A stretch of DNA of 64,000 nucleotides from Pleurocapsales cyanobacterium LEGE 06147. Its GTDB lineage: Bacteria > Cyanobacteriota > Cyanobacteriia > Cyanobacteriales > Xenococcaceae. Positions 1-64,000 of the stretch are shown in pieces (within the stretch, counting starts at the first letter, position 1; each line of letters begins with the position of its first letter). A model generated the notes under the pieces. It was not told the DNA's origin. It saw nothing but the letters and a program-made list of their open reading frames with translations, and did no database searches. A program made the translations under genes and the position numbers. The stretch is from NCBI GenBank assembly GCA_015207585.1, contig JADEWQ010000003.1, positions 1 through 64,000 on the forward strand, in the 5' to 3' direction.

Positions 1-98
1 TGAATGTGCCATGACGCAAGAGCGCGAGCGCACTTTAATCTGTTTCCTTTTTTAGTTTAAAATGCCCTTGATGCTTCTATTTCTATATACTTGACAAT

Positions 99-938
99 TT
101 GTACATTTTCTTAACTTGTCACCAATGGGTATTAGCTCATGGCTATGAACCAGAAGCAGGTCAAACCATCGGTAAAATTTTTCAGGATGAGGGGATCGAG
201 ATTGCTACAAATGTATCTATCCACTCTGTTTGTCAAGAAGCCAATAGGGTTGTAGCCACAATTTCAATGGGTGGTTCTACACGGGAGTTTCAAGCCGAAA
301 AGTTGCTAGTTGCCACTGGTCGCCGTCCCAATACAGATAACATTACTATCGAAAAAGCAGGGGTACTGCTTGGCGAAAAAGGACAGATACAAGTAGATGA
401 ATATTTAAAGACTAATGTTGCTCATATCTTCGCTGCTGGAGATGTCATTGGTAGTGAAGTCAGTAGCCAGATGGCAACACCTGTAGGCAGTCAAGATGGT
501 GGGATTGCTGCGTTTAATGCCCTTTCAGATAAAGAACCGCGTGCTGTCAATCATCGGGTTATTCCCCGCGCCATCTTTACCGACCCTCAAATTGGTATTG
601 TCGGCATGACAGAGAAAGAAGCCATTAGTACAGGTCATCCTTGCTGGTGTCGTACTGTCCCCATGTCATTAGTTCTCCGTGCGGGGGCAATCCGAGATAC
701 CAAAGGCATAATCAAAATGGTCGCTGATGCTGAAACGGATGAGGTTTTAGAAGTAACAATGGTAGGTAATAGCGCAGCCGAAGTCGTTCATGAGGCAGCA
801 ATGGGAATGCGTTTTCGTGCCAAGCTACATGATTTTATTGACCTGATTCATGTATACCCAACAATGGCTGAAGCTTTTAAAATTGTTGCTATCTCTCGTT
901 ATAAAAACCCTGCCAAATTATCTTGTTGTGCCGAATAA
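99..938 (+). pseudogene. merA: Mercuric reductase, 5'-truncated remnant
   Basis: MerA reduces Hg(II) to Hg(0) with NADPH in the cytosol. Only the C-terminal part remains: a GRRPNT-type nucleotide-binding end (residues ~68-85), the FAD-contacting segment HIFAAGDV (~109-116), the dimerisation domain with TDPQIGIVGMTE, and a C-terminal vicinal cysteine pair in LSCCAE. That tail matches the Hg-binding tail of MerA and separates it from dihydrolipoamide dehydrogenase. Recognisable homology starts near HGYEPEAG. The N-terminal FAD Rossmann fold and the redox CxxxxC are absent, so about half of a usual 460-560 residue protein is lost. The open frame begins at a TTG in unrelated sequence. No mer regulator or transporter is visible in the window. 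Loss of reductase activity is inferred from the missing active site. Confidence 0.85.
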
Positions 939-1118
939 ATGGCAGAGTTTAATGCTAATCAAGAAATCAAATTATTGAAATGTTAATTTTTCATGGACAG
1001 TTGTATCAAAAGCATTACGCACTCACCAACGCTTGTTTTTGACTCTGCTTAACCCGAATTGAGATTAAGAGTAATAGGAAGCTAGAGTCAAAAAGGATTA
1101 GCAAACTGTCCTCGTCTT

Positions 1119-1910
1119 CTATTTTGTTTTGTGAGAGTTGATGTTTGATGTTAATTTAGTAGTCAATTTAAACCAGTCCCTAAATGTCAATTTTGGTTGA
1201 TAGCGATACCAGCGAACCAATCGCTGAGGCGAAACTCCAAGGAAATAAGCAAAGATAATAATTTGATTAATTAATGTTGTTTGAATGATTCCCTTTTTCA
1301 GCCATCGGCGTGCTGAGGTAACAACAGGTATGGGAATAAGCGCAATGTGTCCCATACTTCTTAAGCGACGCATCAGTTCAAAATCTTCCATAATTGGCAA
1401 CTCCTCAAAGCCTCCAATTTGGTGAAATGTTTTTGCTTTGAGAAAAATAGCTTGGTCGCCGTAAGGCATTTGTAAAAAACGCGATCGCCAATTGACTCCC
1501 CATTCAATTAACCGCAAACTCCTCAAAGGTGCATCGATTTGTAAGGCAAATGCACCCGCCACAGGAGCTTTTCTGTTTCCCTGCTTTGGTGGATTAAGTG
1601 CAGTGCGAACCATTCTGTCAAACTCAGCAGGTAAGCGCGTATCGGCATGGAGAAACAATAAAATTTCGCCTGTTGCTGCCAAAGCACCTACATTCATTTG
1701 ACAAGCACGACCAGCCGGTGCCGACAGAACTTTTATGTCCAACGATTGAACTAATTCGACTGTACCGTCAACAGAACCGCCATCGACGACAATCACTTCT
1801 ACATTATTACTAGGATAGGTACTGGCTAAAGCTTCTTTGATGGTTCCCACCTCATTAAGAACTGGAATGATAATTGAAATTCTTTCAGTTACTGTTTCCT
1901 TTAAAGTCAA
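1119..1910 (-). CDS. Family 2 glycosyltransferase (TIGR04283-like), arsenosugar cluster
   Basis: This is a GT-A fold family 2 glycosyltransferase of 263 residues. It opens with ISIIIPVLNE and VIVVDGGSVDGT, has the metal-binding HADTR (DXD-like) and the acceptor-side MEDFELMRRLR. The pattern matches the transferase family often found beside the ArsS-type radical SAM protein (TIGR04283). It follows arsS by 19 nt and ends the minus-strand arsenic run. From that context it probably acts in arsenosugar assembly, which is inference; the acceptor cannot be read from sequence. The start is a TTG; no ATG lies in frame nearby and no clear Shine-Dalgarno is seen. Confidence 0.8.
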   Translation of the reverse strand: MTLKETVTERISIIIPVLNEVGTIKEALASTYPSNNVEVIVVDGGSVDGTVELVQSLDIKVLSAPAGRACQMNVGALAATGEILLFLHADTRLPAEFDRMVRTALNPPKQGNRKAPVAGAFALQIDAPLRSLRLIEWGVNWRSRFLQMPYGDQAIFLKAKTFHQIGGFEELPIMEDFELMRRLRSMGHIALIPIPVVTSARRWLKKGIIQTTLINQIIIFAYFLGVSPQRLVRWYRYQPKLTFRDWFKLTTKLTSNINSHKTK

Positions 1911-1929
1911 GAGTTCACAATTGCTAACT

Positions 1930-2946
1930 TCAAATTAAAGTGCCACCACAACTAGAACCACATCCAGCAGTACAGCCATAGCAGTAGGGTGCAGTTTGGA
2001 TCTCGTCGATTAAGTCTAAAGTGCCAGCTTCCAACAACTTAGCAACCGTTAGCGTCTTACCATCGCGAGTTTTTGCCGGAACATTTGCCATCTGGTTAAA
2101 GTCGCAGTCATAGACATTGCCTAGATGATCGATCGAAAGCTCATTGCGGCACATTAAATGCTCGATTATAGTAGAATTGAAATGAGACTCTAAAAAATGC
2201 AAATAAGGTTTGTACAATTTCTTGTGTTCTAAATGAAACTTCGTTCTACCAAGAGGTAAGTTGGTAATCGCCAACAAATTATTAAAGGAAATATCGAAAT
2301 GTTCCTGTAAAAAAACTTTGTAATCTCGTTCTAGACTAGCTTGATTGGGAGTCAAAGCAAAATCATCTGAAGAAGGAATTTGAGGATTATATACTAGGTC
2401 AAGAATTAGATTGGGATTTTGACCATAACCGAGACGGTTCAACCATTGAAGGGCATAAATCGAAGTTTTATATACTCCTGAACCTCGCATTTTATCAACA
2501 TTATCGGCAAGATAGCAGGGAAGGGAAGCAACAATTCTCAGCTGATGTCGAGCGCAGTATTCTGGAATATGACCAAGCCCTTTTTCATAATAAATAGTCA
2601 AGTTAGAGCGCACGATAACTTGTTTGCCCTTAGCTCGCGCCGCTTCGACGATTGACCCAAAGCCATAAAGCATTTCCGGAGCACCTCCCGTCAGGTCTAC
2701 AATCTGAATTTGAGGAAATCGATCGATAAGTTGAATTAACTGGTTACAAACTTCTGGCGAAAGTTCCTCAGTTCGTTGCGGACTCGCTTCTACGTGACAG
2801 TGGGTACAGGCAAGATTGCAGCGTTTTCCTAAATTAATTTGTAAGACAGAAATTGGCTTTTTAGTTAAGCTCGAATTTAGCTTTTTTTTAAAAGGTGTTA
2901 TGGCTGAATCTAAGGGTAAAGCAGTAGTGGTTTTTTGCTCCATCAT
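1930..2946 (-). CDS. arsS: Arsenosugar biosynthesis radical SAM protein ArsS
   Basis: ArsS is a radical S-adenosylmethionine enzyme proposed to transfer the 5'-deoxyadenosyl group onto dimethylarsenite, the committed step of arsenosugar synthesis. The CxxxCxxC cluster motif is at Cys43, Cys47 and Cys50 (KRCNLACTHC), followed by the SAM-contacting DLTGGAPEM. The C-terminus has the extra cysteine-rich tail (CDFN, then PYCYGCTAGCGSSCGG) typical of this family and likely to bind a second Fe-S cluster. The length of 338 residues is normal. The start is one of two adjacent ATG codons; no strong ribosome site is seen. A 12-bp perfect inverted repeat lies 38-77 nt upstream. The glycosyltransferase follows by 19 nt. 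Confidence 0.9.
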   Translation of the reverse strand: MMEQKTTTALPLDSAITPFKKKLNSSLTKKPISVLQINLGKRCNLACTHCHVEASPQRTEELSPEVCNQLIQLIDRFPQIQIVDLTGGAPEMLYGFGSIVEAARAKGKQVIVRSNLTIYYEKGLGHIPEYCARHQLRIVASLPCYLADNVDKMRGSGVYKTSIYALQWLNRLGYGQNPNLILDLVYNPQIPSSDDFALTPNQASLERDYKVFLQEHFDISFNNLLAITNLPLGRTKFHLEHKKLYKPYLHFLESHFNSTIIEHLMCRNELSIDHLGNVYDCDFNQMANVPAKTRDGKTLTVAKLLEAGTLDLIDEIQTAPYCYGCTAGCGSSCGGTLI

Positions 2947-2983
2947 GTTTTTAATCTTGAGTTATCAAACTATTTTGATGATT

Positions 2984-3023
2984 GGGAAAGGAGGTTTAGA
3001 TAAGTACAGGTACCTCCTTTCCC
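2984..3023. repeat. 12-bp perfect inverted repeat upstream of arsS
   Basis: Arms 2984-2995 (GGGAAAGGAGGT) and 3012-3023 are exact reverse complements around a 16-nt loop. It lies between the end of the small secreted-protein gene and the arsS start. No T-tract follows on the minus strand, so it looks less like a simple terminator than an RNA processing, stability or attenuation hairpin. Both arms contain Shine-Dalgarno-like bases, but no start codon sits at a usable distance. Confidence 0.6.
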
Positions 3024-3099
3024 TAAAATCTCCAGCAGGATTTTTACAACCAAAATTTTGACTATATTACCTTTATGGAACACTTATACTTCAAGCAAA

Positions 3100-3408
3100 C
3101 TATCGGGCTTCCGTACTGCACCGTTGTCTTTGCCGGATAGTCCCTCCCGAAGTTCTGGCTGGAGAAATAAACTCACATGCCCTGCGATCGGAACTTTTAG
3201 TCTCTTGCGCATTAATAGTTACTTGTTGGACTTCTCGCTCGCACAGTGTGACAGATCTGTTTCTTTGCCCGATCGCTCCCCCAGTAAGTACTGCTGGGAG
3301 AGTAGATTGACAAGAGTCTTGAGCGAACTTATCGACGTTGGCATAAGCAGCAGAACCGAAAGTCGCCAGCGATAGGATAAAAGCCGTGCCGATAATAAGT
3401 TTTTTCAT
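3100..3408 (-). CDS. Small secreted protein of the arsenic operon, unknown function
   Basis: I do not recognise the family. The 102-residue product starts MKKLIIGTAFILSL and has a classical signal peptide with a likely cleavage after AYA. The mature ~80 residues are polar and arginine-rich, with several cysteines (DSCQS, TLCER, RRACEF, QRCST) that could form disulfides in the periplasm. I chose the ATG at 3408 rather than the longer TTG reading because GAGAGGT sits at good ribosome-binding distance. It lies between the 80-residue gene and arsS on the same strand. The mature part shows a repeated pattern (TGGAIGQRNRS and SGGTIRQRQRC), possibly an internal duplication. A role in arsenic handling rests on position only. 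Confidence 0.6.
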   Translation of the reverse strand: MKKLIIGTAFILSLATFGSAAYANVDKFAQDSCQSTLPAVLTGGAIGQRNRSVTLCEREVQQVTINAQETKSSDRRACEFISPARTSGGTIRQRQRCSTEAR

Positions 3409-3508
3409 AGCACACCTCTCTAACAAATGAATAAATTAAAGTCAAATGTTAGATGAAACCCTCATTATTCCGTTAGTTTTCGCTCTACTGAATATAATTA
3501 GACGAAAC

Positions 3509-3751
3509 TCAGCTTTTAGCCGATTGTGTTTCTCGAAAAATATTAGTCATGAGATATTCGACAATTGCATCAGTGTGGATGCCTGCGACTTTGGCGATCG
3601 CATCGGCTTTAGTTCTGTCCTGAGTAGAGGAAATTGACGGCAAAAATCCAGAAGTTTCCGATCTCACTAGCAGGGCACAATAAACCTGAACATAGATTTT
3701 GGGATAATCGCAGGGATCTTTGTCTAACGGTATTAGTTTCATCTCTAACAT
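3509..3751 (-). CDS. Conserved-looking 80-residue protein in the arsenic operon, unknown function
   Basis: I do not recognise this family. The 80-residue product has no signal peptide or membrane segment and a balanced, soluble composition. It contains KIYVQVYCALLVRS and a C-terminal helical part ending in IFRETQSAKS, with two cysteines (DPCDYP, VYCALL). It is on the same strand as, and between, arsM and the secreted small protein, so it may be co-transcribed. The start could be the first ATG (3751) or the one three codons later; neither has a clear ribosome site. Function is unknown. Confidence 0.45.
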   Translation of the reverse strand: MLEMKLIPLDKDPCDYPKIYVQVYCALLVRSETSGFLPSISSTQDRTKADAIAKVAGIHTDAIVEYLMTNIFRETQSAKS

Positions 3752-3813
3752 TTTTAGTTCTATTTAAAGTGGTTCGATCGTCCTTGATTTGTATTAATCC
3801 TTTTGGGAACTAA

Positions 3814-4791
3814 CTAACAGCAACCGCCGCCGTCGCCGCCGTCATAGTGCCAGGTTGAATTTGTAATCAAGATTTCTTCTGAAAAAAACCTTGCCAATTT
3901 TGCAGCGGTTTTATCGCATACAGCAGCAGGAATACCTCGTTCGAGAAGGTGTCCGGCTCCGTCATCAAACACGGGTTCTGTTCCGATATAGATAGCTGTC
4001 TTTCCTGAAAAAATACAAGGACCATCTTGAGGAATCGATACTTTAAAGGAAACCGAATCGAGACTTTCTAGAAGCAAATGCTCTTGTAAACCATAGCTTT
4101 GGCAATCCAAGAGACGGTAGGGACGACGCGCTCGAATTTCTATCTGACCGAAACCAGCATTGACGAGATGTTCGATATACCGCTCATAAGTTAGTGCTCC
4201 CGACAAACACATCGCTCGCAGTCGCTCATCTTGTTGCAGATGTTCGGGAATCGGACGAGTGGCAATCGGATCGCTCATCAGTAAACGTCCGTTTGGTTTT
4301 AAGACGCGAAAGGCTTCTGTTAAAGCTAAGTGTAAATCTTCCGGCTTAAAAATATTAAACAGACAATTTTGTGCTACTACATCGACAGAGGCATCGGCAA
4401 CAGGTAGAGAAAAAGCATCTCCATTCCTAATTTCAACAAAATCAGGCTCGAACCAGGCATTATCTTGAGCCGCCAGTTCCAGGTTGCGAGCAGCCGCTTC
4501 GCGCATTGCCGCCACTGGTTCGACGGCAATCACTGCTCCGCGATGGCGGGAAAAATAAGCGAATTGCAAGGCTTCCAATCCACCGCCAATCCCTACATAA
4601 AGAACGGTTGGGGCGTTGGCTAGTTCTGCAGGACGCACCGTCGTACCGCAGCCGTAGTTCATCTCCTGCATCGGTCGGGGAATTTTAAGTTCGGGTAGTT
4701 GCAGGGTACTGCTTTGGACACAACACAAACCGACTTGCGGTGTTTGAGCTACTTCGCTATAAAATTGAGCAGTTGTTTCCAGGTAACTCAT
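3814..4791 (-). CDS. arsM: Arsenite methyltransferase ArsM, arsenosugar type
   Basis: This SAM-dependent enzyme methylates As(III). Counting from the ATG at 4791 the protein is 325 residues. The SAM-binding loop is VLYVGIGGG (64-71). Cys48 (NYGCGT), Cys143 (QNCLFN) and Cys195 (CLSGAL) fall at the spacing of the three catalytic arsenic-binding cysteines of known ArsM proteins. There is an extra Cys-Cys near the N-terminus and a Gly-rich tail ending in Cys-Cys. I chose 4791 over the longer frame to 4875 because AAGGA lies six nt upstream and homologues begin near MSYLETTAQFY. That ribosome site is inside a weak 6-bp hairpin (4798-4818). It follows pstB in the ArsR run, and with arsS and the glycosyltransferase makes the arsenosugar route. 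Confidence 0.92.
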   Translation of the reverse strand: MSYLETTAQFYSEVAQTPQVGLCCVQSSTLQLPELKIPRPMQEMNYGCGTTVRPAELANAPTVLYVGIGGGLEALQFAYFSRHRGAVIAVEPVAAMREAAARNLELAAQDNAWFEPDFVEIRNGDAFSLPVADASVDVVAQNCLFNIFKPEDLHLALTEAFRVLKPNGRLLMSDPIATRPIPEHLQQDERLRAMCLSGALTYERYIEHLVNAGFGQIEIRARRPYRLLDCQSYGLQEHLLLESLDSVSFKVSIPQDGPCIFSGKTAIYIGTEPVFDDGAGHLLERGIPAAVCDKTAAKLARFFSEEILITNSTWHYDGGDGGGCC

Positions 4792-4890
4792 CTGAATCCT
4801 TATTGGGTATTCATAAGGTAATACGAAGCTGAAGCGAAAAAGGATGTATTTAATTGGGGTAGAAATTTTTGTCAAAAACTTATGGAAAGA

Positions 4891-5697
4891 CTAACCTCGA
4901 ATGCCATTGACATAGGCAGCCGTCAAATCCTGCTGCGGTGCGGTAAAAATCTGCTCAACTGTACCATATTCGATTAATCTGCCTACTTCTGCTCGCACCC
5001 AGAATAGAGCAGCGTAATCGCCAATGCGTCTGGCTTGAGCGAGGTTATGAGTAACGATTACCACTGTGTAACGTCCTCGCAGACTGGCAATTAAATCCTC
5101 AACTACCCCGCTAGAAATCGGATCGAGGGCACTACAGGGTTCATCCAATAATAAAACTTCTGGTTGTAGAACCAAAGCACGGGCAATGCACAAACGCTGC
5201 TTTTGTCCGCCAGACAAAAATAAGGCAGAGGTATGAAGTCGATCCTTTACTTCTGACCACAGTCCTACATCTTGGAGCGTAGTTTCAATAAGCCGATCAA
5301 GTTGTTCGCGTTTTTTAATCCCATGTTCTTTTAGGGGAAATGCCAGATTCTTCCAAATTGAGAAGGGGAAAGGATTGGGCTTTTGAAAGATCGTACCCAC
5401 ACGCCGACGCAGAGCGATCGCATCTACACGATTATTGAGAATTTCTACAGCATCTAAGCGAATGCTGCCCACAACTTTGGTATGAGGTATTAGATCGGTC
5501 AAGCGATTGAGACAACTCAAAAAACTGGTTTTACCACAGCCAGAAGGACCTATCAATGCAGTAATCTTACCTGAGTAAATCGGCATGGTTACGTCTGTAA
5601 AAGCAGCTTTTTTCCCGTAATATAAACTAAGTCGCTCGGTTTGCATTGAAGGCAGAGATAACCGAGAATTTTGTGTAAGTTGAGATTTTTTCATCAA
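4891..5697 (-). CDS. pstB: Phosphate ABC transporter ATP-binding protein PstB
   Basis: PstB is the ATPase of the high-affinity phosphate importer. Walker A is GPSGCGKTS (50-58), the ABC signature is LSGGQKQRLCIARAL, and Walker B is VLLLDEPCSALDP followed by the H-loop VTHNL. The length of 268 residues is normal. Its start overlaps the pstA stop by 4 nt, so the two are translationally coupled. Its place in an ArsR-headed run rather than next to phoU or phoBR suggests this copy answers to arsenic, not only to phosphate starvation; that is inference. Confidence 0.93.
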   Translation of the reverse strand: MMKKSQLTQNSRLSLPSMQTERLSLYYGKKAAFTDVTMPIYSGKITALIGPSGCGKTSFLSCLNRLTDLIPHTKVVGSIRLDAVEILNNRVDAIALRRRVGTIFQKPNPFPFSIWKNLAFPLKEHGIKKREQLDRLIETTLQDVGLWSEVKDRLHTSALFLSGGQKQRLCIARALVLQPEVLLLDEPCSALDPISSGVVEDLIASLRGRYTVVIVTHNLAQARRIGDYAALFWVRAEVGRLIEYGTVEQIFTAPQQDLTAAYVNGIRG

Positions 5698-6542
5698 GAT
5701 TTAATCCTCCGAGCTAACCAAAATTGAGCTATCCAAGTTGCCATACCATTCACCAGCAACAATAAAATCAACAGCACTAAGGCAGAGGCGTAGGCGTTAG
5801 CATCCCCGCCAGCCACATTCATTGATAAATCGAAAATGTGAATCGATAGCGATCGCCCGGAATCTAGTAATGACTCTGGCATTCGATCTACATAACCGCT
5901 GGTAAAAATCAGTGCGGCTGTCTCAGCGATCGCTCTACCAATTCCCAGCACCAAACCCACAACTAGCCCAGGTGTAGCTGCGGGTAAGAGTAGTTTCCAT
6001 AAAGTGGTGGTGCGCGATAATCCCAAAGCCGCCGCCCCCAAGCGATATTCAGTCGGAACAGCCCGAAATCCTTCTTCTGCGGAACGAATCAGTATGGGCA
6101 ACACCATACAAGCTAAAGTCAACCCACCGGACAAAATCGAAAAGCCCAGTCCCAACTTAATTGAGAAAAAGGCATTGCCAAACAAGCCAAAGACAATGGA
6201 GGGGACTCCTGCCAATACATCCAAACTGCGACGGACTAAACGCCCAAACCTACTTTCAGTGGTGGTAAATTCGGCTAACAGTACTGCAGTACCAACACTA
6301 AGGGGAAGAGAAACTGCCAAACAAACTGCCAAAATCAGACAAGTAGAAATCAGAATTGGTGCAATTCCCCCTTCCCGCCCTGCATTTCGCGGTTCAGTTG
6401 TCAGAAATTCCCAGGAAAGCTGCCCCACACCGTGCCAGAGAATATCGCCTAAAATCCAACAGAAAACTGCTGTTACCGATAGAGCGATCGCCCAAACAAT
6501 AAAAGTAGGTAGTGAGATTTGATTTTTTGACTTTTCACCCAT
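5694..6542 (-). CDS. pstA: Phosphate ABC transporter permease PstA
   Basis: PstA is one of the two inner-membrane permease subunits. The 282-residue protein has about six hydrophobic segments and the EAA-type cytoplasmic loop (GAAALGLSRTTTLWKLLLPAATPG) that docks on PstB. The start overlaps the 3' end of pstC by 8 nt and the stop overlaps pstB by 4 nt, so the order pstC-pstA-pstB is tightly coupled. No residue looks missing. Confidence 0.92.
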   Translation of the reverse strand: MGEKSKNQISLPTFIVWAIALSVTAVFCWILGDILWHGVGQLSWEFLTTEPRNAGREGGIAPILISTCLILAVCLAVSLPLSVGTAVLLAEFTTTESRFGRLVRRSLDVLAGVPSIVFGLFGNAFFSIKLGLGFSILSGGLTLACMVLPILIRSAEEGFRAVPTEYRLGAAALGLSRTTTLWKLLLPAATPGLVVGLVLGIGRAIAETAALIFTSGYVDRMPESLLDSGRSLSIHIFDLSMNVAGGDANAYASALVLLILLLLVNGMATWIAQFWLARRIKS

Positions 6543-7413
6543 AAATGTTTCTCCTGCTCATACCTTCGGCAACAGCTACTAAGATGGCGATCGCTACCAT
6601 CAGCAACAAACCACTCACAAACAATGCCGAACGGTGATTTCCTGTGGCATAAGCCATTTCTAAAGCTATATTGGCAGTGAGAGTGCGAATGGGGTCAAAT
6701 ATGCTTGTGGGTGTTTGTACTACGTTGCCACAAACCATCAACACTGCCATCGTTTCCCCAATAGCGCGTCCCGTTCCCAAAATCAAACCAGTAAATAAAC
6801 CCGATTTAGTAGCAGGTAAGACAACGCTGCGGATTGTTGCCCAGCGAGAAATTCCCAAAGCGGCTGCACCTTGGAAATACTCAGTCGGTACTTCAGAAAA
6901 ACTAGCTTCTGCTGTTAAGGCGATCGTTGGCAGAATCATTAATGTCAAAATAGCGATTCCCGCTAGGAGACTGGTTCCAGGTGGTTGAAGTTTGCCAATC
7001 AGTGGGACGAGGACGACCAAACCCCAGAACCCGTAAACCACAGAAGGAATTCCTGCCAGTAAATTAATTAACTGCCGATAAAATCCACTAAAGAAAGGAG
7101 GCGCATAATACTGACAAAATATTGCCGAGCCAATGCCTAAAGGTGCAGCTAAAATTACCGCACCGAGTGTTACCAACAAACTTCCCCACAGCATCGGCAT
7201 CAAATTATAGAATCCTTGAACCGGATGCCAAGACGGATCGCTCACAAACCGCAACCATCCTACTTGTTGCAACACTGGTAGTGCTTCGAGTAATAAGAAT
7301 GCGGTAATCAGAACGACAATTATCCCCGTCAGCAGGGCAAATCCCCGCAAGATCCACAGAAGAACGAGATCACTTTGAGATGGGGACAAATTCTTGTTGT
7401 TGAACAATGTCAT
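6535..7413 (-). CDS. pstC: Phosphate ABC transporter permease PstC
   Basis: PstC is the second permease subunit, 292 residues with about six hydrophobic helices and the EAA loop GAAALGISRWATIRSVVLPATKSG. The assigned ATG at 7413 lies 44 nt inside the 3' end of pstS. An in-frame TTG at 7389 would shorten the overlap to 20 nt. Neither has a convincing ribosome site, so translation probably depends on ribosomes terminating on pstS. The family assignment is clear; the exact start is not. Confidence 0.9.
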   Translation of the reverse strand: MTLFNNKNLSPSQSDLVLLWILRGFALLTGIIVVLITAFLLLEALPVLQQVGWLRFVSDPSWHPVQGFYNLMPMLWGSLLVTLGAVILAAPLGIGSAIFCQYYAPPFFSGFYRQLINLLAGIPSVVYGFWGLVVLVPLIGKLQPPGTSLLAGIAILTLMILPTIALTAEASFSEVPTEYFQGAAALGISRWATIRSVVLPATKSGLFTGLILGTGRAIGETMAVLMVCGNVVQTPTSIFDPIRTLTANIALEMAYATGNHRSALFVSGLLLMVAIAILVAVAEGMSRRNIYG

Positions 7414-8227
7414 GGACTTGTGGCGACTGTGCGAATTCGATAAATGCTTTATCTAAGCCTTGAGGCTGGGTTTTAGTAACCAAATTTAGAGGACGGGATA
7501 AGGGAAATGTTTCATTTTGAACATTCTCGCTAGTAGCAGCGATTCCATTTAGGGGCAATAATTTGATAGGAATACTGTCGTTGATACTAAATTCAGCAGT
7601 ACCAATGGATACATAACCAATGGCATTAGGATTACCTTCTACTGTCTTAATGCCCTGCTGATTGTCTCCAATAACGACTGATGACTTAACCTGGCTATTC
7701 TCAAGTTTAAAGTAGTCAAGAAACAATTCGAGGGTAGAACGTCCTTCAGCTTTATTAACTACTGTAATCGGTGCATTTTTGCCCCCAACCTGTTGCCAGT
7801 TGTTAATTTTACCAGTGTAAATATCGATGATTGCTTGATTCGATAGAGAGTTTACTGGATTCTCTTGGTGTACGATCATGCCAATTCCGTCACTGGCGAT
7901 CGCAAAACTTTGTAAGTCGGCTTCTTCCTCTTTGAGACTACGAGACACCATGCCAATATCAGCCACCCCATTACGAGCATCGGCAATACCGCGAGAAGAA
8001 CCTCCTGTTTGCACATCCACCCTCACATCAGGATGCTCTGATTCAAATCTTTTCCCAATTTCTGCTGCCAAGGGTGCTACCGTACTAGAACCAGTTAAGA
8101 CTAGCCTTCCCTGGAATCGATCGGATGTTTGATTATCTATTGGAGAAGATTGGTTACAAGCTTGTATTCCCAAGCCAATGGTCAGAGCGATCGCCATGAA
8201 GGCGAAATTTTTTGGTTTTTTCTTCAT
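7370..8227 (-). CDS. pstS: Phosphate-binding lipoprotein PstS
   Basis: This is the periplasmic solute-binding subunit of the phosphate importer. The N-terminus MKKKPKNFAF runs into a hydrophobic stretch and a lipobox-like IQAC with Cys24, so it is probably lipid-anchored. The phosphate-binding loops are seen as TGSSTVAPLA, GGSSRGIADARNG and KAEGRSTLELF. At 285 residues it is of the short PstS type. It follows arsR by 10 nt and is the first transport gene of the run. Such proteins discriminate phosphate from arsenate to different degrees; this cannot be judged from sequence here. Confidence 0.92.
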   Translation of the reverse strand: MKKKPKNFAFMAIALTIGLGIQACNQSSPIDNQTSDRFQGRLVLTGSSTVAPLAAEIGKRFESEHPDVRVDVQTGGSSRGIADARNGVADIGMVSRSLKEEEADLQSFAIASDGIGMIVHQENPVNSLSNQAIIDIYTGKINNWQQVGGKNAPITVVNKAEGRSTLELFLDYFKLENSQVKSSVVIGDNQQGIKTVEGNPNAIGYVSIGTAEFSINDSIPIKLLPLNGIAATSENVQNETFPLSRPLNLVTKTQPQGLDKAFIEFAQSPQVHDIVQQQEFVPISK

Positions 8228-8237
8228 AAATCCTTAA

Positions 8238-8534
8238 TTATTCTTCAAAAGAAAGGAGACAACAACCTAGATCGATCGCCCGACCGGCGTTTTTCTGTCT
8301 AGTGGTCGATACAAAATGATAAAGTACTGCCTTACCATCTCTGGTTGCCTCTACCAAACCCGCTTCCCTTAAAATTCTTAAATGATGGGATAATAAACTC
8401 TGCTCTAATCCCAAAACAGCATTAATTTCGCCAACGTGCTTGGGTTCTTGCATCAAGATTTGGAGAACAGATAAACGAGTTGTATCTGCTAAAACTTTGA
8501 GTTTTTCTGCGCAGTTAGCATTGAGCTTGTCCAT
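8238..8534 (-). CDS. arsR: ArsR/SmtB-family metalloregulator
   Basis: This 98-residue winged-helix repressor is the first gene of the minus-strand arsenic/phosphate run. It has the ArsR core KLKVLADTTRLSVLQIL and the recognition-helix region EQSLLSHHLRILREAGLV. The usual ELCVC As(III) site in the DNA-binding helix is absent (the helix reads HVGEINAVLGL). Candidate ligands are Cys8 (ANCAEKL) and Cys91-Cys92 near the C-terminus (LGCCLL), a layout that recalls ArsR proteins using C-terminal cysteines. A perfect inverted repeat at 8567-8582, 33 nt upstream, is a fitting operator. Repression relieved by As(III), covering pst as well as ars genes, is the likely but unproven model. Confidence 0.88.
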   Translation of the reverse strand: MDKLNANCAEKLKVLADTTRLSVLQILMQEPKHVGEINAVLGLEQSLLSHHLRILREAGLVEATRDGKAVLYHFVSTTRQKNAGRAIDLGCCLLSFEE

Positions 8535-8566
8535 TTGAGCCAGAGTAAAGATGAATTAGAATTGAT

Positions 8567-8582
8567 ATGAATATCTATTCAT
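8567..8582. promoter_or_regulatory. ArsR/SmtB-type operator
   Basis: ATGAATA-TC-TATTCAT is a perfect 7-2-7 inverted repeat. It closely resembles the 12-2-12 operators of the ArsR/SmtB family, whose core is TGAAyA-N2-TrTTCA. It sits 33-48 nt upstream of the arsR ATG, where it could overlap the promoter. A lone half-site TATTCAT recurs at 4808-4814 upstream of arsM. Confidence 0.78.
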
Positions 8583-8713
8583 GATCTTGGCAGCTTAACA
8601 CAAATACGAAGCTCAACAGAAAAAGGATTTAAGTTTTGTCAAAAGACAAAAAAATATTTAGTATTTCAGTATTGTTACTAAAATTTCAAGACTCTTTCGC
8701 GAGCACTTAATAG

Positions 8714-9115
8714 TTAATTTATCCAATTATCTAGTTTTAAATTTGGTACGCGATTAAATTCTCTAACGTTATTAGTAATTAAAGTTACCTGTAAACTTAA
8801 GGCATGAGCAGCTATTAAGGTATCCAAAGAACCTATGGTCATTCCTCTGTTTTCTAATGTTGCTCTAAGTTTTCCGTACACCTCAGCAGCAGCATTATCA
8901 AAATCCACAATTTGTAACGGCAATAAAAATTGTGTTAGTGCTTGTTGATTTCTTTGAGGAAACTGACTTTTGTGAACACCAAATTCTAATTCAGCAACAG
9001 TAATCGCAGAAATACCAATATCCCCAACGTTATAGGCGTTAAATTTTTGTAATACTTCTGGAGGCTTTTGCTTAATGATGTAAATGCAGATATTTGTATC
9101 GAGTAAAAAGTTCAT
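8714..9115 (-). CDS. vapC: VapC-type PIN-domain toxin
   Basis: This 133-residue PIN-domain ribonuclease is the toxin of a type II toxin-antitoxin pair. The acidic active-site residues are visible: Asp in LLDTNICIY, Glu in VAELEFG, and Asp in GSLDTLIAAHAL, followed by the TNNVREF segment. All are intact, unlike the two broken VapC remnants near 26 kb. The start overlaps the antitoxin stop by 4 nt. VapC toxins usually cut tRNA or rRNA; the target here is unknown. Confidence 0.9.
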   Translation of the reverse strand: MNFLLDTNICIYIIKQKPPEVLQKFNAYNVGDIGISAITVAELEFGVHKSQFPQRNQQALTQFLLPLQIVDFDNAAAEVYGKLRATLENRGMTIGSLDTLIAAHALSLQVTLITNNVREFNRVPNLKLDNWIN

Positions 9116-9348
9116 TCAAAGGCACTTTCTCGCTCTTGTATTTCTGGTTGTTGGCGATCTCCTTTCATAAAATCGTCAGAAAATTGTTCTAAACTATCAA
9201 ATAATATCTCCCAAGAATCTTGACATGGTAAAAGCACTACTGCTTTACCTATACGTTTGATTATGACTTTATCTCCTGCAAAACGATACTTTTTCGGCAG
9301 CCTAACAGCTTGGCTTTGACCATTTTGAAATAGTTTGGCGGTTTCCAT
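9112..9348 (-). CDS. vapB: VapB-type antitoxin (AbrB fold)
   Basis: This 78-residue antitoxin begins with an AbrB/MazE-like DNA-binding domain (METAKLFQNGQSQAVRLPKKYRF), the usual VapB form in which LFxNGxSQAVRLP is conserved. The acidic C-terminal tail would block the VapC site. The pair is probably autoregulated from the AT-rich stretch just upstream of 9348. It lies between the arsenic run and the sigma-factor region. Confidence 0.9.
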   Translation of the reverse strand: METAKLFQNGQSQAVRLPKKYRFAGDKVIIKRIGKAVVLLPCQDSWEILFDSLEQFSDDFMKGDRQQPEIQERESAFE

Positions 9349-9742
9349 GATGGTTATGCTTTTAATATATATTTTTAGTATATATCTTTCAATGAGCTAA
9401 AAATGCTAAATTCTGGCTATTGCGATCGCGAAAATCATTATTTTTGGACTTGCTGCTTTTGAGTATGATTTTTTTGGCGAGCGAGTAAAGCAATCTCCGT
9501 GTTTTCAGGAATTAATTAGTTATTTTTCAGCTTAATTTCATCTAACTAAGGCTATATAGAGTTAGCTGTGTACTAAAAGTTCTTAATTTTTAAAAGATTC
9601 ATCACTATCGCAGTCTAGATCGATACTCTTAAATCTCTTTTGGAGTCAGCTTCGTATAACTATTAAAAGTAAACTCTACTCAATTAGATAACCATTATGC
9701 TGACTCCGACTTTGGTGTTTATTTCAAGAGCCAAAATCTTAA
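9349..9742. other. 394-bp intergenic region upstream of the ECF sigma gene
   Basis: No gene is seen. The left end must hold the vapBC promoter and the right end the sigma-gene leader. There is a HIP1 site near 9423. A pair of perfect 9-nt inverted arms (9642-9650 GGAGTCAGC and 9699-9707 GCTGACTCC) are 48 nt apart. Between and before them lies a copy of the dispersed motif containing AGCTTCGTAT (9629-9656). Confidence 0.5.
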
Positions 9743-10309
9743 ATGATGCTATCCAATCAAACAGATGCCAAGGTCTTTCAAGCTTTACACTCGGGAAATC
9801 TGCTAGCCTTAGGTATCCTTTACGATCGCTATGGAGAAGTGGTTTATCGCACCGCTTTGCGAATGTTAGGTAACGCTCAAGAAGCTGAAGACCTTACGCA
9901 GGAGGTATTTCTCGCTCTCAGACGTAGAGGTTCTTATGACTCGAAGCGAGGTTCCATGCTTGTCTTTTTGTTAACTTTAACTAGATCGAAAGCGATCGAT
10001 CGCCACCGTCAAATACGCGCTCAATGGCAACGGGTTCAAAAATGGTTTCGCAGCATACCTCCTGAAAGTGGGAGTACTTTAATGGATAAAGCTGCTTTAA
10101 AAGAAATGTCGGACCGAGTTCGCGAGGCACTCTCCCAACTTTCTTCCGAGCAACGGAAGGTACTGGAGATGGCTTATTATGACGGTTTGAGTCAATCAGA
10201 AATTGCCCGAGACTTGAATATGCCTTTAGGAACTGTCAAAACTTATAAGCGTAAAGGTTTATTAAAACTCAGAGAATTATTGCAAGATTTAGTAGAACAG
10301 CGATGGTAG
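9743..10309 (+). CDS. ECF-type RNA polymerase sigma factor
   Basis: This 188-residue group 4 sigma factor has region 2 at about residues 22-92 (LYDRYGEVVYRTALRMLG, then AEDLTQEVFLAL for core binding) and region 4 at about 130-182 (LSSEQRKVLEMAYYDGLSQSEIA, then MPLGTVKTYKRKGLLKLRE as the -35 helix-turn-helix). The downstream anti-sigma gene overlaps by 7 nt, placing it with the SigK/RskA-like pairs. The next two plus-strand genes encode DUF2808 proteins, a likely regulon by proximity. The leader holds a long inverted repeat (9642-9707) that could be part of autoregulation. Confidence 0.9.
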   Translation: MMLSNQTDAKVFQALHSGNLLALGILYDRYGEVVYRTALRMLGNAQEAEDLTQEVFLALRRRGSYDSKRGSMLVFLLTLTRSKAIDRHRQIRAQWQRVQKWFRSIPPESGSTLMDKAALKEMSDRVREALSQLSSEQRKVLEMAYYDGLSQSEIARDLNMPLGTVKTYKRKGLLKLRELLQDLVEQRW

Positions 10310-11112
10310 ACTTTCCAGAATCCGAAGAATTAAACGAACTTTTAGCTAGCTATGTTCTTGGCGATCTCACTCCAGAAGAAGTCGCCAAGGTTAATCAACT
10401 CCTCAAATCTCATCCAGAATTAGAAGTGGAAGTGAGTCGCTTGCAACAAACTCTAGCACTCCTTCCTTTATCCTTACCAGAAACTTCACCGCCTGCAACT
10501 CTTTGTTCTAAGATCTTGCAGGCTGCATCAAAAGATGCCAGCAATTCTCCAACTTCAGAATCTAAAATACCTCGCTACGAAACAGAACTCTTGTCTGCTG
10601 GGATTCGGTCAAACCGAGTTAGGAGAAGACCCCGAATTTTGCTCGGTCTGGCGGGGAGTATTGCTGCCTCTGTTTTAATTGGACTGAGCTTGTATAGCTA
10701 TCGCCTACACCAGCAAGTCGTTGCTGCTCAAGCCGAACTATCGCGCTATCGGGAGGCGATCGCCTTACTGCGTCAACCTAGTAACCGCTTGCTTTCACTG
10801 CAAGGAACTGAAACAATTCCTGCCGCCTCGGGAAGTTTGATAGTTGTACCCACCTCTGAGGTTATCGTACTAACTCTTCAAAATCTCACTCCCCTACCCG
10901 AAGGACAAATTTATCGATTGTGGGGAGTTGCCAATGGTCAAAAAATTTATTGCGGTGAATTTAACCCCGACCCCCAGGGAAGAGTTTTGGTGGAATTTCC
11001 ACTGGATGCGGATATGTCAGATTCTTCTTCGGTTGTCATCACTGTCGAGCCATCGCAACAACTCCCTTATCCTACCGGAGAAACTGTGATGACGGGAAGT
11101 ATGTTGCTGTGA
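10303..11112 (+). CDS. Membrane anti-sigma factor, RskA-like
   Basis: The 269-residue protein has an N-terminal sigma-binding domain (ELLASYVLGDLTPEEVAKV, ~10-70) that lacks the zinc-ligand HxxxCxxC of ZAS proteins. There is one membrane helix (ILLGLAGSIAASVLIGLSLY, ~108-128), a short coiled segment, and a periplasmic RskA C-terminal domain with IYRLWGVANGQKIYCGEF. It starts inside the 3' end of the sigma gene, so the two are co-translated and near-stoichiometric. It should hold the sigma factor inactive at the membrane until regulated proteolysis. The inducing signal is unknown. Confidence 0.85.
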   Translation: MVDFPESEELNELLASYVLGDLTPEEVAKVNQLLKSHPELEVEVSRLQQTLALLPLSLPETSPPATLCSKILQAASKDASNSPTSESKIPRYETELLSAGIRSNRVRRRPRILLGLAGSIAASVLIGLSLYSYRLHQQVVAAQAELSRYREAIALLRQPSNRLLSLQGTETIPAASGSLIVVPTSEVIVLTLQNLTPLPEGQIYRLWGVANGQKIYCGEFNPDPQGRVLVEFPLDADMSDSSSVVITVEPSQQLPYPTGETVMTGSMLL

Positions 11113-11324
11113 CATTCCTCTCTAATCAGACTTGAGAACTTTAGCTGAAATTAAATCCAAAATCAAGGCGACTTCGTAATAAAAGTAGAGGGAGCTAGAA
11201 AGAGAATTAGAGATTTACCCATCATGAAGCTCCCTGGTTGTTCTTTGTTATTCAAACTTTTGACAAATCTCAACACAGTGCTACTCGGACTGCTGTTGTT
11301 GAACAATCATCTATGGAGAGAAAA

Positions 11325-11909
11325 ATGTTTAAAAAAATTATCGCTAAACTTAGCTTACAATCAATGACTGCTCGACTGCTCAGTACCGGATCTCTAGTCT
11401 TACTGTCGAGTTCTCTACTGGCTCTGTCTGCTGCGGCATTTCCTCTTGGCAACGGAAGGACAACTTTTGAGCGCGCTCCCCGTCTAATTCGAGCCGCTAC
11501 CAACTCTCGTCAAACAGGTATGCCGCGAGCGACTTATCATTTTACAATCTCTGTCCCGGAGAATGCTGGGGAACCCATGCAAGCTGTTACCATTTCCCAG
11601 CGTCAGGGAATCGATGCGATCGCGTTTAAGACCGATAAAAGTCGTGCCTTTGAAGGAGATAGTTTTGCTGGCGGTCCTGAAATTCCTTTGGCTAGCATTG
11701 GTGGTTCTCAGCCTACTGATGGCGATACGACCGTCGTTTTCGATCCCCCCGTACCTCCTGGCAAAACTGTAACTGTTGCTCTCCAAGCTAAACGCAATCC
11801 CAATTTAGCAGGGATCTATTTGTTTGGGGTCACTGCTTATCCAGTAGGTGAAGGCAGTCCCGGTTTATACTTAGGCTCTCGTCGCTTTACTTTTATTCGG
11901 GGAAACTAA
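11325..11909 (+). CDS. Secreted DUF2808 protein, copy 1
   Basis: This 194-residue exported protein has a hydrophobic signal segment (GSLVLLSSSLLALSAAAFP) followed by a DUF2808 domain. Family hallmarks are APRLIRAATNS, YHFTISVPENAGEPMQAVTISQR, VVFDPPVPPGKTVTVAL and IYLFGVTAYPVGEGSPGLYLGSRRFTF. The biochemical function of DUF2808 is not known. I chose the ATG at 11325 because GGAGAG precedes it directly; longer frames to 11238 have no such site. It follows the sigma/anti-sigma pair and is paralogous to the gene at 12271, so the three transcription units may form one regulon. Confidence 0.85.
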   Translation: MFKKIIAKLSLQSMTARLLSTGSLVLLSSSLLALSAAAFPLGNGRTTFERAPRLIRAATNSRQTGMPRATYHFTISVPENAGEPMQAVTISQRQGIDAIAFKTDKSRAFEGDSFAGGPEIPLASIGGSQPTDGDTTVVFDPPVPPGKTVTVALQAKRNPNLAGIYLFGVTAYPVGEGSPGLYLGSRRFTFIRGN

Positions 11910-12270
11910 GAGGCAATATTATCGTTGGCGGTAAAACTGTTAATGCTCCAACCTCGTGGATTAAACCAAGAGATAATGCGCTCAAGCTGACAGTGATAGT
12001 TACGGCGAGCGGAGATTTTCTAGGAATAAATTTTTTTGGGTTAGTCATAAAGCTTTCCATCTAAAAGAATTTTGTCGATGTTGATGTTGTTCTCATCTAG
12101 ATTCAACTGTGAATAGAGAGTCTTAATTCTTTCTGACAGGAATATAAAAAAAGGCTGAGGTATCTTCGCGACAAGAATTTATTCAAGTAGGAGCTTGGTT
12201 GCTTGCTATCAACAACACGAGCTTTAGTTGATAATTAAGAAAAAACTTCTCGTTCTGTTCGGGTCAGAAG
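11910..12270 (+). other. 361-bp gap between the two DUF2808 genes
   Basis: No convincing gene is seen. On the minus strand a short frame around 11928-12010 reads ISWFNPRGWSIN before a stop. It could be a remnant of a mobile element but is too short to assign. The right half would hold the promoter of the second DUF2808 gene; a CTTCG-containing stretch near 12166 weakly resembles the region upstream of the first copy (near 11170). Confidence 0.35.
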
Positions 12271-12861
12271 ATGTTTAAAATTTATACCCCTTTATCTTCT
12301 TTAGCTCAAAATTGTCTAGTAGCTACCAACTTGTTAATATTAGGTTTTTGGCTACCCACTTTTTTTTCTCAGTTGCCAGCTCATGCCTTGGAACTCTCCA
12401 GTAGGAGGAGCTTCTTTGAGAAGTCTCCGCGACTGATTAGGGCAGCTACTAGTTTTAGAGGACCTGCTGCTTTAGCTAATTATAGTTTTACGATTGAGTT
12501 ACCCGAAGATGCTGGCGCACCCATGAGTGCAGTTACTATTGTCCAGCAACCAAACGTAGAACAGATTCTGCTTTATCCAAATCGAAGCCGTGTCTTTCGG
12601 GAAGAAAGTTCTAATAGCGAGCGCTCAATTCCAGCTCAAATTATAGATATATCTTCTGAAACTCCCGAAGTTAAAGTAGTATTCGAACAGCCGATTCAAC
12701 CAGGCACGACAGTAACTGTTTCTTTGAGAGCGCGCAATCCTCTATATGGAGGTATATATCAGTTTGGAGTGACAGCCTTTCCGGTAAGTGAAAATAATGA
12801 TGGTTTATATTTAGGCTCCGGTCGTCTTCAATTTTCGCAACCTGGGGGTGGAATAAATTAG
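12271..12861 (+). CDS. Secreted DUF2808 protein, copy 2
   Basis: A paralogue of the preceding gene, 196 residues. It has a signal segment ending near PAHA, then the same DUF2808 landmarks: SPRLIRAATSF, YSFTIELPEDAGAPMSAVTIVQQ, VVFEQPIQPGTTVTVSLRA and IYQFGVTAFPVSENNDGLYLGSGRLQF. The core is alignable over the full domain but clearly diverged, so the duplication is not recent. The tail is Gly-rich (QPGGGIN). A small hairpin at 12876-12899 may end the transcript. Function is unknown; export to the periplasm or surface is supported by the signal peptide. Confidence 0.85.
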   Translation: MFKIYTPLSSLAQNCLVATNLLILGFWLPTFFSQLPAHALELSSRRSFFEKSPRLIRAATSFRGPAALANYSFTIELPEDAGAPMSAVTIVQQPNVEQILLYPNRSRVFREESSNSERSIPAQIIDISSETPEVKVVFEQPIQPGTTVTVSLRARNPLYGGIYQFGVTAFPVSENNDGLYLGSGRLQFSQPGGGIN

Positions 12862-12875
12862 ACTGTTATAAATCT

Positions 12876-12899
12876 TCTGACGAGGTTATCCCCGTCAGA
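12876..12899 (+). terminator. Possible terminator after DUF2808 copy 2
   Basis: A 7-bp perfect stem (TCTGACG / CGTCAGA) with a 10-nt loop starts 14 nt after the stop codon. It is followed by CTTTATCC, a poor T-tract, so termination efficiency is doubtful. Confidence 0.4.
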
Positions 12900-13051
12900 C
12901 TTTATCCTCTACTTTACCTATAGCAAAATTTACTTCTACGCAACTGTATTAGTTGTTAAGTTTCCATACTTAAGCTGAACTAGGAAGACGCGATAGCAAT
13001 AATCTATATAAGCAGAGGAAGTAAAAGTCATTAATAATCAAGGTTTAACCT

Positions 13052-13900
13052 ATGCTTAAAAAGATTTTATATGCTGATTCTGGCGCAGAAAATGCTCAAG
13101 ATATGCTCAAAGTTTTGTTAGGGCTGCCCGCACTCAAAGGCTCGGAAGTATCGATCTTAAAGGTTATATCTTCCACAACCAAAGAAAAAGAAGAAGAAAA
13201 CACTCAAGATGCCCAGACAAAGAGCAAGCAATTAATCGAAAAGCTAGGTATCGACGCGAAAAATGTTGCTACTCTGGTTAGAGAAGGGGAACCAAAAACA
13301 ACCGTTTTAAACGTAGCTAAAGAAATCGATGCGGACTTAATTATTATGGGTTCGCGAGGACTGGGTAGATTACAGTCAATTCTCAGTAATTCAGTCAGTC
13401 AGTACGTATTTCAACTAACTGACCGTTCAATGTTATTGGTTAAAGACGATATTTATGTAAAGCGAATTAAGCGGGTGATGGTGGCAATGGATAAATCTCC
13501 AGCCGCTAGTTATGCTCTAGATTTAGCCATCTTCTTGCTACAAGGCTATCGAGATGCAGAGCTATATTTAACCCGCATTAATCCCGATTTGTCTGCAGAT
13601 GCCGTTTTGTCTAAAGAAGAAATGGAGAACGATTCGGTTCTCGCTCCTGCAGCCGCTAAAGTAAAAAGAGCTGGACTGAGTTATCGCTGTATCGTGACAG
13701 GAGGAAAACCCGCACAACAAATCTGTGCCTTAGCTGAGAAATACAATATAGACCTTCTGGTACTTGGTTCTCCCGAACGCCGTCCCTCCATTGCTAAAAC
13801 CTTACCAGATCTCGATCGCCTGTTAGGAAGTTCCTTATCCGATTACGTGCGCGTCAAGGCTGAATGTCCCGTACTGTTGGCAAGACGAGAAGAAACTTAA
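13052..13900 (+). CDS. Tandem universal stress protein (two Usp domains)
   Basis: The 282-residue protein is two fused UspA domains. Domain 1 (1-~135) ends with the ATP-loop-like GSRGLGRLQSILSNSVS. Domain 2 (~140-282) begins KRVMVAMDKSPAASYALDLA and has the diverged counterpart GSPERRPSIAKTLPDLDRLLGSSLS, so nucleotide binding is more plausible in domain 1. Usp proteins help cells survive stress; the exact role is not readable. The gene stands alone on the plus strand with AT-rich upstream DNA. Confidence 0.88.
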   Translation: MLKKILYADSGAENAQDMLKVLLGLPALKGSEVSILKVISSTTKEKEEENTQDAQTKSKQLIEKLGIDAKNVATLVREGEPKTTVLNVAKEIDADLIIMGSRGLGRLQSILSNSVSQYVFQLTDRSMLLVKDDIYVKRIKRVMVAMDKSPAASYALDLAIFLLQGYRDAELYLTRINPDLSADAVLSKEEMENDSVLAPAAAKVKRAGLSYRCIVTGGKPAQQICALAEKYNIDLLVLGSPERRPSIAKTLPDLDRLLGSSLSDYVRVKAECPVLLARREET

Positions 13901-13976
13901 CAAATAGCTCTTAGCTGTTAGCTATTAGCAGCAATTCGGTGTAGATTTAAAATTGCCACGCTTAAAATTCTGGAAA

Positions 13977-13998
13977 GGGGGCACAACCGTGCGCCCCT
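13977..13998. repeat. GC-rich REP-like palindrome
   Basis: GGGGGCAC-AACC-GTGCGCCCC is an imperfect palindrome followed by CTAC. Palindromes ending in GCCCCTAC are common dispersed intergenic repeats in cyanobacteria. Another GCCCCTAC palindrome occurs at 35717-35756. It sits between convergent genes (usp and map), where it may also act as a transcription end. Confidence 0.55.
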
Positions 13999-14047
13999 AC
14001 AAACGATGTGTCGCAACTAAACATCAAAACTATATCAACTTCTTTCT

Positions 14048-14857
14048 TTATGGGAGAGTTAAGATTTCTACCCCTTTCTCGGTTACAGCAACGGTGTGTT
14101 CGAACTGAGCAGAAAGTTTTTTGTCTTTAGTAATTACAGTCCAAAGATCGCTCAGAAACTTAATTTCACGGGTTCCCTCATTGAGCATCGGTTCGACTGT
14201 AAAGACCATCCCCGGACGCAATTTTAAACCGCTGCCTCGTTTACCGTAGTGAGGAATCTGCGGCTCTGTATGAAACTGCCTTCCCACTCCATGACCAACC
14301 ATCTCTCGCACAACTGAGAAGCCATTCGCCTCGGCATATTCCTGAATTGCTGCCCCAATATCTCCAACCCTTGCTCCTGGCTTAATTTCAGCAATCCCCC
14401 GCATCATACATTCTTGGGTCACTTCAACCAGTTTTCGAGCTGATGCTGACGGATTACCAACCAGGAAGGTTTTAGAAGTATCACCGTGATAGCCATCTAG
14501 AATGGGAGTTACATCAATATTGATAATATCTCCATCTTTAAGGATTTGTTTGGGATTGGGAATTCCATGACAGACAACCTCATTGACACTGGTGCAAATC
14601 GAACGAGGAAAAGGAGGATGCCCGGGAGGTGCGTAGCCAAGTTGGGCACTGATGGCACCATTGGCTTGCGTCCAACGCTCTGCCTCATCATTGAGCATTT
14701 GGGTGCTGACTCCTGGTTGTACCATTGATTCAAGATGCTTGAGTAGATTTGCAGCGAGTTGTCCAACACGGCGCATCTTATCCAATTCTCGAGCAGAGAG
14801 CAAGACAATTCCCCGATGAGTTGTCGGTTCCAGGATAAGCAAATTTTGATTGTTCAT
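14048..14857 (-). CDS. map: Methionine aminopeptidase, type I
   Basis: The enzyme removes the initiator methionine from nascent proteins. The five metal ligands are visible: Asp in INIDVTPI, Asp in GYHGDTSKTF, His in VGHGVGRQFH, Glu in FTVEPMLN and Glu in AQFEHTVAV. It has the short type I form without a C-terminal insert. The 269 residues include about 20 extra N-terminal residues ahead of the core (ARELDKMRRVGQLAA). A perfect 15-bp inverted repeat lies 19-53 nt upstream of the start, between this gene and a divergent DNA-binding protein gene. Confidence 0.93.
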   Translation of the reverse strand: MNNQNLLILEPTTHRGIVLLSARELDKMRRVGQLAANLLKHLESMVQPGVSTQMLNDEAERWTQANGAISAQLGYAPPGHPPFPRSICTSVNEVVCHGIPNPKQILKDGDIINIDVTPILDGYHGDTSKTFLVGNPSASARKLVEVTQECMMRGIAEIKPGARVGDIGAAIQEYAEANGFSVVREMVGHGVGRQFHTEPQIPHYGKRGSGLKLRPGMVFTVEPMLNEGTREIKFLSDLWTVITKDKKLSAQFEHTVAVTEKGVEILTLP

Positions 14858-14875
14858 GACCCAATTCTTTTTTTA

Positions 14876-14910
14876 ATGCTACGCTATGCTAGCACAGCAT
14901 AGCGTAGCAT
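14876..14910. repeat. Perfect 15-bp inverted repeat between divergent map and RHH genes
   Basis: Left arm 14876-14890 (ATGCTACGCTATGCT) and right arm 14896-14910 are exact reverse complements around a 5-nt spacer. The arms have internal GCTA repetition. The spot between divergent starts suggests an operator, and the ribbon-helix-helix protein encoded at 14978 is a natural candidate binder. It could also be a mobile palindromic repeat. Confidence 0.65.
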
Positions 14911-14977
14911 AACACGGTTTAGCTTATTGCTTGTATTCTAGATATAAGGAAAAAAACAGTAAAAGCAGATATTTAGA

Positions 14978-15163
14978 ATGGGTGGAAAGACAGATTTAGA
15001 TAGAGTGGTCGCTTATGTTCCTTCAGAGTGGAAAAAGGAACTGGAAATATGGGCAGAAACGGAAGAGCGTTCTGTCTCTTGGTTAGTTGGTAAATTAATT
15101 GATAAAGCTTTACAAGAACGGCGAAAGCAACAAAACCCTTCAAAAGTAGTAAATATGCGTTGA
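14978..15163 (+). CDS. Small ribbon-helix-helix (CopG-like) DNA-binding protein
   Basis: The 61-residue product reads as a beta-strand (DRVVAYVPSEW) followed by two helices (KKELEIWAETEE and VSWLVGKLIDKALQER), the layout of a ribbon-helix-helix dimer that binds DNA through the strand. It could be an orphan antitoxin or a small repressor; no toxin gene follows before proB. The ATG at 14978 has little Shine-Dalgarno signal. The perfect palindrome upstream at 14876-14910 may be its site. Confidence 0.65.
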   Translation: MGGKTDLDRVVAYVPSEWKKELEIWAETEERSVSWLVGKLIDKALQERRKQQNPSKVVNMR

Positions 15164-15358
15164 GGATAATGTTTTAGATTTAGTAATAGCGATCGCTGCT
15201 TTAAGAAAGAAAAAATATTAAACTTATTCCAGATTGAAAACTGGAGTTTTATTTATAGGAAAAAATATTTTTTTGCTCCCTGTTTCTTAAAAACGTTAGC
15301 TAAAAAACTAAGGTTTTCAAAATAGACGCGGTTTATTTTTAACTTTTACCTTTCCAGA

Positions 15359-16468
15359 ATGCCTCCACAAACCATAGTCGTTAAGATCGGTACTTCCAGT
15401 CTTACACAGACAACAGGACAAATTGCGATCGCCACTATTGCTTCTTTAGTCGAAACTCTCACCCATTTGCGTTTTGCCGGACATCGGGTTGTCTTAGTTT
15501 CTTCTGGTGCTGTCGGGGTTGGTTGCGCTCGGCTTAATCTCAAAGAAAGACCGCGCAAAATGGCTATAAAACAAGCTGTTGCTGCTGTTGGTCAAGGTCG
15601 CCTGATGCGAATTTATGATGACCTATTTACCAGTTTACAACAAGCGATCGCTCAGGTATTGCTTACCCGTCGCGAATTAATGGAACGCAGTTCTTATGTC
15701 AATGCGTCTAATACTTTCAGCGCACTATTTGAGTTGGGAGTAATTCCCATCGTCAATGAAAATGATACCGTTGCCGTAGACGAGTTGAAGTTCGGAGATA
15801 ACGATACACTCTCTGCCTTAGTTGCTAGTCTGATCGAGGCTGACTGGTTATTTCTGTTAACTGACGTAGATAGATTGTATTCGGCAGATCCGCGTTTAGT
15901 TCCAGATGCTAAACCAATTGAGTTAGTTAACAGTGCTGAATTCAATTTGTTACAAGTAGATGCAGGAACGAGCGGTACTCAGTGGGGAACTGGAGGGATG
16001 ACAACCAAATTAGCTGCTGCTCGCATCGCCACTACTTCGGGGATAAGAACAGTCATTACCCAAGGCAAACAACCCCAAAACATTATTAAAATTCTCCAGG
16101 GAGAACAATTAGGAACGCAGTTTGAACCCCAGATACGAGCGGATAATGCCCGCAAGCGATGGATTGCCTATGGTTTATTGCCTATGGGGAAATTATATCT
16201 CGATTCAGGAGCGGTAAAAGCTATTTGTCAGGGAGGTAAGTCTCTTTTACCTGCTGGTGTTATCCGCGTGGAAGGGGACTTTTCTGCCACGGATGCCGTT
16301 CAATTATGCGATACCGAGGGAAAGGAAGTTGCGCGAGGATTAGTCAACTACAACAGCAGTGAAATAAAACAAATTCAAGGGCATCATTCCGAAAAAATTG
16401 CTCTAATTTTGGGTTATGAAGGAGAGGAGACGGTAGTACATAGAGATAACTTGGTAGTTAAAAATTAA
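15359..16468 (+). CDS. proB: Glutamate 5-kinase
   Basis: ProB phosphorylates glutamate, the first and feedback-regulated step of proline synthesis. The amino-acid kinase domain covers about 1-255 ([55 protein letters not shown]). A PUA domain covers about 275-355. The length of 369 residues is normal for the two-domain form. No other proline gene is adjacent, so it appears to be a single-gene unit. The region from 15164 to the start is AT-rich and without a recognisable gene. Confidence 0.93.
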
Positions 16469-16568
16469 TTTAATTTCTTGATAAAAAATTAATCTTAATT
16501 TTCTTGTTGACTTGTAAACTTGGTTACAGGAGTTTGGAGCGGGCGAACTGATTTAAAACCATAGCCTC

Positions 16569-18551
16569 TTACCAAAAATAACCTTCTTCAACCGTAGTTT
16601 GACGTTTGTTAGGGTCATATTTTAGTAAATATTCTCTGGCGATCGCTTCTTGCTTTCTTAACTGCTGCACTTGGGCTTTTCCTATTTCCGTATCGGTAGA
16701 AAGTAAAATAACTTGATGGGAAGCAGTAGGAAAATATCTTTCTACCAAATTGTTACGATGAGAAGAATCTAACCTTCCTAAAGGAGTATCGATCGCTACG
16801 GGTAAGTTTCTTCCCGACACTCTCGCCAGTCCCCAAAGAAAAGCGATCGCGAGTAACTGTTTTTCTCCAGCCGAAAGCCGTTGTTTGGGTAAAGGTTGAC
16901 CGTTTGGATCGTAAAGAGAGAGACGAAAATTCTCGCTATCGATGGCAACTCTATGCACTAAATTAGATTTGTGCAGGAGATAGCGAAAACACTCGGTTAC
17001 TTCTACTTCTAACTTATTCAATTTCTTGAGGGTCAATTTTTCTTTAAATAGCTGTAGTGTTTTTTGTACCTTAGCTACCGATTGAATAATATGTTCGTCG
17101 TTTGCGCGATCGAAGGCTTTTTCGCTATATTTTTCTAATTCTTTTTTGGCGCGATCGATCTCTTTGTCAATATCATCACACCTTTTTTGTTCCATGGCAT
17201 AAGCAGTTTGACAATTTAGTAATTCTTGTTGTGCTTTTTTGACAGCATCATCCAACTTTTGATAATCTTCTGGTGATGCTGCCCTTGCTAGTTGCGTTTC
17301 TAAAGTCTCAATTTCTACTTCTAATTTTTGTAATTGTTTGATAGATTCCCGAGCAGATTTAAACTGAAACGGTAAGAGATTATTCAATAAATTAGTTAGT
17401 TGCTTCAATCCTTCTTCTTCAATACTCAGCCATGGTGCTTCCCGATCCTCAATTTCCTCATTCAAATTTTTATTTTCTTCGTTAAGAAAAAATTTAGTTT
17501 TCTCTAATTGGTGAGAATTTAAAGATAATGTAACTAGATACTCTAGGAGTCGCTCATCTCTTTCTTTGATAATAGCTAGAGCTAGTTTAGCTTGTTGACT
17601 TTTTAATTCTTTCTCTCCCTGAACTATTGCTTGTTCAAGTAACGGAGAAATTAAAGCTAAAGGCAATACTCCAGTAGCTAGATTACGTAGTTCTTGACGT
17701 TTATTTTCTGCCGCTATAGTTAAATTTTTAATTTGTTCTTCCAATTGACTGCGCTTGGCAGCAATTCGTCCTCCTTCTGAGCGAAATTTATCATATGCCT
17801 GCTCGTATTTTGCTTGAGCTTTTTCTAATTCTTTTTGTAATTTAGCTAATTTTTCTTTAATCTGTTCTTTAGTTGCTTGTTGTTGTTTAATTTTGTGTTC
17901 AATTTCCTCTAAGCTAACTAATTGAGCTTTCTTGGCTAAAGCTTTTCTTTTGCGATTGACTAAAACATCTAAATCGATGGCTAATCTTTCAGCTAACTCT
18001 AAACCTAATAAAGATTGAATCGCTTCTATTACAGTTTGAGGTGGTGTTTCTAACTCAGCTAATTCTTTTACTTGTTCTCCATCAAATAAAAACAGATTAG
18101 ATATACCCAAAGGTAATAGATTTTCTATATATTCATCCCAAGTGTTAGCTAAAGCATCATCATAATAATCGCCTTCCATAATGCTTAAACTATCTTTGCC
18201 ATCCTGAGGATATCTCGTCCAAGCCCGAATAATTTTTAATTCTTTCCATTGGTCATTAACTATATGCTCAAAAGTTAATTCGATTTGAGTTATTTCACCG
18301 GGTAAAGTTTGTTGATTAACTGACTGAGATAAAAAATCGCTATAACTTAAATTGCCGCGAGTAGAACATTGCGCTCTTTGTCCGTATAACGTCAAGCGAA
18401 TTGCGTCCATTAAGGTGGTTTTTCCCCCACCATTCATGCCACCAAAGAGAATGATCGGACTAGCACTGCCATTATTTTCTGGTCGTAAATTAATGATATG
18501 GCGATCGGCATAAGCCCCAAAGTTTTGTAATACTAATTCTGTAAAAATCAT
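16569..18551 (-). CDS. dndD: DNA sulfur modification ATPase DndD
   Basis: DndD is an SMC/Rad50-like ATPase thought to help the DndC-E complex act on DNA when sulfur is placed in the backbone. The N-terminal Walker A is GGMNGGGKTT (37-46). There is a long coiled coil (~190-530), and the C-terminal signature LSAGEKQLLAIAF and Walker B VAIDTPLGRLDSSH complete the split ATPase head. FLFDGEQVKEL is the usual DndD family landmark, and 660 residues is the family length. It is separated from dndC by ~790 bp holding two opposite-strand small genes, so it may have its own promoter near 18552-18673. Confidence 0.88.
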   Translation of the reverse strand: MIFTELVLQNFGAYADRHIINLRPENNGSASPIILFGGMNGGGKTTLMDAIRLTLYGQRAQCSTRGNLSYSDFLSQSVNQQTLPGEITQIELTFEHIVNDQWKELKIIRAWTRYPQDGKDSLSIMEGDYYDDALANTWDEYIENLLPLGISNLFLFDGEQVKELAELETPPQTVIEAIQSLLGLELAERLAIDLDVLVNRKRKALAKKAQLVSLEEIEHKIKQQQATKEQIKEKLAKLQKELEKAQAKYEQAYDKFRSEGGRIAAKRSQLEEQIKNLTIAAENKRQELRNLATGVLPLALISPLLEQAIVQGEKELKSQQAKLALAIIKERDERLLEYLVTLSLNSHQLEKTKFFLNEENKNLNEEIEDREAPWLSIEEEGLKQLTNLLNNLLPFQFKSARESIKQLQKLEVEIETLETQLARAASPEDYQKLDDAVKKAQQELLNCQTAYAMEQKRCDDIDKEIDRAKKELEKYSEKAFDRANDEHIIQSVAKVQKTLQLFKEKLTLKKLNKLEVEVTECFRYLLHKSNLVHRVAIDSENFRLSLYDPNGQPLPKQRLSAGEKQLLAIAFLWGLARVSGRNLPVAIDTPLGRLDSSHRNNLVERYFPTASHQVILLSTDTEIGKAQVQQLRKQEAIAREYLLKYDPNKRQTTVEEGYFW

Positions 18552-18673
18552 TTTTTATTAATTAATTTACTCGAAAAGAAATTATCATAAAAATAATACT
18601 TTGTAAACTTAAGTTTCATCAAAATAAAATAAATTTGCTACTAACTATACATTAGTAGCTATATCTTTGATTT

Positions 18674-19019
18674 ATGGCAAAATTATCGGAAGAAAAAATT
18701 ATAAAAATTTTAAACTTACAGAGACAACTGTTAGAAAGAATTGATGAAGCAACTGGAACTGAGTTTAACTTATTTGAACAGTTTGGCGAGACGGAACAAA
18801 CTATTCCCGAATTAGATGAGCTTCAGAACATCAGACAAAGAGCCGATGCTTGCTACTCGCGTCTCTATGTAATTATAAAAAGAATTTATGAATCTCAACC
18901 TATAGCATAAGCGTGCTAATCTAGAATTACTAGAGCAAACCATAGAACAAGCTGAAGCAGTTTCAGAAGTAACCACAGCAAGTATCCGAGCAATCAAAAG
19001 AAATTGGGATCTACCATGA
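18674..19019 (+). pseudogene. Small helical protein gene split by a frameshift
   Basis: The first frame encodes 78 residues (MAKLSEEKIIKILNLQRQLL to YESQPIA) and stops at 18910. The next frame resumes at once and codes for NLELLEQTIEQAEAVSEV through IKRNWDLP to a stop at 19017-19019, which overlaps the ATG of the following gene in an ATGA arrangement. The tail has coding character and fits a single ~115-residue helical protein broken by a one-base indel between about 18906 and 18910. I do not know the family. It lies on the strand opposite to the dnd genes. Alternatives are a sequencing error or programmed frameshifting. Confidence 0.6.
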
Positions 19020-19225
19020 GTAACCACCCTAAAATCCCCGATGCAGAAACAAGAGCGCGTTCTGTTGCTAAGTTACGCGATTTGGTCAAACGTTGGGATG
19101 CTCTCATTTTAGATTTAGATGAATTAAACGCAAGGTTAGAAGCCGATATACGCAATAGTCCTCTAACAGCTTATCGTTTAGGGAAAGCAAAACGAGCGAG
19201 CGCTCAAGATAAAGAATTAAGTTGA
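19016..19225 (+). CDS. Small protein of 69 residues, unknown function, paired with the split gene
   Basis: I do not recognise this family. From the ATG at 19016 the product is 69 residues, hydrophilic and probably all-helical (ARSVAKLRDLVKRWDALILD), with no membrane segment. The ATG overlaps the end of the frame-restored upstream gene by 4 nt (ATGA), the arrangement of a coupled two-gene unit. The unit lies between dndC and dndD but on the other strand; a link with the defence genes is only positional. Confidence 0.55.
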   Translation: MSNHPKIPDAETRARSVAKLRDLVKRWDALILDLDELNARLEADIRNSPLTAYRLGKAKRASAQDKELS

Positions 19226-19336
19226 TAACATTAAAATTATCAGATTACATACATCTGAGTTAAATTTGCTCTCGTTGCCTAGTTTATTTAACTCGCTTAG
19301 GTAAGTTTTGTTCGTACAGACATAATTCTGATATCT

Positions 19337-20914
19337 TCAATCCTTTCCATTAGTTGGAAACTTTAAACTTGCCCAAGTTAACTCTTTAATTTTTTCTACA
19401 TTTCCTTCACCAGCAGCGGTTTTTAGATCTCGTTTTTTATGGGCATTTTCAATCGCTTCTTCCTGAGAACGAGAACTGGTTTCAAAGCATTTTTCCAAGC
19501 TATCATAAATACCCAAACGTCGCGATTTGGTATAATACTGCCGTTCTGTATCTAATAGTTTTGCCATTAATTCTAGGTGCATCCCATCGTCGTCACAGAT
19601 TTCTTCTAAGACATGCCATTCATCGCTACCTAATAATTTATTCTCTGCACCGATACGGACATCGTGAAAAGATTCGCCAGTCACTTCTTTATAAATACGG
19701 GGTAAACTATCATCAAACTCGTGTTTTTCTTCGAGCCAAATACGCCTAATTTCGCTTAATTCTTCAGGACTAATTAAGGTAATATCTTTAAATTCTTCGG
19801 GGGCATTTTGACGCACTTGCACTTGTGCTTCTAAAACTCGTTTTAACCAATGTTCTCGCCATTTTTTAGTATAAGGTCCTGGTATGGGATGAACAGATGT
19901 TTTTCCTTTCTCGTTGCGCTCAAAAAGTTGAACATTACCATGAATGCGGCGAAAATCTCTTCTATGATGATCTTTATGGACATCTAAATCATTACGTATA
20001 TTTAGTAAAGGTTGCATCCATTCTTTTTCTTCATCATTTTGAATCATTGCCTCCATAGATTTGTCCTGATTAACCATCGTGCAAACCCAGCAACCGAAAC
20101 GAGAATCGCCGCAACTAGGAGTAGATGTATCGACAACGAGAGGACATTCATTATCTGCCGTTGCACCTCGATACATAGCGAATAATTCTTTGTTACTCTT
20201 TTTCCATGGATTATTCCATTGCATTAAATAAAGCCAAACTTCATCATCTCGCCAATCTTGAATAGGACTGTAGATTAATGCACTAGGTAAAGTACTGCTA
20301 TAACGAAGAGAGTTATGAATATCTAAATTCGAGTTTAATCTGTCGCTAACTTTGCTCAATTCATATTTAGCCATGGTTGTGGCTCGATTTGCACTCTCAG
20401 CTTTACGAGTACCCAAAACAAGAATTACTTCCCCACTAACTCTAATTACGTTACGAATAAAGTGATTAGTTGGATAAATTTTTAGCCTTTCAGTACACCA
20501 ACGAAATCCATGACGGGGGGCTGGATATCCTTTACCAATTAAATTTACCCAAAAGGTGTCTTTTGTATCAGGATTAAGCAGATGAGGCTCTACAGGTATT
20601 TTCTGCTCTTGAGCCGCAATTCTCATCTTTTCTAAAGATTGTTTGACCCAAGATGACACAATAGGATTTTCTACAAATGTATCTGTTGTGATCACATAAA
20701 CAGTTTTAGTACGTTGTTCTAGAGGCAAAGCTGCAAGAGCATGCCAAACAAGCTGTAGTACAGTTGTAGAGTCTTTTCCACCCGAATAACCTACAATCCA
20801 AGGGATGGAATCCAAACAATAAAATTTTTGAATTTCTTCAGTTATATTTTTGATATCTTTTACTAATTCAGGAACAGTACGTGATAAAGATATAGAAGTT
20901 TGTTCTTGCGTCAT
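19337..20914 (-). CDS. dndC: DNA phosphorothioation sulfurtransferase DndC
   Basis: DndC is a PP-loop ATP pyrophosphatase/sulfurtransferase related to PAPS reductase. It activates DNA and passes sulfur into the phosphate backbone. The PP-loop is GYSGGKDSTT (42-51). Cysteines for an Fe-S cluster appear in FRWCTERLK and SCGDSRFGCWVC. The 525-residue length and the GTRKAESANRA segment are characteristic. It follows the 135-residue dnd-associated gene by 78 nt in a minus-strand series that starts with the helicase at 25534. The cysteine desulfurase DndA that loads it is not in the window and is probably supplied by a chromosomal IscS/SufS. Confidence 0.92.
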   Translation of the reverse strand: MTQEQTSISLSRTVPELVKDIKNITEEIQKFYCLDSIPWIVGYSGGKDSTTVLQLVWHALAALPLEQRTKTVYVITTDTFVENPIVSSWVKQSLEKMRIAAQEQKIPVEPHLLNPDTKDTFWVNLIGKGYPAPRHGFRWCTERLKIYPTNHFIRNVIRVSGEVILVLGTRKAESANRATTMAKYELSKVSDRLNSNLDIHNSLRYSSTLPSALIYSPIQDWRDDEVWLYLMQWNNPWKKSNKELFAMYRGATADNECPLVVDTSTPSCGDSRFGCWVCTMVNQDKSMEAMIQNDEEKEWMQPLLNIRNDLDVHKDHHRRDFRRIHGNVQLFERNEKGKTSVHPIPGPYTKKWREHWLKRVLEAQVQVRQNAPEEFKDITLISPEELSEIRRIWLEEKHEFDDSLPRIYKEVTGESFHDVRIGAENKLLGSDEWHVLEEICDDDGMHLELMAKLLDTERQYYTKSRRLGIYDSLEKCFETSSRSQEEAIENAHKKRDLKTAAGEGNVEKIKELTWASLKFPTNGKD

Positions 20915-20992
20915 TTTAAATTAATCATTTTATTAACACTAGCCATGTTTTAAAATAGGCAGAAAAATATATTTAATTGTCTAGTTAATTAG

Positions 20993-21400
20993 CTATTCAA
21001 AACTAATAATTTTACGAATGTCATCTTGTATTTGAGTACTAACTTTGCCTTCCCAGCGTTGCTTTAATGACATAAGTCCAGCTTCAGCATATCGAGTCAA
21101 TATTTCTAATACTTCTCGCTCATCTGTAGGTTGTGGCTGATTATTAAGCTTACATATAGCATATATTCCTGCTTCTAGTGCTAGACGAACTTTGTCATCT
21201 ACTACTTCCATAAACGCTATGTCTTGACGCTTACTCGAAAGAATAGAGCTAACATCCAAATTATTTTTTATAGCATAAGCAGCAGCAAACATGTAGCCAT
21301 CTATCATATGCTCAAATACACCATTATTTTTAAGTAATTTGAGATAGCCATTAGCCTCGACATTTGAACTTATTACTGCTCTTGGGTTTATACGCTTCAT
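20993..21400 (-). CDS. Dnd-system-associated small protein (dnd_assoc_4-like)
   Basis: This 135-residue soluble protein has the landmarks VFEHMIDGYMFAAAYAIKNN and GIYAICKLNN. They resemble the family catalogued as dnd system-associated protein 4 (TIGR04062), an assignment made from memory of the pattern. It is not DndE, which is a different fold of similar size. It overlaps the stop of the upstream SMC-like gene by 4 nt, so the two are made together, and dndC follows. Its biochemical role is unknown; partner or regulator of the coiled-coil ATPase is a reasonable guess. Confidence 0.6.
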   Translation of the reverse strand: MKRINPRAVISSNVEANGYLKLLKNNGVFEHMIDGYMFAAAYAIKNNLDVSSILSSKRQDIAFMEVVDDKVRLALEAGIYAICKLNNQPQPTDEREVLEILTRYAEAGLMSLKQRWEGKVSTQIQDDIRKIISFE

Positions 21401-23238
21401 TCCTCAACCTCAACAACAGAAGCATCTTCACTTCCTTCTAGTCGTTTAATACGATGAATTTGAGCGACATGAGGTCGTAAATCTTGCAGAAGATAATCAG
21501 GCAAATCCCTGTCTGTTGCTAAGACTAACACTTGGGAGGGAATTTGAGGAAGAGAATTAACGATATTTTTCTGATGAGTGGTATCCAGGTGACCGAATGG
21601 AGTATCCATCATCAAAGGTGCAGCCTTACCAGAAGCTAAGTTTAGACTAGCAATAAAAGCAAAAGCAAGGGCTTCTTTCTCTCCGGCACTGATATTCTCT
21701 GGACTAAGAATATCATCATTTACATTTTTAATACCTAAAGTATAGTCTTGCTTTACTTGTACTCCAATATATTCATCTGGCTTATTAGTAACTCGACGAT
21801 GAATTTCAGAGGTATATTGTTCAATTTTTTGCCGACAATTATCTATATACCAATCTATCAATTCATCAGCAGCTTGTTTAAGACCATCAGCCATTGTTAA
21901 TTGTTTATTTAGAGTAGCAGTTAATTGATCCTGACTAGCTAACTGTTCTCGTTGACGTTTGAGTTGGTTTTCTTGTTGCTGTAAACTTTCTATTTCTTTT
22001 TCTATACGTTGAATTCGAGTTTTTTGATTACGAATATTTTCTTTTAGTTTTCCTATTTTTTCCCAAATTTCTTTTGCTTCTTGTCGATCAAATCCTTCTG
22101 TTTCTTTTTGTTTGCGATTTATTACCTGCTGAACTTCTTCAATATCTTCTATAAGGCGGTCGCGCTGCAATAGTAATTTATCTAAATCAGGAGTCTGATA
22201 ACGAGATAGTTCTTTTAAATCAGTGTATATATCCTGTAGTTCTATTGCCTCTTTAGAAATTTGTTCTACTTGTTCTAAACTTTCTATTTGTTGCTGAATA
22301 TAAAGATAAGCATTGTTATCTAAACAGCGTCCACATACACAGATATTATTGTTTATTAACTCTTTTAATAAATTGACACTAACAGAAATTCTAGTCTTAC
22401 TTACTGTTTTGCTCTGTATGTCGTCAGCTACTTCTCTAACTAACTCTGACAGCATATAAATAGGGGCTTCTGTTAAAACTTGCTTTATTTCTGTGTCTAA
22501 ACTCTTAAATTGGTTTTCCCAGTCAGTTTTTTTTCTTTGTTCTACTTCAATTTCTTTTAGTTTATTGTTTAAATCCTCAATTTGAGTTGCTCGTAACTCT
22601 GTATCTTCAAGAAACTTTTTCTCTTGTTGTAATTCTTCTCTGAATTTTTGTAATTGTCCCTTTTTGGTATAAATCTCTTGTTTGAGAGTCGTTAATTCTG
22701 CTGTTACTGCTTGTAATTCTTTTTTATTTTTCGCTGCGTCCTTAATTTTTTTCTCAAACTTTTTTAATGTTCCCTCAGCATCATCTCGCAAGTTTCTAAT
22801 TTCTGGAACGCCAAGGGTTCTCTCAATTGCCTTACGAGTTTCATCTGTATGAGTTAATTTTGCGTACTCTTCTATCTTTTTTCCATCAAAAAAGAAAAAC
22901 TCTCGACAAGCACGAGGTATAATCGATTCTATTCGTTCTTGGACATCTGGTTGGGATATTCCATCTTGCTCAAAAGTAGCGGTTAGTCTAACTGATAATT
23001 CTAATTCAGGATTACATTTTAGATTGACTCGATTAAAGTATTCAGCTATTTTCTCAAGAGGAACTGCATCACTTCCATATAAACACCACAAAATACCTTC
23101 TTGTATAGAAGTTTTCCCTGCCCCGTTCTGACCGTAAAAGACAAAAATATTTTTATCTGTATTTAGGTTTAATTCTATTTCTTGAGCTAAATAACATTTC
23201 CAATTTTGGAAATAAATTTTTTGCAAATATATTGTCAT
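21397..23238 (-). CDS. Second SMC/Rad50-like ATPase of the Dnd island, with CxCxxC insert
   Basis: A DndD-like but distinct ATPase of 613 residues. Walker A is FYGQNGAGKTS (34-44). There is a coiled coil to about 290, then a NNNICVCGRCLDNN segment, then a returning coiled coil. The head is completed by the signature ISAGEKEALAFAF and Walker B LMMDTPFGHLDTTH. The CVCGRC at the midpoint of the coil looks like a metal-binding hook of the Rad50 zinc-hook kind, which pairs two molecules, though it is longer than the classical CxxC. The FFFDGKKIEEYAK landmark is shared with DndD. It overlaps the dnd_assoc_4-like gene by 4 nt and follows the 52-residue gene by 16 nt. Confidence 0.8.
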   Translation of the reverse strand: MTIYLQKIYFQNWKCYLAQEIELNLNTDKNIFVFYGQNGAGKTSIQEGILWCLYGSDAVPLEKIAEYFNRVNLKCNPELELSVRLTATFEQDGISQPDVQERIESIIPRACREFFFFDGKKIEEYAKLTHTDETRKAIERTLGVPEIRNLRDDAEGTLKKFEKKIKDAAKNKKELQAVTAELTTLKQEIYTKKGQLQKFREELQQEKKFLEDTELRATQIEDLNNKLKEIEVEQRKKTDWENQFKSLDTEIKQVLTEAPIYMLSELVREVADDIQSKTVSKTRISVSVNLLKELINNNICVCGRCLDNNAYLYIQQQIESLEQVEQISKEAIELQDIYTDLKELSRYQTPDLDKLLLQRDRLIEDIEEVQQVINRKQKETEGFDRQEAKEIWEKIGKLKENIRNQKTRIQRIEKEIESLQQQENQLKRQREQLASQDQLTATLNKQLTMADGLKQAADELIDWYIDNCRQKIEQYTSEIHRRVTNKPDEYIGVQVKQDYTLGIKNVNDDILSPENISAGEKEALAFAFIASLNLASGKAAPLMMDTPFGHLDTTHQKNIVNSLPQIPSQVLVLATDRDLPDYLLQDLRPHVAQIHRIKRLEGSEDASVVEVEE

Positions 23239-23254
23239 TTATTATCGAAATATA

Positions 23255-23413
23255 TTAATTAGAATATTTAATAATTATTTCTTCTAGTTTAGTCATTAAT
23301 CTTCGGCGGTCGTCTTTATAAACGAGCTTATTCTTTTCCATTTGTATCGCTTCTTTCAATAAATCCACAGGAATTGCATATTTATCTGCTAGTTCTTGTA
23401 ATTTTTTCTCCAT
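23255..23413 (-). CDS. 52-residue DNA-modification-system-associated small protein
   Basis: The frame encodes 52 residues starting MEKKLQELADKYAIPVDLLK and ending LMTKLEEIIIKYSN. Two helices joined by an AIPVDLL turn are likely, with a basic middle (KDDRRR). I recall a family of short proteins of this type annotated as DNA modification system-associated; the match is from memory. Placement between the helicase (21 nt upstream) and the SMC-like ATPase (16 nt downstream) and clean coding character support a real gene. It may be a small adaptor. Confidence 0.62.
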   Translation of the reverse strand: MEKKLQELADKYAIPVDLLKEAIQMEKNKLVYKDDRRRLMTKLEEIIIKYSN

Positions 23414-23434
23414 TAGTTATCAAGCCAAATTTAA

Positions 23435-25534
23435 CTAAAGTAAATCTGAATAAGTAATCCCGTAATAAGATAATTCTTCTACTAGCTTAGTAATCACAAA
23501 AGTTCGATTACTAGCAGTACGAGCAAAATGAACCACTCTGCTAACCTCCGATGTAATCAATTTTACATGTTCGTCCCCTAAAGGTGGAACTACTAACACA
23601 TCAATTAGTTTCGCGATCGCTTTATTAGGTGCAGCCCTTAAAATTCTGCCCCGCCGTTGAATAAATTGCCGTTGTGAAGTATCGCTGGCTAAAATAATTG
23701 CCTGACTGGTTTCTGGTACATCTACCCCTTCATCCAAACATTTGACCGCAACTAACGCATCCAAATGACCGCGAGAAAATTGAGAGAGAATTTTTTGGCG
23801 TTCTTTGTCTTGAGAAGAATAACGGGCGACTCTTATTCCTTTTTGTGCTAATTTCCGACATACTGTAGTAGCTTGGTCGAGATCGGCACAGTAAATCATT
23901 GCTTTTTGAAGTGGATGGTCATCAAGAATGCGATCGAGAATAGTTAATTTACTACTGGCAGATTTAATAATTTTCGCCCTTTGAATTAAAAGATGTTTAG
24001 CTTTTGCTTGCGCCCTTTCAGCTTCACTATTAAGCAAACGATTGATTTTACTGGTTAGTGCTTTAAAAGTTTCATGTTCCGAGTCATCTAACGAAGTAAC
24101 ATAAACTTGATATTCATACTCGCAAAGAATACCAGCCGCGATCGCCTGTTCTAAACTAAATTCGTAAACGATATCGCCAAAATAATCTAAAACAACCTCA
24201 GTTCCTTCTTCGTCATGAGGACGAATAGGCGTAGCAGATAAACCTAATCGATAAGTAAAATCATCTCTAAGTATGCGTCGAAAAGATCCAGCCCCTGTTG
24301 CATGAACTTCATCAGCAATAAGTAAAGATTGTTCGGGTAAACCGCCAGCATCGACAATAAGATCGGCGATATGAGATTTAGATAATTCGCTATAGCTACC
24401 CACAACAATAACTGGTAGTCGTTCGCGAGATAATTGTTGGTTATTAATTAAACGTAGTTTTCTAAATAGTCTCGATCGCCATATTTCTGATTTTCCAGTA
24501 GCAACTAAAGGATACTGAAAAGTAGTTCGTCCTTCTAGTTCGTTAACCCATTGCTGAACTAATTCTTTAGTAGGTACGCTAATAACAATCAGATCTAAAT
24601 CGTCAAAACTAGCCGCACAAGCTAACGCCGTAATAGTTTTACCAGCCCCAGTAGCCATAGCTAAAATTCCTTTATAATTGGCTGTTGTAAAAGCTTCTAG
24701 GGCATTAACTTGGAGAGGTCTTAATTCTACTTTGAGCCAATTTTTGTATTTTAGCGTTGTTGTCAGAGAAGATTGTTGACCTACGTTGTAATTACTTTTT
24801 TCTTCCTTGACTGACCAATATTTTTTCTTTAGTTTATATTCTGGTTCTGTACTAGGAGGTTTATCTGGTTTCAGTCTAAGAAGCGATCGCGCTGCTGCTT
24901 CTGGAAACCCCATCACCTCAACTTTAGATGTCTGGTTATTCCATAATCTCTCAAAATTCTCGGTTTTTCGCAATGCCCTTTTCTGTTCTTCTGTTTTCCA
25001 AGAACAAAAGACATCAATACATTCAAAATTATCAATTAATGCCGATGAACTCTCATTCGCCGAACCAGTAAAAGTTACTTTATTAGCTTCTCGGTCGATA
25101 AAAATTCCCAACTTTTCATGATAAATACCTTGTTTGTGAATGTTTTTAGGTACTGCTAACTTAATCTCCAATATTTTCTGACTTAGTAACCAAGCCAAAC
25201 AAGCTAGTCTATCTTTGGCAACTTCCTCAAATTCTCGGTCTAATTCTTGCAAAATAACTTCAGTAATAACTTCTTCTCTCTGTTTCAATCCTGTGGCGAT
25301 CGCCTCTATATCTTCCGACGATAAACAAGGAGAAGCAACCAATCTCATTGTTCCACCAGCCCTAATCAAAGCAGTAAGTCCCTTAGAAACAGCTATCATC
25401 GAAGTACTAGAAAAGAAACCTACTGCCCGACTATATACGGTTGCTTGTTCCAAACAAGGAATATAAAAATCCTCAATTAAATCACAGCGATCGCTTCGGT
25501 ATTCATCCCTAATTGCCAATTCTTGTAAACTCAA
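23435..25534 (-). CDS. PLD-nuclease/SF2 helicase, probable restriction enzyme of the Dnd system
   Basis: The 699-residue protein fuses an N-terminal phospholipase-D-type nuclease domain with a superfamily 2 helicase. The PLD motif is YHEKLGIFID followed by FTGSANESSSAL (HxK...GSxN, ~135-165). The helicase has Walker A ATGAGKT (~293-299), the DEVH box (LLIADEVHATG), motif III LSATPIRP and motif VI FIQRRGRILRA. This architecture matches what I recall as the DNA phosphorothioation system restriction enzyme family (TIGR04095). It is the first gene of the minus-strand dnd series. It should attack DNA lacking the sulfur mark; that is inference from the family. Confidence 0.82.
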   Translation of the reverse strand: MSLQELAIRDEYRSDRCDLIEDFYIPCLEQATVYSRAVGFFSSTSMIAVSKGLTALIRAGGTMRLVASPCLSSEDIEAIATGLKQREEVITEVILQELDREFEEVAKDRLACLAWLLSQKILEIKLAVPKNIHKQGIYHEKLGIFIDREANKVTFTGSANESSSALIDNFECIDVFCSWKTEEQKRALRKTENFERLWNNQTSKVEVMGFPEAAARSLLRLKPDKPPSTEPEYKLKKKYWSVKEEKSNYNVGQQSSLTTTLKYKNWLKVELRPLQVNALEAFTTANYKGILAMATGAGKTITALACAASFDDLDLIVISVPTKELVQQWVNELEGRTTFQYPLVATGKSEIWRSRLFRKLRLINNQQLSRERLPVIVVGSYSELSKSHIADLIVDAGGLPEQSLLIADEVHATGAGSFRRILRDDFTYRLGLSATPIRPHDEEGTEVVLDYFGDIVYEFSLEQAIAAGILCEYEYQVYVTSLDDSEHETFKALTSKINRLLNSEAERAQAKAKHLLIQRAKIIKSASSKLTILDRILDDHPLQKAMIYCADLDQATTVCRKLAQKGIRVARYSSQDKERQKILSQFSRGHLDALVAVKCLDEGVDVPETSQAIILASDTSQRQFIQRRGRILRAAPNKAIAKLIDVLVVPPLGDEHVKLITSEVSRVVHFARTASNRTFVITKLVEELSYYGITYSDLL

Positions 25535-25664
25535 TCTCGCTTCCCTTTCAGCTTGTTATTATTTTAGTTTTCCCAAAATAAAACAAAAATACTGATACTG
25601 TAGAGCGATCGCCTTTATTTAAACTTAGATTACGATCGAATAAACTTTGATGGCGCGATCGATT

Positions 25665-25877
25665 ATGAAACTAATCAAAAAGCAAATTGTCACAGACGAA
25701 TCAATGTATCCTGTCGCCGTGATTATTGACTATCAAGATTGGCAAGTGATTAAAAAAATTTTAGAGAAATATCAAAAAGAAGATACAACACAATCTCTTG
25801 AACAATACGCAGGCACAATCAACTTAACGACAGACTCTCTAGAATATCAACAGCAAACAAGAGATGAATGGTTGTAA
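25665..25877 (+). CDS. Antitoxin-like protein whose toxin partner is broken
   Basis: This 70-residue protein starts MKLIKKQIVTDESMYPVAVI, a pattern seen in cyanobacterial antitoxins paired with PIN toxins. A C-terminal toxin-binding tail (TDSLEYQQQTRDEWL) follows. I chose the ATG at 25665 because the family begins there; longer frames reach 25647. A truncated VapC frame overlaps its 3' end. With its toxin inactivated this gene is probably dispensable or serves against related toxins. Confidence 0.65.
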   Translation: MKLIKKQIVTDESMYPVAVIIDYQDWQVIKKILEKYQKEDTTQSLEQYAGTINLTTDSLEYQQQTRDEWL

Positions 25878-26036
25878 ATCAATCGCTAATTCCATCAAAA
25901 AAATGGCGATCGCTTTACGCAAACAATATCGACTTAAACCTCCTGATGCGATTATCGCAGCAACAGCTAAATCACTTAACACACTACTGCTAACAACGAT
26001 CTAAAATTATCTAATTATAGAATCGCTGATAGCTAA
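25863..26036 (+). pseudogene. VapC PIN toxin remnant, C-terminal part only
   Basis: Starting from an ATG that overlaps the antitoxin end, the frame encodes 57 residues containing ALRKQYRLKPPDAIIAATAK and NNDLKLSNYR. This is the C-terminal third of a PIN toxin, including the DAIIAATA aspartate. The N-terminal DTN motif and the middle glutamate are gone, so an internal or 5' deletion removed about two thirds of the gene. A PIN domain without those acids cannot cut RNA. Confidence 0.72.
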
Positions 26037-26098
26037 ATCCATGCCTATTAAGTAGATAGCAAAATGGATTACACAAAAAAACAAGGCGAAAATATAAG

Positions 26099-26218
26099 CT
26101 AAAAGAAATGAGGATATTTAATTAAATCTCTAAATAAAATAACAGCAGAATGACTGTTATCGCGATTATTACGTCTAAGAGCTAAAGACCATATAGAAGT
26201 ATCAACAACGATCTTCAT
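26099..26218 (-). pseudogene. VapC PIN toxin remnant, N-terminal part only
   Basis: The frame starts 4 nt inside the end of the antitoxin gene above it and encodes 39 residues beginning MKIVVDTSIWSLALRRNNRD, a typical VapC N-terminus with the first catalytic aspartate. It stops after LIKYPHFF. The rest of the PIN domain is not found in any frame in the following DNA, so the gene is 3'-truncated. Confidence 0.72.
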
Positions 26219-26415
26219 TGCTTCTGTCTTTGCAGCTTGTAATCATAGTCATCATCGTACTCAATAGTTCTGAATAATCTAACAACTTCAAGTTGCTTGG
26301 GGTGTTGAACGTATTCTTGTAATGCCTCTTCTATAACAGCGCTTTTAGTAAGATGACCTCCAAGTTGAAGAGCTTCTTGAATGAGCTTTTCGTTAATCTT
26401 TGCATTAGTAGTCAT
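26215..26415 (-). CDS. VapB-family antitoxin (type II), toxin partner truncated
   Basis: This 66-residue antitoxin has a ribbon-helix-helix N-terminus (MTTNAKINEKLIQEALQLGG and KSAVIEEALQEYV), as in the VapB proteins that pair with KIVVDTS-type VapC. The C-terminus is acidic then basic (YDDDYDYKLQRQKQ). The broken toxin overlaps it by 4 nt. It lies tail-to-tail with the other antitoxin/broken-toxin pair at 25.7-26.0 kb. Confidence 0.75.
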   Translation of the reverse strand: MTTNAKINEKLIQEALQLGGHLTKSAVIEEALQEYVQHPKQLEVVRLFRTIEYDDDYDYKLQRQKQ

Positions 26416-26467
26416 GTAAAATTACCTCTTTGCGTACTTTGCGCCTTTGCGAGAAACCAAAAAGACA

Positions 26468-27394
26468 TCAAACTATACTATCAACCCTTAAAAACTCCCT
26501 TACCGCCTTCAGATAACTATCAGCATCCTCCAACATCGGAAAATGCGCCGTTCCAGGTATTTCCACGTACTCGATCTTCTCATTCAACGCTGCCGCTTTA
26601 CGTCCCATCTCTGCCGGAATAATAATATCCTTCTCCCCAGAAATCATCAGCGTCGGCACTTGAATCTTGGCGAACTCTTGCGGCATTACCTCTACTGCTT
26701 TCTTACTCACAGAAGTAAATATCGTTCCCAACGCCGCCTCATAATCTGCCAGCAAGAAATCTTCTAAAAACGCACGGCGATCGCTCGCGTTAATTCGACG
26801 ACACAAAAACCTCGCCATGAACATTCTGTCGACAAAAGGAATTTTTAAAAACCACTTGTAGCGAAACTTAACTACATACCCACCAAACTTGTAAAAAGCA
26901 GCAAAAGCTTTCTCATCGTATTCAAAAATACCATTACAAGTCAAAATTGCCTGCTTTACCTTCTCAGGATAGCGATTGAGAAATAATACTGCTACTGATG
27001 CACCCATAGAATGAGCATTAAGATAAACCCGATTCAATCCCAAAGTTTCTAATAAAATTGCTAGATCTTCGGCATAGTCTTCAAGCTCATAATTTAACTT
27101 TAAAGTTTTTTCAGATAAAACAGAGCGTCCAAAACCACGCAAATCGTAAAGTAAACAATCAAAGCAATCGGACAATGCTTCTGCCGTACTGCGCCAGTAC
27201 CGCGCCGATCCTCCCCAACCGTGGATAAATACCATTACAGGTTTTGAACGGGAATCATCTGACTGACGTACCCATTCGCAATAATGAGTTACACCTCGAA
27301 CATCGATCTTTTGTTCGATAATCTGAATCCGTCCCGTTTTCGTTGCGCTCGAAGATCTAGGCTTGGCTACGAGCCGCGTATTATCTTTAGTCAT
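26468..27394 (-). CDS. Alpha/beta-fold hydrolase
   Basis: A 308-residue serine hydrolase of the alpha/beta fold. The oxyanion-hole motif is FIHGWGGSARYW, the nucleophile elbow is NAHSMGASV (Ser), the acid is in ISGEKDIIIP (Asp) and the histidine is in GTAHFPMLED. The first ~35 residues are basic and extend beyond the core fold. The substrate cannot be told. It sits downstream of clpX on the same strand with a ~90-bp gap and probably its own promoter. Confidence 0.82.
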   Translation of the reverse strand: MTKDNTRLVAKPRSSSATKTGRIQIIEQKIDVRGVTHYCEWVRQSDDSRSKPVMVFIHGWGGSARYWRSTAEALSDCFDCLLYDLRGFGRSVLSEKTLKLNYELEDYAEDLAILLETLGLNRVYLNAHSMGASVAVLFLNRYPEKVKQAILTCNGIFEYDEKAFAAFYKFGGYVVKFRYKWFLKIPFVDRMFMARFLCRRINASDRRAFLEDFLLADYEAALGTIFTSVSKKAVEVMPQEFAKIQVPTLMISGEKDIIIPAEMGRKAAALNEKIEYVEIPGTAHFPMLEDADSYLKAVREFLRVDSIV

Positions 27395-27485
27395 CAGCTA
27401 TGAGTTAGTTATTCGCTATTACTTATTATTTTGACTAACCACTGACCAAGACTAATTTTGCCTTTTTAATTTTTAATTTTTACAT

Positions 27486-28829
27486 TTAGGCTGATTCTGG
27501 CTTTCGTAAAGAAGTAGGATGTACTAATAACTCTGCCGTCGAGCGTTTCTTGACCATTTCTTGCGTGATCGTACAATGGCGTACGTCCTTGCGGGAAGGT
27601 AACTCGTACATTACGTCCAGCATCAGTTCTTCGATAATACCTCGTAGTGCCCTCGCTCCCGTTTTGCGTCGATAAGCTTCTCTGGCGATCTCTTTGACTG
27701 CTTCTTCTTCAAACTCCAACTGAATATTATCCATCCAGAGCAGTTTCTGATACTGTTTTACCAATGCATTGCGAGGTTGAGTTATGATTTCTACTAACGC
27801 CTCTTCATCCAATGGTTCTAATGCCGCCGTAACTGGAATACGACCGACGAATTCGGGAATCATGCCAAATTTGACTAGGTCATCCGGTTCTACCTGTTGC
27901 AGAAGATCTGCCGCACGCTTGTCTTTTGATGGTACTTCTCCATTCTGAATAAAACCCATCGATTTTTTGCCCATGCGGCGTTCGACTACTTTATCTAAAC
28001 CGACAAAGGCACCACCACAGATAAAAAGAATATTGCTGGTATCAATTTGAATGCAATCTTGATAAGGATGTTTCCTTCCTCCTTGAGGCGGTACGTTAGC
28101 TACCGTTCCCTCCAACATTTTTAGCAGTGCCTGCTGTACCCCTTCACCAGAAACATCACGAGTAATAGAAGGATTTTCACTCTTGCGGGCAATTTTATCA
28201 ATTTCATCAATATAAATAATGCCTCTTTGAGCTTCTTCCACCTCCAAGTCCGCTACTTGCAAGAGGCGCAACAAAATATTTTCTACATCTTCTCCTACGT
28301 AACCAGCTTCTGTAAGGGTAGTAGCGTCGGCTACTGCAAAGGGAACTTCCAGAATTCTCGCCAGAGTTTGCGCTAATAGAGTTTTGCCGCAGCCTGTCGG
28401 TCCAATTAAGAGGACATTAGACTTTTGCAATTCTACTGCATCATCGCCAAACTCTTTGCCATCTTTTTTCTCCGTTAAGCCGAGACGCTTGTAGTGATTG
28501 TATACAGCTACAGAAAGAACTTTTTTTGCCTCTTCCTGACCGATTACATGCTCGTCTAAATATTTCTTAATTTCTCTCGGCTTGGGAAGATCGCCAAGAG
28601 AAATACCTTCTGAATGACTGCGCTTTCTAGCAGCCGGTTTATTTTCTACTCTGGCTGTCGGTGAAGACAGGGGTGTTCCTTCCTCCATCAACTCCTCATC
28701 CAAGATTTCGTTGCAAAGTTCCACGCATTCATCACAAATATAAACCCCAGGACCAGCAATTAACTTGCGGACTTGTTCCTGAGATTTGCCGCAGAACGAA
28801 CATTTGAGATGGGAGTCATATTTAGACAT
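27486..28829 (-). CDS. clpX: Clp protease ATPase subunit ClpX
   Basis: ClpX unfolds tagged substrates and feeds them to ClpP. The N-terminal C4 zinc finger is [10 protein letters not shown]...CDECVELC (10-41). Walker A is GPTGCGKT, Walker B is [10 protein letters not shown], and a sensor/arginine region precedes the C-terminal small domain ([19 protein letters not shown]). The ClpP-binding IGF-type loop reads SMGFIQNG here, a variant worth noting. The length of 447 residues is normal. It follows clpP by 13 nt. Confidence 0.96.
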
Positions 28830-28842
28830 AAGCGCCTCTTGC

Positions 28843-29529
28843 TTAGAGTGATGTTACGGGAATTTTCGGATCTGATAATTCTGGTCTGATAATTACTTGG
28901 TCGATTAAACCATACTCTTTAGCGTCCGCAGCAGACATGTAAAAGTCTCTTTCTGTATCTGCCGCTACTTTATCGAAAGGTTGACCGGTGTGTTCGGCGA
29001 TTAAATCGTTTAGTTTTTTCTTAATGTAAAGAATTTCTCTAGCTTGAATTTCAATGTCGACTGCTTGTCCTTGCGCTCCGCCTAGAGGCTGATGAATCAT
29101 AATTCTAACACTGGGTAGAGCCATTCTTTTTCCTTTAGTTCCACCAGAAAGTAGAAATGCCCCCATACTGGCTGCTATACCATAACAAATGGTAACTACA
29201 TCTGGCTGAATTTGCTGCATCGTGTCATAAATTGCCATTCCGGCGTATACAGAGCCTCCGGGAGAGTTGATGTAGATTTGAATATCTTTCTCCGGATCTT
29301 CTGCTTCGAGATAGAGTAATTGAGCCACAATCGAGTCAGCTACTTTATCATCAATGGGCGTACCCAAAAAAATAATTCGCTCGCGCAATAGTCGGGAGTA
29401 AATATCAAATGCTCTTTCTCCCAAACCAGATTGCTCTACGACCATCGGCACTACATTTTCACCGAGGGAATAGATTGACAAATTATTTTGACTCACAAGA
29501 CTGTTATAGGGCGATCGCGATTCCAACAT
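28843..29529 (-). CDS. clpP: ATP-dependent Clp protease proteolytic subunit
   Basis: The serine peptidase of the Clp complex, 228 residues. The catalytic serine is in [11 protein letters not shown], the histidine in [12 protein letters not shown] and the aspartate in [10 protein letters not shown]. The N-terminal ~28 residues before [19 protein letters not shown] are a leader that is probably processed. It is followed by clpX and preceded by tig, the common cyanobacterial order. The 227-bp gap to tig contains a strong hairpin (29702-29719). Confidence 0.96.
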
Positions 29530-29701
29530 ATAGTTTTGCTAATAGTTTTTTTTGAACTATATTATTTAGTAATTTTTCTTTACTTTTCTTAGCTTATAAC
29601 ATATCCTTCTGTTAACCATTATGCCTTAACTCTTCTGCCGGCTGCACCGATTAAAAGAATTGGAGCGAGGACAATTCCTTGTTTTTTGCTTAAATTAGCT
29701 A

Positions 29702-29719
29702 CCTCCCTCTTGAGGGAGG
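29702..29719. repeat. Perfect 8-bp hairpin between tig and clpP
   Basis: CCTCCCTC-TT-GAGGGAGG is a perfect palindrome. It is followed on the plus strand by a second imperfect hairpin (about 29721-29740) and a TTTT run. It lies in the leader between the tig stop and the clpP start and could attenuate or punctuate the tig-clpP-clpX transcript. Confidence 0.5.
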
Positions 29720-29756
29720 AGGAAAGACTAAGTCTCTTCCTTTTACCCACCTCGTT

Positions 29757-31148
29757 TTACTCATTAGTTAGAGTCGCATCAATGGTTTCCGTTATTTTTT
29801 CCTCTTCGGTCGATTCTGCCTCCGACTTTGTCAAAGATCCTGGCGGAACTAACTCTACCTGGACTTTTGTACGCAACCAATCGAAAGTTTTTTCTGTTTG
29901 TAAATCTTCCGTTACCATCTTACGTAGCTTATCTCGGTCGATATCTTGACCGGATAACTGTTGTTCTACTTCCTGTATTTTAGTAGCAATTTCTTCCTCA
30001 TTCGGTTGCAAAGATTCCCGTTTAGCAATTTCAGCTATTATTAAAGATTTTTTTAGATTTTGTACTGCTTCGGGACGAGCATTTTCCCGCATTTTGGGTA
30101 CGGTTTCAGAAGTAAACAATTTTTTCACATCTACTCCCATTTGCTGCATTTGCACCAAGGTTTGGGTAAGAAGATTGGTTATTTCTTCCTGAATCAAAGT
30201 TTCTGGTAGATCGACAGTACTTTGTTCTAATAACGCTTGGGCGATCGCGTCATTAATATTATTTTTCGTTTCCTGTTCGGCTTTTTCTTTAAATTGCTTC
30301 TCTAACGATTCTCGCAACTCAGCTATGGTTTCAAATTCACTGACTTCCTCGGCAAATTCATCATCCAACTCTGGCAATTCTTTTGTTTTCAATTCTTTAA
30401 GGGTAATACTGAAAACAGCCGGCTTGCCTGCTAAATCTTCCTTCGGATAGTCTTCGGGAAAAGTAACCGAGACTTCCTTGGTTTCTTCGGGTTTCATACC
30501 GACAATCCCTTCAACCATACCTTCGATCAACTTGCCTTCGGCTAGTTCCACTTGGAAATTGGTAGCACTGCCTCCTTCTATTTCCCGTTCTTCTTCTCCT
30601 TCTCCCGTAAGCCTACCCTGAAAATCAACTATGGCTATATCTTCCATCTGGGCAGGACGATCTTCTACAGGAACCAAATCTGCCTGTTGTGCTCGTCGCT
30701 GTTCGAGGAACTCGTCTACTTGTTTGGGATCATAAACTGATTCTTCCACTTTAACGCTTAGATTGGAGAAATCTCCTATATCTACTGAGGGTGGTATGTC
30801 TACCGCAGCCGAAAAAGTCAAAGGTTCTCCTGGTTGATACTGCTTAATAAGCTCGTCAAAATTAGAACGCAGTCTGTAATTACCTAAAGATTCTATGGCT
30901 TCTTGTTCGAGGGCTTCTGTTAAACTCTTCTGAATCATTTCTTCTAAAGCGGCAGCTTTGATCCTTTGCGTGCCAATACGCTGTAGAAGAATTTGTCGAG
31001 GTACTTTTCCCTTGCGAAACCCAGGAATGTTACTGGAACTAGCAAGGTTCTGTATAACTTTTTCGTAAGTACTGCGGGAAGTTTCACTAGAAATTTCTAT
31101 TTCTAAGCCGAGTTGGCTGTCAGGAAGTTTTTCCTGGGTTACTTTCAT
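29757..31148 (-). CDS. tig: Trigger factor
   Basis: Trigger factor is the ribosome-bound chaperone and prolyl isomerase. The ribosome-docking signature GFRKGKVPRQI is at ~42-52. The FKBP-like domain follows at about 160-245 (AIVDFQGRLTGEGEEEREIEGG) and the helical C-terminal chaperone arms after that. The length of 463 residues is normal, with an acidic tail. It starts the tig-clpP-clpX unit and is divergent from asd. Confidence 0.96.
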   Translation of the reverse strand: MKVTQEKLPDSQLGLEIEISSETSRSTYEKVIQNLASSSNIPGFRKGKVPRQILLQRIGTQRIKAAALEEMIQKSLTEALEQEAIESLGNYRLRSNFDELIKQYQPGEPLTFSAAVDIPPSVDIGDFSNLSVKVEESVYDPKQVDEFLEQRRAQQADLVPVEDRPAQMEDIAIVDFQGRLTGEGEEEREIEGGSATNFQVELAEGKLIEGMVEGIVGMKPEETKEVSVTFPEDYPKEDLAGKPAVFSITLKELKTKELPELDDEFAEEVSEFETIAELRESLEKQFKEKAEQETKNNINDAIAQALLEQSTVDLPETLIQEEITNLLTQTLVQMQQMGVDVKKLFTSETVPKMRENARPEAVQNLKKSLIIAEIAKRESLQPNEEEIATKIQEVEQQLSGQDIDRDKLRKMVTEDLQTEKTFDWLRTKVQVELVPPGSLTKSEAESTEEEKITETIDATLTNE

Positions 31149-31641
31149 CGATGGTTCTATCTCAGACTATGTAGTTTGGTTGTACTAGATACGAGGAGCG
31201 ATCCAGTTTAAAATAAATCTAGAACTCCTCGCGCTATGTTATCTTATCAATCAGCGAACCCAACCAGCCTTGCTTTTTTATATAGGAGGCTGACTATTGG
31301 CAACAAATAGGCTAGCTTGACAATAATCGATCTTAGTATATCTATTGATTCTGGATCGCAGAAGCTACTCCTTGAATAATTGACTGACAAATAAAACTCT
31401 TGCCAATAAGCAACGATAGCTATTTTTGAAGATTTTTTCCCTACTGTTGCAGACTGTTAACGACATCGAGATTGGTTAGAGCATCTGGTAAGATTAACAA
31501 ATATTAAAGTTATTAAAGTTTAGTATGACTTCAATTTTAGGCTAATTAATCTCTTCAAACACAAAGTGTTAAAGACAAGAGATTTAACTAAATATAGATT
31601 AAGTATAAGTAAATAAAATTAAGGGTGGAGGTTAAAATCAA
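31149..31641. other. 493-bp divergent promoter region between tig and asd
   Basis: No gene is seen. Near the tig side a 7-nt inverted pair (31192-31198 CGAGGAG and 31225-31231 CTCCTCG) is present. TTGACA at 31317-31322 with TATCTA at 31339-31344 (16-nt spacing) is a candidate promoter reading toward asd, leaving a ~300-nt leader. The DNA just before asd is AT-rich, with GGTGGAGGT 12 nt upstream of its TTG start. Confidence 0.4.
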
Positions 31642-32688
31642 TTGTCTAAAGCAATTAACGTCGCTATCTTAGGAGCAACGGGCGCAGTTGGACAAGAAAT
31701 AATTGGCTTGCTGGAAAGTCGCCAATTTCCAGTCAAAAAACTAAAGCTGTTAGCTTCTCCTCGTTCGGCAGGGAGCAAGCTTAGTTTTTGTGGAGAACAA
31801 ATAGTAGTAGAATCGGTTACCGACGACTCTTTTTCTGATGTAGAGATAGTGCTAGCCTCTGCTGGAGGTTCTACTTCCAAAGAGTGGTTGCCCAAGGCAG
31901 TAGCAGCAGGAGCAGTGGCGATCGATAATTCTAGTGCTTTTCGGATGAATCCAGAAGTACCTTTAATCGTGCCGGAGATAAATCCTGAAGCAGCTGCCAA
32001 TCATCGGAGAATTATTGCCAACCCCAACTGTACTACTATTTTAATGGGAATGGCTATTTGGCCACTGCATCAGGTGGAGCCTGTTAAAAGAATAATAGTA
32101 TCTACTTATCAATCTGCTTCTGGGGCTGGAGCCAAAGCAATGGCAGAAGTAAAAGCTCAAGCTAAAGCTATTTTAGAAGAGCAACTGCCATCAACGGAGA
32201 TATTTCCCTATCCCCTAGCTTTCAATCTTTTTCCTCATAACTCTCCTCTCAACGAGCAAGGGTATTGCGAAGAAGAGATGAAAATGGTAAACGAGACGCG
32301 CAAAATTTTTGATGCACCCCAGTTGAAAATTAGTGCTACCTGCGTGCGCGTACCGGTACTGAGAGCTCATTCAGAAGCAGTCAATCTCGAATTCGACCAA
32401 CCTTTTCCTGTTGCTAGAGCCAAAGAAATTCTCTCTCGGTCGCCGGGAGTAAAAATAGTAGAAGATTGGCAGGCTAATTATTTTCCCATGCCTATAGATG
32501 CGACTGGGAAAGATGAAGTATTGGTGGGGCGCATTCGTCAAGATATTTCCAATGCCTGTAGTTTAGAATTATGGCTTTGTGGCGATCAAATTCGCAAGGG
32601 AGCAGCCCTCAATGCGGTACAAATTGCCGAATTGTTATTGGCAAGAAATTGGCTCAAGCCGTCAATTTCAGCTGCAGTTACCGTGTAA
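31642..32688 (+). CDS. asd: Aspartate-semialdehyde dehydrogenase
   Basis: Asd reduces aspartyl phosphate to the semialdehyde, feeding lysine, threonine and methionine synthesis and cell-wall diaminopimelate. The NADP-binding GATGAVGQE is at the N-terminus, the catalytic cysteine is in IANPNCTTILM, and RVPVLRAHSEAVNLEF includes the catalytic histidine. The length is 348 residues. The start is a TTG supported by GGTGGAGGT upstream and by the family N-terminus. dapA follows by 51 nt, so consecutive pathway steps are co-transcribed. Confidence 0.96.
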   Translation: MSKAINVAILGATGAVGQEIIGLLESRQFPVKKLKLLASPRSAGSKLSFCGEQIVVESVTDDSFSDVEIVLASAGGSTSKEWLPKAVAAGAVAIDNSSAFRMNPEVPLIVPEINPEAAANHRRIIANPNCTTILMGMAIWPLHQVEPVKRIIVSTYQSASGAGAKAMAEVKAQAKAILEEQLPSTEIFPYPLAFNLFPHNSPLNEQGYCEEEMKMVNETRKIFDAPQLKISATCVRVPVLRAHSEAVNLEFDQPFPVARAKEILSRSPGVKIVEDWQANYFPMPIDATGKDEVLVGRIRQDISNACSLELWLCGDQIRKGAALNAVQIAELLLARNWLKPSISAAVTV

Positions 32689-32739
32689 GCTAACCTTTAA
32701 ATGAACGAACAATAAGAAATAACCAGCAACCAATAATCA

Positions 32740-33630
32740 ATGACCAGCGAACCTTTTGGTAGAGTGCTCACCGCCATGGTGACACCGTTTAGAGAAGACG
32801 GCAGCGTTAATTATGAAGTGGCAGAAAAATTAGCCGCATACCTAGCAGAGCATGGCAGTGACGGACTGGTAGTTTGCGGAACTACCGGAGAATCCCCTAC
32901 TCTGACTTGGGAAGAAGAATATGAACTGTTTCGGGTAGTACAAAAGGCAGTAGCGGGTAAGGCAAAGGTCATTGCAGGAACTGGATCAAACTCCACTATT
33001 GAAGCGATCGCCGCCAGCTACAAAGCAGCTAAACTAGGACTCGATGGTTCCCTACAAGTAGTTCCTTACTACAACAAACCGCCTCAGGAGGGATTGTACG
33101 AACATTTTAAGGCGATCGCCCAAGCCTGTCCGGATTTGCCAATGATGTTGTATAATGTACCAGGGCGCACGAGCTGCAATTTAGAAGCTGAAACGGTAGC
33201 TAAATTAGCCCAAGTCGATAATATTGTTGCCATCAAAGAAGCAAGCGGAAATCTGGAGCAAGCCTGTCAAATTCGTCGTATTACTCCTTCATCTTTTGCT
33301 ATTTATTCTGGAGATGATTTTCTAACTCTTCCCTTACTAACAGTAGGTGGAGTTGGTGTGGTTAGTGTTGCCAGCCACTTGGTCGGCGAGCAAATGCAGC
33401 AGACGATCGAAGCATTTGCTGGTGGAAATAATCAACTTGCTCAAAACATTCAACTAAAACTTTTTCCTTTATTTAAAATTTTGTTTGCTACTACCAATCC
33501 AATTCCAATTAAAGCAGCTTTAAATTTACTGGGTTGGCAGGTTGGGAGTTTGCGTTCACCTCTGTGTGAGCTACAATTAGATTTAGTAGAAAAATTAAAA
33601 ATAATTCTCAAGGAACTCGATTTACTTTAA
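32740..33630 (+). CDS. dapA: 4-hydroxy-tetrahydrodipicolinate synthase
   Basis: DapA condenses pyruvate with aspartate semialdehyde, the first step of the lysine/diaminopimelate branch. The Schiff-base lysine is in [10 protein letters not shown], the proton-relay tyrosine in [11 protein letters not shown], and [13 protein letters not shown] is the substrate loop. It is 296 residues long. It follows asd directly and precedes rnj, an arrangement I recall from Synechocystis. Confidence 0.96.
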
Positions 33631-33697
33631 AACTATTTGATGAATTTTAAATTTTAAACGAGTGGAATTAATAAACAATAATATTTGATTTCTATTT

Positions 33698-33728
33698 TTG
33701 ACAATAGCAAAAACTACTCCAGTAAAAT
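33698..33728 (+). promoter_or_regulatory. Candidate sigma-70 type promoter for rnj
   Basis: TTGACA at 33698-33703 and TAAAAT at 33723-33728 are separated by 19 nt, slightly long. They lie ~190 nt upstream of rnj in the dapA-rnj gap. Confidence 0.3.
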
Positions 33729-33915
33729 ATTTTGATTTGACTTGAGAATGGACAATAGTTAGTATTGCTCCAAAAGGATTAATTTGTATTTTAAAAATCG
33801 ACTAAAACAGTAAATATCAGTCTAACTTAACTATTAAAAAAGCTTTTTAAACTATTCCAAATCAAAACCACAGCTTATTCAACAAATACAAAAAACAATA
33901 ACTAAAAGGAAACTT

Positions 33916-35712
33916 ATGAGTAACAACGGTAGCAAACCAACTCTCAAAATTATTCCCCTTGGTGGCTTACATGAAATTGGTAAGAATACCTGTGTATTTG
34001 AATATGGGGATGAAATCATTCTCTTAGATGCAGGTCTGGCTTTTCCTACGGATGAAATGCATGGAATTAATATTGTTTTACCCGACGTATCATATCTGAG
34101 AGAAAATCGCCACAAAATCAAGGGAATGATCGTCACTCACGGTCATGAAGATCATATCGGGGGTATTTCTTACCATCTCAAGCAATTTGATATTCCGGTA
34201 ATTTATGGGCCTCGTTTGGCGATCGCGCTACTGGGAGATAAGTTAGAAGAGGCAGGAGTGCTAGAAAGAACTACGCTGAAAACAGTTCTTCCTCGGGATC
34301 TCGTGCATTTGAGCCAATCCTTTTTTGTCGAGTACATTCGCAATACTCACTCCATCGCCGATAGCTTTAGCGTAGCCATTCATACCCCCATGGGTGTGGT
34401 TATTCATACAGGAGATTTCAAAATCGACCATACTCCAGTCGACGGTGAATATTTCGATCTCCAAAAACTAGCCGAACACGGAGAAAAAGGCGTATTGTGT
34501 TTATTGAGCGACTCGACTAACGCCGAAGTACCGGGACACACTCCTTCAGAACAGTCAGTATATCCCAATCTCGACCGGATTATTGCTGAAGCAACGGGTA
34601 GGGTGATGGTAACCACCTTTGCTTCTTCCGTCCATCGGGTTAATATTATTCTTCAGTTGGCACAGAAGCATCAGCGTAAGGTTGTGGTCGTAGGACGTTC
34701 GATGTTAAATGTCATTGCCCATGCCAGAAACTTAGGTTATATCAAATGTCCGGACGATTTATTCGAACCTCTCCGTGCTCTCAACCGTCTGCCAGATGAA
34801 AAAATCCTGATTCTGACTACTGGTTCTCAGGGGGAACCTCTGGCAGCCATGACTCGGATCTCAAAAGGAGAACACCAACACATTAAAGTCAAACAAGGAG
34901 ATACCATTGTCTTCTCTGCTAATCCCATTCCTGGAAACACGATTGCGGTAGTCAACACCATCGATCGCCTCATGATGCAGGGAGCCAAAGTAGTTTACGG
35001 TCGAGACAAAGGTATTCACGTTTCCGGACACGGAGCACAAGAAGACCAAAAGCTGATGCTGGCTTTGACTAAACCAAAATTCTTCGTTCCCGTCCACGGA
35101 GAGCACCGGATGCTAGTCAAACATGCTCAGATGGCTCACAGTATGGGCATTCCCAAAGAGAATACCGTGGTAATTGATAATGGAGATGTTATCGAATTAA
35201 CTACCGATAGTATCGGCATCGTCGGACAAGTACCTTCTGGCATTGAACTGGTCGATCGCGCGGGAATCGTTCACGACCACGTGATGAGAGAACGGCAACA
35301 GTTAGCCGAAGACGGAGTAGTTACTGTTGCTGCAGCGGTGGATTGGTCTGGAAAATTAGTCGCTCAACCGGCAATTCACTTCAGAGGAGTAGTAACATCG
35401 GTAGAACTATCCTTGTTAGAGCAATTAATCGCCAGGACTGTCGAAAAAACTCTTAGCGATCGCTGGAGTGAATTTAGCCAGAACGTTGATGAGGAAATGA
35501 AAGTTGAGGTTGGAGCAGATACAGATTTTTCCAACCAGAGTCCTGTAGACTTGACGGGAATTCGAATTGAAATCGAATCGAGCCTACAAAGATTAATCAA
35601 ACGAGAATTACAAAGCAGTCCCCTCGTAGTCTTCCTGTTACAAACATCAGAACAACCTATAGTTAGATCGGCTCGCAGAAGAAAGCGTTCTACTGCTTCG
35701 GTTGCCTCGTAA
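33916..35712 (+). CDS. rnj: Ribonuclease J
   Basis: RNase J is a metallo-beta-lactamase/beta-CASP nuclease with endo- and 5'-exonuclease activity in mRNA decay and rRNA maturation. The zinc motif is VTHGHEDHIGG (~71-81), with later ligands in HTGDFKIDHTP and PVHGEHRML. The C-terminal ~140 residues extend past the core. The length of 598 residues is normal. The ATG at 33916 has AAAGGAAAC upstream. Antisense open frames over this gene have no coding support. Confidence 0.95.
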   Translation: MSNNGSKPTLKIIPLGGLHEIGKNTCVFEYGDEIILLDAGLAFPTDEMHGINIVLPDVSYLRENRHKIKGMIVTHGHEDHIGGISYHLKQFDIPVIYGPRLAIALLGDKLEEAGVLERTTLKTVLPRDLVHLSQSFFVEYIRNTHSIADSFSVAIHTPMGVVIHTGDFKIDHTPVDGEYFDLQKLAEHGEKGVLCLLSDSTNAEVPGHTPSEQSVYPNLDRIIAEATGRVMVTTFASSVHRVNIILQLAQKHQRKVVVVGRSMLNVIAHARNLGYIKCPDDLFEPLRALNRLPDEKILILTTGSQGEPLAAMTRISKGEHQHIKVKQGDTIVFSANPIPGNTIAVVNTIDRLMMQGAKVVYGRDKGIHVSGHGAQEDQKLMLALTKPKFFVPVHGEHRMLVKHAQMAHSMGIPKENTVVIDNGDVIELTTDSIGIVGQVPSGIELVDRAGIVHDHVMRERQQLAEDGVVTVAAAVDWSGKLVAQPAIHFRGVVTSVELSLLEQLIARTVEKTLSDRWSEFSQNVDEEMKVEVGADTDFSNQSPVDLTGIRIEIESSLQRLIKRELQSSPLVVFLLQTSEQPIVRSARRRKRSTASVAS

Positions 35713-35716
35713 TTAA

Positions 35717-35756
35717 AGGGGCGAGTTATCTAGAAAAAATCAGGCTAATCGCCCCT
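35717..35756. repeat. REP-like palindrome after rnj
   Basis: AGGGGCGA and TCGCCCCT form an 8-bp stem with a 24-nt loop, 5 nt after the rnj stop codon. The GCCCCTAC end is shared with the repeat at 13977-13998. Confidence 0.5.
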
Positions 35757-35773
35757 ACAGAAGTATAGCCACG

Positions 35774-35878
35774 ACAGGGCTTACAAGGGGAGGAGGCGGT
35801 CGCGGAATTCGATTCCGCGACTTCGGACCTCCGTGCTGAATTCGATACGAACCCTGCGGAAACAGCCTGCAGCCCCTC
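35774..35878. repeat. Hairpin-rich small element, family member A
   Basis: The segment begins ACAGGGCTTACAA and ends CAGCCCCTC. Inside is a perfect 10-bp hairpin (35799-35808 GTCGCGGAAT, loop TCG, 35812-35821). Almost the same ends, in the opposite orientation, bound the 46-bp element at 53281-53326. This suggests a family of non-autonomous palindromic elements. Confidence 0.5.
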
Positions 35879-36067
35879 CAATTTCGCGTCTGTACACCGA
35901 GTAAGAAGAATTATTCTCCTGATTTGGCGAATTCAGAATTGCTGTCTCCTGATTGCAAGAAGTTCATGCTACACGACAAAACAAATTTTTTGGAATCTAT
36001 TTGTGCATTCGCTCCCTTTTTGGGGAAGTTTAAAAATAGAACCTTAAGATTTATTTAGGCTGTAGCC

Positions 36068-36877
36068 ATGGAACTTCTTAATTCGCAACTTGAAAAACCT
36101 GCAACTTCCATCGGATTTCTCGAAGAAATAGCAGTTACCATTGCTGCTCAAAACCTGACCCCTACTCTCATGAGTCAGGACTTTTTAAAATTTAGCGGTA
36201 TAATTCCTCAAGATTGGGAACTTGCGCAACAACCTGTCTTAAACCTCGCACTTGCTCAGTTAACTTTTCAAAATGGCATTACTTTTCTTGCTCAACCAGG
36301 CACGATCTCTATTAGCGAATCTGTGGGTAATAAGATGCTCGAGGAACTAAAAGTGCCCCAGATAGCAAGTAAATATATAGAAAAACTACCTCATGCCGAA
36401 TATGTCGGACTCAGCAACAGTCCAAAAATTATCGTTCCTTTTCCCGGTCATCCCGAAGCGGTCTCTCAATACATGACCCAAAATTTGCTCTCCCAAGGTT
36501 CCTGGCAAGAAATAGGTACGGGTATCTTGCAAGCCGGAATTAACTTAGTGTATTTATTGGATCGCTGTCAACTAAATATAACTGTTAACCAAGTCAAATT
36601 GCAGCAACCCCAGCAAAGTCGCGAATCTCTTGAAATGCCAAATGGAATGGGGCACTCAAGTCCTCTAGTAGCAGCTTTATTATTTTCTGGCAATTTTAAT
36701 TACAACATTGCTACAGATGATTTACAGCAACCACTGAGTAAACTTATTCAAGGTATCAATTACTGGCAAACTGACTTTAATGCCTTTCGCGAAATAGTTA
36801 CTCAGAAGTTTTTGGCAGAAGCCAATTTGGAACAATTTAAGCCCCAAGCAAGCGTATTTCCTTTGGGTGCTATGTGA
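36068..36877 (+). CDS. Conserved-looking hypothetical protein downstream of rnj
   Basis: I do not recognise a characterised family. The 269-residue protein is soluble with no signal peptide. It has a hydrophobic, Gln-rich middle (LNLALAQLTFQNGITFLAQPG), a GILQAGINLVYLLDRCQLN segment and a C-terminal FREIVTQKFLAEANLEQF. In Synechocystis the gene after rnj is also an uncharacterised protein; whether it is the same family I could not check. rpmF follows by 55 nt, so these may share a transcript. Confidence 0.7.
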   Translation: MELLNSQLEKPATSIGFLEEIAVTIAAQNLTPTLMSQDFLKFSGIIPQDWELAQQPVLNLALAQLTFQNGITFLAQPGTISISESVGNKMLEELKVPQIASKYIEKLPHAEYVGLSNSPKIIVPFPGHPEAVSQYMTQNLLSQGSWQEIGTGILQAGINLVYLLDRCQLNITVNQVKLQQPQQSRESLEMPNGMGHSSPLVAALLFSGNFNYNIATDDLQQPLSKLIQGINYWQTDFNAFREIVTQKFLAEANLEQFKPQASVFPLGAM

Positions 36878-36932
36878 TTAGCCAACTAAAGCATTAAAAT
36901 AAAAAGGTTGTCTAATAATATTCAATAAAACC

Positions 36933-37115
36933 ATGGCTGTTCCCAAGAAGAAAACTTCCAAATCCAAACGCGATCGTCGCAAAGCATACTGGAAACGCAA
37001 AGCCGCTTTTGAGGCTCAAAAAGCTCTGTCTTTAGGAAAATCCGTTTTGACTGGACGTTCTAATAGCTTTATTTATCCGACTCAAGATGAAGAAGAGGAA
37101 GATGAGGACGAGTAA
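36933..37115 (+). CDS. rpmF: 50S ribosomal protein L32
   Basis: A 60-residue ribosomal protein beginning [20 protein letters not shown], the L32 signature, with a basic centre. As in cyanobacteria it lacks the zinc-binding cysteines of many bacterial L32 proteins. The C-terminus is a run of acidic residues (DEEEEDEDE), a cyanobacterial/chloroplast-like feature. The gap to the next gene has GCTAGCTAG-containing inverted sequence near 37153-37200 that may form a weak terminator. Confidence 0.95.
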
Positions 37116-37261
37116 ACTTGTCGTTATTATCTAAATTTAATGCTTTCAGAGACTAGCTAGCGATCTGTAATTAATACTACTTTTCTAGGCTAGCTAGCTC
37201 CAGTTCAGAGTAATTATATGAAAATGAAATAAAGAAATCTAATACTATCTCGACTGGAAGC

Positions 37262-37858
37262 ATGAAAGGCAAATATTTTCAGAAACCAACAGAGGCAGAA
37301 CGGGATCGCATTCCTCCCGGTCAATATGTAACTAAAGGATTTCCCGTACTTACCTACGGTTCTACACCTGAGATCGGAACCGATGAGTGGAAGTTTCGCG
37401 TCTGGGGTTTAGCGCAAGAAAAAACCTTTACTTGGTCGGGTTTCATGAGTTTACCCCAGCATAATTTTACCGCTGACTTTCACTGCGTTACTCGCTGGTC
37501 GAAACTCGATGTAAAGTGGACGGGAGCTAAGGTAACTGATTTTATGAAGTTAGTTGACCTCGATCCCAAAGCCACTCATCTTATGGAACACTGCTACGGC
37601 GGCTACACCACTAACATTTCTTTAGAAGACTTTTTAAGGGAAAAAAACTTCTTTGCCCATACCCTGTTTGGCGAACCCCTACCAGCCGAACATGGTGGTC
37701 CCATGCGCTTAGTAGTTCCCCATCTCTACGCTTGGAAAAGTGCCAAATGGATTAACGGACTAGAATTTCTCGATCGCGATGAATTGGGTTTTTGGGAACG
37801 TAACGGTTATCACCGACGGGGAGAACCTTGGGCTGAAGAACGGTATGCAGGTTTTTAA
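37262..37858 (+). CDS. Sulfite-oxidase-like molybdopterin oxidoreductase
   Basis: A 198-residue protein with the molybdopterin-binding fold of the sulfite oxidase family (YuiH-like short form). The molybdenum-ligating cysteine is expected in FHCVTRWSKLDVKWTG. VVPHLYAWKSAKWINGLEF and the C-terminal ELGFWERNGYHRRGEPW are family landmarks. No signal peptide or haem domain is present. The substrate is unknown. The stop overlaps the convergent GTPase gene by 4 nt. Confidence 0.85.
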   Translation: MKGKYFQKPTEAERDRIPPGQYVTKGFPVLTYGSTPEIGTDEWKFRVWGLAQEKTFTWSGFMSLPQHNFTADFHCVTRWSKLDVKWTGAKVTDFMKLVDLDPKATHLMEHCYGGYTTNISLEDFLREKNFFAHTLFGEPLPAEHGGPMRLVVPHLYAWKSAKWINGLEFLDRDELGFWERNGYHRRGEPWAEERYAGF

Positions 37859-39216
37859 GAGTTTAACAACTCTTGTTGCAAGCGATAAATAATCGTATTT
37901 CTATCTACTCTAGATAGTATTTCAGCAATCACCGTCGAAGGACCGAGAGGACCCCAAGTACAACCCTTCTCCAAATATACTTGTGCTACTCTACCAACTA
38001 CATAAGAACCATAACCGGCGATCGCGCCCTGTAAACTAGCTGCTGTTAAATAAGTAATAAAAGTTCCGGGACTTTCAAAAGCACCGCTAATGGCAGCCCC
38101 ACTTTTACCCACACCTAAAATCAGACTACTGCCTACTTCTCCCAGTAATAAAGCCCCAGAACTCGCAATAATTCTGCGCCAGAGATTTCCGGCTTCGTAA
38201 TTGGTAATAGGGAGTCCGTAGAGACGTGCTAATGCCCGAATTAGAGCTAAATCGGCAACAATGCCCCCCATTAAATCCAATAGAGCGATCGGATTGACAG
38301 CTACTGCTAAAGCTTTGTACCTAGCATATTTCCAAATTAACTCTTGAGCTTCTTCTTCCCGGATTTCCACTGTTTTTTTCGCAATATTCGCCTCGGCATC
38401 TCTGGCTTGAACCAGGGCATTTAAAGCCAAAAGCGATCGCCCCTCCCGATTGAGTATATTCAGAATTGCTTCTTTTAGTTCATCGATTTGGGGAGAAGGA
38501 GTTTCCCATTGAGTAGTAATCGTACCGTCTGCTGCTTCGATTCTTACTTGTATTGGTTGGGGTTTAGCGGCAATCCTCACAATCTCGTTTGTAGAGATAT
38601 CTAAATCTTCTTCACTGTTAGCTGCATTTTGTTGTTGTAGTTGTTCATAAATGGTCTGTCGATCTTTGTCGGGATAAAGGTCAATTTTATTAAATACTAA
38701 AATTAATGGTTTTTGACTTCTTCTTAGTTCACAAAGAGCTTGATATTCCGTACGGGTAATATCTCCTGTCAGCACGAAAAGAATAAGATCTGACTGCTGG
38801 GCTATATCCCGTGACATTTTTGCCCGTTCTTCTCCCTCAATTTCATCTAAACCGGGAGTATCAATTAACTCTACCTGTACTTTGCCACTCGCAGGAGTCC
38901 AACGTAGGGATTTCGGCCACTGGGTAATCCCATGCAAAGGACCGGTTTCTAGCACTTCTTGTCCTAAAAGAGCATTAATTACCGAAGACTTACCAGAACT
39001 GACTAAGCCAAAAGCAGATATTCTAATTAATTTCTGGTCTAGTTTATCCAAAGCTGCTTTGAGAGCCTGCAAATCCTTTCTCACGGCTGCTTGCAGTTGA
39101 TTATTGGGAGGATAATTCCAGTGACGGCGAAAGCTAGCATACCAAGAAATTGCTTGTTGTAAACTTGCACTAGCTCTATTGAAATGTTCCTCCTGCTGAG
39201 ATAGAGTTTGAGTCAC
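37855..39216 (-). CDS. Dynamin/Era-like GTPase with DUF697-type C-terminus
   Basis: The 453-residue protein has a GTPase domain at ~65-275: P-loop GLVSSGKSSVINALL, switch/G3 IDTPGLDEIEG and G4 FNKIDLY. A hydrophobic C-terminal domain of the DUF697 kind follows (~310-440, LALIRALARLYGLPITN and several glycine-rich apolar stretches) and probably contacts the membrane. Related cyanobacterial proteins are annotated as GTP-binding proteins of unknown role; membrane remodelling or a ribosome-linked function are both possible. It is convergent with the sulfite-oxidase-like gene. Confidence 0.82.
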   Translation of the reverse strand: MTQTLSQQEEHFNRASASLQQAISWYASFRRHWNYPPNNQLQAAVRKDLQALKAALDKLDQKLIRISAFGLVSSGKSSVINALLGQEVLETGPLHGITQWPKSLRWTPASGKVQVELIDTPGLDEIEGEERAKMSRDIAQQSDLILFVLTGDITRTEYQALCELRRSQKPLILVFNKIDLYPDKDRQTIYEQLQQQNAANSEEDLDISTNEIVRIAAKPQPIQVRIEAADGTITTQWETPSPQIDELKEAILNILNREGRSLLALNALVQARDAEANIAKKTVEIREEEAQELIWKYARYKALAVAVNPIALLDLMGGIVADLALIRALARLYGLPITNYEAGNLWRRIIASSGALLLGEVGSSLILGVGKSGAAISGAFESPGTFITYLTAASLQGAIAGYGSYVVGRVAQVYLEKGCTWGPLGPSTVIAEILSRVDRNTIIYRLQQELLNS

Positions 39217-39278
39217 TTTGTTGCGCTCCAGATAAAAAATAATTAAATCTTCCTGCTAATTTCTTTTTTTAGATTATC

Positions 39279-41771
39279 CTATTCCTCATTGCGTTTTATT
39301 GACTGTTGTGCAGCTTTAGGCTCAAAAACTGCTTTGGGATAAGCAATTCGCTTGTGATTGAGTTGTTGCCAAACACGCACGAAAACATTGGCAATAATCG
39401 GCAAATCCTCATAATTTAAACCACTATCTACTAATTGTCCATCTTGCCAACGAGCTTTGAAAATTTTTCGAATCATAGTCAAAGCTTGTTCGGGGGTGGC
39501 TTCTTTGAGGGAGCGCATAGCAGCTTCACAACCATCTGCTAGCATCATAATTCCTGCTTCCCGCGATTGAGGAATTGGTCCATCGTAACGAAAATCAGAC
39601 TCTAGAACGGTAATTCCTGTTTCTTGTTCGGCTTTTTGTTTCGCTTGATGATAAAAGTAAGCAATTAGTAGCGTTCCCTGATGTTCGGGAATGAAATCTC
39701 GTATTGCCTTGGGCAAACCATACTTACGTGCCATCACAAGCCCTTCACTAACGTGCTTCTTAATAAACTCTGCGCTTTCCCATGGGTCATCGATCTCATC
39801 GTGCTTGTTAGCACCTCCCATCTGATTTTCAATAAAGCCTAGGGGATCGTGAAGTTTACCAATATCATGATAAAGAGTTCCTGCCCTAATCAATTCTACG
39901 TTACAGTTGAGTTCTCTAGCAGCTGCTTCGGCTAGGGAAGCAACAGACATGGTGTGTTGAAAGGTTCCGGGAGCTTCTGTCGCTAATTTTTTTAGCAGGG
40001 GCAAGTTAGGATTAGATAATTCTGCCAGACGAATAGGCGTGATCACATCAAAGATACGCTCCAAATAGGGCGATATACCCAAGGCAACTACACTCCACCC
40101 CAAGCCAAATAATCCGTTAGTTAATACTCTTGGCAAAATAACCGACCAAATGGTTACGGCACTAGCACTGAGAATCAGATTAACAAACAAATAGACTCCT
40201 CCTTGAGTCAAGCCAACCATAACACCCAATCGTGCCATGGCTTCGCGAGAGCGCAATCTGCCAGCAATGGTTGCAGCCATGATTCCCCCCGCACATCCGG
40301 CAAGTAAATACTCCCAACCGATCGCTTTAGTGCTAAAGGCTACTAATCCCGTCAATAAACCTACCTGGCAGATAGCCAATGCGGGACTATAAAAACTGCT
40401 GACCAGCAGACCGATGGCAGATAAATTAATGTAAGAAAATTGAAAAATTGCCAGTATGGGTGCGCTTAGACTGAGCAAACAAAGCAAGAGATAGTCGCGA
40501 CGGCGTAAAAAAGGATACTCTTTTTTTTGTACTGACAGAAACAAACTAACGGCAGCCGTCACCATAATTCCCGATAGCAATAATCCATTCCAGTTAACAC
40601 TTCGCCGACTAAGACCAAATCCATCTAAGAGAACAAAATCTGCCTGGGTGATTACTTGTCCTTCCTCAACAATTACTTCTCCTCGATCGATTTCGACAAT
40701 TGCCGGTTCAATAGCAAGAGCAGCTTTTTCTGCCATGTTTCTCGTTGCTTCTCGATCCTCTTCGAGATTGGGGTATAAAACTTCTAGAAGAAGATGACTG
40801 GCTAAATGAATTGCTGGCGACGGTACTTCGGGACTTAGCTGAACGGTGATTGCCTCTTCTAATAGAGTGGAAGGCATTCCTGGTGGAATTCCTTGTGTTA
40901 GTATCCGTTCGGATGCTCGCAACACTGTCTTTTGAGTTGTTTCCCAAATAGGCTCGTCTAAATCTAGTAGGGTGATTATTTCTTCATCATACAAGCGGAT
41001 ACCTGGTTTCTGTTGCAATTTCTTCCATGCTTGGGAGTAGCGATAACGACTGAGAGCGATCCTAGCAAGCAGAGATTCAAATTCGCTCTCGTTTGCTTGT
41101 TGACGATAAGCGTTCAGTTCAGAAGCTGTTTGCTGGAATAGATCGACATTGACTGCTCCTGGTGAGGTTAATTCGTGTTTTGAGGAATATAAGTTTACTT
41201 GACGATTGCCTTTAACTAAGTCAAAAATTTGTTTTATTTCTGACTCTGGAGATGAACGTAGATATTGCTGAGTTTCTATAGAAATAAGTTTCGTATCGAT
41301 AAAGGGAAATGGTTCGGCTAATTGTCTTAGGAATTCTAGTTGGGAGAGGTATTTTGTTAGTTGTAACTTAATTTGCGCCGTAATTTCTCGATTTTGCTTA
41401 AGGATAGGAATAACGCCTGTTTGTACATCTCTGCGTTTTTCCGCTGTAGTCTTACTATCTTCAAACTGTCCGTCACGAGGAGCTGTTATGGTAACAGGAG
41501 AGATTGTGCCTACAGCAAGTTGTGGCTGATTATAAAAACGATAGCCGATAACACTGGTAAGGGCAAAAATAGCGATCGCTAGAAGCAGTAAAAGATTTTG
41601 TCTTTGGTAGCGTTTGTTCCGGTTCCATTGAGGGGTAGTTTTTTGATTTTTACCTCTTGGAGCAAGTTTAAATCGGTCAGCTATCCCATACTTGAATAAA
41701 AGATGACAGAAAGTCTGATATTTTCTTCGCCATAGCTCTATTTGTTGAGTTAAAGAACAAAAGCTTTTCAT
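39279..41771 (-). CDS. 7TM-HD phosphodiesterase (PgpH-like)
   Basis: The 830-residue membrane protein has a first membrane helix (LLLLLAIAIFALTSVIGY, ~59-76), a large extracytoplasmic 7TMR-HDED domain, seven closely spaced membrane helices (~395-570) and a cytosolic HD domain. The metal motif is GTLYHDIGKLHDP, with further ligands in PEHQG and MLADGCEAAMRS. In other bacteria this family (PgpH) degrades c-di-AMP; that activity is inferred here. It stands alone between the GTPase and the ADP-ribosylglycohydrolase-like gene. Confidence 0.9.
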   Translation of the reverse strand: MKSFCSLTQQIELWRRKYQTFCHLLFKYGIADRFKLAPRGKNQKTTPQWNRNKRYQRQNLLLLLAIAIFALTSVIGYRFYNQPQLAVGTISPVTITAPRDGQFEDSKTTAEKRRDVQTGVIPILKQNREITAQIKLQLTKYLSQLEFLRQLAEPFPFIDTKLISIETQQYLRSSPESEIKQIFDLVKGNRQVNLYSSKHELTSPGAVNVDLFQQTASELNAYRQQANESEFESLLARIALSRYRYSQAWKKLQQKPGIRLYDEEIITLLDLDEPIWETTQKTVLRASERILTQGIPPGMPSTLLEEAITVQLSPEVPSPAIHLASHLLLEVLYPNLEEDREATRNMAEKAALAIEPAIVEIDRGEVIVEEGQVITQADFVLLDGFGLSRRSVNWNGLLLSGIMVTAAVSLFLSVQKKEYPFLRRRDYLLLCLLSLSAPILAIFQFSYINLSAIGLLVSSFYSPALAICQVGLLTGLVAFSTKAIGWEYLLAGCAGGIMAATIAGRLRSREAMARLGVMVGLTQGGVYLFVNLILSASAVTIWSVILPRVLTNGLFGLGWSVVALGISPYLERIFDVITPIRLAELSNPNLPLLKKLATEAPGTFQHTMSVASLAEAAARELNCNVELIRAGTLYHDIGKLHDPLGFIENQMGGANKHDEIDDPWESAEFIKKHVSEGLVMARKYGLPKAIRDFIPEHQGTLLIAYFYHQAKQKAEQETGITVLESDFRYDGPIPQSREAGIMMLADGCEAAMRSLKEATPEQALTMIRKIFKARWQDGQLVDSGLNYEDLPIIANVFVRVWQQLNHKRIAYPKAVFEPKAAQQSIKRNEE

Positions 41772-41919
41772 AGTATGTGAGGATGATTTGCCGCATTAGA
41801 ATTGCTAGAGGTGATGTTGAAATTTAAGTTTAAAAATAACGCTTTGGATAAATTATTTTCGATTGAGTAGTACTCTAACTACCTCAGTTTAGTTTAGACA
41901 AATTTATAAAGAATAATTC

Positions 41920-42831
41920 CTACTCTTTTTGGGAAATAATCGACAGAGATGAACGCGACTGAATCACTTTTGGCGAGGCAACTACAGACCAAGAAATCTC
42001 AGCAGGATCTGGTTGATATATTCCCGACCAAACTTGACATAAAAGTTTGGCTTGTTGTTGCGCTGCTTGATAAACTGAGTTAGTTCGACTGGGTATATAC
42101 CAGTTGAGAGGAATACCTGCAATACCATTGTATGCTCCTGCTAACATACCAGTCAGGGCAGTGGTAATTAAAGCCAATTTTCCCAGACTAGAAGCACGAC
42201 GAACACATAAATAGAAGTCTTCTGGTGTAGTAGCAAAGCAATATATGGCTAAAGCTATCGCTATCTGGCTGTAATTAGCCCGAGTAGATAATTTTTCCAC
42301 GACCTTCTCTAAGCTTCTCCCTCGGGAAAGAAATGTTTTTATTTGTTTTAATTGACCGATTAGGGGAGTTTGTTTTGCTCCTACACCTACCAAAATTTGG
42401 TCGATTAAACATTTAGTACCTAGCTTCTCCCTCAAAGCTAGAGTGAGTATGTAACCCCATATTAATATATCCTCTAATATTACAGCTGAATACTGCCAGT
42501 ATCGCGCATTTTGTCTTAATTGTGCTGTGAGAAGGCTAAAACTTTCATGATAAAAGAGAATAATTGGTAAAGCTATCAGAGCTGCTTCGTTACTATTGCT
42601 AATTACATCCCCTGAATTTTTGTCAATAGGAGTTTCCTGCTCGTTTTGCTCCTCTAATCTGCCCCTGTCACATAAACTTTGGGCGATCGCTCTTCCCTGC
42701 TGAATCCATATTGAAGGTTGATAGTTAGAAATTTTCAACCAGTCTCTTTGCTGGTTATTTTGAGCTAAAGCTTCGCCCAGCATACCTCCTAGCCATGCAC
42801 CTTCAAACCGATTGAACAAGGAATAGCGCAT
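41920..42831 (-). CDS. ADP-ribosylglycohydrolase-like protein, metal site degenerate
   Basis: The 303-residue helical protein has the outline of the ADP-ribosylglycohydrolase (DraG) family: an N-terminal RFEGAWLGGMLGEALAQ and a late ALTGMLAGAYNGIAGIPLNW. The acidic residues that bind the two metals (GDxxG near the N-terminus, DTD later) are not evident; GGMLGEAL replaces the usual GDALG. It is therefore probably a non-catalytic or altered member. The role is unknown. It is divergent from the WecG/TagA gene. Confidence 0.7.
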   Translation of the reverse strand: MRYSLFNRFEGAWLGGMLGEALAQNNQQRDWLKISNYQPSIWIQQGRAIAQSLCDRGRLEEQNEQETPIDKNSGDVISNSNEAALIALPIILFYHESFSLLTAQLRQNARYWQYSAVILEDILIWGYILTLALREKLGTKCLIDQILVGVGAKQTPLIGQLKQIKTFLSRGRSLEKVVEKLSTRANYSQIAIALAIYCFATTPEDFYLCVRRASSLGKLALITTALTGMLAGAYNGIAGIPLNWYIPSRTNSVYQAAQQQAKLLCQVWSGIYQPDPAEISWSVVASPKVIQSRSSLSIISQKE

Positions 42832-43072
42832 ATTTACTCAATTGTCTGTCGCTAGTTTATCTTGGTCATAGTAGGACAAAACGTTTGGGAAAAACTCAGT
42901 AAATGTACTTAAAAAAATTTCAGTTGGAAGATCGGCAACTCTACTAGCCCTATTAAAGCTAACTCTTGATACGATCTTGACATAAGCTGATTTGGCTACT
43001 AATTACTATTACCATGTAAACTTATCAAAAGCATGCAAGAGTCTTCTCAGCCAAATAATCAAGACAAAAAAG

Positions 43073-43825
43073 ATGTTGCATCTAGATAACAAACTGCCTC
43101 CTCCCAAAACTTGTACCGTTTTAAATCTGCCAGTTCATTTGCTCGATGATTATACTGGCTGGTTAATTGAACGGATGCGTCAGGGAATAGGGACTCATGT
43201 AGTGACCCTTAATGCCGAAATGGCTATCTTTGCCGAACAAGATCGTGCTCTTGCTCAAATTATTCAGTCGGCAGATCTTGTCGTTCCCGATGGAGCTGGT
43301 ATTATTCTTTATCTACGTTTGTTGGGTCAGCAGCAACAACGTTGTCCGGGAATCGAGCTGGCAGAGTCTTTGCTCTTACAAATAGGAAAACTGCCACAAT
43401 CATATCCTATTTTCTTTTATGGCGGTACTCCAGGAACAGCCGATACTGCTGCTCATCTTTGGCAACAAAAAGTTCCCGAACTTACAATCGCAACTCAACA
43501 CGGTTATCTGTCGCCAGAAGACGAACGGCAGTGGTGCGAAACTCTCAATCAACAGCAGCCAAAACTAATTTTGGTTGGCTTAGGAGTTCCCCGTCAAGAG
43601 TTTTGGATCGAACAACACCGTTTTTTGTGTCCCAATTCCGTCTGGATTGGTGTTGGCGGTAGCTTTGATATTTGGTCGGGGAAAAAAGCCCGCGCTCCTT
43701 TATGGTTGAGAAGGAGTTATTTGGAATGGTCTTATCGTCTTTATCAAGAGCCCTGGCGTTGGAAGCGCATGCTTGCTTTACCCAAATTTTTCTGGCGATC
43801 GCTAATAACGATGGGTAACAATTAA
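43073..43825 (+). CDS. WecG/TagA/CpsF-family glycosyltransferase
   Basis: The 250-residue (counted from the ATG at 43073) GT26-type glycosyltransferase transfers UDP-linked sugars such as N-acetylmannosamine onto lipid carriers in envelope polysaccharide synthesis. Landmarks are VTLNAEMAIFAEQD, VPDGAGIILYLR, FFYGGTPGTADTAA, ILVGLGVPRQEFWI and WIGVGGSFDIWSGKKARAP. I prefer 43073 because the upstream extension to a TTG at 42992 lacks family similarity. No other polysaccharide genes adjoin it. The acceptor is unknown. Confidence 0.87.
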   Translation: MLHLDNKLPPPKTCTVLNLPVHLLDDYTGWLIERMRQGIGTHVVTLNAEMAIFAEQDRALAQIIQSADLVVPDGAGIILYLRLLGQQQQRCPGIELAESLLLQIGKLPQSYPIFFYGGTPGTADTAAHLWQQKVPELTIATQHGYLSPEDERQWCETLNQQQPKLILVGLGVPRQEFWIEQHRFLCPNSVWIGVGGSFDIWSGKKARAPLWLRRSYLEWSYRLYQEPWRWKRMLALPKFFWRSLITMGNN

Positions 43826-43850
43826 ATTAGATCGAGCAAATCGAATTAAT

Positions 43851-44624
43851 TTAGGGAGATTTCGTAAATATTGCTCTAATATTGCCGCTTACTCGATAAG
43901 GTTCGATAAATTGTGCTCCAGCTAAATCGCCTAAACCCACAGATTCTAATAATTCTGTCCACTTAGCCGTTACTCGAAGCTGAGAGTCTACAGCTTGCTT
44001 CTGTTCTGCTAAAGTAGAGAGCGCATCGTACCAAAGATCTTGTTTTTGGTATAGACTTGCCCGTTCTAAAGGATTGGAGCGAGCTAATTTCTGCTCGATA
44101 GCTGGCTCTATTTCTACTCGTTGAATCCAACCTTTGACTACCACGTCACGAGAGCGGTTTTGTGGATCGCAGATCATTGATAAATACCAATGGTATTGCT
44201 CATTAGTTTTTAGCTCCTTCGACTTGCTCGATTCTGGTAGATCTACACTTACAATACCTGACTTCCCGTCAGTTGTAAAAAAACTCTCGTAAACAAGCTT
44301 ATCTTGGCGATCGCGCAACACAAATTCTAAGGTTACAGCTTGAGGCAGATCGTCTTGAGGAATATAAAAAAACAATTTGGGTAAGGCAGCTGTAGTTTTA
44401 CCAACAGCATTTTCTGGAATTAAGGCAACCAATTGACCGCGATTAGCAAGACAACCACCTCGACTACCTCCACCCCTCCTGTAAGTCGGTAAGCCTTCTC
44501 TCGAGTCGGTACTATCGTTGTCTGCTTTTATATTTTGGGCAAAAAGAACTAGACCCAAATTGAGTAATATCACTAAATTAACAATTGTTATTATTTTGTT
44601 TATTTTTTTAGATTTTAATAACAT
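43851..44624 (-). CDS. DUF928 secreted protein
   Basis: The 257-residue protein has an N-terminal hydrophobic signal or anchor (IITIVNLVILLNLGLVLFA), a Gly/Arg-rich linker (RRGGGSRGGC) and a DUF928 domain (LVALIPENAVGKTTAALPKLFFYIP, then FVLRDRQDKLVYE, EQYHWYLSMICDP and SLYQKQDLWYDALSTLAE). DUF928 genes are often neighbours of CHASE2 and CHAT/TPR genes in cyanobacteria, exactly as here. The likely site is the periplasm. It is divergent from the CHASE2 gene with a 226-bp AT-rich gap. Confidence 0.85.
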   Translation of the reverse strand: MLLKSKKINKIITIVNLVILLNLGLVLFAQNIKADNDSTDSREGLPTYRRGGGSRGGCLANRGQLVALIPENAVGKTTAALPKLFFYIPQDDLPQAVTLEFVLRDRQDKLVYESFFTTDGKSGIVSVDLPESSKSKELKTNEQYHWYLSMICDPQNRSRDVVVKGWIQRVEIEPAIEQKLARSNPLERASLYQKQDLWYDALSTLAEQKQAVDSQLRVTAKWTELLESVGLGDLAGAQFIEPYRVSGNIRAIFTKSP

Positions 44625-44850
44625 AATTTATACAAAATAAATATTCATAAATTTTATTTATAATTTTAGTCTTTTCTCTTATAAATGTCTAGAAAAACGG
44701 TATTACAATTATTAAAGAGTGAGCCAAGTCTTCTCCGAGTTTTTACTTAAATAACTTGTTAAATTTAAAATAAATAGATTAAGTAAATTCTCTTCACTCG
44801 TCGATAATCTTAAAAAAAAATAAATTATTGTTGAAGTATCTATAATTGTT

Positions 44851-47484
44851 GTGATTCAACTCGTTCTTAAAATTAATGCTCTAATCGCTCGCTCAAAAGC
44901 CCATCCTCATAACCTAGTTCAATTTAAAAAAATTACTTCTACTTATACTTATTCGGTAATTTTGACTAGTGTTGTAGTCAGTGTTTTAGTGTTAGGAATT
45001 AGGCACTTAGGCGGATTACAGACTTTAGAATTACTTGCTTACGACTGGATGGTTCGCCTACAAAATCAAGACCAAACCGATGACAGAATCTTATTAGTAG
45101 AAATTACTGAGTCCGATATCCAACAGCAAAACCAATGGCCGATTACCGATGTAGTAATTGCCCAACTCTTGCAGAAATTACAGCAACATCATCCGAAAGT
45201 AATTGGTTTAGATTTGAATCGCAATATTGCTCATCCTCCCGGAAATCAAATCTTACAAAAGCAGTTACAAGCTGATAACGTCATTGTCATCGAGACTTTA
45301 GGCAACGTTAACGACCGTCAAGGGAGCAACTTCGCCGACCGGGTACTGCCTCCACCGAACGTACCGGCAGAAAGGGTTGGCTTCAACGATTTGGTATTAG
45401 ATATAGACGATAAACTGCGTCGCAATTTGATGTATGCCCGAGTAGGTGAAAGAGAATTATATTCATTCTCTCTTCGTTTGAGTCTCCATTATCTCAAAGA
45501 CCATCAGCTTGAATTTGAGGTCAAACCAAACCTTCTGCGAATTGGTGAGACAATTTTTATTCCCTTAGAGGCTAATTCTGGGGGATATCAAATGGAAGCC
45601 TCAGAAGCAGCTGGATGGCAAATATTGCTTAATTATCAATCATGGCATGGCGGTCTTAGCGAACACGGACTCGCAGAGCGTCAAAGACTAGCTGAGGCGC
45701 TGCACGGTTCGGCAGCACCCGCAAAGCGGGATCGCATTACTCTTACAGAGGTTTTAGAAGGAAAATTCAACCCCCAATTAGTCAAAGACAAAATTGTTTT
45801 AATTGGGAGTACGGCACCGAGTCTGAAAGACTTTTTCTATACTCCCTATAGCGGTGCCGAAACGCTCATGCCTGGAGTAACGATCCACGCTCAGATGGTC
45901 AGTCAAATTGTCAAAACCGTCTTGGACGATTTACCTCTCTTTTGGTTTTGGCCGCAGTGGATTGAAGGAATTTGGATTTGGGGTTGGTCTTTGATTGGGG
46001 CAGCGATTGTTTGGCGATTGAAGAATCCTCTAGCTCTAGGATTGGCAACGGTGATTAGTTTGGGAGGCTTATGGCAAATCTGTCTTTTCTGGTTTACTCG
46101 AGCGGGATGGATACCTCTAGTGCCGCCAGCTTTAGCTTCGATCATTACTGCAGTTAGCGTGTTAGCCTCTAAAATTGTCTACACTGCTTTTTATGATTCT
46201 CTGACAGGTTTACCCAATCGTAGCTTATTCACCAAACGCCTCAAACAACTCAAGTATCGGGATCAAAATACTCGAAGCCCATTGATAGCAGTTCTCTGCC
46301 TCGATTTAGATCGCTTCAAATTAATTAATGATGGATTGGGATATCAAGCTGGAGATCGTCTATTAATTACCACTGCCAAACGGCTAAAAGCTTATTGCCA
46401 TTCTGACAAGTTACTAGCCAGAGTTGGAGGAGATGAATTTGCGATCGCCCTTAATGTTGACGATGGGACTGAAGCGGTTAAAATAGCTAACCAGTTAGAA
46501 AATGAGTTGACTTTGCCTTTCAAGTTAAACGGGCAAGATACCTTTACTACAGTTAGTATCGGTATCGCTTCTGACCGAGTCGACCGAGATTGGCATCCAG
46601 AAGACCTCCTCCTTGCCGCACATACTGCTATGTACAAAGCAAAAGTGTCGGGCAAAGCTCGTCATGAAGTATTCGCGATCGCCATGCACGAGCAAGCCTT
46701 AACCCGTTTACAACTAGAGGCGGATCTGCGCGAGGCAATTAAAAATAATGAGTTCGAACTGTACTATCAACCGATCGTTTCCCTTAAAACAGGTAAGATT
46801 GCTGGTTTTGAATCTTTAGTTCGCTGGATCTCCTCTAAGCGAGGATTTGTCTCTCCAGGGGCATTTATTTCTGTGGCAGAAGAAACGGGTTTGATTATCC
46901 CTTTAGGACAGTGGATTTTGCAACAGGCTTGTCGCCAAATGCATAGTTGGCATCAGCAGTTTACCGATCATTCATCTTTACTCATTAGCGTTAATCTTTC
47001 TAGTCGCCAATTTTCTCAGCCTCGACTAGTAGAACAAGTTCAACAAATCCTAAAAACTACTGGTTTAAATAAAAACAGCTTAAAGTTGGAGATTACCGAA
47101 AGTATGGTGATGGATGATGTTGAGAATGCGATTACTTTGCTCCATCGTTTAAAAGAGCTTGGGTTGCAATTGAGCATAGATGATTTTGGTACTGGTTTTT
47201 CTTCTTTTAGTTATTTGCACCGTTTTCCCATGGATGCGCTCAAAGTAGACCGTTCCTTTGTTACTAACATGAGCAAAAGTAAAAAAAATCAGGAAATAGT
47301 TAGCACCATCGTCATGCTTGGTCATAAGCTAGGCATGAAAGTAGTGGCAGAAGGAATAGAAACAGAAACAGAAATGAAAGCTCTACAAGCTCTAGGGTGC
47401 GAATACGGACAGGGTTATTTTTTCTCTAAACCCCTTTCTGCAGGACAAGCAAAGAAAATATTAGCAGACAATCCACAATGGTAG
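44851..47484 (+). CDS. CHASE2-GGDEF-EAL cyclic-di-GMP signalling protein
   Basis: The 877-residue receptor has one membrane helix (~30-50), a periplasmic CHASE2 sensor (~50-345), three closing membrane helices (~365-440), a GGDEF domain (~450-610) and an EAL domain (~625-870). The cyclase motif is intact (ARVGGDEFAIAL), but the RxxD inhibitory site just before it is replaced by CHSD. The EAL motif reads ESL (FESLVRW), with DDFGTGFSS intact. A hybrid role making or degrading c-di-GMP is possible. The start is GTG. CHASE2 contains an unusual ~20-residue insert coded by palindromic DNA (45699-45730). The CHAT gene follows. Confidence 0.9.
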   Translation: MIQLVLKINALIARSKAHPHNLVQFKKITSTYTYSVILTSVVVSVLVLGIRHLGGLQTLELLAYDWMVRLQNQDQTDDRILLVEITESDIQQQNQWPITDVVIAQLLQKLQQHHPKVIGLDLNRNIAHPPGNQILQKQLQADNVIVIETLGNVNDRQGSNFADRVLPPPNVPAERVGFNDLVLDIDDKLRRNLMYARVGERELYSFSLRLSLHYLKDHQLEFEVKPNLLRIGETIFIPLEANSGGYQMEASEAAGWQILLNYQSWHGGLSEHGLAERQRLAEALHGSAAPAKRDRITLTEVLEGKFNPQLVKDKIVLIGSTAPSLKDFFYTPYSGAETLMPGVTIHAQMVSQIVKTVLDDLPLFWFWPQWIEGIWIWGWSLIGAAIVWRLKNPLALGLATVISLGGLWQICLFWFTRAGWIPLVPPALASIITAVSVLASKIVYTAFYDSLTGLPNRSLFTKRLKQLKYRDQNTRSPLIAVLCLDLDRFKLINDGLGYQAGDRLLITTAKRLKAYCHSDKLLARVGGDEFAIALNVDDGTEAVKIANQLENELTLPFKLNGQDTFTTVSIGIASDRVDRDWHPEDLLLAAHTAMYKAKVSGKARHEVFAIAMHEQALTRLQLEADLREAIKNNEFELYYQPIVSLKTGKIAGFESLVRWISSKRGFVSPGAFISVAEETGLIIPLGQWILQQACRQMHSWHQQFTDHSSLLISVNLSSRQFSQPRLVEQVQQILKTTGLNKNSLKLEITESMVMDDVENAITLLHRLKELGLQLSIDDFGTGFSSFSYLHRFPMDALKVDRSFVTNMSKSKKNQEIVSTIVMLGHKLGMKVVAEGIETETEMKALQALGCEYGQGYFFSKPLSAGQAKKILADNPQW
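45699..45730. repeat. Double palindrome inside the CHASE2 coding sequence
   Basis: Two small perfect stems, GCTGC...GCAGC (45699-45716) and CCCGC-AAA-GCGGG (45718-45730), follow each other in frame. They encode part of a Ser/Ala-rich stretch (LHGSAAPAKRD) between two conserved parts of CHASE2 where homologues, as I recall them, have a shorter loop. This looks like an inserted intergenic-type repeat tolerated by the reading frame. Confidence 0.4.
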
Positions 47485-47488
47485 TTAT

Positions 47489-47521
47489 TCAGTTATCAGT
47501 CATCAGCTATCAGTCATCAGG
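47489..47521. repeat. Short tandem repeat (TCAGTTATCAG-type)
   Basis: Imperfect repeats of a 7-nt unit (TCAGTTA, TCAGTCA, TCAGCTA, TCAGTCA) fill most of the 54-bp gap between the CHASE2 and CHAT genes. Short tandem heptamers of this kind are common in cyanobacterial spacers. Confidence 0.6.
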
Positions 47522-47538
47522 TACCAATTAACAATTTA

Positions 47539-50220
47539 ATGAGGCTACGAATTAAGCAAGGTTTTGTTTTATTAATCGTTTTAGGTTGTATTGGGTTACT
47601 GAGCAGCTTATCTATCTCCAGTTTGACCAAGTCTAAGCAGATCGAGTTATTGAAGGGCATAGTATTTTGGAATCATCGTGCGGTTGCTGCACAAGAGTTA
47701 CCAATCGACTATGTCGTGTCGAGACAAACAGATGGTGCTGCTCTAGAAGCAAAGGGTAAACAATTTTATGCTTTAGGTGAGTGGACGCAAGCAATAAGTT
47801 TTTGGGAACGAGCTATTCAAGCTTATGCTCTTTTGAATGATTCGATCGCTCAGGCTAGGGTGTTAAGTAATCTAGCTCTTGCCTATCAGCAATTGGGCAA
47901 TTGGGAGCATGCTGAGCAAGCGATTCAAGACAGTCTTAAACTTCTAGACGAGCGAACCTCGCTGGCAAGAACAAAATCCGATCGCGACCGCGTCCTGGCA
48001 CAAGCTCTTAATAATCAAGGAATGTTACAGTTGGCTCGAGGAGAATCCGAAGCAGCACTAGCTAGTTGGCAAATAGCAGCAGAAGTGTATGAACAAATAG
48101 GAGAAGAAACAGGAGTCATTCGCAGTCAAATCAATCAAGTTAGTGCTTTTAAAGCTTTAGGGATGTATCGTCGCGCACTCAAGCTCCTCGTTCAAGTTAA
48201 TCGCTCTTTAGAAAAACAACCGGATTCTATCTCTAAAGCAGTAGCATTGAGGAGTTATGGAGATATGTTGCGACTGGTAGGAGAACTAAAAGAAGCACAG
48301 CAGGTTTTGGAGCAAAGTTTAGCGACTGCCCTCGAACTAGAATTGCCAGTGGATGAGGTCAAAACTTTGTTGGCTCTGGGTAATCTCGTGAAAGCACGGG
48401 GAAAAAACTCTAAAGCTTTTGAATTTTATCATCAAGGATTGACTACCTGTCAAAGCGATCGAGTTTGTACTGCGACTATCATTCCTCTACAAATTAATCT
48501 AGCTCGGTTAAGTTTATTAATAGAAACAGGGCAGTGGCACGAAGCCGACCAAATAGTACCAGCTATTCAATCGAAGTTGAGTAATTTAGCACCCAGTCGC
48601 ACTAATATTTATCAACAGATTAATTTCGTCCGTCTTTCACTCGATTTAAAGAGTAAATTACTAGCAAAGCCAATTAAACTGCAAAACGTTCCTTCTTGGG
48701 ATGAAATAAAAGAAATATTAACTGATGCTACTCAAAAAGCCCGTCTTATAGGCGATCTCAGGGCTGAATCTCATGCAATTGGTTTACAGGGTCGAGTCGA
48801 CGAACTGTTGCAACAGTGGGCAAGTGCTGAAAAATTAACCAAACAAGCTCTTGTTTTGGCGCAGACGCTCAATGCATCAGAAGTGACTTATCTTTGGCAA
48901 TGGCAGTTAGGTAGAATTTGGCAAGCACGAGGAGAGCGTCAAAAGGCGATCGCAATTTACTCTGATGCCGTGAGCATCTTAGAATCTCTGAGTCAAGATT
49001 TAGTGGCTATTGACCCAGATTTACAATACTCGTTTCGAGAGAGCGTGGAGCCAGTTTACCGCGAGTTAGTCAGTTTATTGCTCCAGTCTGAGAGCGGCGA
49101 GGAGGTCAGTCAAGCCAATTTAATACGAGCGAGAGATATTATCGAATCTCTACAAATAGCCGAATTAAATAATTTCTTTCGCGAAGCTTGTTTAAATGCT
49201 CGACAAGACAGCATCGACCAAATAGATCGACAAGCAGCAGTAATTTATCCGATTATTTTGCGCGATCGCTTAGAAGTTATTTTAAGTTTGCCTCAACAAC
49301 CCCTTCGTCACTATACCGTCTCGCTCGAACAAAAAAAAGTAGAACGAGCGATCGAACAACTCCGTCGCACTGTTGTCATCCGCAGTCGCAGAGAATTTTA
49401 CACCCCAGCACAACAACTATATAACTGGCTAATTCGTCCAGCTTTGACAGATTTAACTAGCAAAGATATTAAAACCATCGTATTTGTGCTTGATGGAACT
49501 TTACGCAATATTCCTGTAGCAGCCTTACACGACGGTCAACATTTCTTGATCGAGCAGTACAACGTTGCTCTCACGCCGGGGTTACAATTATTAGCTTCTC
49601 GTCCTCTCGAGCAGATAAAGTTAAAAACTCTGGCAGCAGGAGTGACTCTAGAAAGGCCAGGTTTTCCGGCTCTCGACTATGTAAATCTCGAACTCGAAGA
49701 AATTCAAGAACAGGTAGCTAGTGTAGTCTTGGTAAATAAACAGTTTACACGAGAGGCTTTAGAGCAACAAATTCAGTTTTCTTATTTTCCTATAGTTCAT
49801 ATTGCTACTCACGGTCAGTTTAGCTCTAACATAGAGGAGACATTTCTCTTAGCCTGGGATAGCCGCATCAATCTCAATCAACTAGATCGTATTCTGCAAA
49901 CAAGAATTCCTACTCGAGAAAGAGCGATCGAGTTGTTGGTTCTCAGTGCCTGCGAAACGGCTAGTGGAGATAAATGGGCTGGTTTGGGACTAGCAGGCAT
50001 AGCCGTACGTGCGGGGACGAGAAGTACTGTCGCAACTCTGTGGTCGGTTAATGACAAAGCCACGGCAGAATTGATGGGTCAATTCTATCGAGAACTAGCC
50101 ACAAAACAAATTACCAAAGCAGAGGCAGTTCGACAGGCTCAATTGACCTTGCTCAAGAATCCTTTCTATCAACATCCCTTTTATTGGGCACCTTATGTAT
50201 TAATTGGCAATTGGCTGTAA
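47539..50220 (+). CDS. TPR-CHAT protein
   Basis: The 893-residue protein has an N-terminal hydrophobic segment (GFVLLIVLGCIGLLSSLSI), tetratricopeptide repeats over ~65-490 (for example EAKGKQFYALGEWTQAISFWERAIQAY) and a C-terminal CHAT peptidase domain (~600-893). The caspase-like dyad is His758 (VHIATHGQF) and Cys805 (LVLSACETASGDK). CHAT proteases are caspase relatives; some are effectors of defence or cell-death systems, but most cyanobacterial ones have no known substrate. The gene follows the CHASE2 signalling gene by 54 bp and is ended by a clear terminator, so the two may form one transcript. Confidence 0.9.
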   Translation: MRLRIKQGFVLLIVLGCIGLLSSLSISSLTKSKQIELLKGIVFWNHRAVAAQELPIDYVVSRQTDGAALEAKGKQFYALGEWTQAISFWERAIQAYALLNDSIAQARVLSNLALAYQQLGNWEHAEQAIQDSLKLLDERTSLARTKSDRDRVLAQALNNQGMLQLARGESEAALASWQIAAEVYEQIGEETGVIRSQINQVSAFKALGMYRRALKLLVQVNRSLEKQPDSISKAVALRSYGDMLRLVGELKEAQQVLEQSLATALELELPVDEVKTLLALGNLVKARGKNSKAFEFYHQGLTTCQSDRVCTATIIPLQINLARLSLLIETGQWHEADQIVPAIQSKLSNLAPSRTNIYQQINFVRLSLDLKSKLLAKPIKLQNVPSWDEIKEILTDATQKARLIGDLRAESHAIGLQGRVDELLQQWASAEKLTKQALVLAQTLNASEVTYLWQWQLGRIWQARGERQKAIAIYSDAVSILESLSQDLVAIDPDLQYSFRESVEPVYRELVSLLLQSESGEEVSQANLIRARDIIESLQIAELNNFFREACLNARQDSIDQIDRQAAVIYPIILRDRLEVILSLPQQPLRHYTVSLEQKKVERAIEQLRRTVVIRSRREFYTPAQQLYNWLIRPALTDLTSKDIKTIVFVLDGTLRNIPVAALHDGQHFLIEQYNVALTPGLQLLASRPLEQIKLKTLAAGVTLERPGFPALDYVNLELEEIQEQVASVVLVNKQFTREALEQQIQFSYFPIVHIATHGQFSSNIEETFLLAWDSRINLNQLDRILQTRIPTRERAIELLVLSACETASGDKWAGLGLAGIAVRAGTRSTVATLWSVNDKATAELMGQFYRELATKQITKAEAVRQAQLTLLKNPFYQHPFYWAPYVLIGNWL

Positions 50221-50232
50221 GTAAAGCTTCAG

Positions 50233-50258
50233 GGTAGAAGTGTTCTACCTAATTTTTT
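50233..50258 (+). terminator. Rho-independent terminator after the CHAT gene
   Basis: A perfect 7-bp stem GGTAGAA-GTG-TTCTACC is followed by TAATTTTTT, 12 nt after the stop codon. Confidence 0.8.
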
Positions 50259-50286
50259 GGGGAGGAAAGTTATAAAACAAAGATTT

Positions 50287-51366
50287 TTAATTCCATTTAT
50301 AAAGAGCTGTCCCATAATAATAACCAGCACCAAAAGCAGCTACTACTCCATAACTATTACTTTTTTCACGGGGAGCTTTTAAAAAACTGTCTAAAACAAA
50401 AAAACAGCTTGGAGAACTCATATTACCATATTGAATAAACATTTGCTTTGAGCGTAATAATTGCTCATCCGTCAAACCTAATACATTTGGTTCTTTAAAT
50501 TTTTCCAAAACCGGAATACCACCTTGATGAATAGACCATTCTTTAATTAAATTAGTATTTAAACCATTTCGTTTCAGTAATGGTATTATAGATTTTTGAG
50601 ATATTAAAGAAGGCATAACGTCTTTGACGTTATCTCCAACCAAAAAATAATTATTTTTCATATGTATAGCATTACCTAGCTGAAAATTAAAATCAATATC
50701 TATAATTTCTATTACATTTTTGTAATTATATTTATAGATAAAAGATTCAGGTATTAATAAAATCCCAGCCGCTCCATCATTAAATAGTAGTGTAGTTCGT
50801 AAAGAGCCTGCAAAATCTGGGTTTGAGGAATCATATATAGGATTAAATATCCATGAACAATGATCGTAAATATATAATATTGCAGCTTTATTGTTGTTAC
50901 GACAGAATTCAACAGCTGCTTTAAGTGCAAGAATTCCTAATCCACAACCATAGAAAGCTATTTCTTGGGGGTATGAAGCTAATTCTAAGTTATTAGCACT
51001 GGCAATCTGAGAACTTAAACTAGGGAGTATCTCTTGATGAGAATAAACATTATATGAAGTAGAAAAATGTCCAATATCATTAAGAGCAACAAGTTTTGTT
51101 AATTTGTCTATAACTTGAGACCCCCAATTTTTTCCACTATATTCATCCATTAGTAATTTTTTCTGAGGGTATTGACTTACGTCTAAAATTGAATACCTAT
51201 TTTCAATGCCTATTTGTTTAACTAATCTCCGAACTATTCTTAGAGTTTTTTTATCTTTTATAGGAGAAGGGTAAAAAATATTTGCAAACTCTTCTGGCGA
51301 ATAATGGCGAGGGACAATAGTTGTTGTTTCAGCTATATAAACTTTATTTTTCTTTGTTGTAATCAT
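50287..51366 (-). CDS. Beta-ketoacyl synthase III / type III PKS-like enzyme
   Basis: The 359-residue thiolase-fold enzyme has a visible Cys-His-Asn triad: Cys141 (AFYGCGLGI), His280 (WSIHQGGIP) and Asn315 (QYGNMSSPS). The spacings (139 and 35) are closer to chalcone-synthase-like type III polyketide synthases than to FabH. A C-terminal GAGYYYGTALYKW mirrors the family's GFGPG loop only loosely. No acyl carrier protein, oxidase or tailoring gene adjoins it. Base composition is distinctly more AT-rich than its neighbours, and a MITE-like element lies directly upstream, so recent acquisition is plausible. The product is unknown. Confidence 0.75.
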   Translation of the reverse strand: MITTKKNKVYIAETTTIVPRHYSPEEFANIFYPSPIKDKKTLRIVRRLVKQIGIENRYSILDVSQYPQKKLLMDEYSGKNWGSQVIDKLTKLVALNDIGHFSTSYNVYSHQEILPSLSSQIASANNLELASYPQEIAFYGCGLGILALKAAVEFCRNNNKAAILYIYDHCSWIFNPIYDSSNPDFAGSLRTTLLFNDGAAGILLIPESFIYKYNYKNVIEIIDIDFNFQLGNAIHMKNNYFLVGDNVKDVMPSLISQKSIIPLLKRNGLNTNLIKEWSIHQGGIPVLEKFKEPNVLGLTDEQLLRSKQMFIQYGNMSSPSCFFVLDSFLKAPREKSNSYGVVAAFGAGYYYGTALYKWN

Positions 51367-51469
51367 GTTCTTTTGTCTATCTCTCCTTCATCTCTCTGAG
51401 AGATTTTAATAAGATTACGTAATTTCAGCCTGCGAACCTACACTGACCGAAAAGAGCTATAGCAGTCTT

Positions 51470-51608
51470 AGAGCTGATTCATAAAGCAAATCTTAAGAAA
51501 GCTGGATTACTCGATCTGCTTACCTTTCTATTGTTGTTTAGTTCAAAAGAACTAAACAAATAAAAGTCTCACTATACAAAGATTTCAGCGAGTTAACGAA
51601 TCAGCTCT
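51470..51608. mobile_element. MITE-like element, 139 bp with 11-bp terminal inverted repeats
   Basis: AGAGCTGATTC (51470-51480) and GAATCAGCTCT (51598-51608) are exact inverted ends. If the ends are taken one base shorter, the element is flanked by TTA on both sides, a possible 3-bp target duplication. In the middle is a perfect 11-bp hairpin (51534-51544 / 51549-51559, TTGTTTAGTTC with AAAA loop). It has no open frame of note. It lies in the 312-bp gap between the ketosynthase-like gene and the NDH-2 gene. Confidence 0.55.
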
Positions 51609-51678
51609 TAAATCATTTGTGAAAACAAAACTTTGAACACCGATCGGGAGTTAGAAGTCAATATTTGTGTGTTTGAGC

Positions 51679-53031
51679 TTAATTCTCAATGAGTTGGTAT
51701 TCTTTTTGTTCTGTTTCGACTTCTGAAGGAATATTTGTCGAGTCTTGACCAGTAATTAGGCGCGCACCTCGCCCCATGGTAATGTAGTTCCACGCCCATT
51801 GCACCATGACGACTAATTTATTATCGAACTCGATTAGATAATAAATATGAGCAAATACCCAAATCAGCCACGCCAAGAAACCAGAAAGCTTAAGAGAGCC
51901 TAAATTTACTACTGCCCTATTTTGTCCGATTACTGCCAAATTACCCGAATCAGAATAACGGAAGGGTGCAACAGTTTTTCCTTGCAGACGTTGTTTAATT
52001 AACTTAGCAATATATTCTCCTTCTTGAATAGCTACGGGGGCTATTCCAGGTAAGGGTTTTTCTCCTTGATGGGGAAAATTAGCTAAGTCTCCGATGACAA
52101 AAATGTTGGAGTATCCTTTAATACTTAAGTCTGGTTCGACAATTACTCTTCCCGAGCGATCTAATTGGGCTTCGGTACGTTCGGCTATAACTTTACTTAA
52201 AGAAGAAGCTTTAACCCCGGCTGCCCATAAAATAGTGCCAGCCTTAATTTTATCCGTATGCTTGCCCTGTCGAAAAGTTACTATATTATTTGCAATGTCG
52301 GTTACTAGAGTATTGGTTTGAACGGTAACTCCCAACTTTTCTAGCGAAGCTTGGGCTTTAGCAGATAGTTCTGGAGGATAGGGAGGAAGAATATGTTCCA
52401 TACCTTCCAGCAGAAGAATGCGAGCAGTAGTTGGATCGATATTGCGGAAGTCATTTTTAAGAGATTTGTGAGCAATTTCGGCGATCGCTCCTGCTAATTC
52501 TACTCCTGTGGGTCCACCGCCTACAATGACGAAAGTCATTAATGCTTCTCTTTTTGCCGAATCTGTTTCTTTTTCGGCTGCTTCAAATGCTAGAAAGATG
52601 CGGCGACGCATTTCTAAAGCGTCTTCAACAGTCTTTAAACCAGGAGCATCAGTTTGCCAGTGGTCTTTACCAAAATAGTGATGGCTAACTCCCGTTGCCA
52701 CTATAAGTATGTCGTAACCCAGTTCTTTTCTATCTCGCAGCAATAATTTTTGTTGCTCTGGATCGATATCTAATACCCTATCTAATAAGACTTGCGTGTT
52801 CTTGTTTTTACCGAGAATTGCCCTTAAAGGAGAAGCAATATCGGCAGGAGATAAACTCCCCGTTGCCACTTGATAAAGTAGCGGTTGGAACAGATGGAAA
52901 TTGCGTTTATCAATGAGGGTCACTTTTACCGGTGCTTTCCCCAAAGATTTAGCAGCATAAAGACCAGCAAAACCACCTCCTACGATAACTACATGAGGCG
53001 GAGATTGTTGCGCTTTTGTTTGGTGTTCCAT
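51679..53031 (-). CDS. Type II NAD(P)H:quinone oxidoreductase (NDH-2)
   Basis: The 450-residue flavoprotein passes electrons from NADH to quinone without pumping protons. The FAD-binding motif is VIVGGGFAGLYAAKSLG (14-30) and the second dinucleotide fold is FVIVGGGPTGVELAGAIAEI (~166-185). The C-terminal FLAWLIWVFAHIYYLIEFDNK is the amphipathic/hydrophobic membrane-association helix of the family. The length is normal. It is a single-gene unit. Confidence 0.92.
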   Translation of the reverse strand: MEHQTKAQQSPPHVVIVGGGFAGLYAAKSLGKAPVKVTLIDKRNFHLFQPLLYQVATGSLSPADIASPLRAILGKNKNTQVLLDRVLDIDPEQQKLLLRDRKELGYDILIVATGVSHHYFGKDHWQTDAPGLKTVEDALEMRRRIFLAFEAAEKETDSAKREALMTFVIVGGGPTGVELAGAIAEIAHKSLKNDFRNIDPTTARILLLEGMEHILPPYPPELSAKAQASLEKLGVTVQTNTLVTDIANNIVTFRQGKHTDKIKAGTILWAAGVKASSLSKVIAERTEAQLDRSGRVIVEPDLSIKGYSNIFVIGDLANFPHQGEKPLPGIAPVAIQEGEYIAKLIKQRLQGKTVAPFRYSDSGNLAVIGQNRAVVNLGSLKLSGFLAWLIWVFAHIYYLIEFDNKLVVMVQWAWNYITMGRGARLITGQDSTNIPSEVETEQKEYQLIEN

Positions 53032-53431
53032 TTAGCGTTTTCATTTAATGGCAATAAGCGAGTCAAAAGAATAGAAGAGTTCGATATTGTATAAATAATT
53101 ACGTCGATAGTTAAGCTTTCATGCCAAAAAATTTAATTTTATAATTAATTTATCTTGGATGCGCGGTCGGTATTCTTCTTAATTTAAAAACTAGTTTAAT
53201 GAATATTTTCATTCTAAGTAACTGCCATCCAAACTAAAGTAACAACTGCTACATTAAATTTGTCTTGAAAGTCAAAAGTTGAGGGGCTGTCGCTTGAATT
53301 CACTTCAGGCGTTTATAAGCCCTGTAAAAGTCAAAAGTTAAAAGTTTGATTTTCAGAAAAAGTCTATTGAATAGTTTTAAAAGGAACGGGAAATAATGAC
53401 TTTCACCCTATTGAGATAATTTGCTTGTAGT
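53032..53431. other. 400-bp gap between NDH-2 and the methyltransferase
   Basis: No gene is seen. It includes the NDH-2 promoter region on the left and the 46-bp hairpin element with 13-bp direct repeats at 53268-53339. Confidence 0.5.
53268..53339. mobile_element. Hairpin-rich small element, family member B, with 13-bp flanking direct repeats
   Basis: The 46-bp core (53281-53326) starts GAGGGGCTG and ends AAGCCCTGTA. Internally CGCTTGAA/TTCAGGCG (53291-53311) forms a stem with one G-T pair. Both sides carry the same 13 nt, AAAGTCAAAAGTT (53268-53280 and 53327-53339), as expected of a target duplication. Its ends match member A at 35774-35878 in reverse orientation. Confidence 0.5.
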
Positions 53432-54385
53432 TTAATTGGGTTTGATAGCAATAGCAGTGCGGTGGCGCGGATCGCTAGCAACTGTCGTCTTGTACTCGAA
53501 ACCAACTTCTTCTATGGCAGTTTCTAGATCGAAAGTATAATAGTCGTCACTCCAAGGTTCTGTACTTTTCATCAAGACAAACAGCGCGGGAGGCAGATTT
53601 TGAATCACCGGAGAAGCAGGATTGTTATCTACGATTGCCATGATTCCCCCAGGTTTTAAAAGGCGCAATACTTCGCGGAAAATTTCTTTGGTCGTTTGGC
53701 GAGGCAATTCATGAAGTACAAACTGAAGAGTAACTACATCAAAGGAATTGTCCGGCAATCGGGTATCTTCTGCTTTGGCGTGTAGCCACTGAGAGATTTC
53801 GCGGTGCGCGCGGTCTCTAATTTTAGCTACAGCCAACATATAAGGGGATAAATCCAAGCCTACCGTGCGTATGGGAGTGTTCTGTCTTTGCCTGTAAAAA
53901 CGATGAAGAGCGAGGGTAGAAATGCCTACGGAACAGCCTATGTCAAGGACATCGCTAACTTTGGGCGGACTGTATTCCTCCAGTACTCGATGAAAACTAC
54001 CGCGCAAGCGTGCTTGTGCTTCTTGCCAGGTGAGGTTTTCTTTGGGCCAAACTCTCAATGCCATTGAATAAGTAGCCGATTCCGCTTCAAAAGCAGCTTG
54101 CCAGCACAAATTGCCCCGTTCGTAAGCATGAAAAGGAACGAGGTAATATTCTGGGTAAACTATATGGGAATTGGCGATCGCCTCTAACAGTTCTTTCGCC
54201 CCCGACTTTTCTAATTCTTGGTAGTTTTTACGCCAGGGAATACCATTTTTCTCCGCCGTCTTAATTAGTACCTGCCGTGCTTGGTATTTCATGAGACTAT
54301 AGAGAGGCTTGGTTTGGATTGATAGATTCACCAAACGAGAAAGGAAATCCTCACCTGCCCAATCTGGTTTTAACTTTTGTTGCAT
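53432..54385 (-). CDS. Class I SAM-dependent methyltransferase
   Basis: The 317-residue protein has a ~130-residue N-terminal helical region followed by a Rossmann methyltransferase domain. The SAM motif is VLDIGCSVGISTLAL, the acidic strand VGLDLSPYML and the post-motif LLKPGGIMAIVDNNPAS. DVVTLQFVLHELP is typical of UbiE/small-molecule methyltransferases. The substrate is unknown. It begins 6 nt before the end of the ABC ATPase spacer on the same strand, so it is probably co-transcribed with the gene upstream. Confidence 0.82.
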   Translation of the reverse strand: MQQKLKPDWAGEDFLSRLVNLSIQTKPLYSLMKYQARQVLIKTAEKNGIPWRKNYQELEKSGAKELLEAIANSHIVYPEYYLVPFHAYERGNLCWQAAFEAESATYSMALRVWPKENLTWQEAQARLRGSFHRVLEEYSPPKVSDVLDIGCSVGISTLALHRFYRQRQNTPIRTVGLDLSPYMLAVAKIRDRAHREISQWLHAKAEDTRLPDNSFDVVTLQFVLHELPRQTTKEIFREVLRLLKPGGIMAIVDNNPASPVIQNLPPALFVLMKSTEPWSDDYYTFDLETAIEEVGFEYKTTVASDPRHRTAIAIKPN

Positions 54386-54391
54386 AAAATC

Positions 54392-56251
54392 TTAATTAAA
54401 TTCTCCGGTAGGAATAGAAGCAATTAACTTGCGAGTATATTCTGTTTGTGGGGTGCGGTAAATTTCCTCAGCCGTACCTATTTCTTCGATTTTGCCTTGA
54501 TTCATGATGACAATGCGATCGCTCATGAACTTAACTACGCTTAGATCGTGGGAGATAAAAATATAAGTTAAACCGAATTCTGCCTGTAATTCTTTGAGCA
54601 AATTAAGTACTTGCGCCTGAACCGAGACATCTAAGGCAGAAACCGATTCATCACATATAATAAACTGAGGTTGAAGAGCTAAAGCACGGGCGATACAAAT
54701 TCTTTGTCTTTGTCCGCCAGAAAACTCGTGAGGATAGCGATTCATGCAGTCGGGATTCAAACCCACTCTTTCTAATAAGTAGGCTACTCTTTCTTTGCGT
54801 TTGCGTCGATCTCCTCCCAGCTGATGGATTGCCATTGGTTCGGCGATCGCTTTACCCACACTCATACGGGGATTGAGAGAATTATAGGGATTTTGGAAGA
54901 CAATCTGCATTTCCCGACGCAGCGATCGCAATCTTTTGTCCCCCATGGGCAAATTAGCAATATTTTCCCCCCGAAACACGATTGTTCCCTGCAATGGGGG
55001 AATAAGTCTTAACAGAGTCCGTGCCAGGGTAGATTTACCACAACCAGATTCGCCAACCAATCCCAAAGTTTCTCCCGGATAAACATCGAAAGAAACATTA
55101 TTTACTGCCATAAAATAGCGTTGGGTGCGTCCAAACATGCCCTTGATAGGGAAGCCAACCCGCAAATTTTTAATAGCGATCAGAGGAGGATTAGCAACTA
55201 AGCTAGACAATCTAGCTGCTTGCTGTGATGGCTCAACTACTTCTGAGAGTTTATCTTCCCAATGGCTATTTCTTTCGCGAATAATTATTTCTCCCTTGGC
55301 ATCCATGTCTACTTCCATAAAGTCAGACACCGTCGGCAAATATTTCAATTGCCGATCCAAACGGGGACGACAGGCGAGTAATCCTTTAGTGTAGGGATGT
55401 TGTGGATTAGTAAAAATGGTTTCGACACGACCGGATTCTACTATTTTGCCTTGATACATGACTGCGACTGTATCTACTAATTCGGCAATAACTCCCAAAT
55501 CGTGAGTAATAAAAATTAACGTCATTCCTCGCTTACTACATAGTTCCCGTAACAAGTCCAGAATGGTTGCTTGAACGGTAACGTCGAGGGCAGTGGTTGG
55601 TTCGTCGGCAATCAGAACTGTTGGATTGCAGGAAATCGCCATAGCGATCGTGACCCTCTGCAATTGTCCTCCCGATAGTTCGTGAGGGTAGCGTTTGAGT
55701 ATTGCCTGCTTCTGCTGATTGATGTATTGACCGATCTGGCGATCGCTTGTGGTTGATTCCTTGTTTTCTTCTAAATATTGCTCTCTCAACCTTTCGTCGC
55801 TAGGTAGGAGTTTCACTTCTTGTAGCAGGGCGATCGCCTTCCTTTTTGCTTCTGCTTTGGATACTTGCTGATGCAGCAAAATTGCTTCTGTCAACTGAAA
55901 ACCTATATTATAAACGGGATTTAGAGAACTCATTGGTTCCTGAAAGATCGTGGCAATTTGACCGCCACGATAACCGCGTCTTTTTTCTTCACTTATTTGG
56001 AGAAGATTGACTGGTTCTTGCCGATCAGTTGGACGAAACCAAATTTCTCCCCGAGTAATTTTTCCCGGACTGGGGATTAAACTCATAATTGCCAGCGAAG
56101 TTACTGATTTGCCCGAACCTGACTCGCCGACGATACCTAATTTTGCTCCTCGTTGAAGTTGAAAACTAATATTATCAACCGCAACAACAGGCTTTCCTTC
56201 GGTGAAAAATTGTACTTGAAGATTGCGAATGTCGAGAACAGGATCGTTCAT
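54392..56251 (-). CDS. Fused dipeptide/oligopeptide-type ABC ATPase (two nucleotide-binding domains)
   Basis: The protein is 619 residues from the ATG at 56251, which matches the family start (MNDPVLDIRNLQV). The longer frame to 56362 has no similarity ahead of it. It joins DppD- and DppF-like ATPases. NBD1 has Walker A GESGSGKS and signature LSGGQLQRVTIAMA; NBD2 has GESGCGKS and FSGGQRQRICIARA. Each is followed by the peptide-transporter C-terminal piece (HPYTKGLLACRP in NBD1). No permease or binding protein gene is adjacent, so these must be elsewhere. Confidence 0.88.
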   Translation of the reverse strand: MNDPVLDIRNLQVQFFTEGKPVVAVDNISFQLQRGAKLGIVGESGSGKSVTSLAIMSLIPSPGKITRGEIWFRPTDRQEPVNLLQISEEKRRGYRGGQIATIFQEPMSSLNPVYNIGFQLTEAILLHQQVSKAEAKRKAIALLQEVKLLPSDERLREQYLEENKESTTSDRQIGQYINQQKQAILKRYPHELSGGQLQRVTIAMAISCNPTVLIADEPTTALDVTVQATILDLLRELCSKRGMTLIFITHDLGVIAELVDTVAVMYQGKIVESGRVETIFTNPQHPYTKGLLACRPRLDRQLKYLPTVSDFMEVDMDAKGEIIIRERNSHWEDKLSEVVEPSQQAARLSSLVANPPLIAIKNLRVGFPIKGMFGRTQRYFMAVNNVSFDVYPGETLGLVGESGCGKSTLARTLLRLIPPLQGTIVFRGENIANLPMGDKRLRSLRREMQIVFQNPYNSLNPRMSVGKAIAEPMAIHQLGGDRRKRKERVAYLLERVGLNPDCMNRYPHEFSGGQRQRICIARALALQPQFIICDESVSALDVSVQAQVLNLLKELQAEFGLTYIFISHDLSVVKFMSDRIVIMNQGKIEEIGTAEEIYRTPQTEYTRKLIASIPTGEFN

Positions 56252-56620
56252 AGCACTAGCAGGGGATTTTATCAGGATTGTAACTGATAAGAAGTTTAGT
56301 TGAGGATAAACTTTAAGACCAGGAGTCAGGAGTTTAGAGATGCGATCGCTGTATCGTCGCACCGGATATTCTCTATTAGCAATCTGGCTATACGTTCCTT
56401 TACTTATCCCGGGGAGGGGGATTTTGCTCGCAAGCGCATCGCTTTATTATTCTGAGGAGGTCTGCGCATTTTTCCGTTCTATACTATAGCGGAGTATTGC
56501 GGAACTATGTATGACAATCGAACTGGTGTACTAAATCAAACAAGCTATCACCAGCGATAGATATGTTCCCCGACCTTTACTCCTAAAGTATTAGGTAGAG
56601 TTTCTTAGAGGAAGAACACA
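56252..56620. other. 369-bp divergent region between the ABC ATPase and sodB
   Basis: No gene is seen beyond a short upstream extension of the ABC frame. A HIP1 site lies near 56342. Two GCGGA copies flank a TATT near 56490. GAGGAAG sits 6 nt before the sodB start. I could not identify a metal-regulator box with confidence. Confidence 0.35.
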
Positions 56621-57220
56621 ATGGCATACGAATTACCACCTTTACCCTACGATTACACGGCTTTAGAACCTTATATTTCTAAAAGGACTCTGGAATTTCA
56701 TCATGATAAGCATCATGCAGCATATGTCAACAAATACAATGATGCGGTTAAAGGAACGGAACTAGATAACAAACCAATTGAAGAAGTCATTAAAGCAATA
56801 GCAGGCGATTCTAGCAAAAGCGGTTTATTTAATAATGCCGCTCAAGCTTGGAATCACACTTTCTACTGGCAATGCATGAAATCCAATGGTGGCGGAACTC
56901 CTACTGGAGAATTAGCCAAGAAAATTGAAGCGGACTTTGGTAGCTTTGAAAAATTCGTTGAAGAGTTCAAAAATGCAGGTGCGACTCAATTTGGTAGCGG
57001 CTGGGCTTGGTTGGTTTTGGATGGTGACACTTTAAAAGTGACCAAAACTCTCAATGCGGATAATCCTCTTACTAGCGGGCAAACGCCCCTGCTGACTATG
57101 GATGTCTGGGAACACGCCTATTATCTGGACTATCAAAATAAACGTCCCGAATATATCGATACTTTTATCAATAAGGTGGTCAACTGGGATTTTGTCGCTC
57201 AGAATTTAGGTGCTGCCTAA
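56621..57220 (+). CDS. sodB: Iron superoxide dismutase
   Basis: SodB converts superoxide to oxygen and peroxide in the cytosol. The metal ligands are visible: His in LEFHHDKHHAAYV, His in AWNHTFYW, and Asp and His in TMDVWEHAYYLDYQ. The AAQAWNHTFYWQCM context and the length of 199 residues fit the iron type. GAGGAAG is a clear ribosome site. A weak terminator follows at 57276-57304. Confidence 0.95.
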   Translation: MAYELPPLPYDYTALEPYISKRTLEFHHDKHHAAYVNKYNDAVKGTELDNKPIEEVIKAIAGDSSKSGLFNNAAQAWNHTFYWQCMKSNGGGTPTGELAKKIEADFGSFEKFVEEFKNAGATQFGSGWAWLVLDGDTLKVTKTLNADNPLTSGQTPLLTMDVWEHAYYLDYQNKRPEYIDTFINKVVNWDFVAQNLGAA

Positions 57221-57275
57221 AAATACGTAAGTTTATCCAACTTGCGTTGACAAACAAAAAAGAATAAGTAGATTG

Positions 57276-57304
57276 GGGTGGGTATTACTCACCCTAAATT
57301 TTTG
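57276..57304 (+). terminator. Possible terminator after sodB
   Basis: GGGTG and CACCC form a short GC-rich stem around a 9-nt loop, followed by TAAATTTTTG, about 55 nt past the stop codon. Confidence 0.4.
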
Positions 57305-57369
57305 ATGGTGTAATTTAAAAAAATTAATTTAGCCTCACGCAAAGACGCAAAGGACGCAAGGAAATTTAT

Positions 57370-57867
57370 CTATGCTTGCCAGGCTTTTTGTAGCTTATCC
57401 CAAACAGTTGCGGCAGTACGCTTAAGCTCGTTTTGAAATTCCCAACGTTGAAAAGCCCTTTCGTATTCTTCTCCTTGGGATTGAAATGTCTTCCAAGCAT
57501 TAAGGGCTATACCGAGTCCCCAAAATAATAAAATATACAGCGACCAGGAAAGCGCGCCGACGACTAATAAATTAAATGAGACTAAAAAAGTATTAACAAT
57601 TAAATACCTGGTTGCTTTTTGCTTAAATTGACTGCGACGATAGATATCAAAAGCTTGGCGTTTTTGCTCCAACGTTTTCATCTGAAACCATTGGTTTTCT
57701 GCGGCTTCTAAAGATTGGGTGTCTATATCTAACTCTGCCGCTATTTCCAATAGTTGCTCTCTAGTCAAATCGTCGCGATCGGCTTTATGGGTGATCGCCA
57801 ATTGTAAAATTTGCTGAATATCTTCTTGAGTGTAAGATTGTGGATATTGCAGGGGAGAAGTAGACAT
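57370..57867 (-). CDS. 2TM-domain protein
   Basis: The 165-residue protein has an N-terminal helical domain (SYTQEDIQQILQLAITHKAD and REQLLEIAAELDIDTQSLEAAE, ~12-55), which resembles the helix-turn regions seen in cyanobacterial stress or regulatory proteins. Two membrane helices follow (YLIVNTFLVSFNLLVVGALSW and LYILLFWGLGIALNAWKTF), as in the 2TM family, with a basic C-terminal helix. The function is unknown. It is divergent from the site-2 protease gene. Confidence 0.75.
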   Translation of the reverse strand: MSTSPLQYPQSYTQEDIQQILQLAITHKADRDDLTREQLLEIAAELDIDTQSLEAAENQWFQMKTLEQKRQAFDIYRRSQFKQKATRYLIVNTFLVSFNLLVVGALSWSLYILLFWGLGIALNAWKTFQSQGEEYERAFQRWEFQNELKRTAATVWDKLQKAWQA

Positions 57868-58044
57868 GATTCCGATACTAGCTCTAATTTTATTATGCCT
57901 AAGAGCGGAAAATTATAACCGTACTTTTGCGGACGGTTTTTACTGTACTGGAGAAAGATGAATTTGTTGTTACACTTCGTTACGATTATTTTTAGAGTCA
58001 GGCGAAAACTTTTATACTTCGCCACATAGATAGGAGGAGATCCT

Positions 58045-59208
58045 ATGAACGGCAACATTCGCATAGGCAACTTATTTGGTATTCCGTTTTTTATCAATCC
58101 TTCCTGGTTTTTTATTTTGGGATTGGTAACCCTTACTTACGGCGCAGAACTAGCGCAATTTCCACAGCTAGGAGGGATTATGCCGTGGATTTTAGGGTTT
58201 GTTGCCGCAATATTGCTATTTACATCTGTTTTAGCTCATGAGTTGGGTCACAGCTTTGTTGCTCTCGCTCAAGGAATTAAAGTAAGGTCAATTACTCTAT
58301 TTTTATTTGGAGGTTTGGCTACCTTAGAAAAAGAATCGAATACACCGCTACAATCTTTTTTGATTGCGATCGCAGGACCAGTAGTTAGTGTACTTTTATT
58401 CGGTTTATTTATCCTTATCAGGGCTAGTTTACCCCTAGCTGCGCCTCTAGAAGCAGTTGTTTCTCTACTGGCTTATATTAACCTGGTTTTGGCACTGTTT
58501 AATCTCATTCCAGGACTTCCGCTAGATGGAGGCAATGTCCTTAAGTCAATTGTTTGGCAAATTACGGGAAATCCCAATAAAGGAGTAATTTTTGCCGGTA
58601 GAGTCGGTCAAATTTTTGGCTGGTTGGCAGTAATTATTGGCGCATTGGGAATGTTAAGGATTAGTCCTGTAGGTAGTTTTTGGACGCTATTAATTGGTTG
58701 GTTTTTGTTGCAGAATGCTGGATTTGCCGCTCAGTCGGCTACTATTCAAGAAAAACTAAGCAATTATACTGCCGAGGATGCAGTTATCCCCAACAATCCT
58801 GTTGTCTCTGCGGATTTAACTTTGAGAGAGTTTGTCAATGATTATGTAATCGGTAAAAATCAGTGGAGCAAGTACCTGGTTATTAATGAAGAAGGGCAAC
58901 TTTTAGGGATAATTACAACAGAAAACTTGAAACAAATTCCTACTTCTCAGTGGACGGAAACTGACGTTCGCGAATTAGTTCAACCTGCGGATAAGCTTCC
59001 TACAGTCGAATCAGATCTATCTCTGTTGGAAGTAGTTCAGCTCATTGAAAAAGACAACCTGACGGAACTGGCTGTAGTAAAAGAAAATGGGGTCGTTATT
59101 GGCTTATTAGAAAAAAATTCAATTCTCGATCTCCTACAAAAAGAAGCTCAAGCTAAAGCAACGCCAATAAACCAGAATTCAAAACTCAGCATCCAGGAGT
59201 CAGAATAA
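58045..59208 (+). CDS. Site-2-type membrane metalloprotease with CBS domains
   Basis: The 387-residue protein is an intramembrane zinc protease of the SpoIVFB/S2P group. The zinc motif is LAHELGHSFVAL (~68-79), and the third ligand lies in NLIPGLPLDGGNVL in a later helix. Six hydrophobic segments cover ~10-225. The C-terminus carries a CBS pair (~240-370), which in this subfamily senses nucleotides. AGGAGGAGAT sits just before the ATG, a strong ribosome site. The substrate is unknown. A good terminator follows. Confidence 0.88.
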   Translation: MNGNIRIGNLFGIPFFINPSWFFILGLVTLTYGAELAQFPQLGGIMPWILGFVAAILLFTSVLAHELGHSFVALAQGIKVRSITLFLFGGLATLEKESNTPLQSFLIAIAGPVVSVLLFGLFILIRASLPLAAPLEAVVSLLAYINLVLALFNLIPGLPLDGGNVLKSIVWQITGNPNKGVIFAGRVGQIFGWLAVIIGALGMLRISPVGSFWTLLIGWFLLQNAGFAAQSATIQEKLSNYTAEDAVIPNNPVVSADLTLREFVNDYVIGKNQWSKYLVINEEGQLLGIITTENLKQIPTSQWTETDVRELVQPADKLPTVESDLSLLEVVQLIEKDNLTELAVVKENGVVIGLLEKNSILDLLQKEAQAKATPINQNSKLSIQESE

Positions 59209-59215
59209 TAATTAT

Positions 59216-59247
59216 AGTTGGGTTAGCGCCAGAAAACCCAACTTTTT
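59216..59247 (+). terminator. Rho-independent terminator after the site-2 protease
   Basis: A perfect 9-bp stem AGTTGGGTT / AACCCAACT with a 10-nt loop is followed by TTTTG, starting 7 nt after the stop codon. Confidence 0.8.
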
Positions 59248-59256
59248 GATGAGCGG

Positions 59257-59382
59257 TTAGTAGCGATCGCGTTCTAAATCTTGGATTACCTTTTCCCAAT
59301 ACCACAACTCTGTTTGTCCTGGCTTTTTTTGCCGGGCTGCACTAACTAATCTTAAAGCCGCATTTCGGTCTCCTCCTAACAT
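59257..59382 (-). CDS. 41-residue small protein, possibly conserved in cyanobacteria
   Basis: The frame encodes 41 residues beginning MLGGDRNAALRLVSAARQK and ending in ELWYWEKVIQDLERDRY. The Trp/Tyr-rich WYWEKVIQDLERDR end is a pattern I recall in short uncharacterised cyanobacterial proteins that start a few residues earlier (QKKLLLMLGGD is also open here). No ATG precedes it, so a non-standard start is possible. It is convergent with the protease gene and shares the terminator region. The function is unknown. Confidence 0.45.
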   Translation of the reverse strand: MLGGDRNAALRLVSAARQKKPGQTELWYWEKVIQDLERDRY

Positions 59383-59436
59383 TAATAAAAGCTTTTTTTG
59401 AAGGCAAGAAAAAGTTTTGTTGTTAACTCGATTGTT

Positions 59437-59553
59437 TTATTGTCTTTGTTTGTATCTCTTTCGATAACTTTTACGCTGTTTTTTTATTTCTTGAACTAAA
59501 GCATACATCAAACCAGTAAACAAAAAAAAGAAAATAATTAAAAATATATTCAT
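59437..59553 (-). CDS. Possible 38-residue single-pass membrane peptide
   Basis: From the internal ATG at 59553 the frame encodes MNIFLIIFFFLFTGLMYALV followed by a strongly basic tail ending YRKRYKQRQ: one membrane helix with a positively charged cytosolic end. The frame can be extended to 59637, but that part looks non-coding. The region is AT-rich and the call rests only on this peptide pattern, so chance is not excluded. Confidence 0.25.
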   Translation of the reverse strand: MNIFLIIFFFLFTGLMYALVQEIKKQRKSYRKRYKQRQ

Positions 59554-59833
59554 TAAAAAATATAAAAATTTAGAGAAAAACTTATTCTGACAATAGCCTT
59601 TACATTCTTTGTAATGCCTCAGTCTTAGTACGAACAATTTTTAGATAATTAACATTAATACTAGCTACATCAGCTAAACGAGACCCATGTAGCATCACTT
59701 ATAATTAGTCATATGCTCAAATCAAATACTGTAGATTTCTTTCTCGAACACTTATCTCGTAAAAGTTAACTAGACACTGTATCTATTGGTAAAACACTAA
59801 AATTAGATTTTAATACCAAATTATTGAATATTA

Positions 59834-60601
59834 CTAACTCTGCCAAGCAAGCCAAAAAGTATAGAAAGCAAGTATAGCCAAGAGAAGATTAAAACCAAAA
59901 CCGACAATTCGATCGGGTAATTTAGGTAAAAAACGGGTACTGATTTGTGCTCCTAAAAGACCTCCCAATCCTAAAATAATTCCTTCTAACCATAAAACAT
60001 TACCCTGATAAGCGTGTCCCAAACAAGCAGAAATAGAAGTAAGAACAATTACTCCCAAACTAGTTTGAATAGAAACTTTAATTGTTTCTCCCAGCAAAAA
60101 CATTTGCAAAGGAACCATAATTACCCCACCTCCAATACCAAATAATCCTGCCAGTAAACCAGCTATACCCCCTGTAACGATTCTGGCTGCAGTAGGATTC
60201 ATGGTTGGCTGTGTTCGTTCCCTATATCTAGTACTTATCCTTTTGCGCCAATTGGTTAAAAAAATGTTGACAATCAAGAAACAAGCAAAAGCAATTAGCA
60301 GAAAATAAGCAGGTATATTGCTAGCTATTAATGCACCAAATTGTGCCGTAATTAAAGAAGGTAAACCCAGTAATAGCACGCGCCGTAAATTTAAATGACC
60401 CATGCGCCAATTTTGGATGCTACCAGAAACAGATGTCAGGATAATAGCCAAACTGCTTGTAGCCACGGCTTGAACTGGTGCATAACCAAAAGTCTTGATG
60501 ATTGGTACCAACACTACACCGCCACCAATACCAAACATCCCCGCCAGAAGTCCGGAGAATATGCCCAAACCAGCAAGAATAAATCCATTAGCTAAAGTCA
60601 T
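59834..60601 (-). CDS. TauE/SafE-family permease
   Basis: The 255-residue membrane protein consists of two repeats of the DUF81/TauE fold: GILSGLLAGMFGIGGGVVLVPI near the N-terminus and GGIAGLLAGLFGIGGGVIMVPL in the middle. About seven hydrophobic helices are present. The family exports sulfite, sulfoacetate or other organosulfur anions; the substrate here is not known. It stands alone between the small AT-rich region and the cNMP-binding methyltransferase. Confidence 0.85.
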   Translation of the reverse strand: MTLANGFILAGLGIFSGLLAGMFGIGGGVVLVPIIKTFGYAPVQAVATSSLAIILTSVSGSIQNWRMGHLNLRRVLLLGLPSLITAQFGALIASNIPAYFLLIAFACFLIVNIFLTNWRKRISTRYRERTQPTMNPTAARIVTGGIAGLLAGLFGIGGGVIMVPLQMFLLGETIKVSIQTSLGVIVLTSISACLGHAYQGNVLWLEGIILGLGGLLGAQISTRFLPKLPDRIVGFGFNLLLAILAFYTFWLAWQS

Positions 60602-60669
60602 TGGCAGAAAAGTCGCTCGATAGTGAGCAGTAATGTTAAATTCAGTTAATTAGCTGTAATTTCTTTCAA

Positions 60670-62130
60670 CTACTCCCAAGCTTTCGTGCAGACAACAAAT
60701 AATTCCACACCATATTCATCAGAGTGTACTTCTACGGGAAGTGAACCAAACTTAGATTGACCAAATAAGGTTTCCAATTGTTCGGCACAACGATAGAGCA
60801 AATGCCATTCCAAAATATGTTCGAGTAAGACGCGATCGGGGTTGGCGGCGTAGAAGTTACCTAAGATTACAGTGCCATTAGGCAAAAGACGGTCGTAAAT
60901 CCAGTTAAGCAAGGCAATCAGTTCTTTATCTTGGAGATAGTTGCTGACACTGACGCTATAAATCATTTGTTGGGGCGGTAGAGGAATATTACTACAACCC
61001 TGGGAAAGCAGAAAAATACTATCTTGAATAAAAGTAAGACAATCGACAAAACCTAGTTTGTGCGCCAAGTTAGCTGCATAAGCTAAATGTTCGCGATCGC
61101 AATCGACACAGGTAACGTGAACGTTAGGGGGATTGGCATTCAAATAGAGGTCTAAAATTTCATTAGCCGAACCGCTGACGAGGCTAGTTACGGGCATGGG
61201 ATTGGCAGAAGTCCAACCTACGGCTAATTCTTTAATTGTTTCGGTAATAATACTGCCACGATTTTTTAATGCCAAACAAGTAGGAATAGAGCGAATCCAG
61301 CGGTCGATATAGATACCTAAATATCCGTCTCCTTCGGGTTCATTTTGAGAAAGTATTTCAGTGATGACAGAATCGTTAGCGTAACCGCACGATTGACGAA
61401 AAGCGCGATCGATGAAGCTACTAAGCATCAAGAAAGAAAAAGTTTCGCGAAAGATATAAGTGCCGATCGCTTTTTCTATGTCCGATTCTTGAATAATTTG
61501 CTCCCGCATGGAGTTAACGAGCATGTTACATGCCTTAGTAATTGCTCCTTGGGCTTCTGCTTCATTCAATTGTTTGGCTCGCAAGGATTGCTCTATGCCG
61601 ACTAAATTATTTTTAAACAATTCCACTTCGCTCACTAACTCTGGCGGGATATCGTCTTGTCCGACTAAACCAGTCCGCCGCTGTCGCGATTGGGGAGAGA
61701 AACCTGTTTTCTCCATTAGAGAAGAGAGAAGAAATGAAGTTTCGCGCAAACGCAGAGAAAGATTGTAAGCTATAGATTGATAAAAACGGATAGAAAGACC
61801 GGGAATAGAAACGAGCAAAGAGTAGAGAGTCGTTTTTTCCAAAATACTGACTTCTACCTCTTCTTGAGCGATAATTGCTGCACTGGTAGTCTCTTCTTCT
61901 AACAAAGACATCTCGCCAAAAATATCCCCGGGATTTAAACAAGCGATCGCCACTCCTCGACCAGAAGCAGAACGTTCTACCCGAACGCTTCCTTTACGCA
62001 GTAGATAAATTACTTGAGAAGGATGATTTTCTGGAAGAATGACTTCATTTTTGTGATAAGTAACGATCTTGCCTTTTTCCCACAAGAGATTGTAGTCATC
62101 ACTCGTGAGAAATTTAAATTTACTGTTCAT
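60670..62130 (-). CDS. Cyclic-nucleotide-binding domain fused to a methyltransferase-like domain
   Basis: The 486-residue protein begins with a Crp-type cNMP-binding domain (~10-130; VIYLLRKGSVRVERSASGRG and GDIFGEMSLLEEETTSAAI, including the phosphate-cassette acid). There is a helical middle (~165-290) and a C-terminal Rossmann domain with SAM-binding-like TSLVSGSANEILDLYL and VTCVDCDREHLAYAA. No Crp helix-turn-helix is present, so it is not a transcription factor of the usual kind. A cNMP-gated methyltransferase is the simplest reading. The upstream GH10-like gene overlaps its start by 11 nt. Confidence 0.78.
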   Translation of the reverse strand: MNSKFKFLTSDDYNLLWEKGKIVTYHKNEVILPENHPSQVIYLLRKGSVRVERSASGRGVAIACLNPGDIFGEMSLLEEETTSAAIIAQEEVEVSILEKTTLYSLLVSIPGLSIRFYQSIAYNLSLRLRETSFLLSSLMEKTGFSPQSRQRRTGLVGQDDIPPELVSEVELFKNNLVGIEQSLRAKQLNEAEAQGAITKACNMLVNSMREQIIQESDIEKAIGTYIFRETFSFLMLSSFIDRAFRQSCGYANDSVITEILSQNEPEGDGYLGIYIDRWIRSIPTCLALKNRGSIITETIKELAVGWTSANPMPVTSLVSGSANEILDLYLNANPPNVHVTCVDCDREHLAYAANLAHKLGFVDCLTFIQDSIFLLSQGCSNIPLPPQQMIYSVSVSNYLQDKELIALLNWIYDRLLPNGTVILGNFYAANPDRVLLEHILEWHLLYRCAEQLETLFGQSKFGSLPVEVHSDEYGVELFVVCTKAWE

Positions 62131-63565
62131 CCCTGGCTACCCAACAATCAGAAATACTAGGTCGCTTAACTGCTCGTGCAAATAAAGCTTTGAAAGCAGC
62201 TTGTCGTTGTTGGGGAGATTCTGTCGCTATCTGCCAGAGACTTTCATAAAAGAAGAAAGATACTCCCGCAAAAGCGCGATCGCGGGTAGCTTCGACTTGC
62301 TGCCGAATGTCGCTCAAGAATACGGGACGACCATTTAAACCAGACAAAATACCGATACCTACTGGGATATGATTTCTGGCGGCAATCACTTCTGGTTGCT
62401 CTAATTCCCTAGTAAAACTGTCGTGGTCGGAGCGATATACTTGTAATACTAGTTCCTCAATCAGCCCCATTCTTTCCCACCTATGCCAGTCCAACAAGAA
62501 AGAGTTTAAAGAAAACTGTTGCGGATTGGGGGACACAGAGACAATAGCATCGGGATTATTCTTTTTGATCGTGCCAAATAATTCTTTCATGTAGGCAGTT
62601 ATTTTATCCGCCCGCCAGCGAATCCATTGCTCATCTTGACTATCTTCCGGTGGCAGTTGACCATCGTGTTCTTGACGGTAAAGTTGGACAGTAAAATCGT
62701 CGTAGCCAAATTCTGAAGGAACGCCAAAGTGATCGTCTAATTGAATGCCGTCAACATCGTAGTTACTAACAAGTTCTACAATCAAATCGGTAATAAATTG
62801 CTGTACTTCCGGATGTAAAGGATTGAGCCAAACTCGTTGATGTACGTTGCCTTCCCACCAAATAGTGCTGCCATCTTGATGCTGAGTCAACCATTCTGGA
62901 TGGCGTTGTGCCAATTCCGAGTCTGCTGGTGCCATAAAACCAAATTCAAACCAGGGAATTACTCCCATTCCTAATTCGTGTCCGCGATCGATAATTTCTT
63001 CTAATACATCTCTTTCTTGCAACCCTTCGGTAGGATCGAGTTCGTATCCCGTGACTTTTTCGGCTACTGAAGAAGGATAGAGGGTATAACCCCAATTCCA
63101 TACAGTGGGATAGAGAGTATTAAAATTTAACTGCCCTAAAGTAGCGATCGCTCGGGTAGTATTTTCACGAGAAAATAGAACATCACTATCGATATTAGTC
63201 AGCCAAACTCCTCTCAATTCTCGCGCAGTTTTGGAAGAACAATTCGAGAGTTGCTCTTGTTGAGTGCCTCGGGCGCGGGAAACAAGTTCCCGCGAAAGAG
63301 AGGCAGTGTTTTCACCATAACCGGCAAGGGGCAAAAGCGTAGCAACAGCAAAACTACCAATTAGGAGCAATAAAAACCAACCACGATGACTAGATTGTCT
63401 GCTAATCTTAGCTGACTTTATTTTGGCTAAGCAAGGCACTACTGACAAAAGCCAACTAGATTTGCCTCTTGAAAAATCCAGTACCTCGAACAAATTGTTT
63501 CCAACTCCCCAGAGGATCGATCTGTCTGCACGGAAGTTGAAAATCCTGCGGACAAAGTCTTTCAT
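62120..63565 (-). CDS. Glycoside hydrolase family 10-like protein (DUF187)
   Basis: The 481-residue protein has a membrane anchor at ~62-82 (WFLLLLIGSFAVATLLPLAGY) and a TIM-barrel hydrolase domain of the family-10-like/DUF187 group: ELRGVWLTNIDSDVLF, NTLYPTVWNWGYTLYPS, MGVIPWFEFGFM, YDVDGIQLDDHFGVPSEFG and VSVSPNPQQF. It is exported or anchored facing outward and may act on envelope glycans. The reading overlaps the next gene's start by 11 nt, implying coupled translation. Confidence 0.85.
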   Translation of the reverse strand: MKDFVRRIFNFRADRSILWGVGNNLFEVLDFSRGKSSWLLSVVPCLAKIKSAKISRQSSHRGWFLLLLIGSFAVATLLPLAGYGENTASLSRELVSRARGTQQEQLSNCSSKTARELRGVWLTNIDSDVLFSRENTTRAIATLGQLNFNTLYPTVWNWGYTLYPSSVAEKVTGYELDPTEGLQERDVLEEIIDRGHELGMGVIPWFEFGFMAPADSELAQRHPEWLTQHQDGSTIWWEGNVHQRVWLNPLHPEVQQFITDLIVELVSNYDVDGIQLDDHFGVPSEFGYDDFTVQLYRQEHDGQLPPEDSQDEQWIRWRADKITAYMKELFGTIKKNNPDAIVSVSPNPQQFSLNSFLLDWHRWERMGLIEELVLQVYRSDHDSFTRELEQPEVIAARNHIPVGIGILSGLNGRPVFLSDIRQQVEATRDRAFAGVSFFFYESLWQIATESPQQRQAAFKALFARAVKRPSISDCWVARDEQ

Positions 63566-63848
63566 GTCTCTTCAATTAAATCCTGCTTATAACTAGTGAA
63601 AATACGGCGATTATAACCTTTTCAACCGATAGATAAAGGCAAACATTAATATAGATCTAAGCTTTTGCCCGGATCTCCTCTCTAATAAAGTTAAAAAGCG
63701 ATAAGCCAAGAAAGCTTAACGCTCAACTCTAAAATTTTGGTCTAATAATTTTTTGAGCTATCAATTCCGCCAAAATTGCCAAAGAGGCGGTAGCCTTTGA
63801 TGTTTCAATATGACAAAAGTTCAAATCCTCTACTTTTAAAAATAAAAA

Positions 63849-64000
63849 CTACGAAGATGGCTCTACTAATTCTGAATTAAATTCATTAAAAGAACGGCGT
63901 TTTAATTCCACTGATTGGGAGCGAGGCAACAAATCGAATACCTCCCGCAAAGCGTCATCAATCTCTTCAAGTTTGACTTGACCTCGACCGTTAAAAACAA
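63849..64000 (-). CDS. 3' end of an unidentified gene, running off the window
   Basis: The last 49 codons of a minus-strand gene are visible, reading VFNGRGQVKLEEIDDALREV and ending SFNEFNSELVEPSS before TAG. The segment is hydrophilic and helical. Continuous coding character to the window edge supports a real gene. I cannot assign a family from this piece. Confidence 0.55.
   Translation of the reverse strand, partial: VFNGRGQVKLEEIDDALREVFDLLPRSQSVELKRRSFNEFNSELVEPSS

Follow-up and report, generated by a model that had tools for sequence, protein, structure and literature searches.

A DndCD-PbeABCD island with an unlinked dndE in a Pleurocapsales cyanobacterium

Introduction

Why does a cyanobacterium carry the phosphorothioation genes dndC and dndD next to a second, hooked SMC-like ATPase, apparently without dndA, dndB or dndE? 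The question is raised by contig JADEWQ010000003.1 of Pleurocapsales cyanobacterium LEGE 06147 (assembly GCA_015207585.1), of which the first 64,000 nucleotides were analysed and are referred to here as the window. An earlier note on this DNA had described positions 16569-25534 as a non-canonical Dnd island. The gene set proves instead to be the recognised combination of DndCD(E) with PbeABCD, a known type of system in a new host. What is unusual is that dndE is unlinked, that a second Pbe-like module is present in the same genome and that PbeC is shortened.

PbeABCD was described in 2019 in Haloterrigena jeotgali, where virus resistance that depends on DndCDEA requires pbeB, pbeC and pbeD and, in part, pbeA (PMC6459918). 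It was re-annotated in 2024 as a CxC ABC ATPase system with a cognate DndE (Rakesh, Aravind and Krishnan; PMC10853773), in which PbeA is an HKD nuclease joined to an SF2 helicase, PbeB a small protein, PbeC the CxC ATPase and PbeD the DndE cognate.

Results

Organisation of the island

Six open reading frames, every one intact, lie on the minus strand within 16569-25534 of the window, and the series read earlier (PLD-helicase, 52-residue protein, SMC-like ATPase, 135-residue protein, dndC and, after a gap, dndD) is borne out in full. In the order of transcription these are pbeA, pbeB, pbeC, pbeD, dndC and then dndD. From pbeA to dndC the genes are spaced as in an operon, with intervals of 21 and 16 nt, an overlap of 4 nt and an interval of 78 nt, and a gap of 785 nt separates dndC from dndD. 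A scan of the island for promoters and terminators returned sites no commoner than in shuffled sequence. The family assignments, made with PADLOC, Pfam and NCBIfam models, far exceed the chance level, with PADLOC E-values of 4e-224 for PbeA, 4e-243 for PbeC and 2e-199 for DndC.

The dndC/dndD gap holds two small open reading frames on the plus strand, at 18674-18910 (78 aa) and 19016-19222 (69-aa reading). Neither is a hidden dndE: both lie on the strand opposite to the island genes, the 78-aa frame has no match in Pfam, PADLOC or NCBIfam, and the 69/73-aa frame has none in Pfam. Homologues of the 69-aa reading, at 41-49% identity, occur in a further 11 genomes from the family, and this scattered occurrence suggests that the gap is probably an unrelated insertion.

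PbeA, PbeB and PbeC

The first gene, pbeA (23435-25534), has a TTG start and encodes a 699-residue protein in which an N-terminal PLD/HKD nuclease domain is fused to an SF2 helicase of the XPB/type I-III R-like kind. It scores 744 bits against the PADLOC PbeA model and matches ResIII and Helicase_C in Pfam, with PLDc_2 at 25.1 bits, slightly below the 27-bit cut-off; TIGR04095 gives 362 bits and covers the helicase only. The nuclease motifs (HxK..D at 139, GSxN at 157) and the helicase motifs (Walker A at 295, DEVH at 408, SATP at 433, QRRGR at 626) are all present, and the key residues are invariant across six orthologues. Whether PbeA cleaves DNA is disputed, since no cleavage was seen in PMC6459918 and PMC10853773 argues for it on the basis of the HKD domain; that the HKD residues are intact here fits the cleavage view without settling the dispute.

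The 52-residue product of pbeB (23255-23413) has no family match. Its gene sits between pbeA and pbeC and, as expected of PbeB, the protein is small and fast-evolving, with orthologues of 51-70 aa in the same position, 42-58% identical to it among 13 aligned relatives and 71% identical for the L141 orthologue.

The hooked ATPase encoded by pbeC (21397-23238; 613 aa) is a DndD/Rad50-like ABC ATPase that scores 807 bits against the PADLOC PbeC model and whose profile matches Rad50 structures. The mid-coil CVCGRC seen previously is at residues 300-305, and C300, C302, G303 and C305 are invariant. It is thus the PbeC of the described PbeABCD/CxC system (PMC6459918, PMC10853773), and the idea that it gives a Dnd system a new, Rad50-like addition tied to the PLD-helicase falls away. 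It does, however, have a gap in lobe I of the ATPase: the protein lacks, in frame, a stretch of about 29 residues that would lie between SVRLT and ATFE and is shorter than its aligned orthologues (641-677 aa). The stretch concerned is kept in 13/13 aligned orthologues and contains an invariant or near-invariant arginine, and model confidence drops to 60-72 at residues ~91-130, just past the gap. The gene stays in frame, and both Walker motifs, the signature and the hook are retained. The loss, taken with the drop in confidence, means that this copy of PbeC may carry a real lesion and be defective, or may reflect an assembly error.

PbeD has a predicted DndE fold

The 135-residue protein encoded by pbeD (20993-21400) had been called dnd_assoc_4-like. 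That match is weak (21.3 bits against TIGR04062, with a cut-off of 74), and the better description is a predicted DndE-fold protein. An AlphaFold2 model built from 14 orthologues has a mean pLDDT of 93.2 and a topology of E-H-H/E-H-H/H, that is, strand-helix-helix twice (two ribbon-helix-helix units) followed by a C-terminal helix, the same layout as that of DndE in PMC10853773. The top three solved structures matched by the model are all DndE: 7x4e (Z 11.8; 113 of 114 residues aligned, 2.7 Å), 4lrv (Z 11.1) and 5wtu (Z 10.6). Next come chains of the F-plasmid relaxosome (Z 7-8), which are probably TraY, a protein likened to DndE in PMC10853773. Identity to solved DndE is 12-13% over the aligned part.

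Sequence comparison gives fainter signals. The profile-profile alignment of PbeD with DndE is collinear but weak (probability 2.6%) and was dropped as sole grounds for kinship in favour of structure; a search of the PbeD profile against PDB sequences found no match up to E=10; and Foldseek ranks DndE first with an E-value that is not significant. The relationship of PbeD to DndE thus rests on the predicted fold and on synteny. The earlier note had offered this protein and the 52-residue protein as replacements for missing Dnd components, a view that captured the DndE fold of the former but not its place, since PbeD is the cognate of the second ATPase (PMC10853773) and the 52-residue protein is PbeB.

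The writer genes

The PP-loop sulfurtransferase DndC (19337-20914; 525 aa) scores 702.6 bits against TIGR03183 (cut-off 290.4) and carries SGGKDS at 44 and CX10CX6CX2C at 257-278. The last gene (16569-18551) encodes a 660-residue ABC ATPase for which PADLOC ranks PbeC as the best-scoring model and DndD second. We assign it as DndD of the phosphorothioation complex because it passes the NCBIfam equivalog TIGR03185 (681.5 bits; cut-off 245.85) and lacks hook cysteines; it has Walker A at 38 and LSAGEK at 559.

The absence of dndE holds for the window and fails for the genome. An intact dndE lies on another contig, unlinked to dndD (G000:C3:29309-29638), with 150 bits against a cut-off of 25 and a profile that matches the solved DndE 7x4e at 4.5e-31; DndE is therefore not absent. 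DndB (PF14072) has no match anywhere in the genome, and two control genomes gave matches, so the suggestion that both genes lay elsewhere was right for dndE and wrong for dndB. DndB is present in about half of systems and is dispensable for modification. A dedicated DndA is indeed lacking in the genome, the best match (442 bits) falling below the cut-off of 480. Several cysteine desulfurases are encoded, however, the best of them an IscS-like protein on contig C10 at 545 bits, slightly below the 548 cut-off of NF010611. The DndH profile (TIGR03238) found no match in this genome, nor in any control genome.

Linkage and co-retention of DndD and DndE

Among 196 species of the order, DndE was found in 168, and DndC and DndD scored over cut-off in 157 and 163, respectively. 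Both DndE and DndD are present in 161 species and neither in 26, with DndE alone in 7 and DndD alone in 2. Presence is thus concordant in 187/196 species and discordant in 9 (Fisher p 9e-24, a value that ignores ancestry). In at least nine families, some complete genomes have neither gene while other genomes have both, implying that the two were lost jointly on repeated occasions.

Even so, the two genes are often unlinked. In the 132 genomes where both could be placed, dndD and dndE lie within 6 kb of each other in 70; in 15 they share a contig but are separated by more than 50 kb. Trans-encoded DndE is common in the host's order, and varied Dnd layouts across Cyanobacteria were reported earlier (PMC8569181). 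Since dndC, dndD and dndE are co-retained across the order even when far apart, the published statement that the DndD-DndE dyad is always linked (PMC10853773) fails as a rule for this genome and for many Cyanobacteriales. The Dnd case shows how a gene 'missing' from a local window can mislead.

Pbe loci and a second Pbe-like module

The order pbeA-B-C-D-dndC(-dndD) is repeated in four genomes of the sample (G103, G136, G150 and G028), and Hydrococcus, Waterburya and Spirulina are among several named cyanobacteria that share it; the nearest PbeA among named genomes, at 66%, is in Hydrococcus and related cyanobacteria. PbeA-like helicases occur in 186/196 species at the threshold used, mostly as a form of ~500 aa that matches the helicase part of the profile only; full-length, window-type PbeA (>700 bits) is found in 7/196. 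Loci of the window type repeat pbeA-B-C-D, often with dndC, and canonical DndE was not found in their examined flanks, whereas in many Pbe loci outside the cyanobacteria dndC-dndD-dndE lies next to the pbe genes. The DndC of pbe-linked islands falls among other cyanobacterial DndC and needs at least four changes on the tree. A single DndC clade travelling with pbe is ruled out by this, and pbe and dndC must have come together or separated on more than one occasion.

The genome also carries a second Pbe-like module, of a kind that is likewise widespread. It consists of a PLD-less helicase (TIGR04095, 656 bits, cut-off 600) and a CxC ATPase (PADLOC PbeC, 954 bits) on contig C105, with a lone dnd_assoc_4 gene (203 bits) on contig C8. 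In G169 the TIGR04095 helicase, CxC ATPase, dnd_assoc_4, dndC, dndD and dndE form one compact cluster, the parts of which are scattered in the present genome over C105 (helicase and ATPase), C8 (dnd_assoc_4), C3 (dndE) and the window (dndC and dndD).

Discussion

Gene identity and order, motifs, the predicted fold of PbeD, the trans-encoded DndE and the joint retention of DndD and DndE together argue that the island is very probably a phosphorothioation-based defence of the DndCD(E)-PbeABCD kind, in which an IscS-type desulfurase, DndC, DndD and trans-encoded DndE write the mark and PbeABCD acts on unmarked phage DNA. Published work suggests how its biochemistry and antiviral action would proceed. 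A housekeeping IscS-type cysteine desulfurase would supply sulfur to DndC, and DndC, DndD and the C3-encoded DndE would form one complex that swaps a non-bridging oxygen for sulfur in the host's DNA at a sequence motif. The sensing and effector half of the system would be PbeABCD: a dimer of the hooked ABC ATPase PbeC, with its DndE-fold DNA-binding partner PbeD, would scan DNA, PbeB may serve as a small regulator or linker that the system requires, and PbeA, as PLD nuclease and translocase, would target DNA without the mark, so stopping phage replication. Counted against this explanation are the lobe-I loss in PbeC, the dndC/dndD gap with its opposite-strand reading frames and the weak profile match of PbeD to DndE.

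The in-frame gap in PbeC, unique among the aligned orthologues, raises the possibility that the restriction half is broken, with PbeABCD inactivated and only the C105 module and C8 dnd_assoc_4, which are intact by model scores, still reading the DndCDE mark. We regard this as unlikely, since PbeC keeps its frame and its Walker, signature and hook motifs, the remaining island genes are intact and the gap could be an assembly artefact. It is much less probable still that PbeD stands in for canonical DndE as the partner of DndC and DndD, making the island self-contained and leaving the C3 dndE with some other task. The predicted fold of PbeD, the position of its gene directly upstream of dndC and the lack of canonical dndE in the examined flanks of window-type islands would suit such an arrangement; against it stand the low identity of PbeD to solved DndE, the pairing of each ABC ATPase clade with its own DndE clade (PMC10853773) and the joint retention or loss of DndE and DndD in the species surveyed, although so few of these have a window-type PbeA.

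A different view, proposed for solitary cyanobacterial Dnd genes in PMC8569181, is that they have a non-defence role, in redox or gene regulation, so that the Pbe island would be a passenger. The near-universal presence of Dnd in the order (157-168/196 species), set beside the rarity of window-type PbeA, speaks for this view, as does the finding that the dndC neighbours of pbe are not one clade. Yet pbeABCD repeatedly adjoins dndC in different genomes, and the second Pbe-like module is widespread too; we consider the passenger view improbable, and retain phosphorothioation-based defence as the best explanation.

Within that explanation, we suggest tentatively, and with some doubt, that one phosphorothioate mark, made by scattered DndCDE genes, may be read by two Pbe-type effectors, the PLD-bearing PbeABCD and an older, dispersed, helicase-only module on C105 and C8, each ATPase having its own DndE-fold partner. 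If true, one writer with two Pbe-type readers would provide a clean setting for studying the recognition of unmarked DNA and the contribution of the PLD domain.

The window shares with the CxC ABC ATPase systems of PMC10853773 the HKD-SF2 helicase, the small protein, the CxC-hook ATPase and its cognate clade-2 DndE, as well as the tandem arrangement with a canonical DndD system. Cyanobacterial Dnd genes are described in PMC8569181, and for Microcoleus in PMC8546630, as widespread in Cyanobacteriales and in disordered operons, as here, and those papers report no DndFGH; in the parts available, the scattered dnd genes are linked neither to PbeABCD nor to a second Pbe-like module of one genome, as they are in the present analysis. 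Another close parallel is the DndCDEA-PbeABCD system of H. jeotgali (PMC6459918), where pbeA-pbeB-pbeC-pbeD likewise adjoins dndC and dndD and where PbeB and PbeD are also small, with 66 and 152 residues compared with 52 and 135 here. The window differs in having dndE on another contig, no local dndA, the 785-nt insertion between dndC and dndD and the lobe-I gap in PbeC.

The LEGE 06147 genome (G000) carries its dndE as an orphan gene, on contig C3 (G000:C3:29309-29638, stretch L001), flanked on one side by an ORF that, judged from its own sequence, resembles an S41-type peptidase and on the other by an unrelated ORF. Across the order-wide survey DndE is present in 168 of 196 species, and there are at least 15 cases in which the dndD and DndE genes are distant from each other though on the same contig.

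The same genome also has a second Pbe-like module, comprising a TIGR04095 helicase, which has no PLD domain, and a CxC ATPase (G000:C105:4387-8425, L134). The genuine dnd_assoc_4 gene stands alone on a different contig (G000:C8:37524-37976, L146). In G169, another genome of the order, all three genes are clustered with dndC-D-E (L147). Elsewhere on C105 are a truncated BchE-like radical SAM gene (G000:C105:2004-2951, also L134) and, nearby, an IS1182 transposase fragment. Two further stretches, L149 and L166, each carry both kinds of Pbe module in tandem, the helicase-only type first and the PLD-bearing type second.

Between dndC and dndD of the window lie two small ORFs on the opposite, plus strand (18674-19222). 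The second matches no Pfam family; its homologues are scattered, occurring in 11 further genomes of the family. In the relative G103 this position is occupied by a different ORF, of 326 residues (L139:10603-11583), for which no Pfam or PADLOC match was found; the gap thus seems open to insertions.

Finally, the window pbeC (21397-23238, minus strand) has an in-frame gap near 22975, with the absence from ATPase lobe I of ∼29 residues that are kept in all 13 aligned orthologues. This is either a real lesion or an assembly error.
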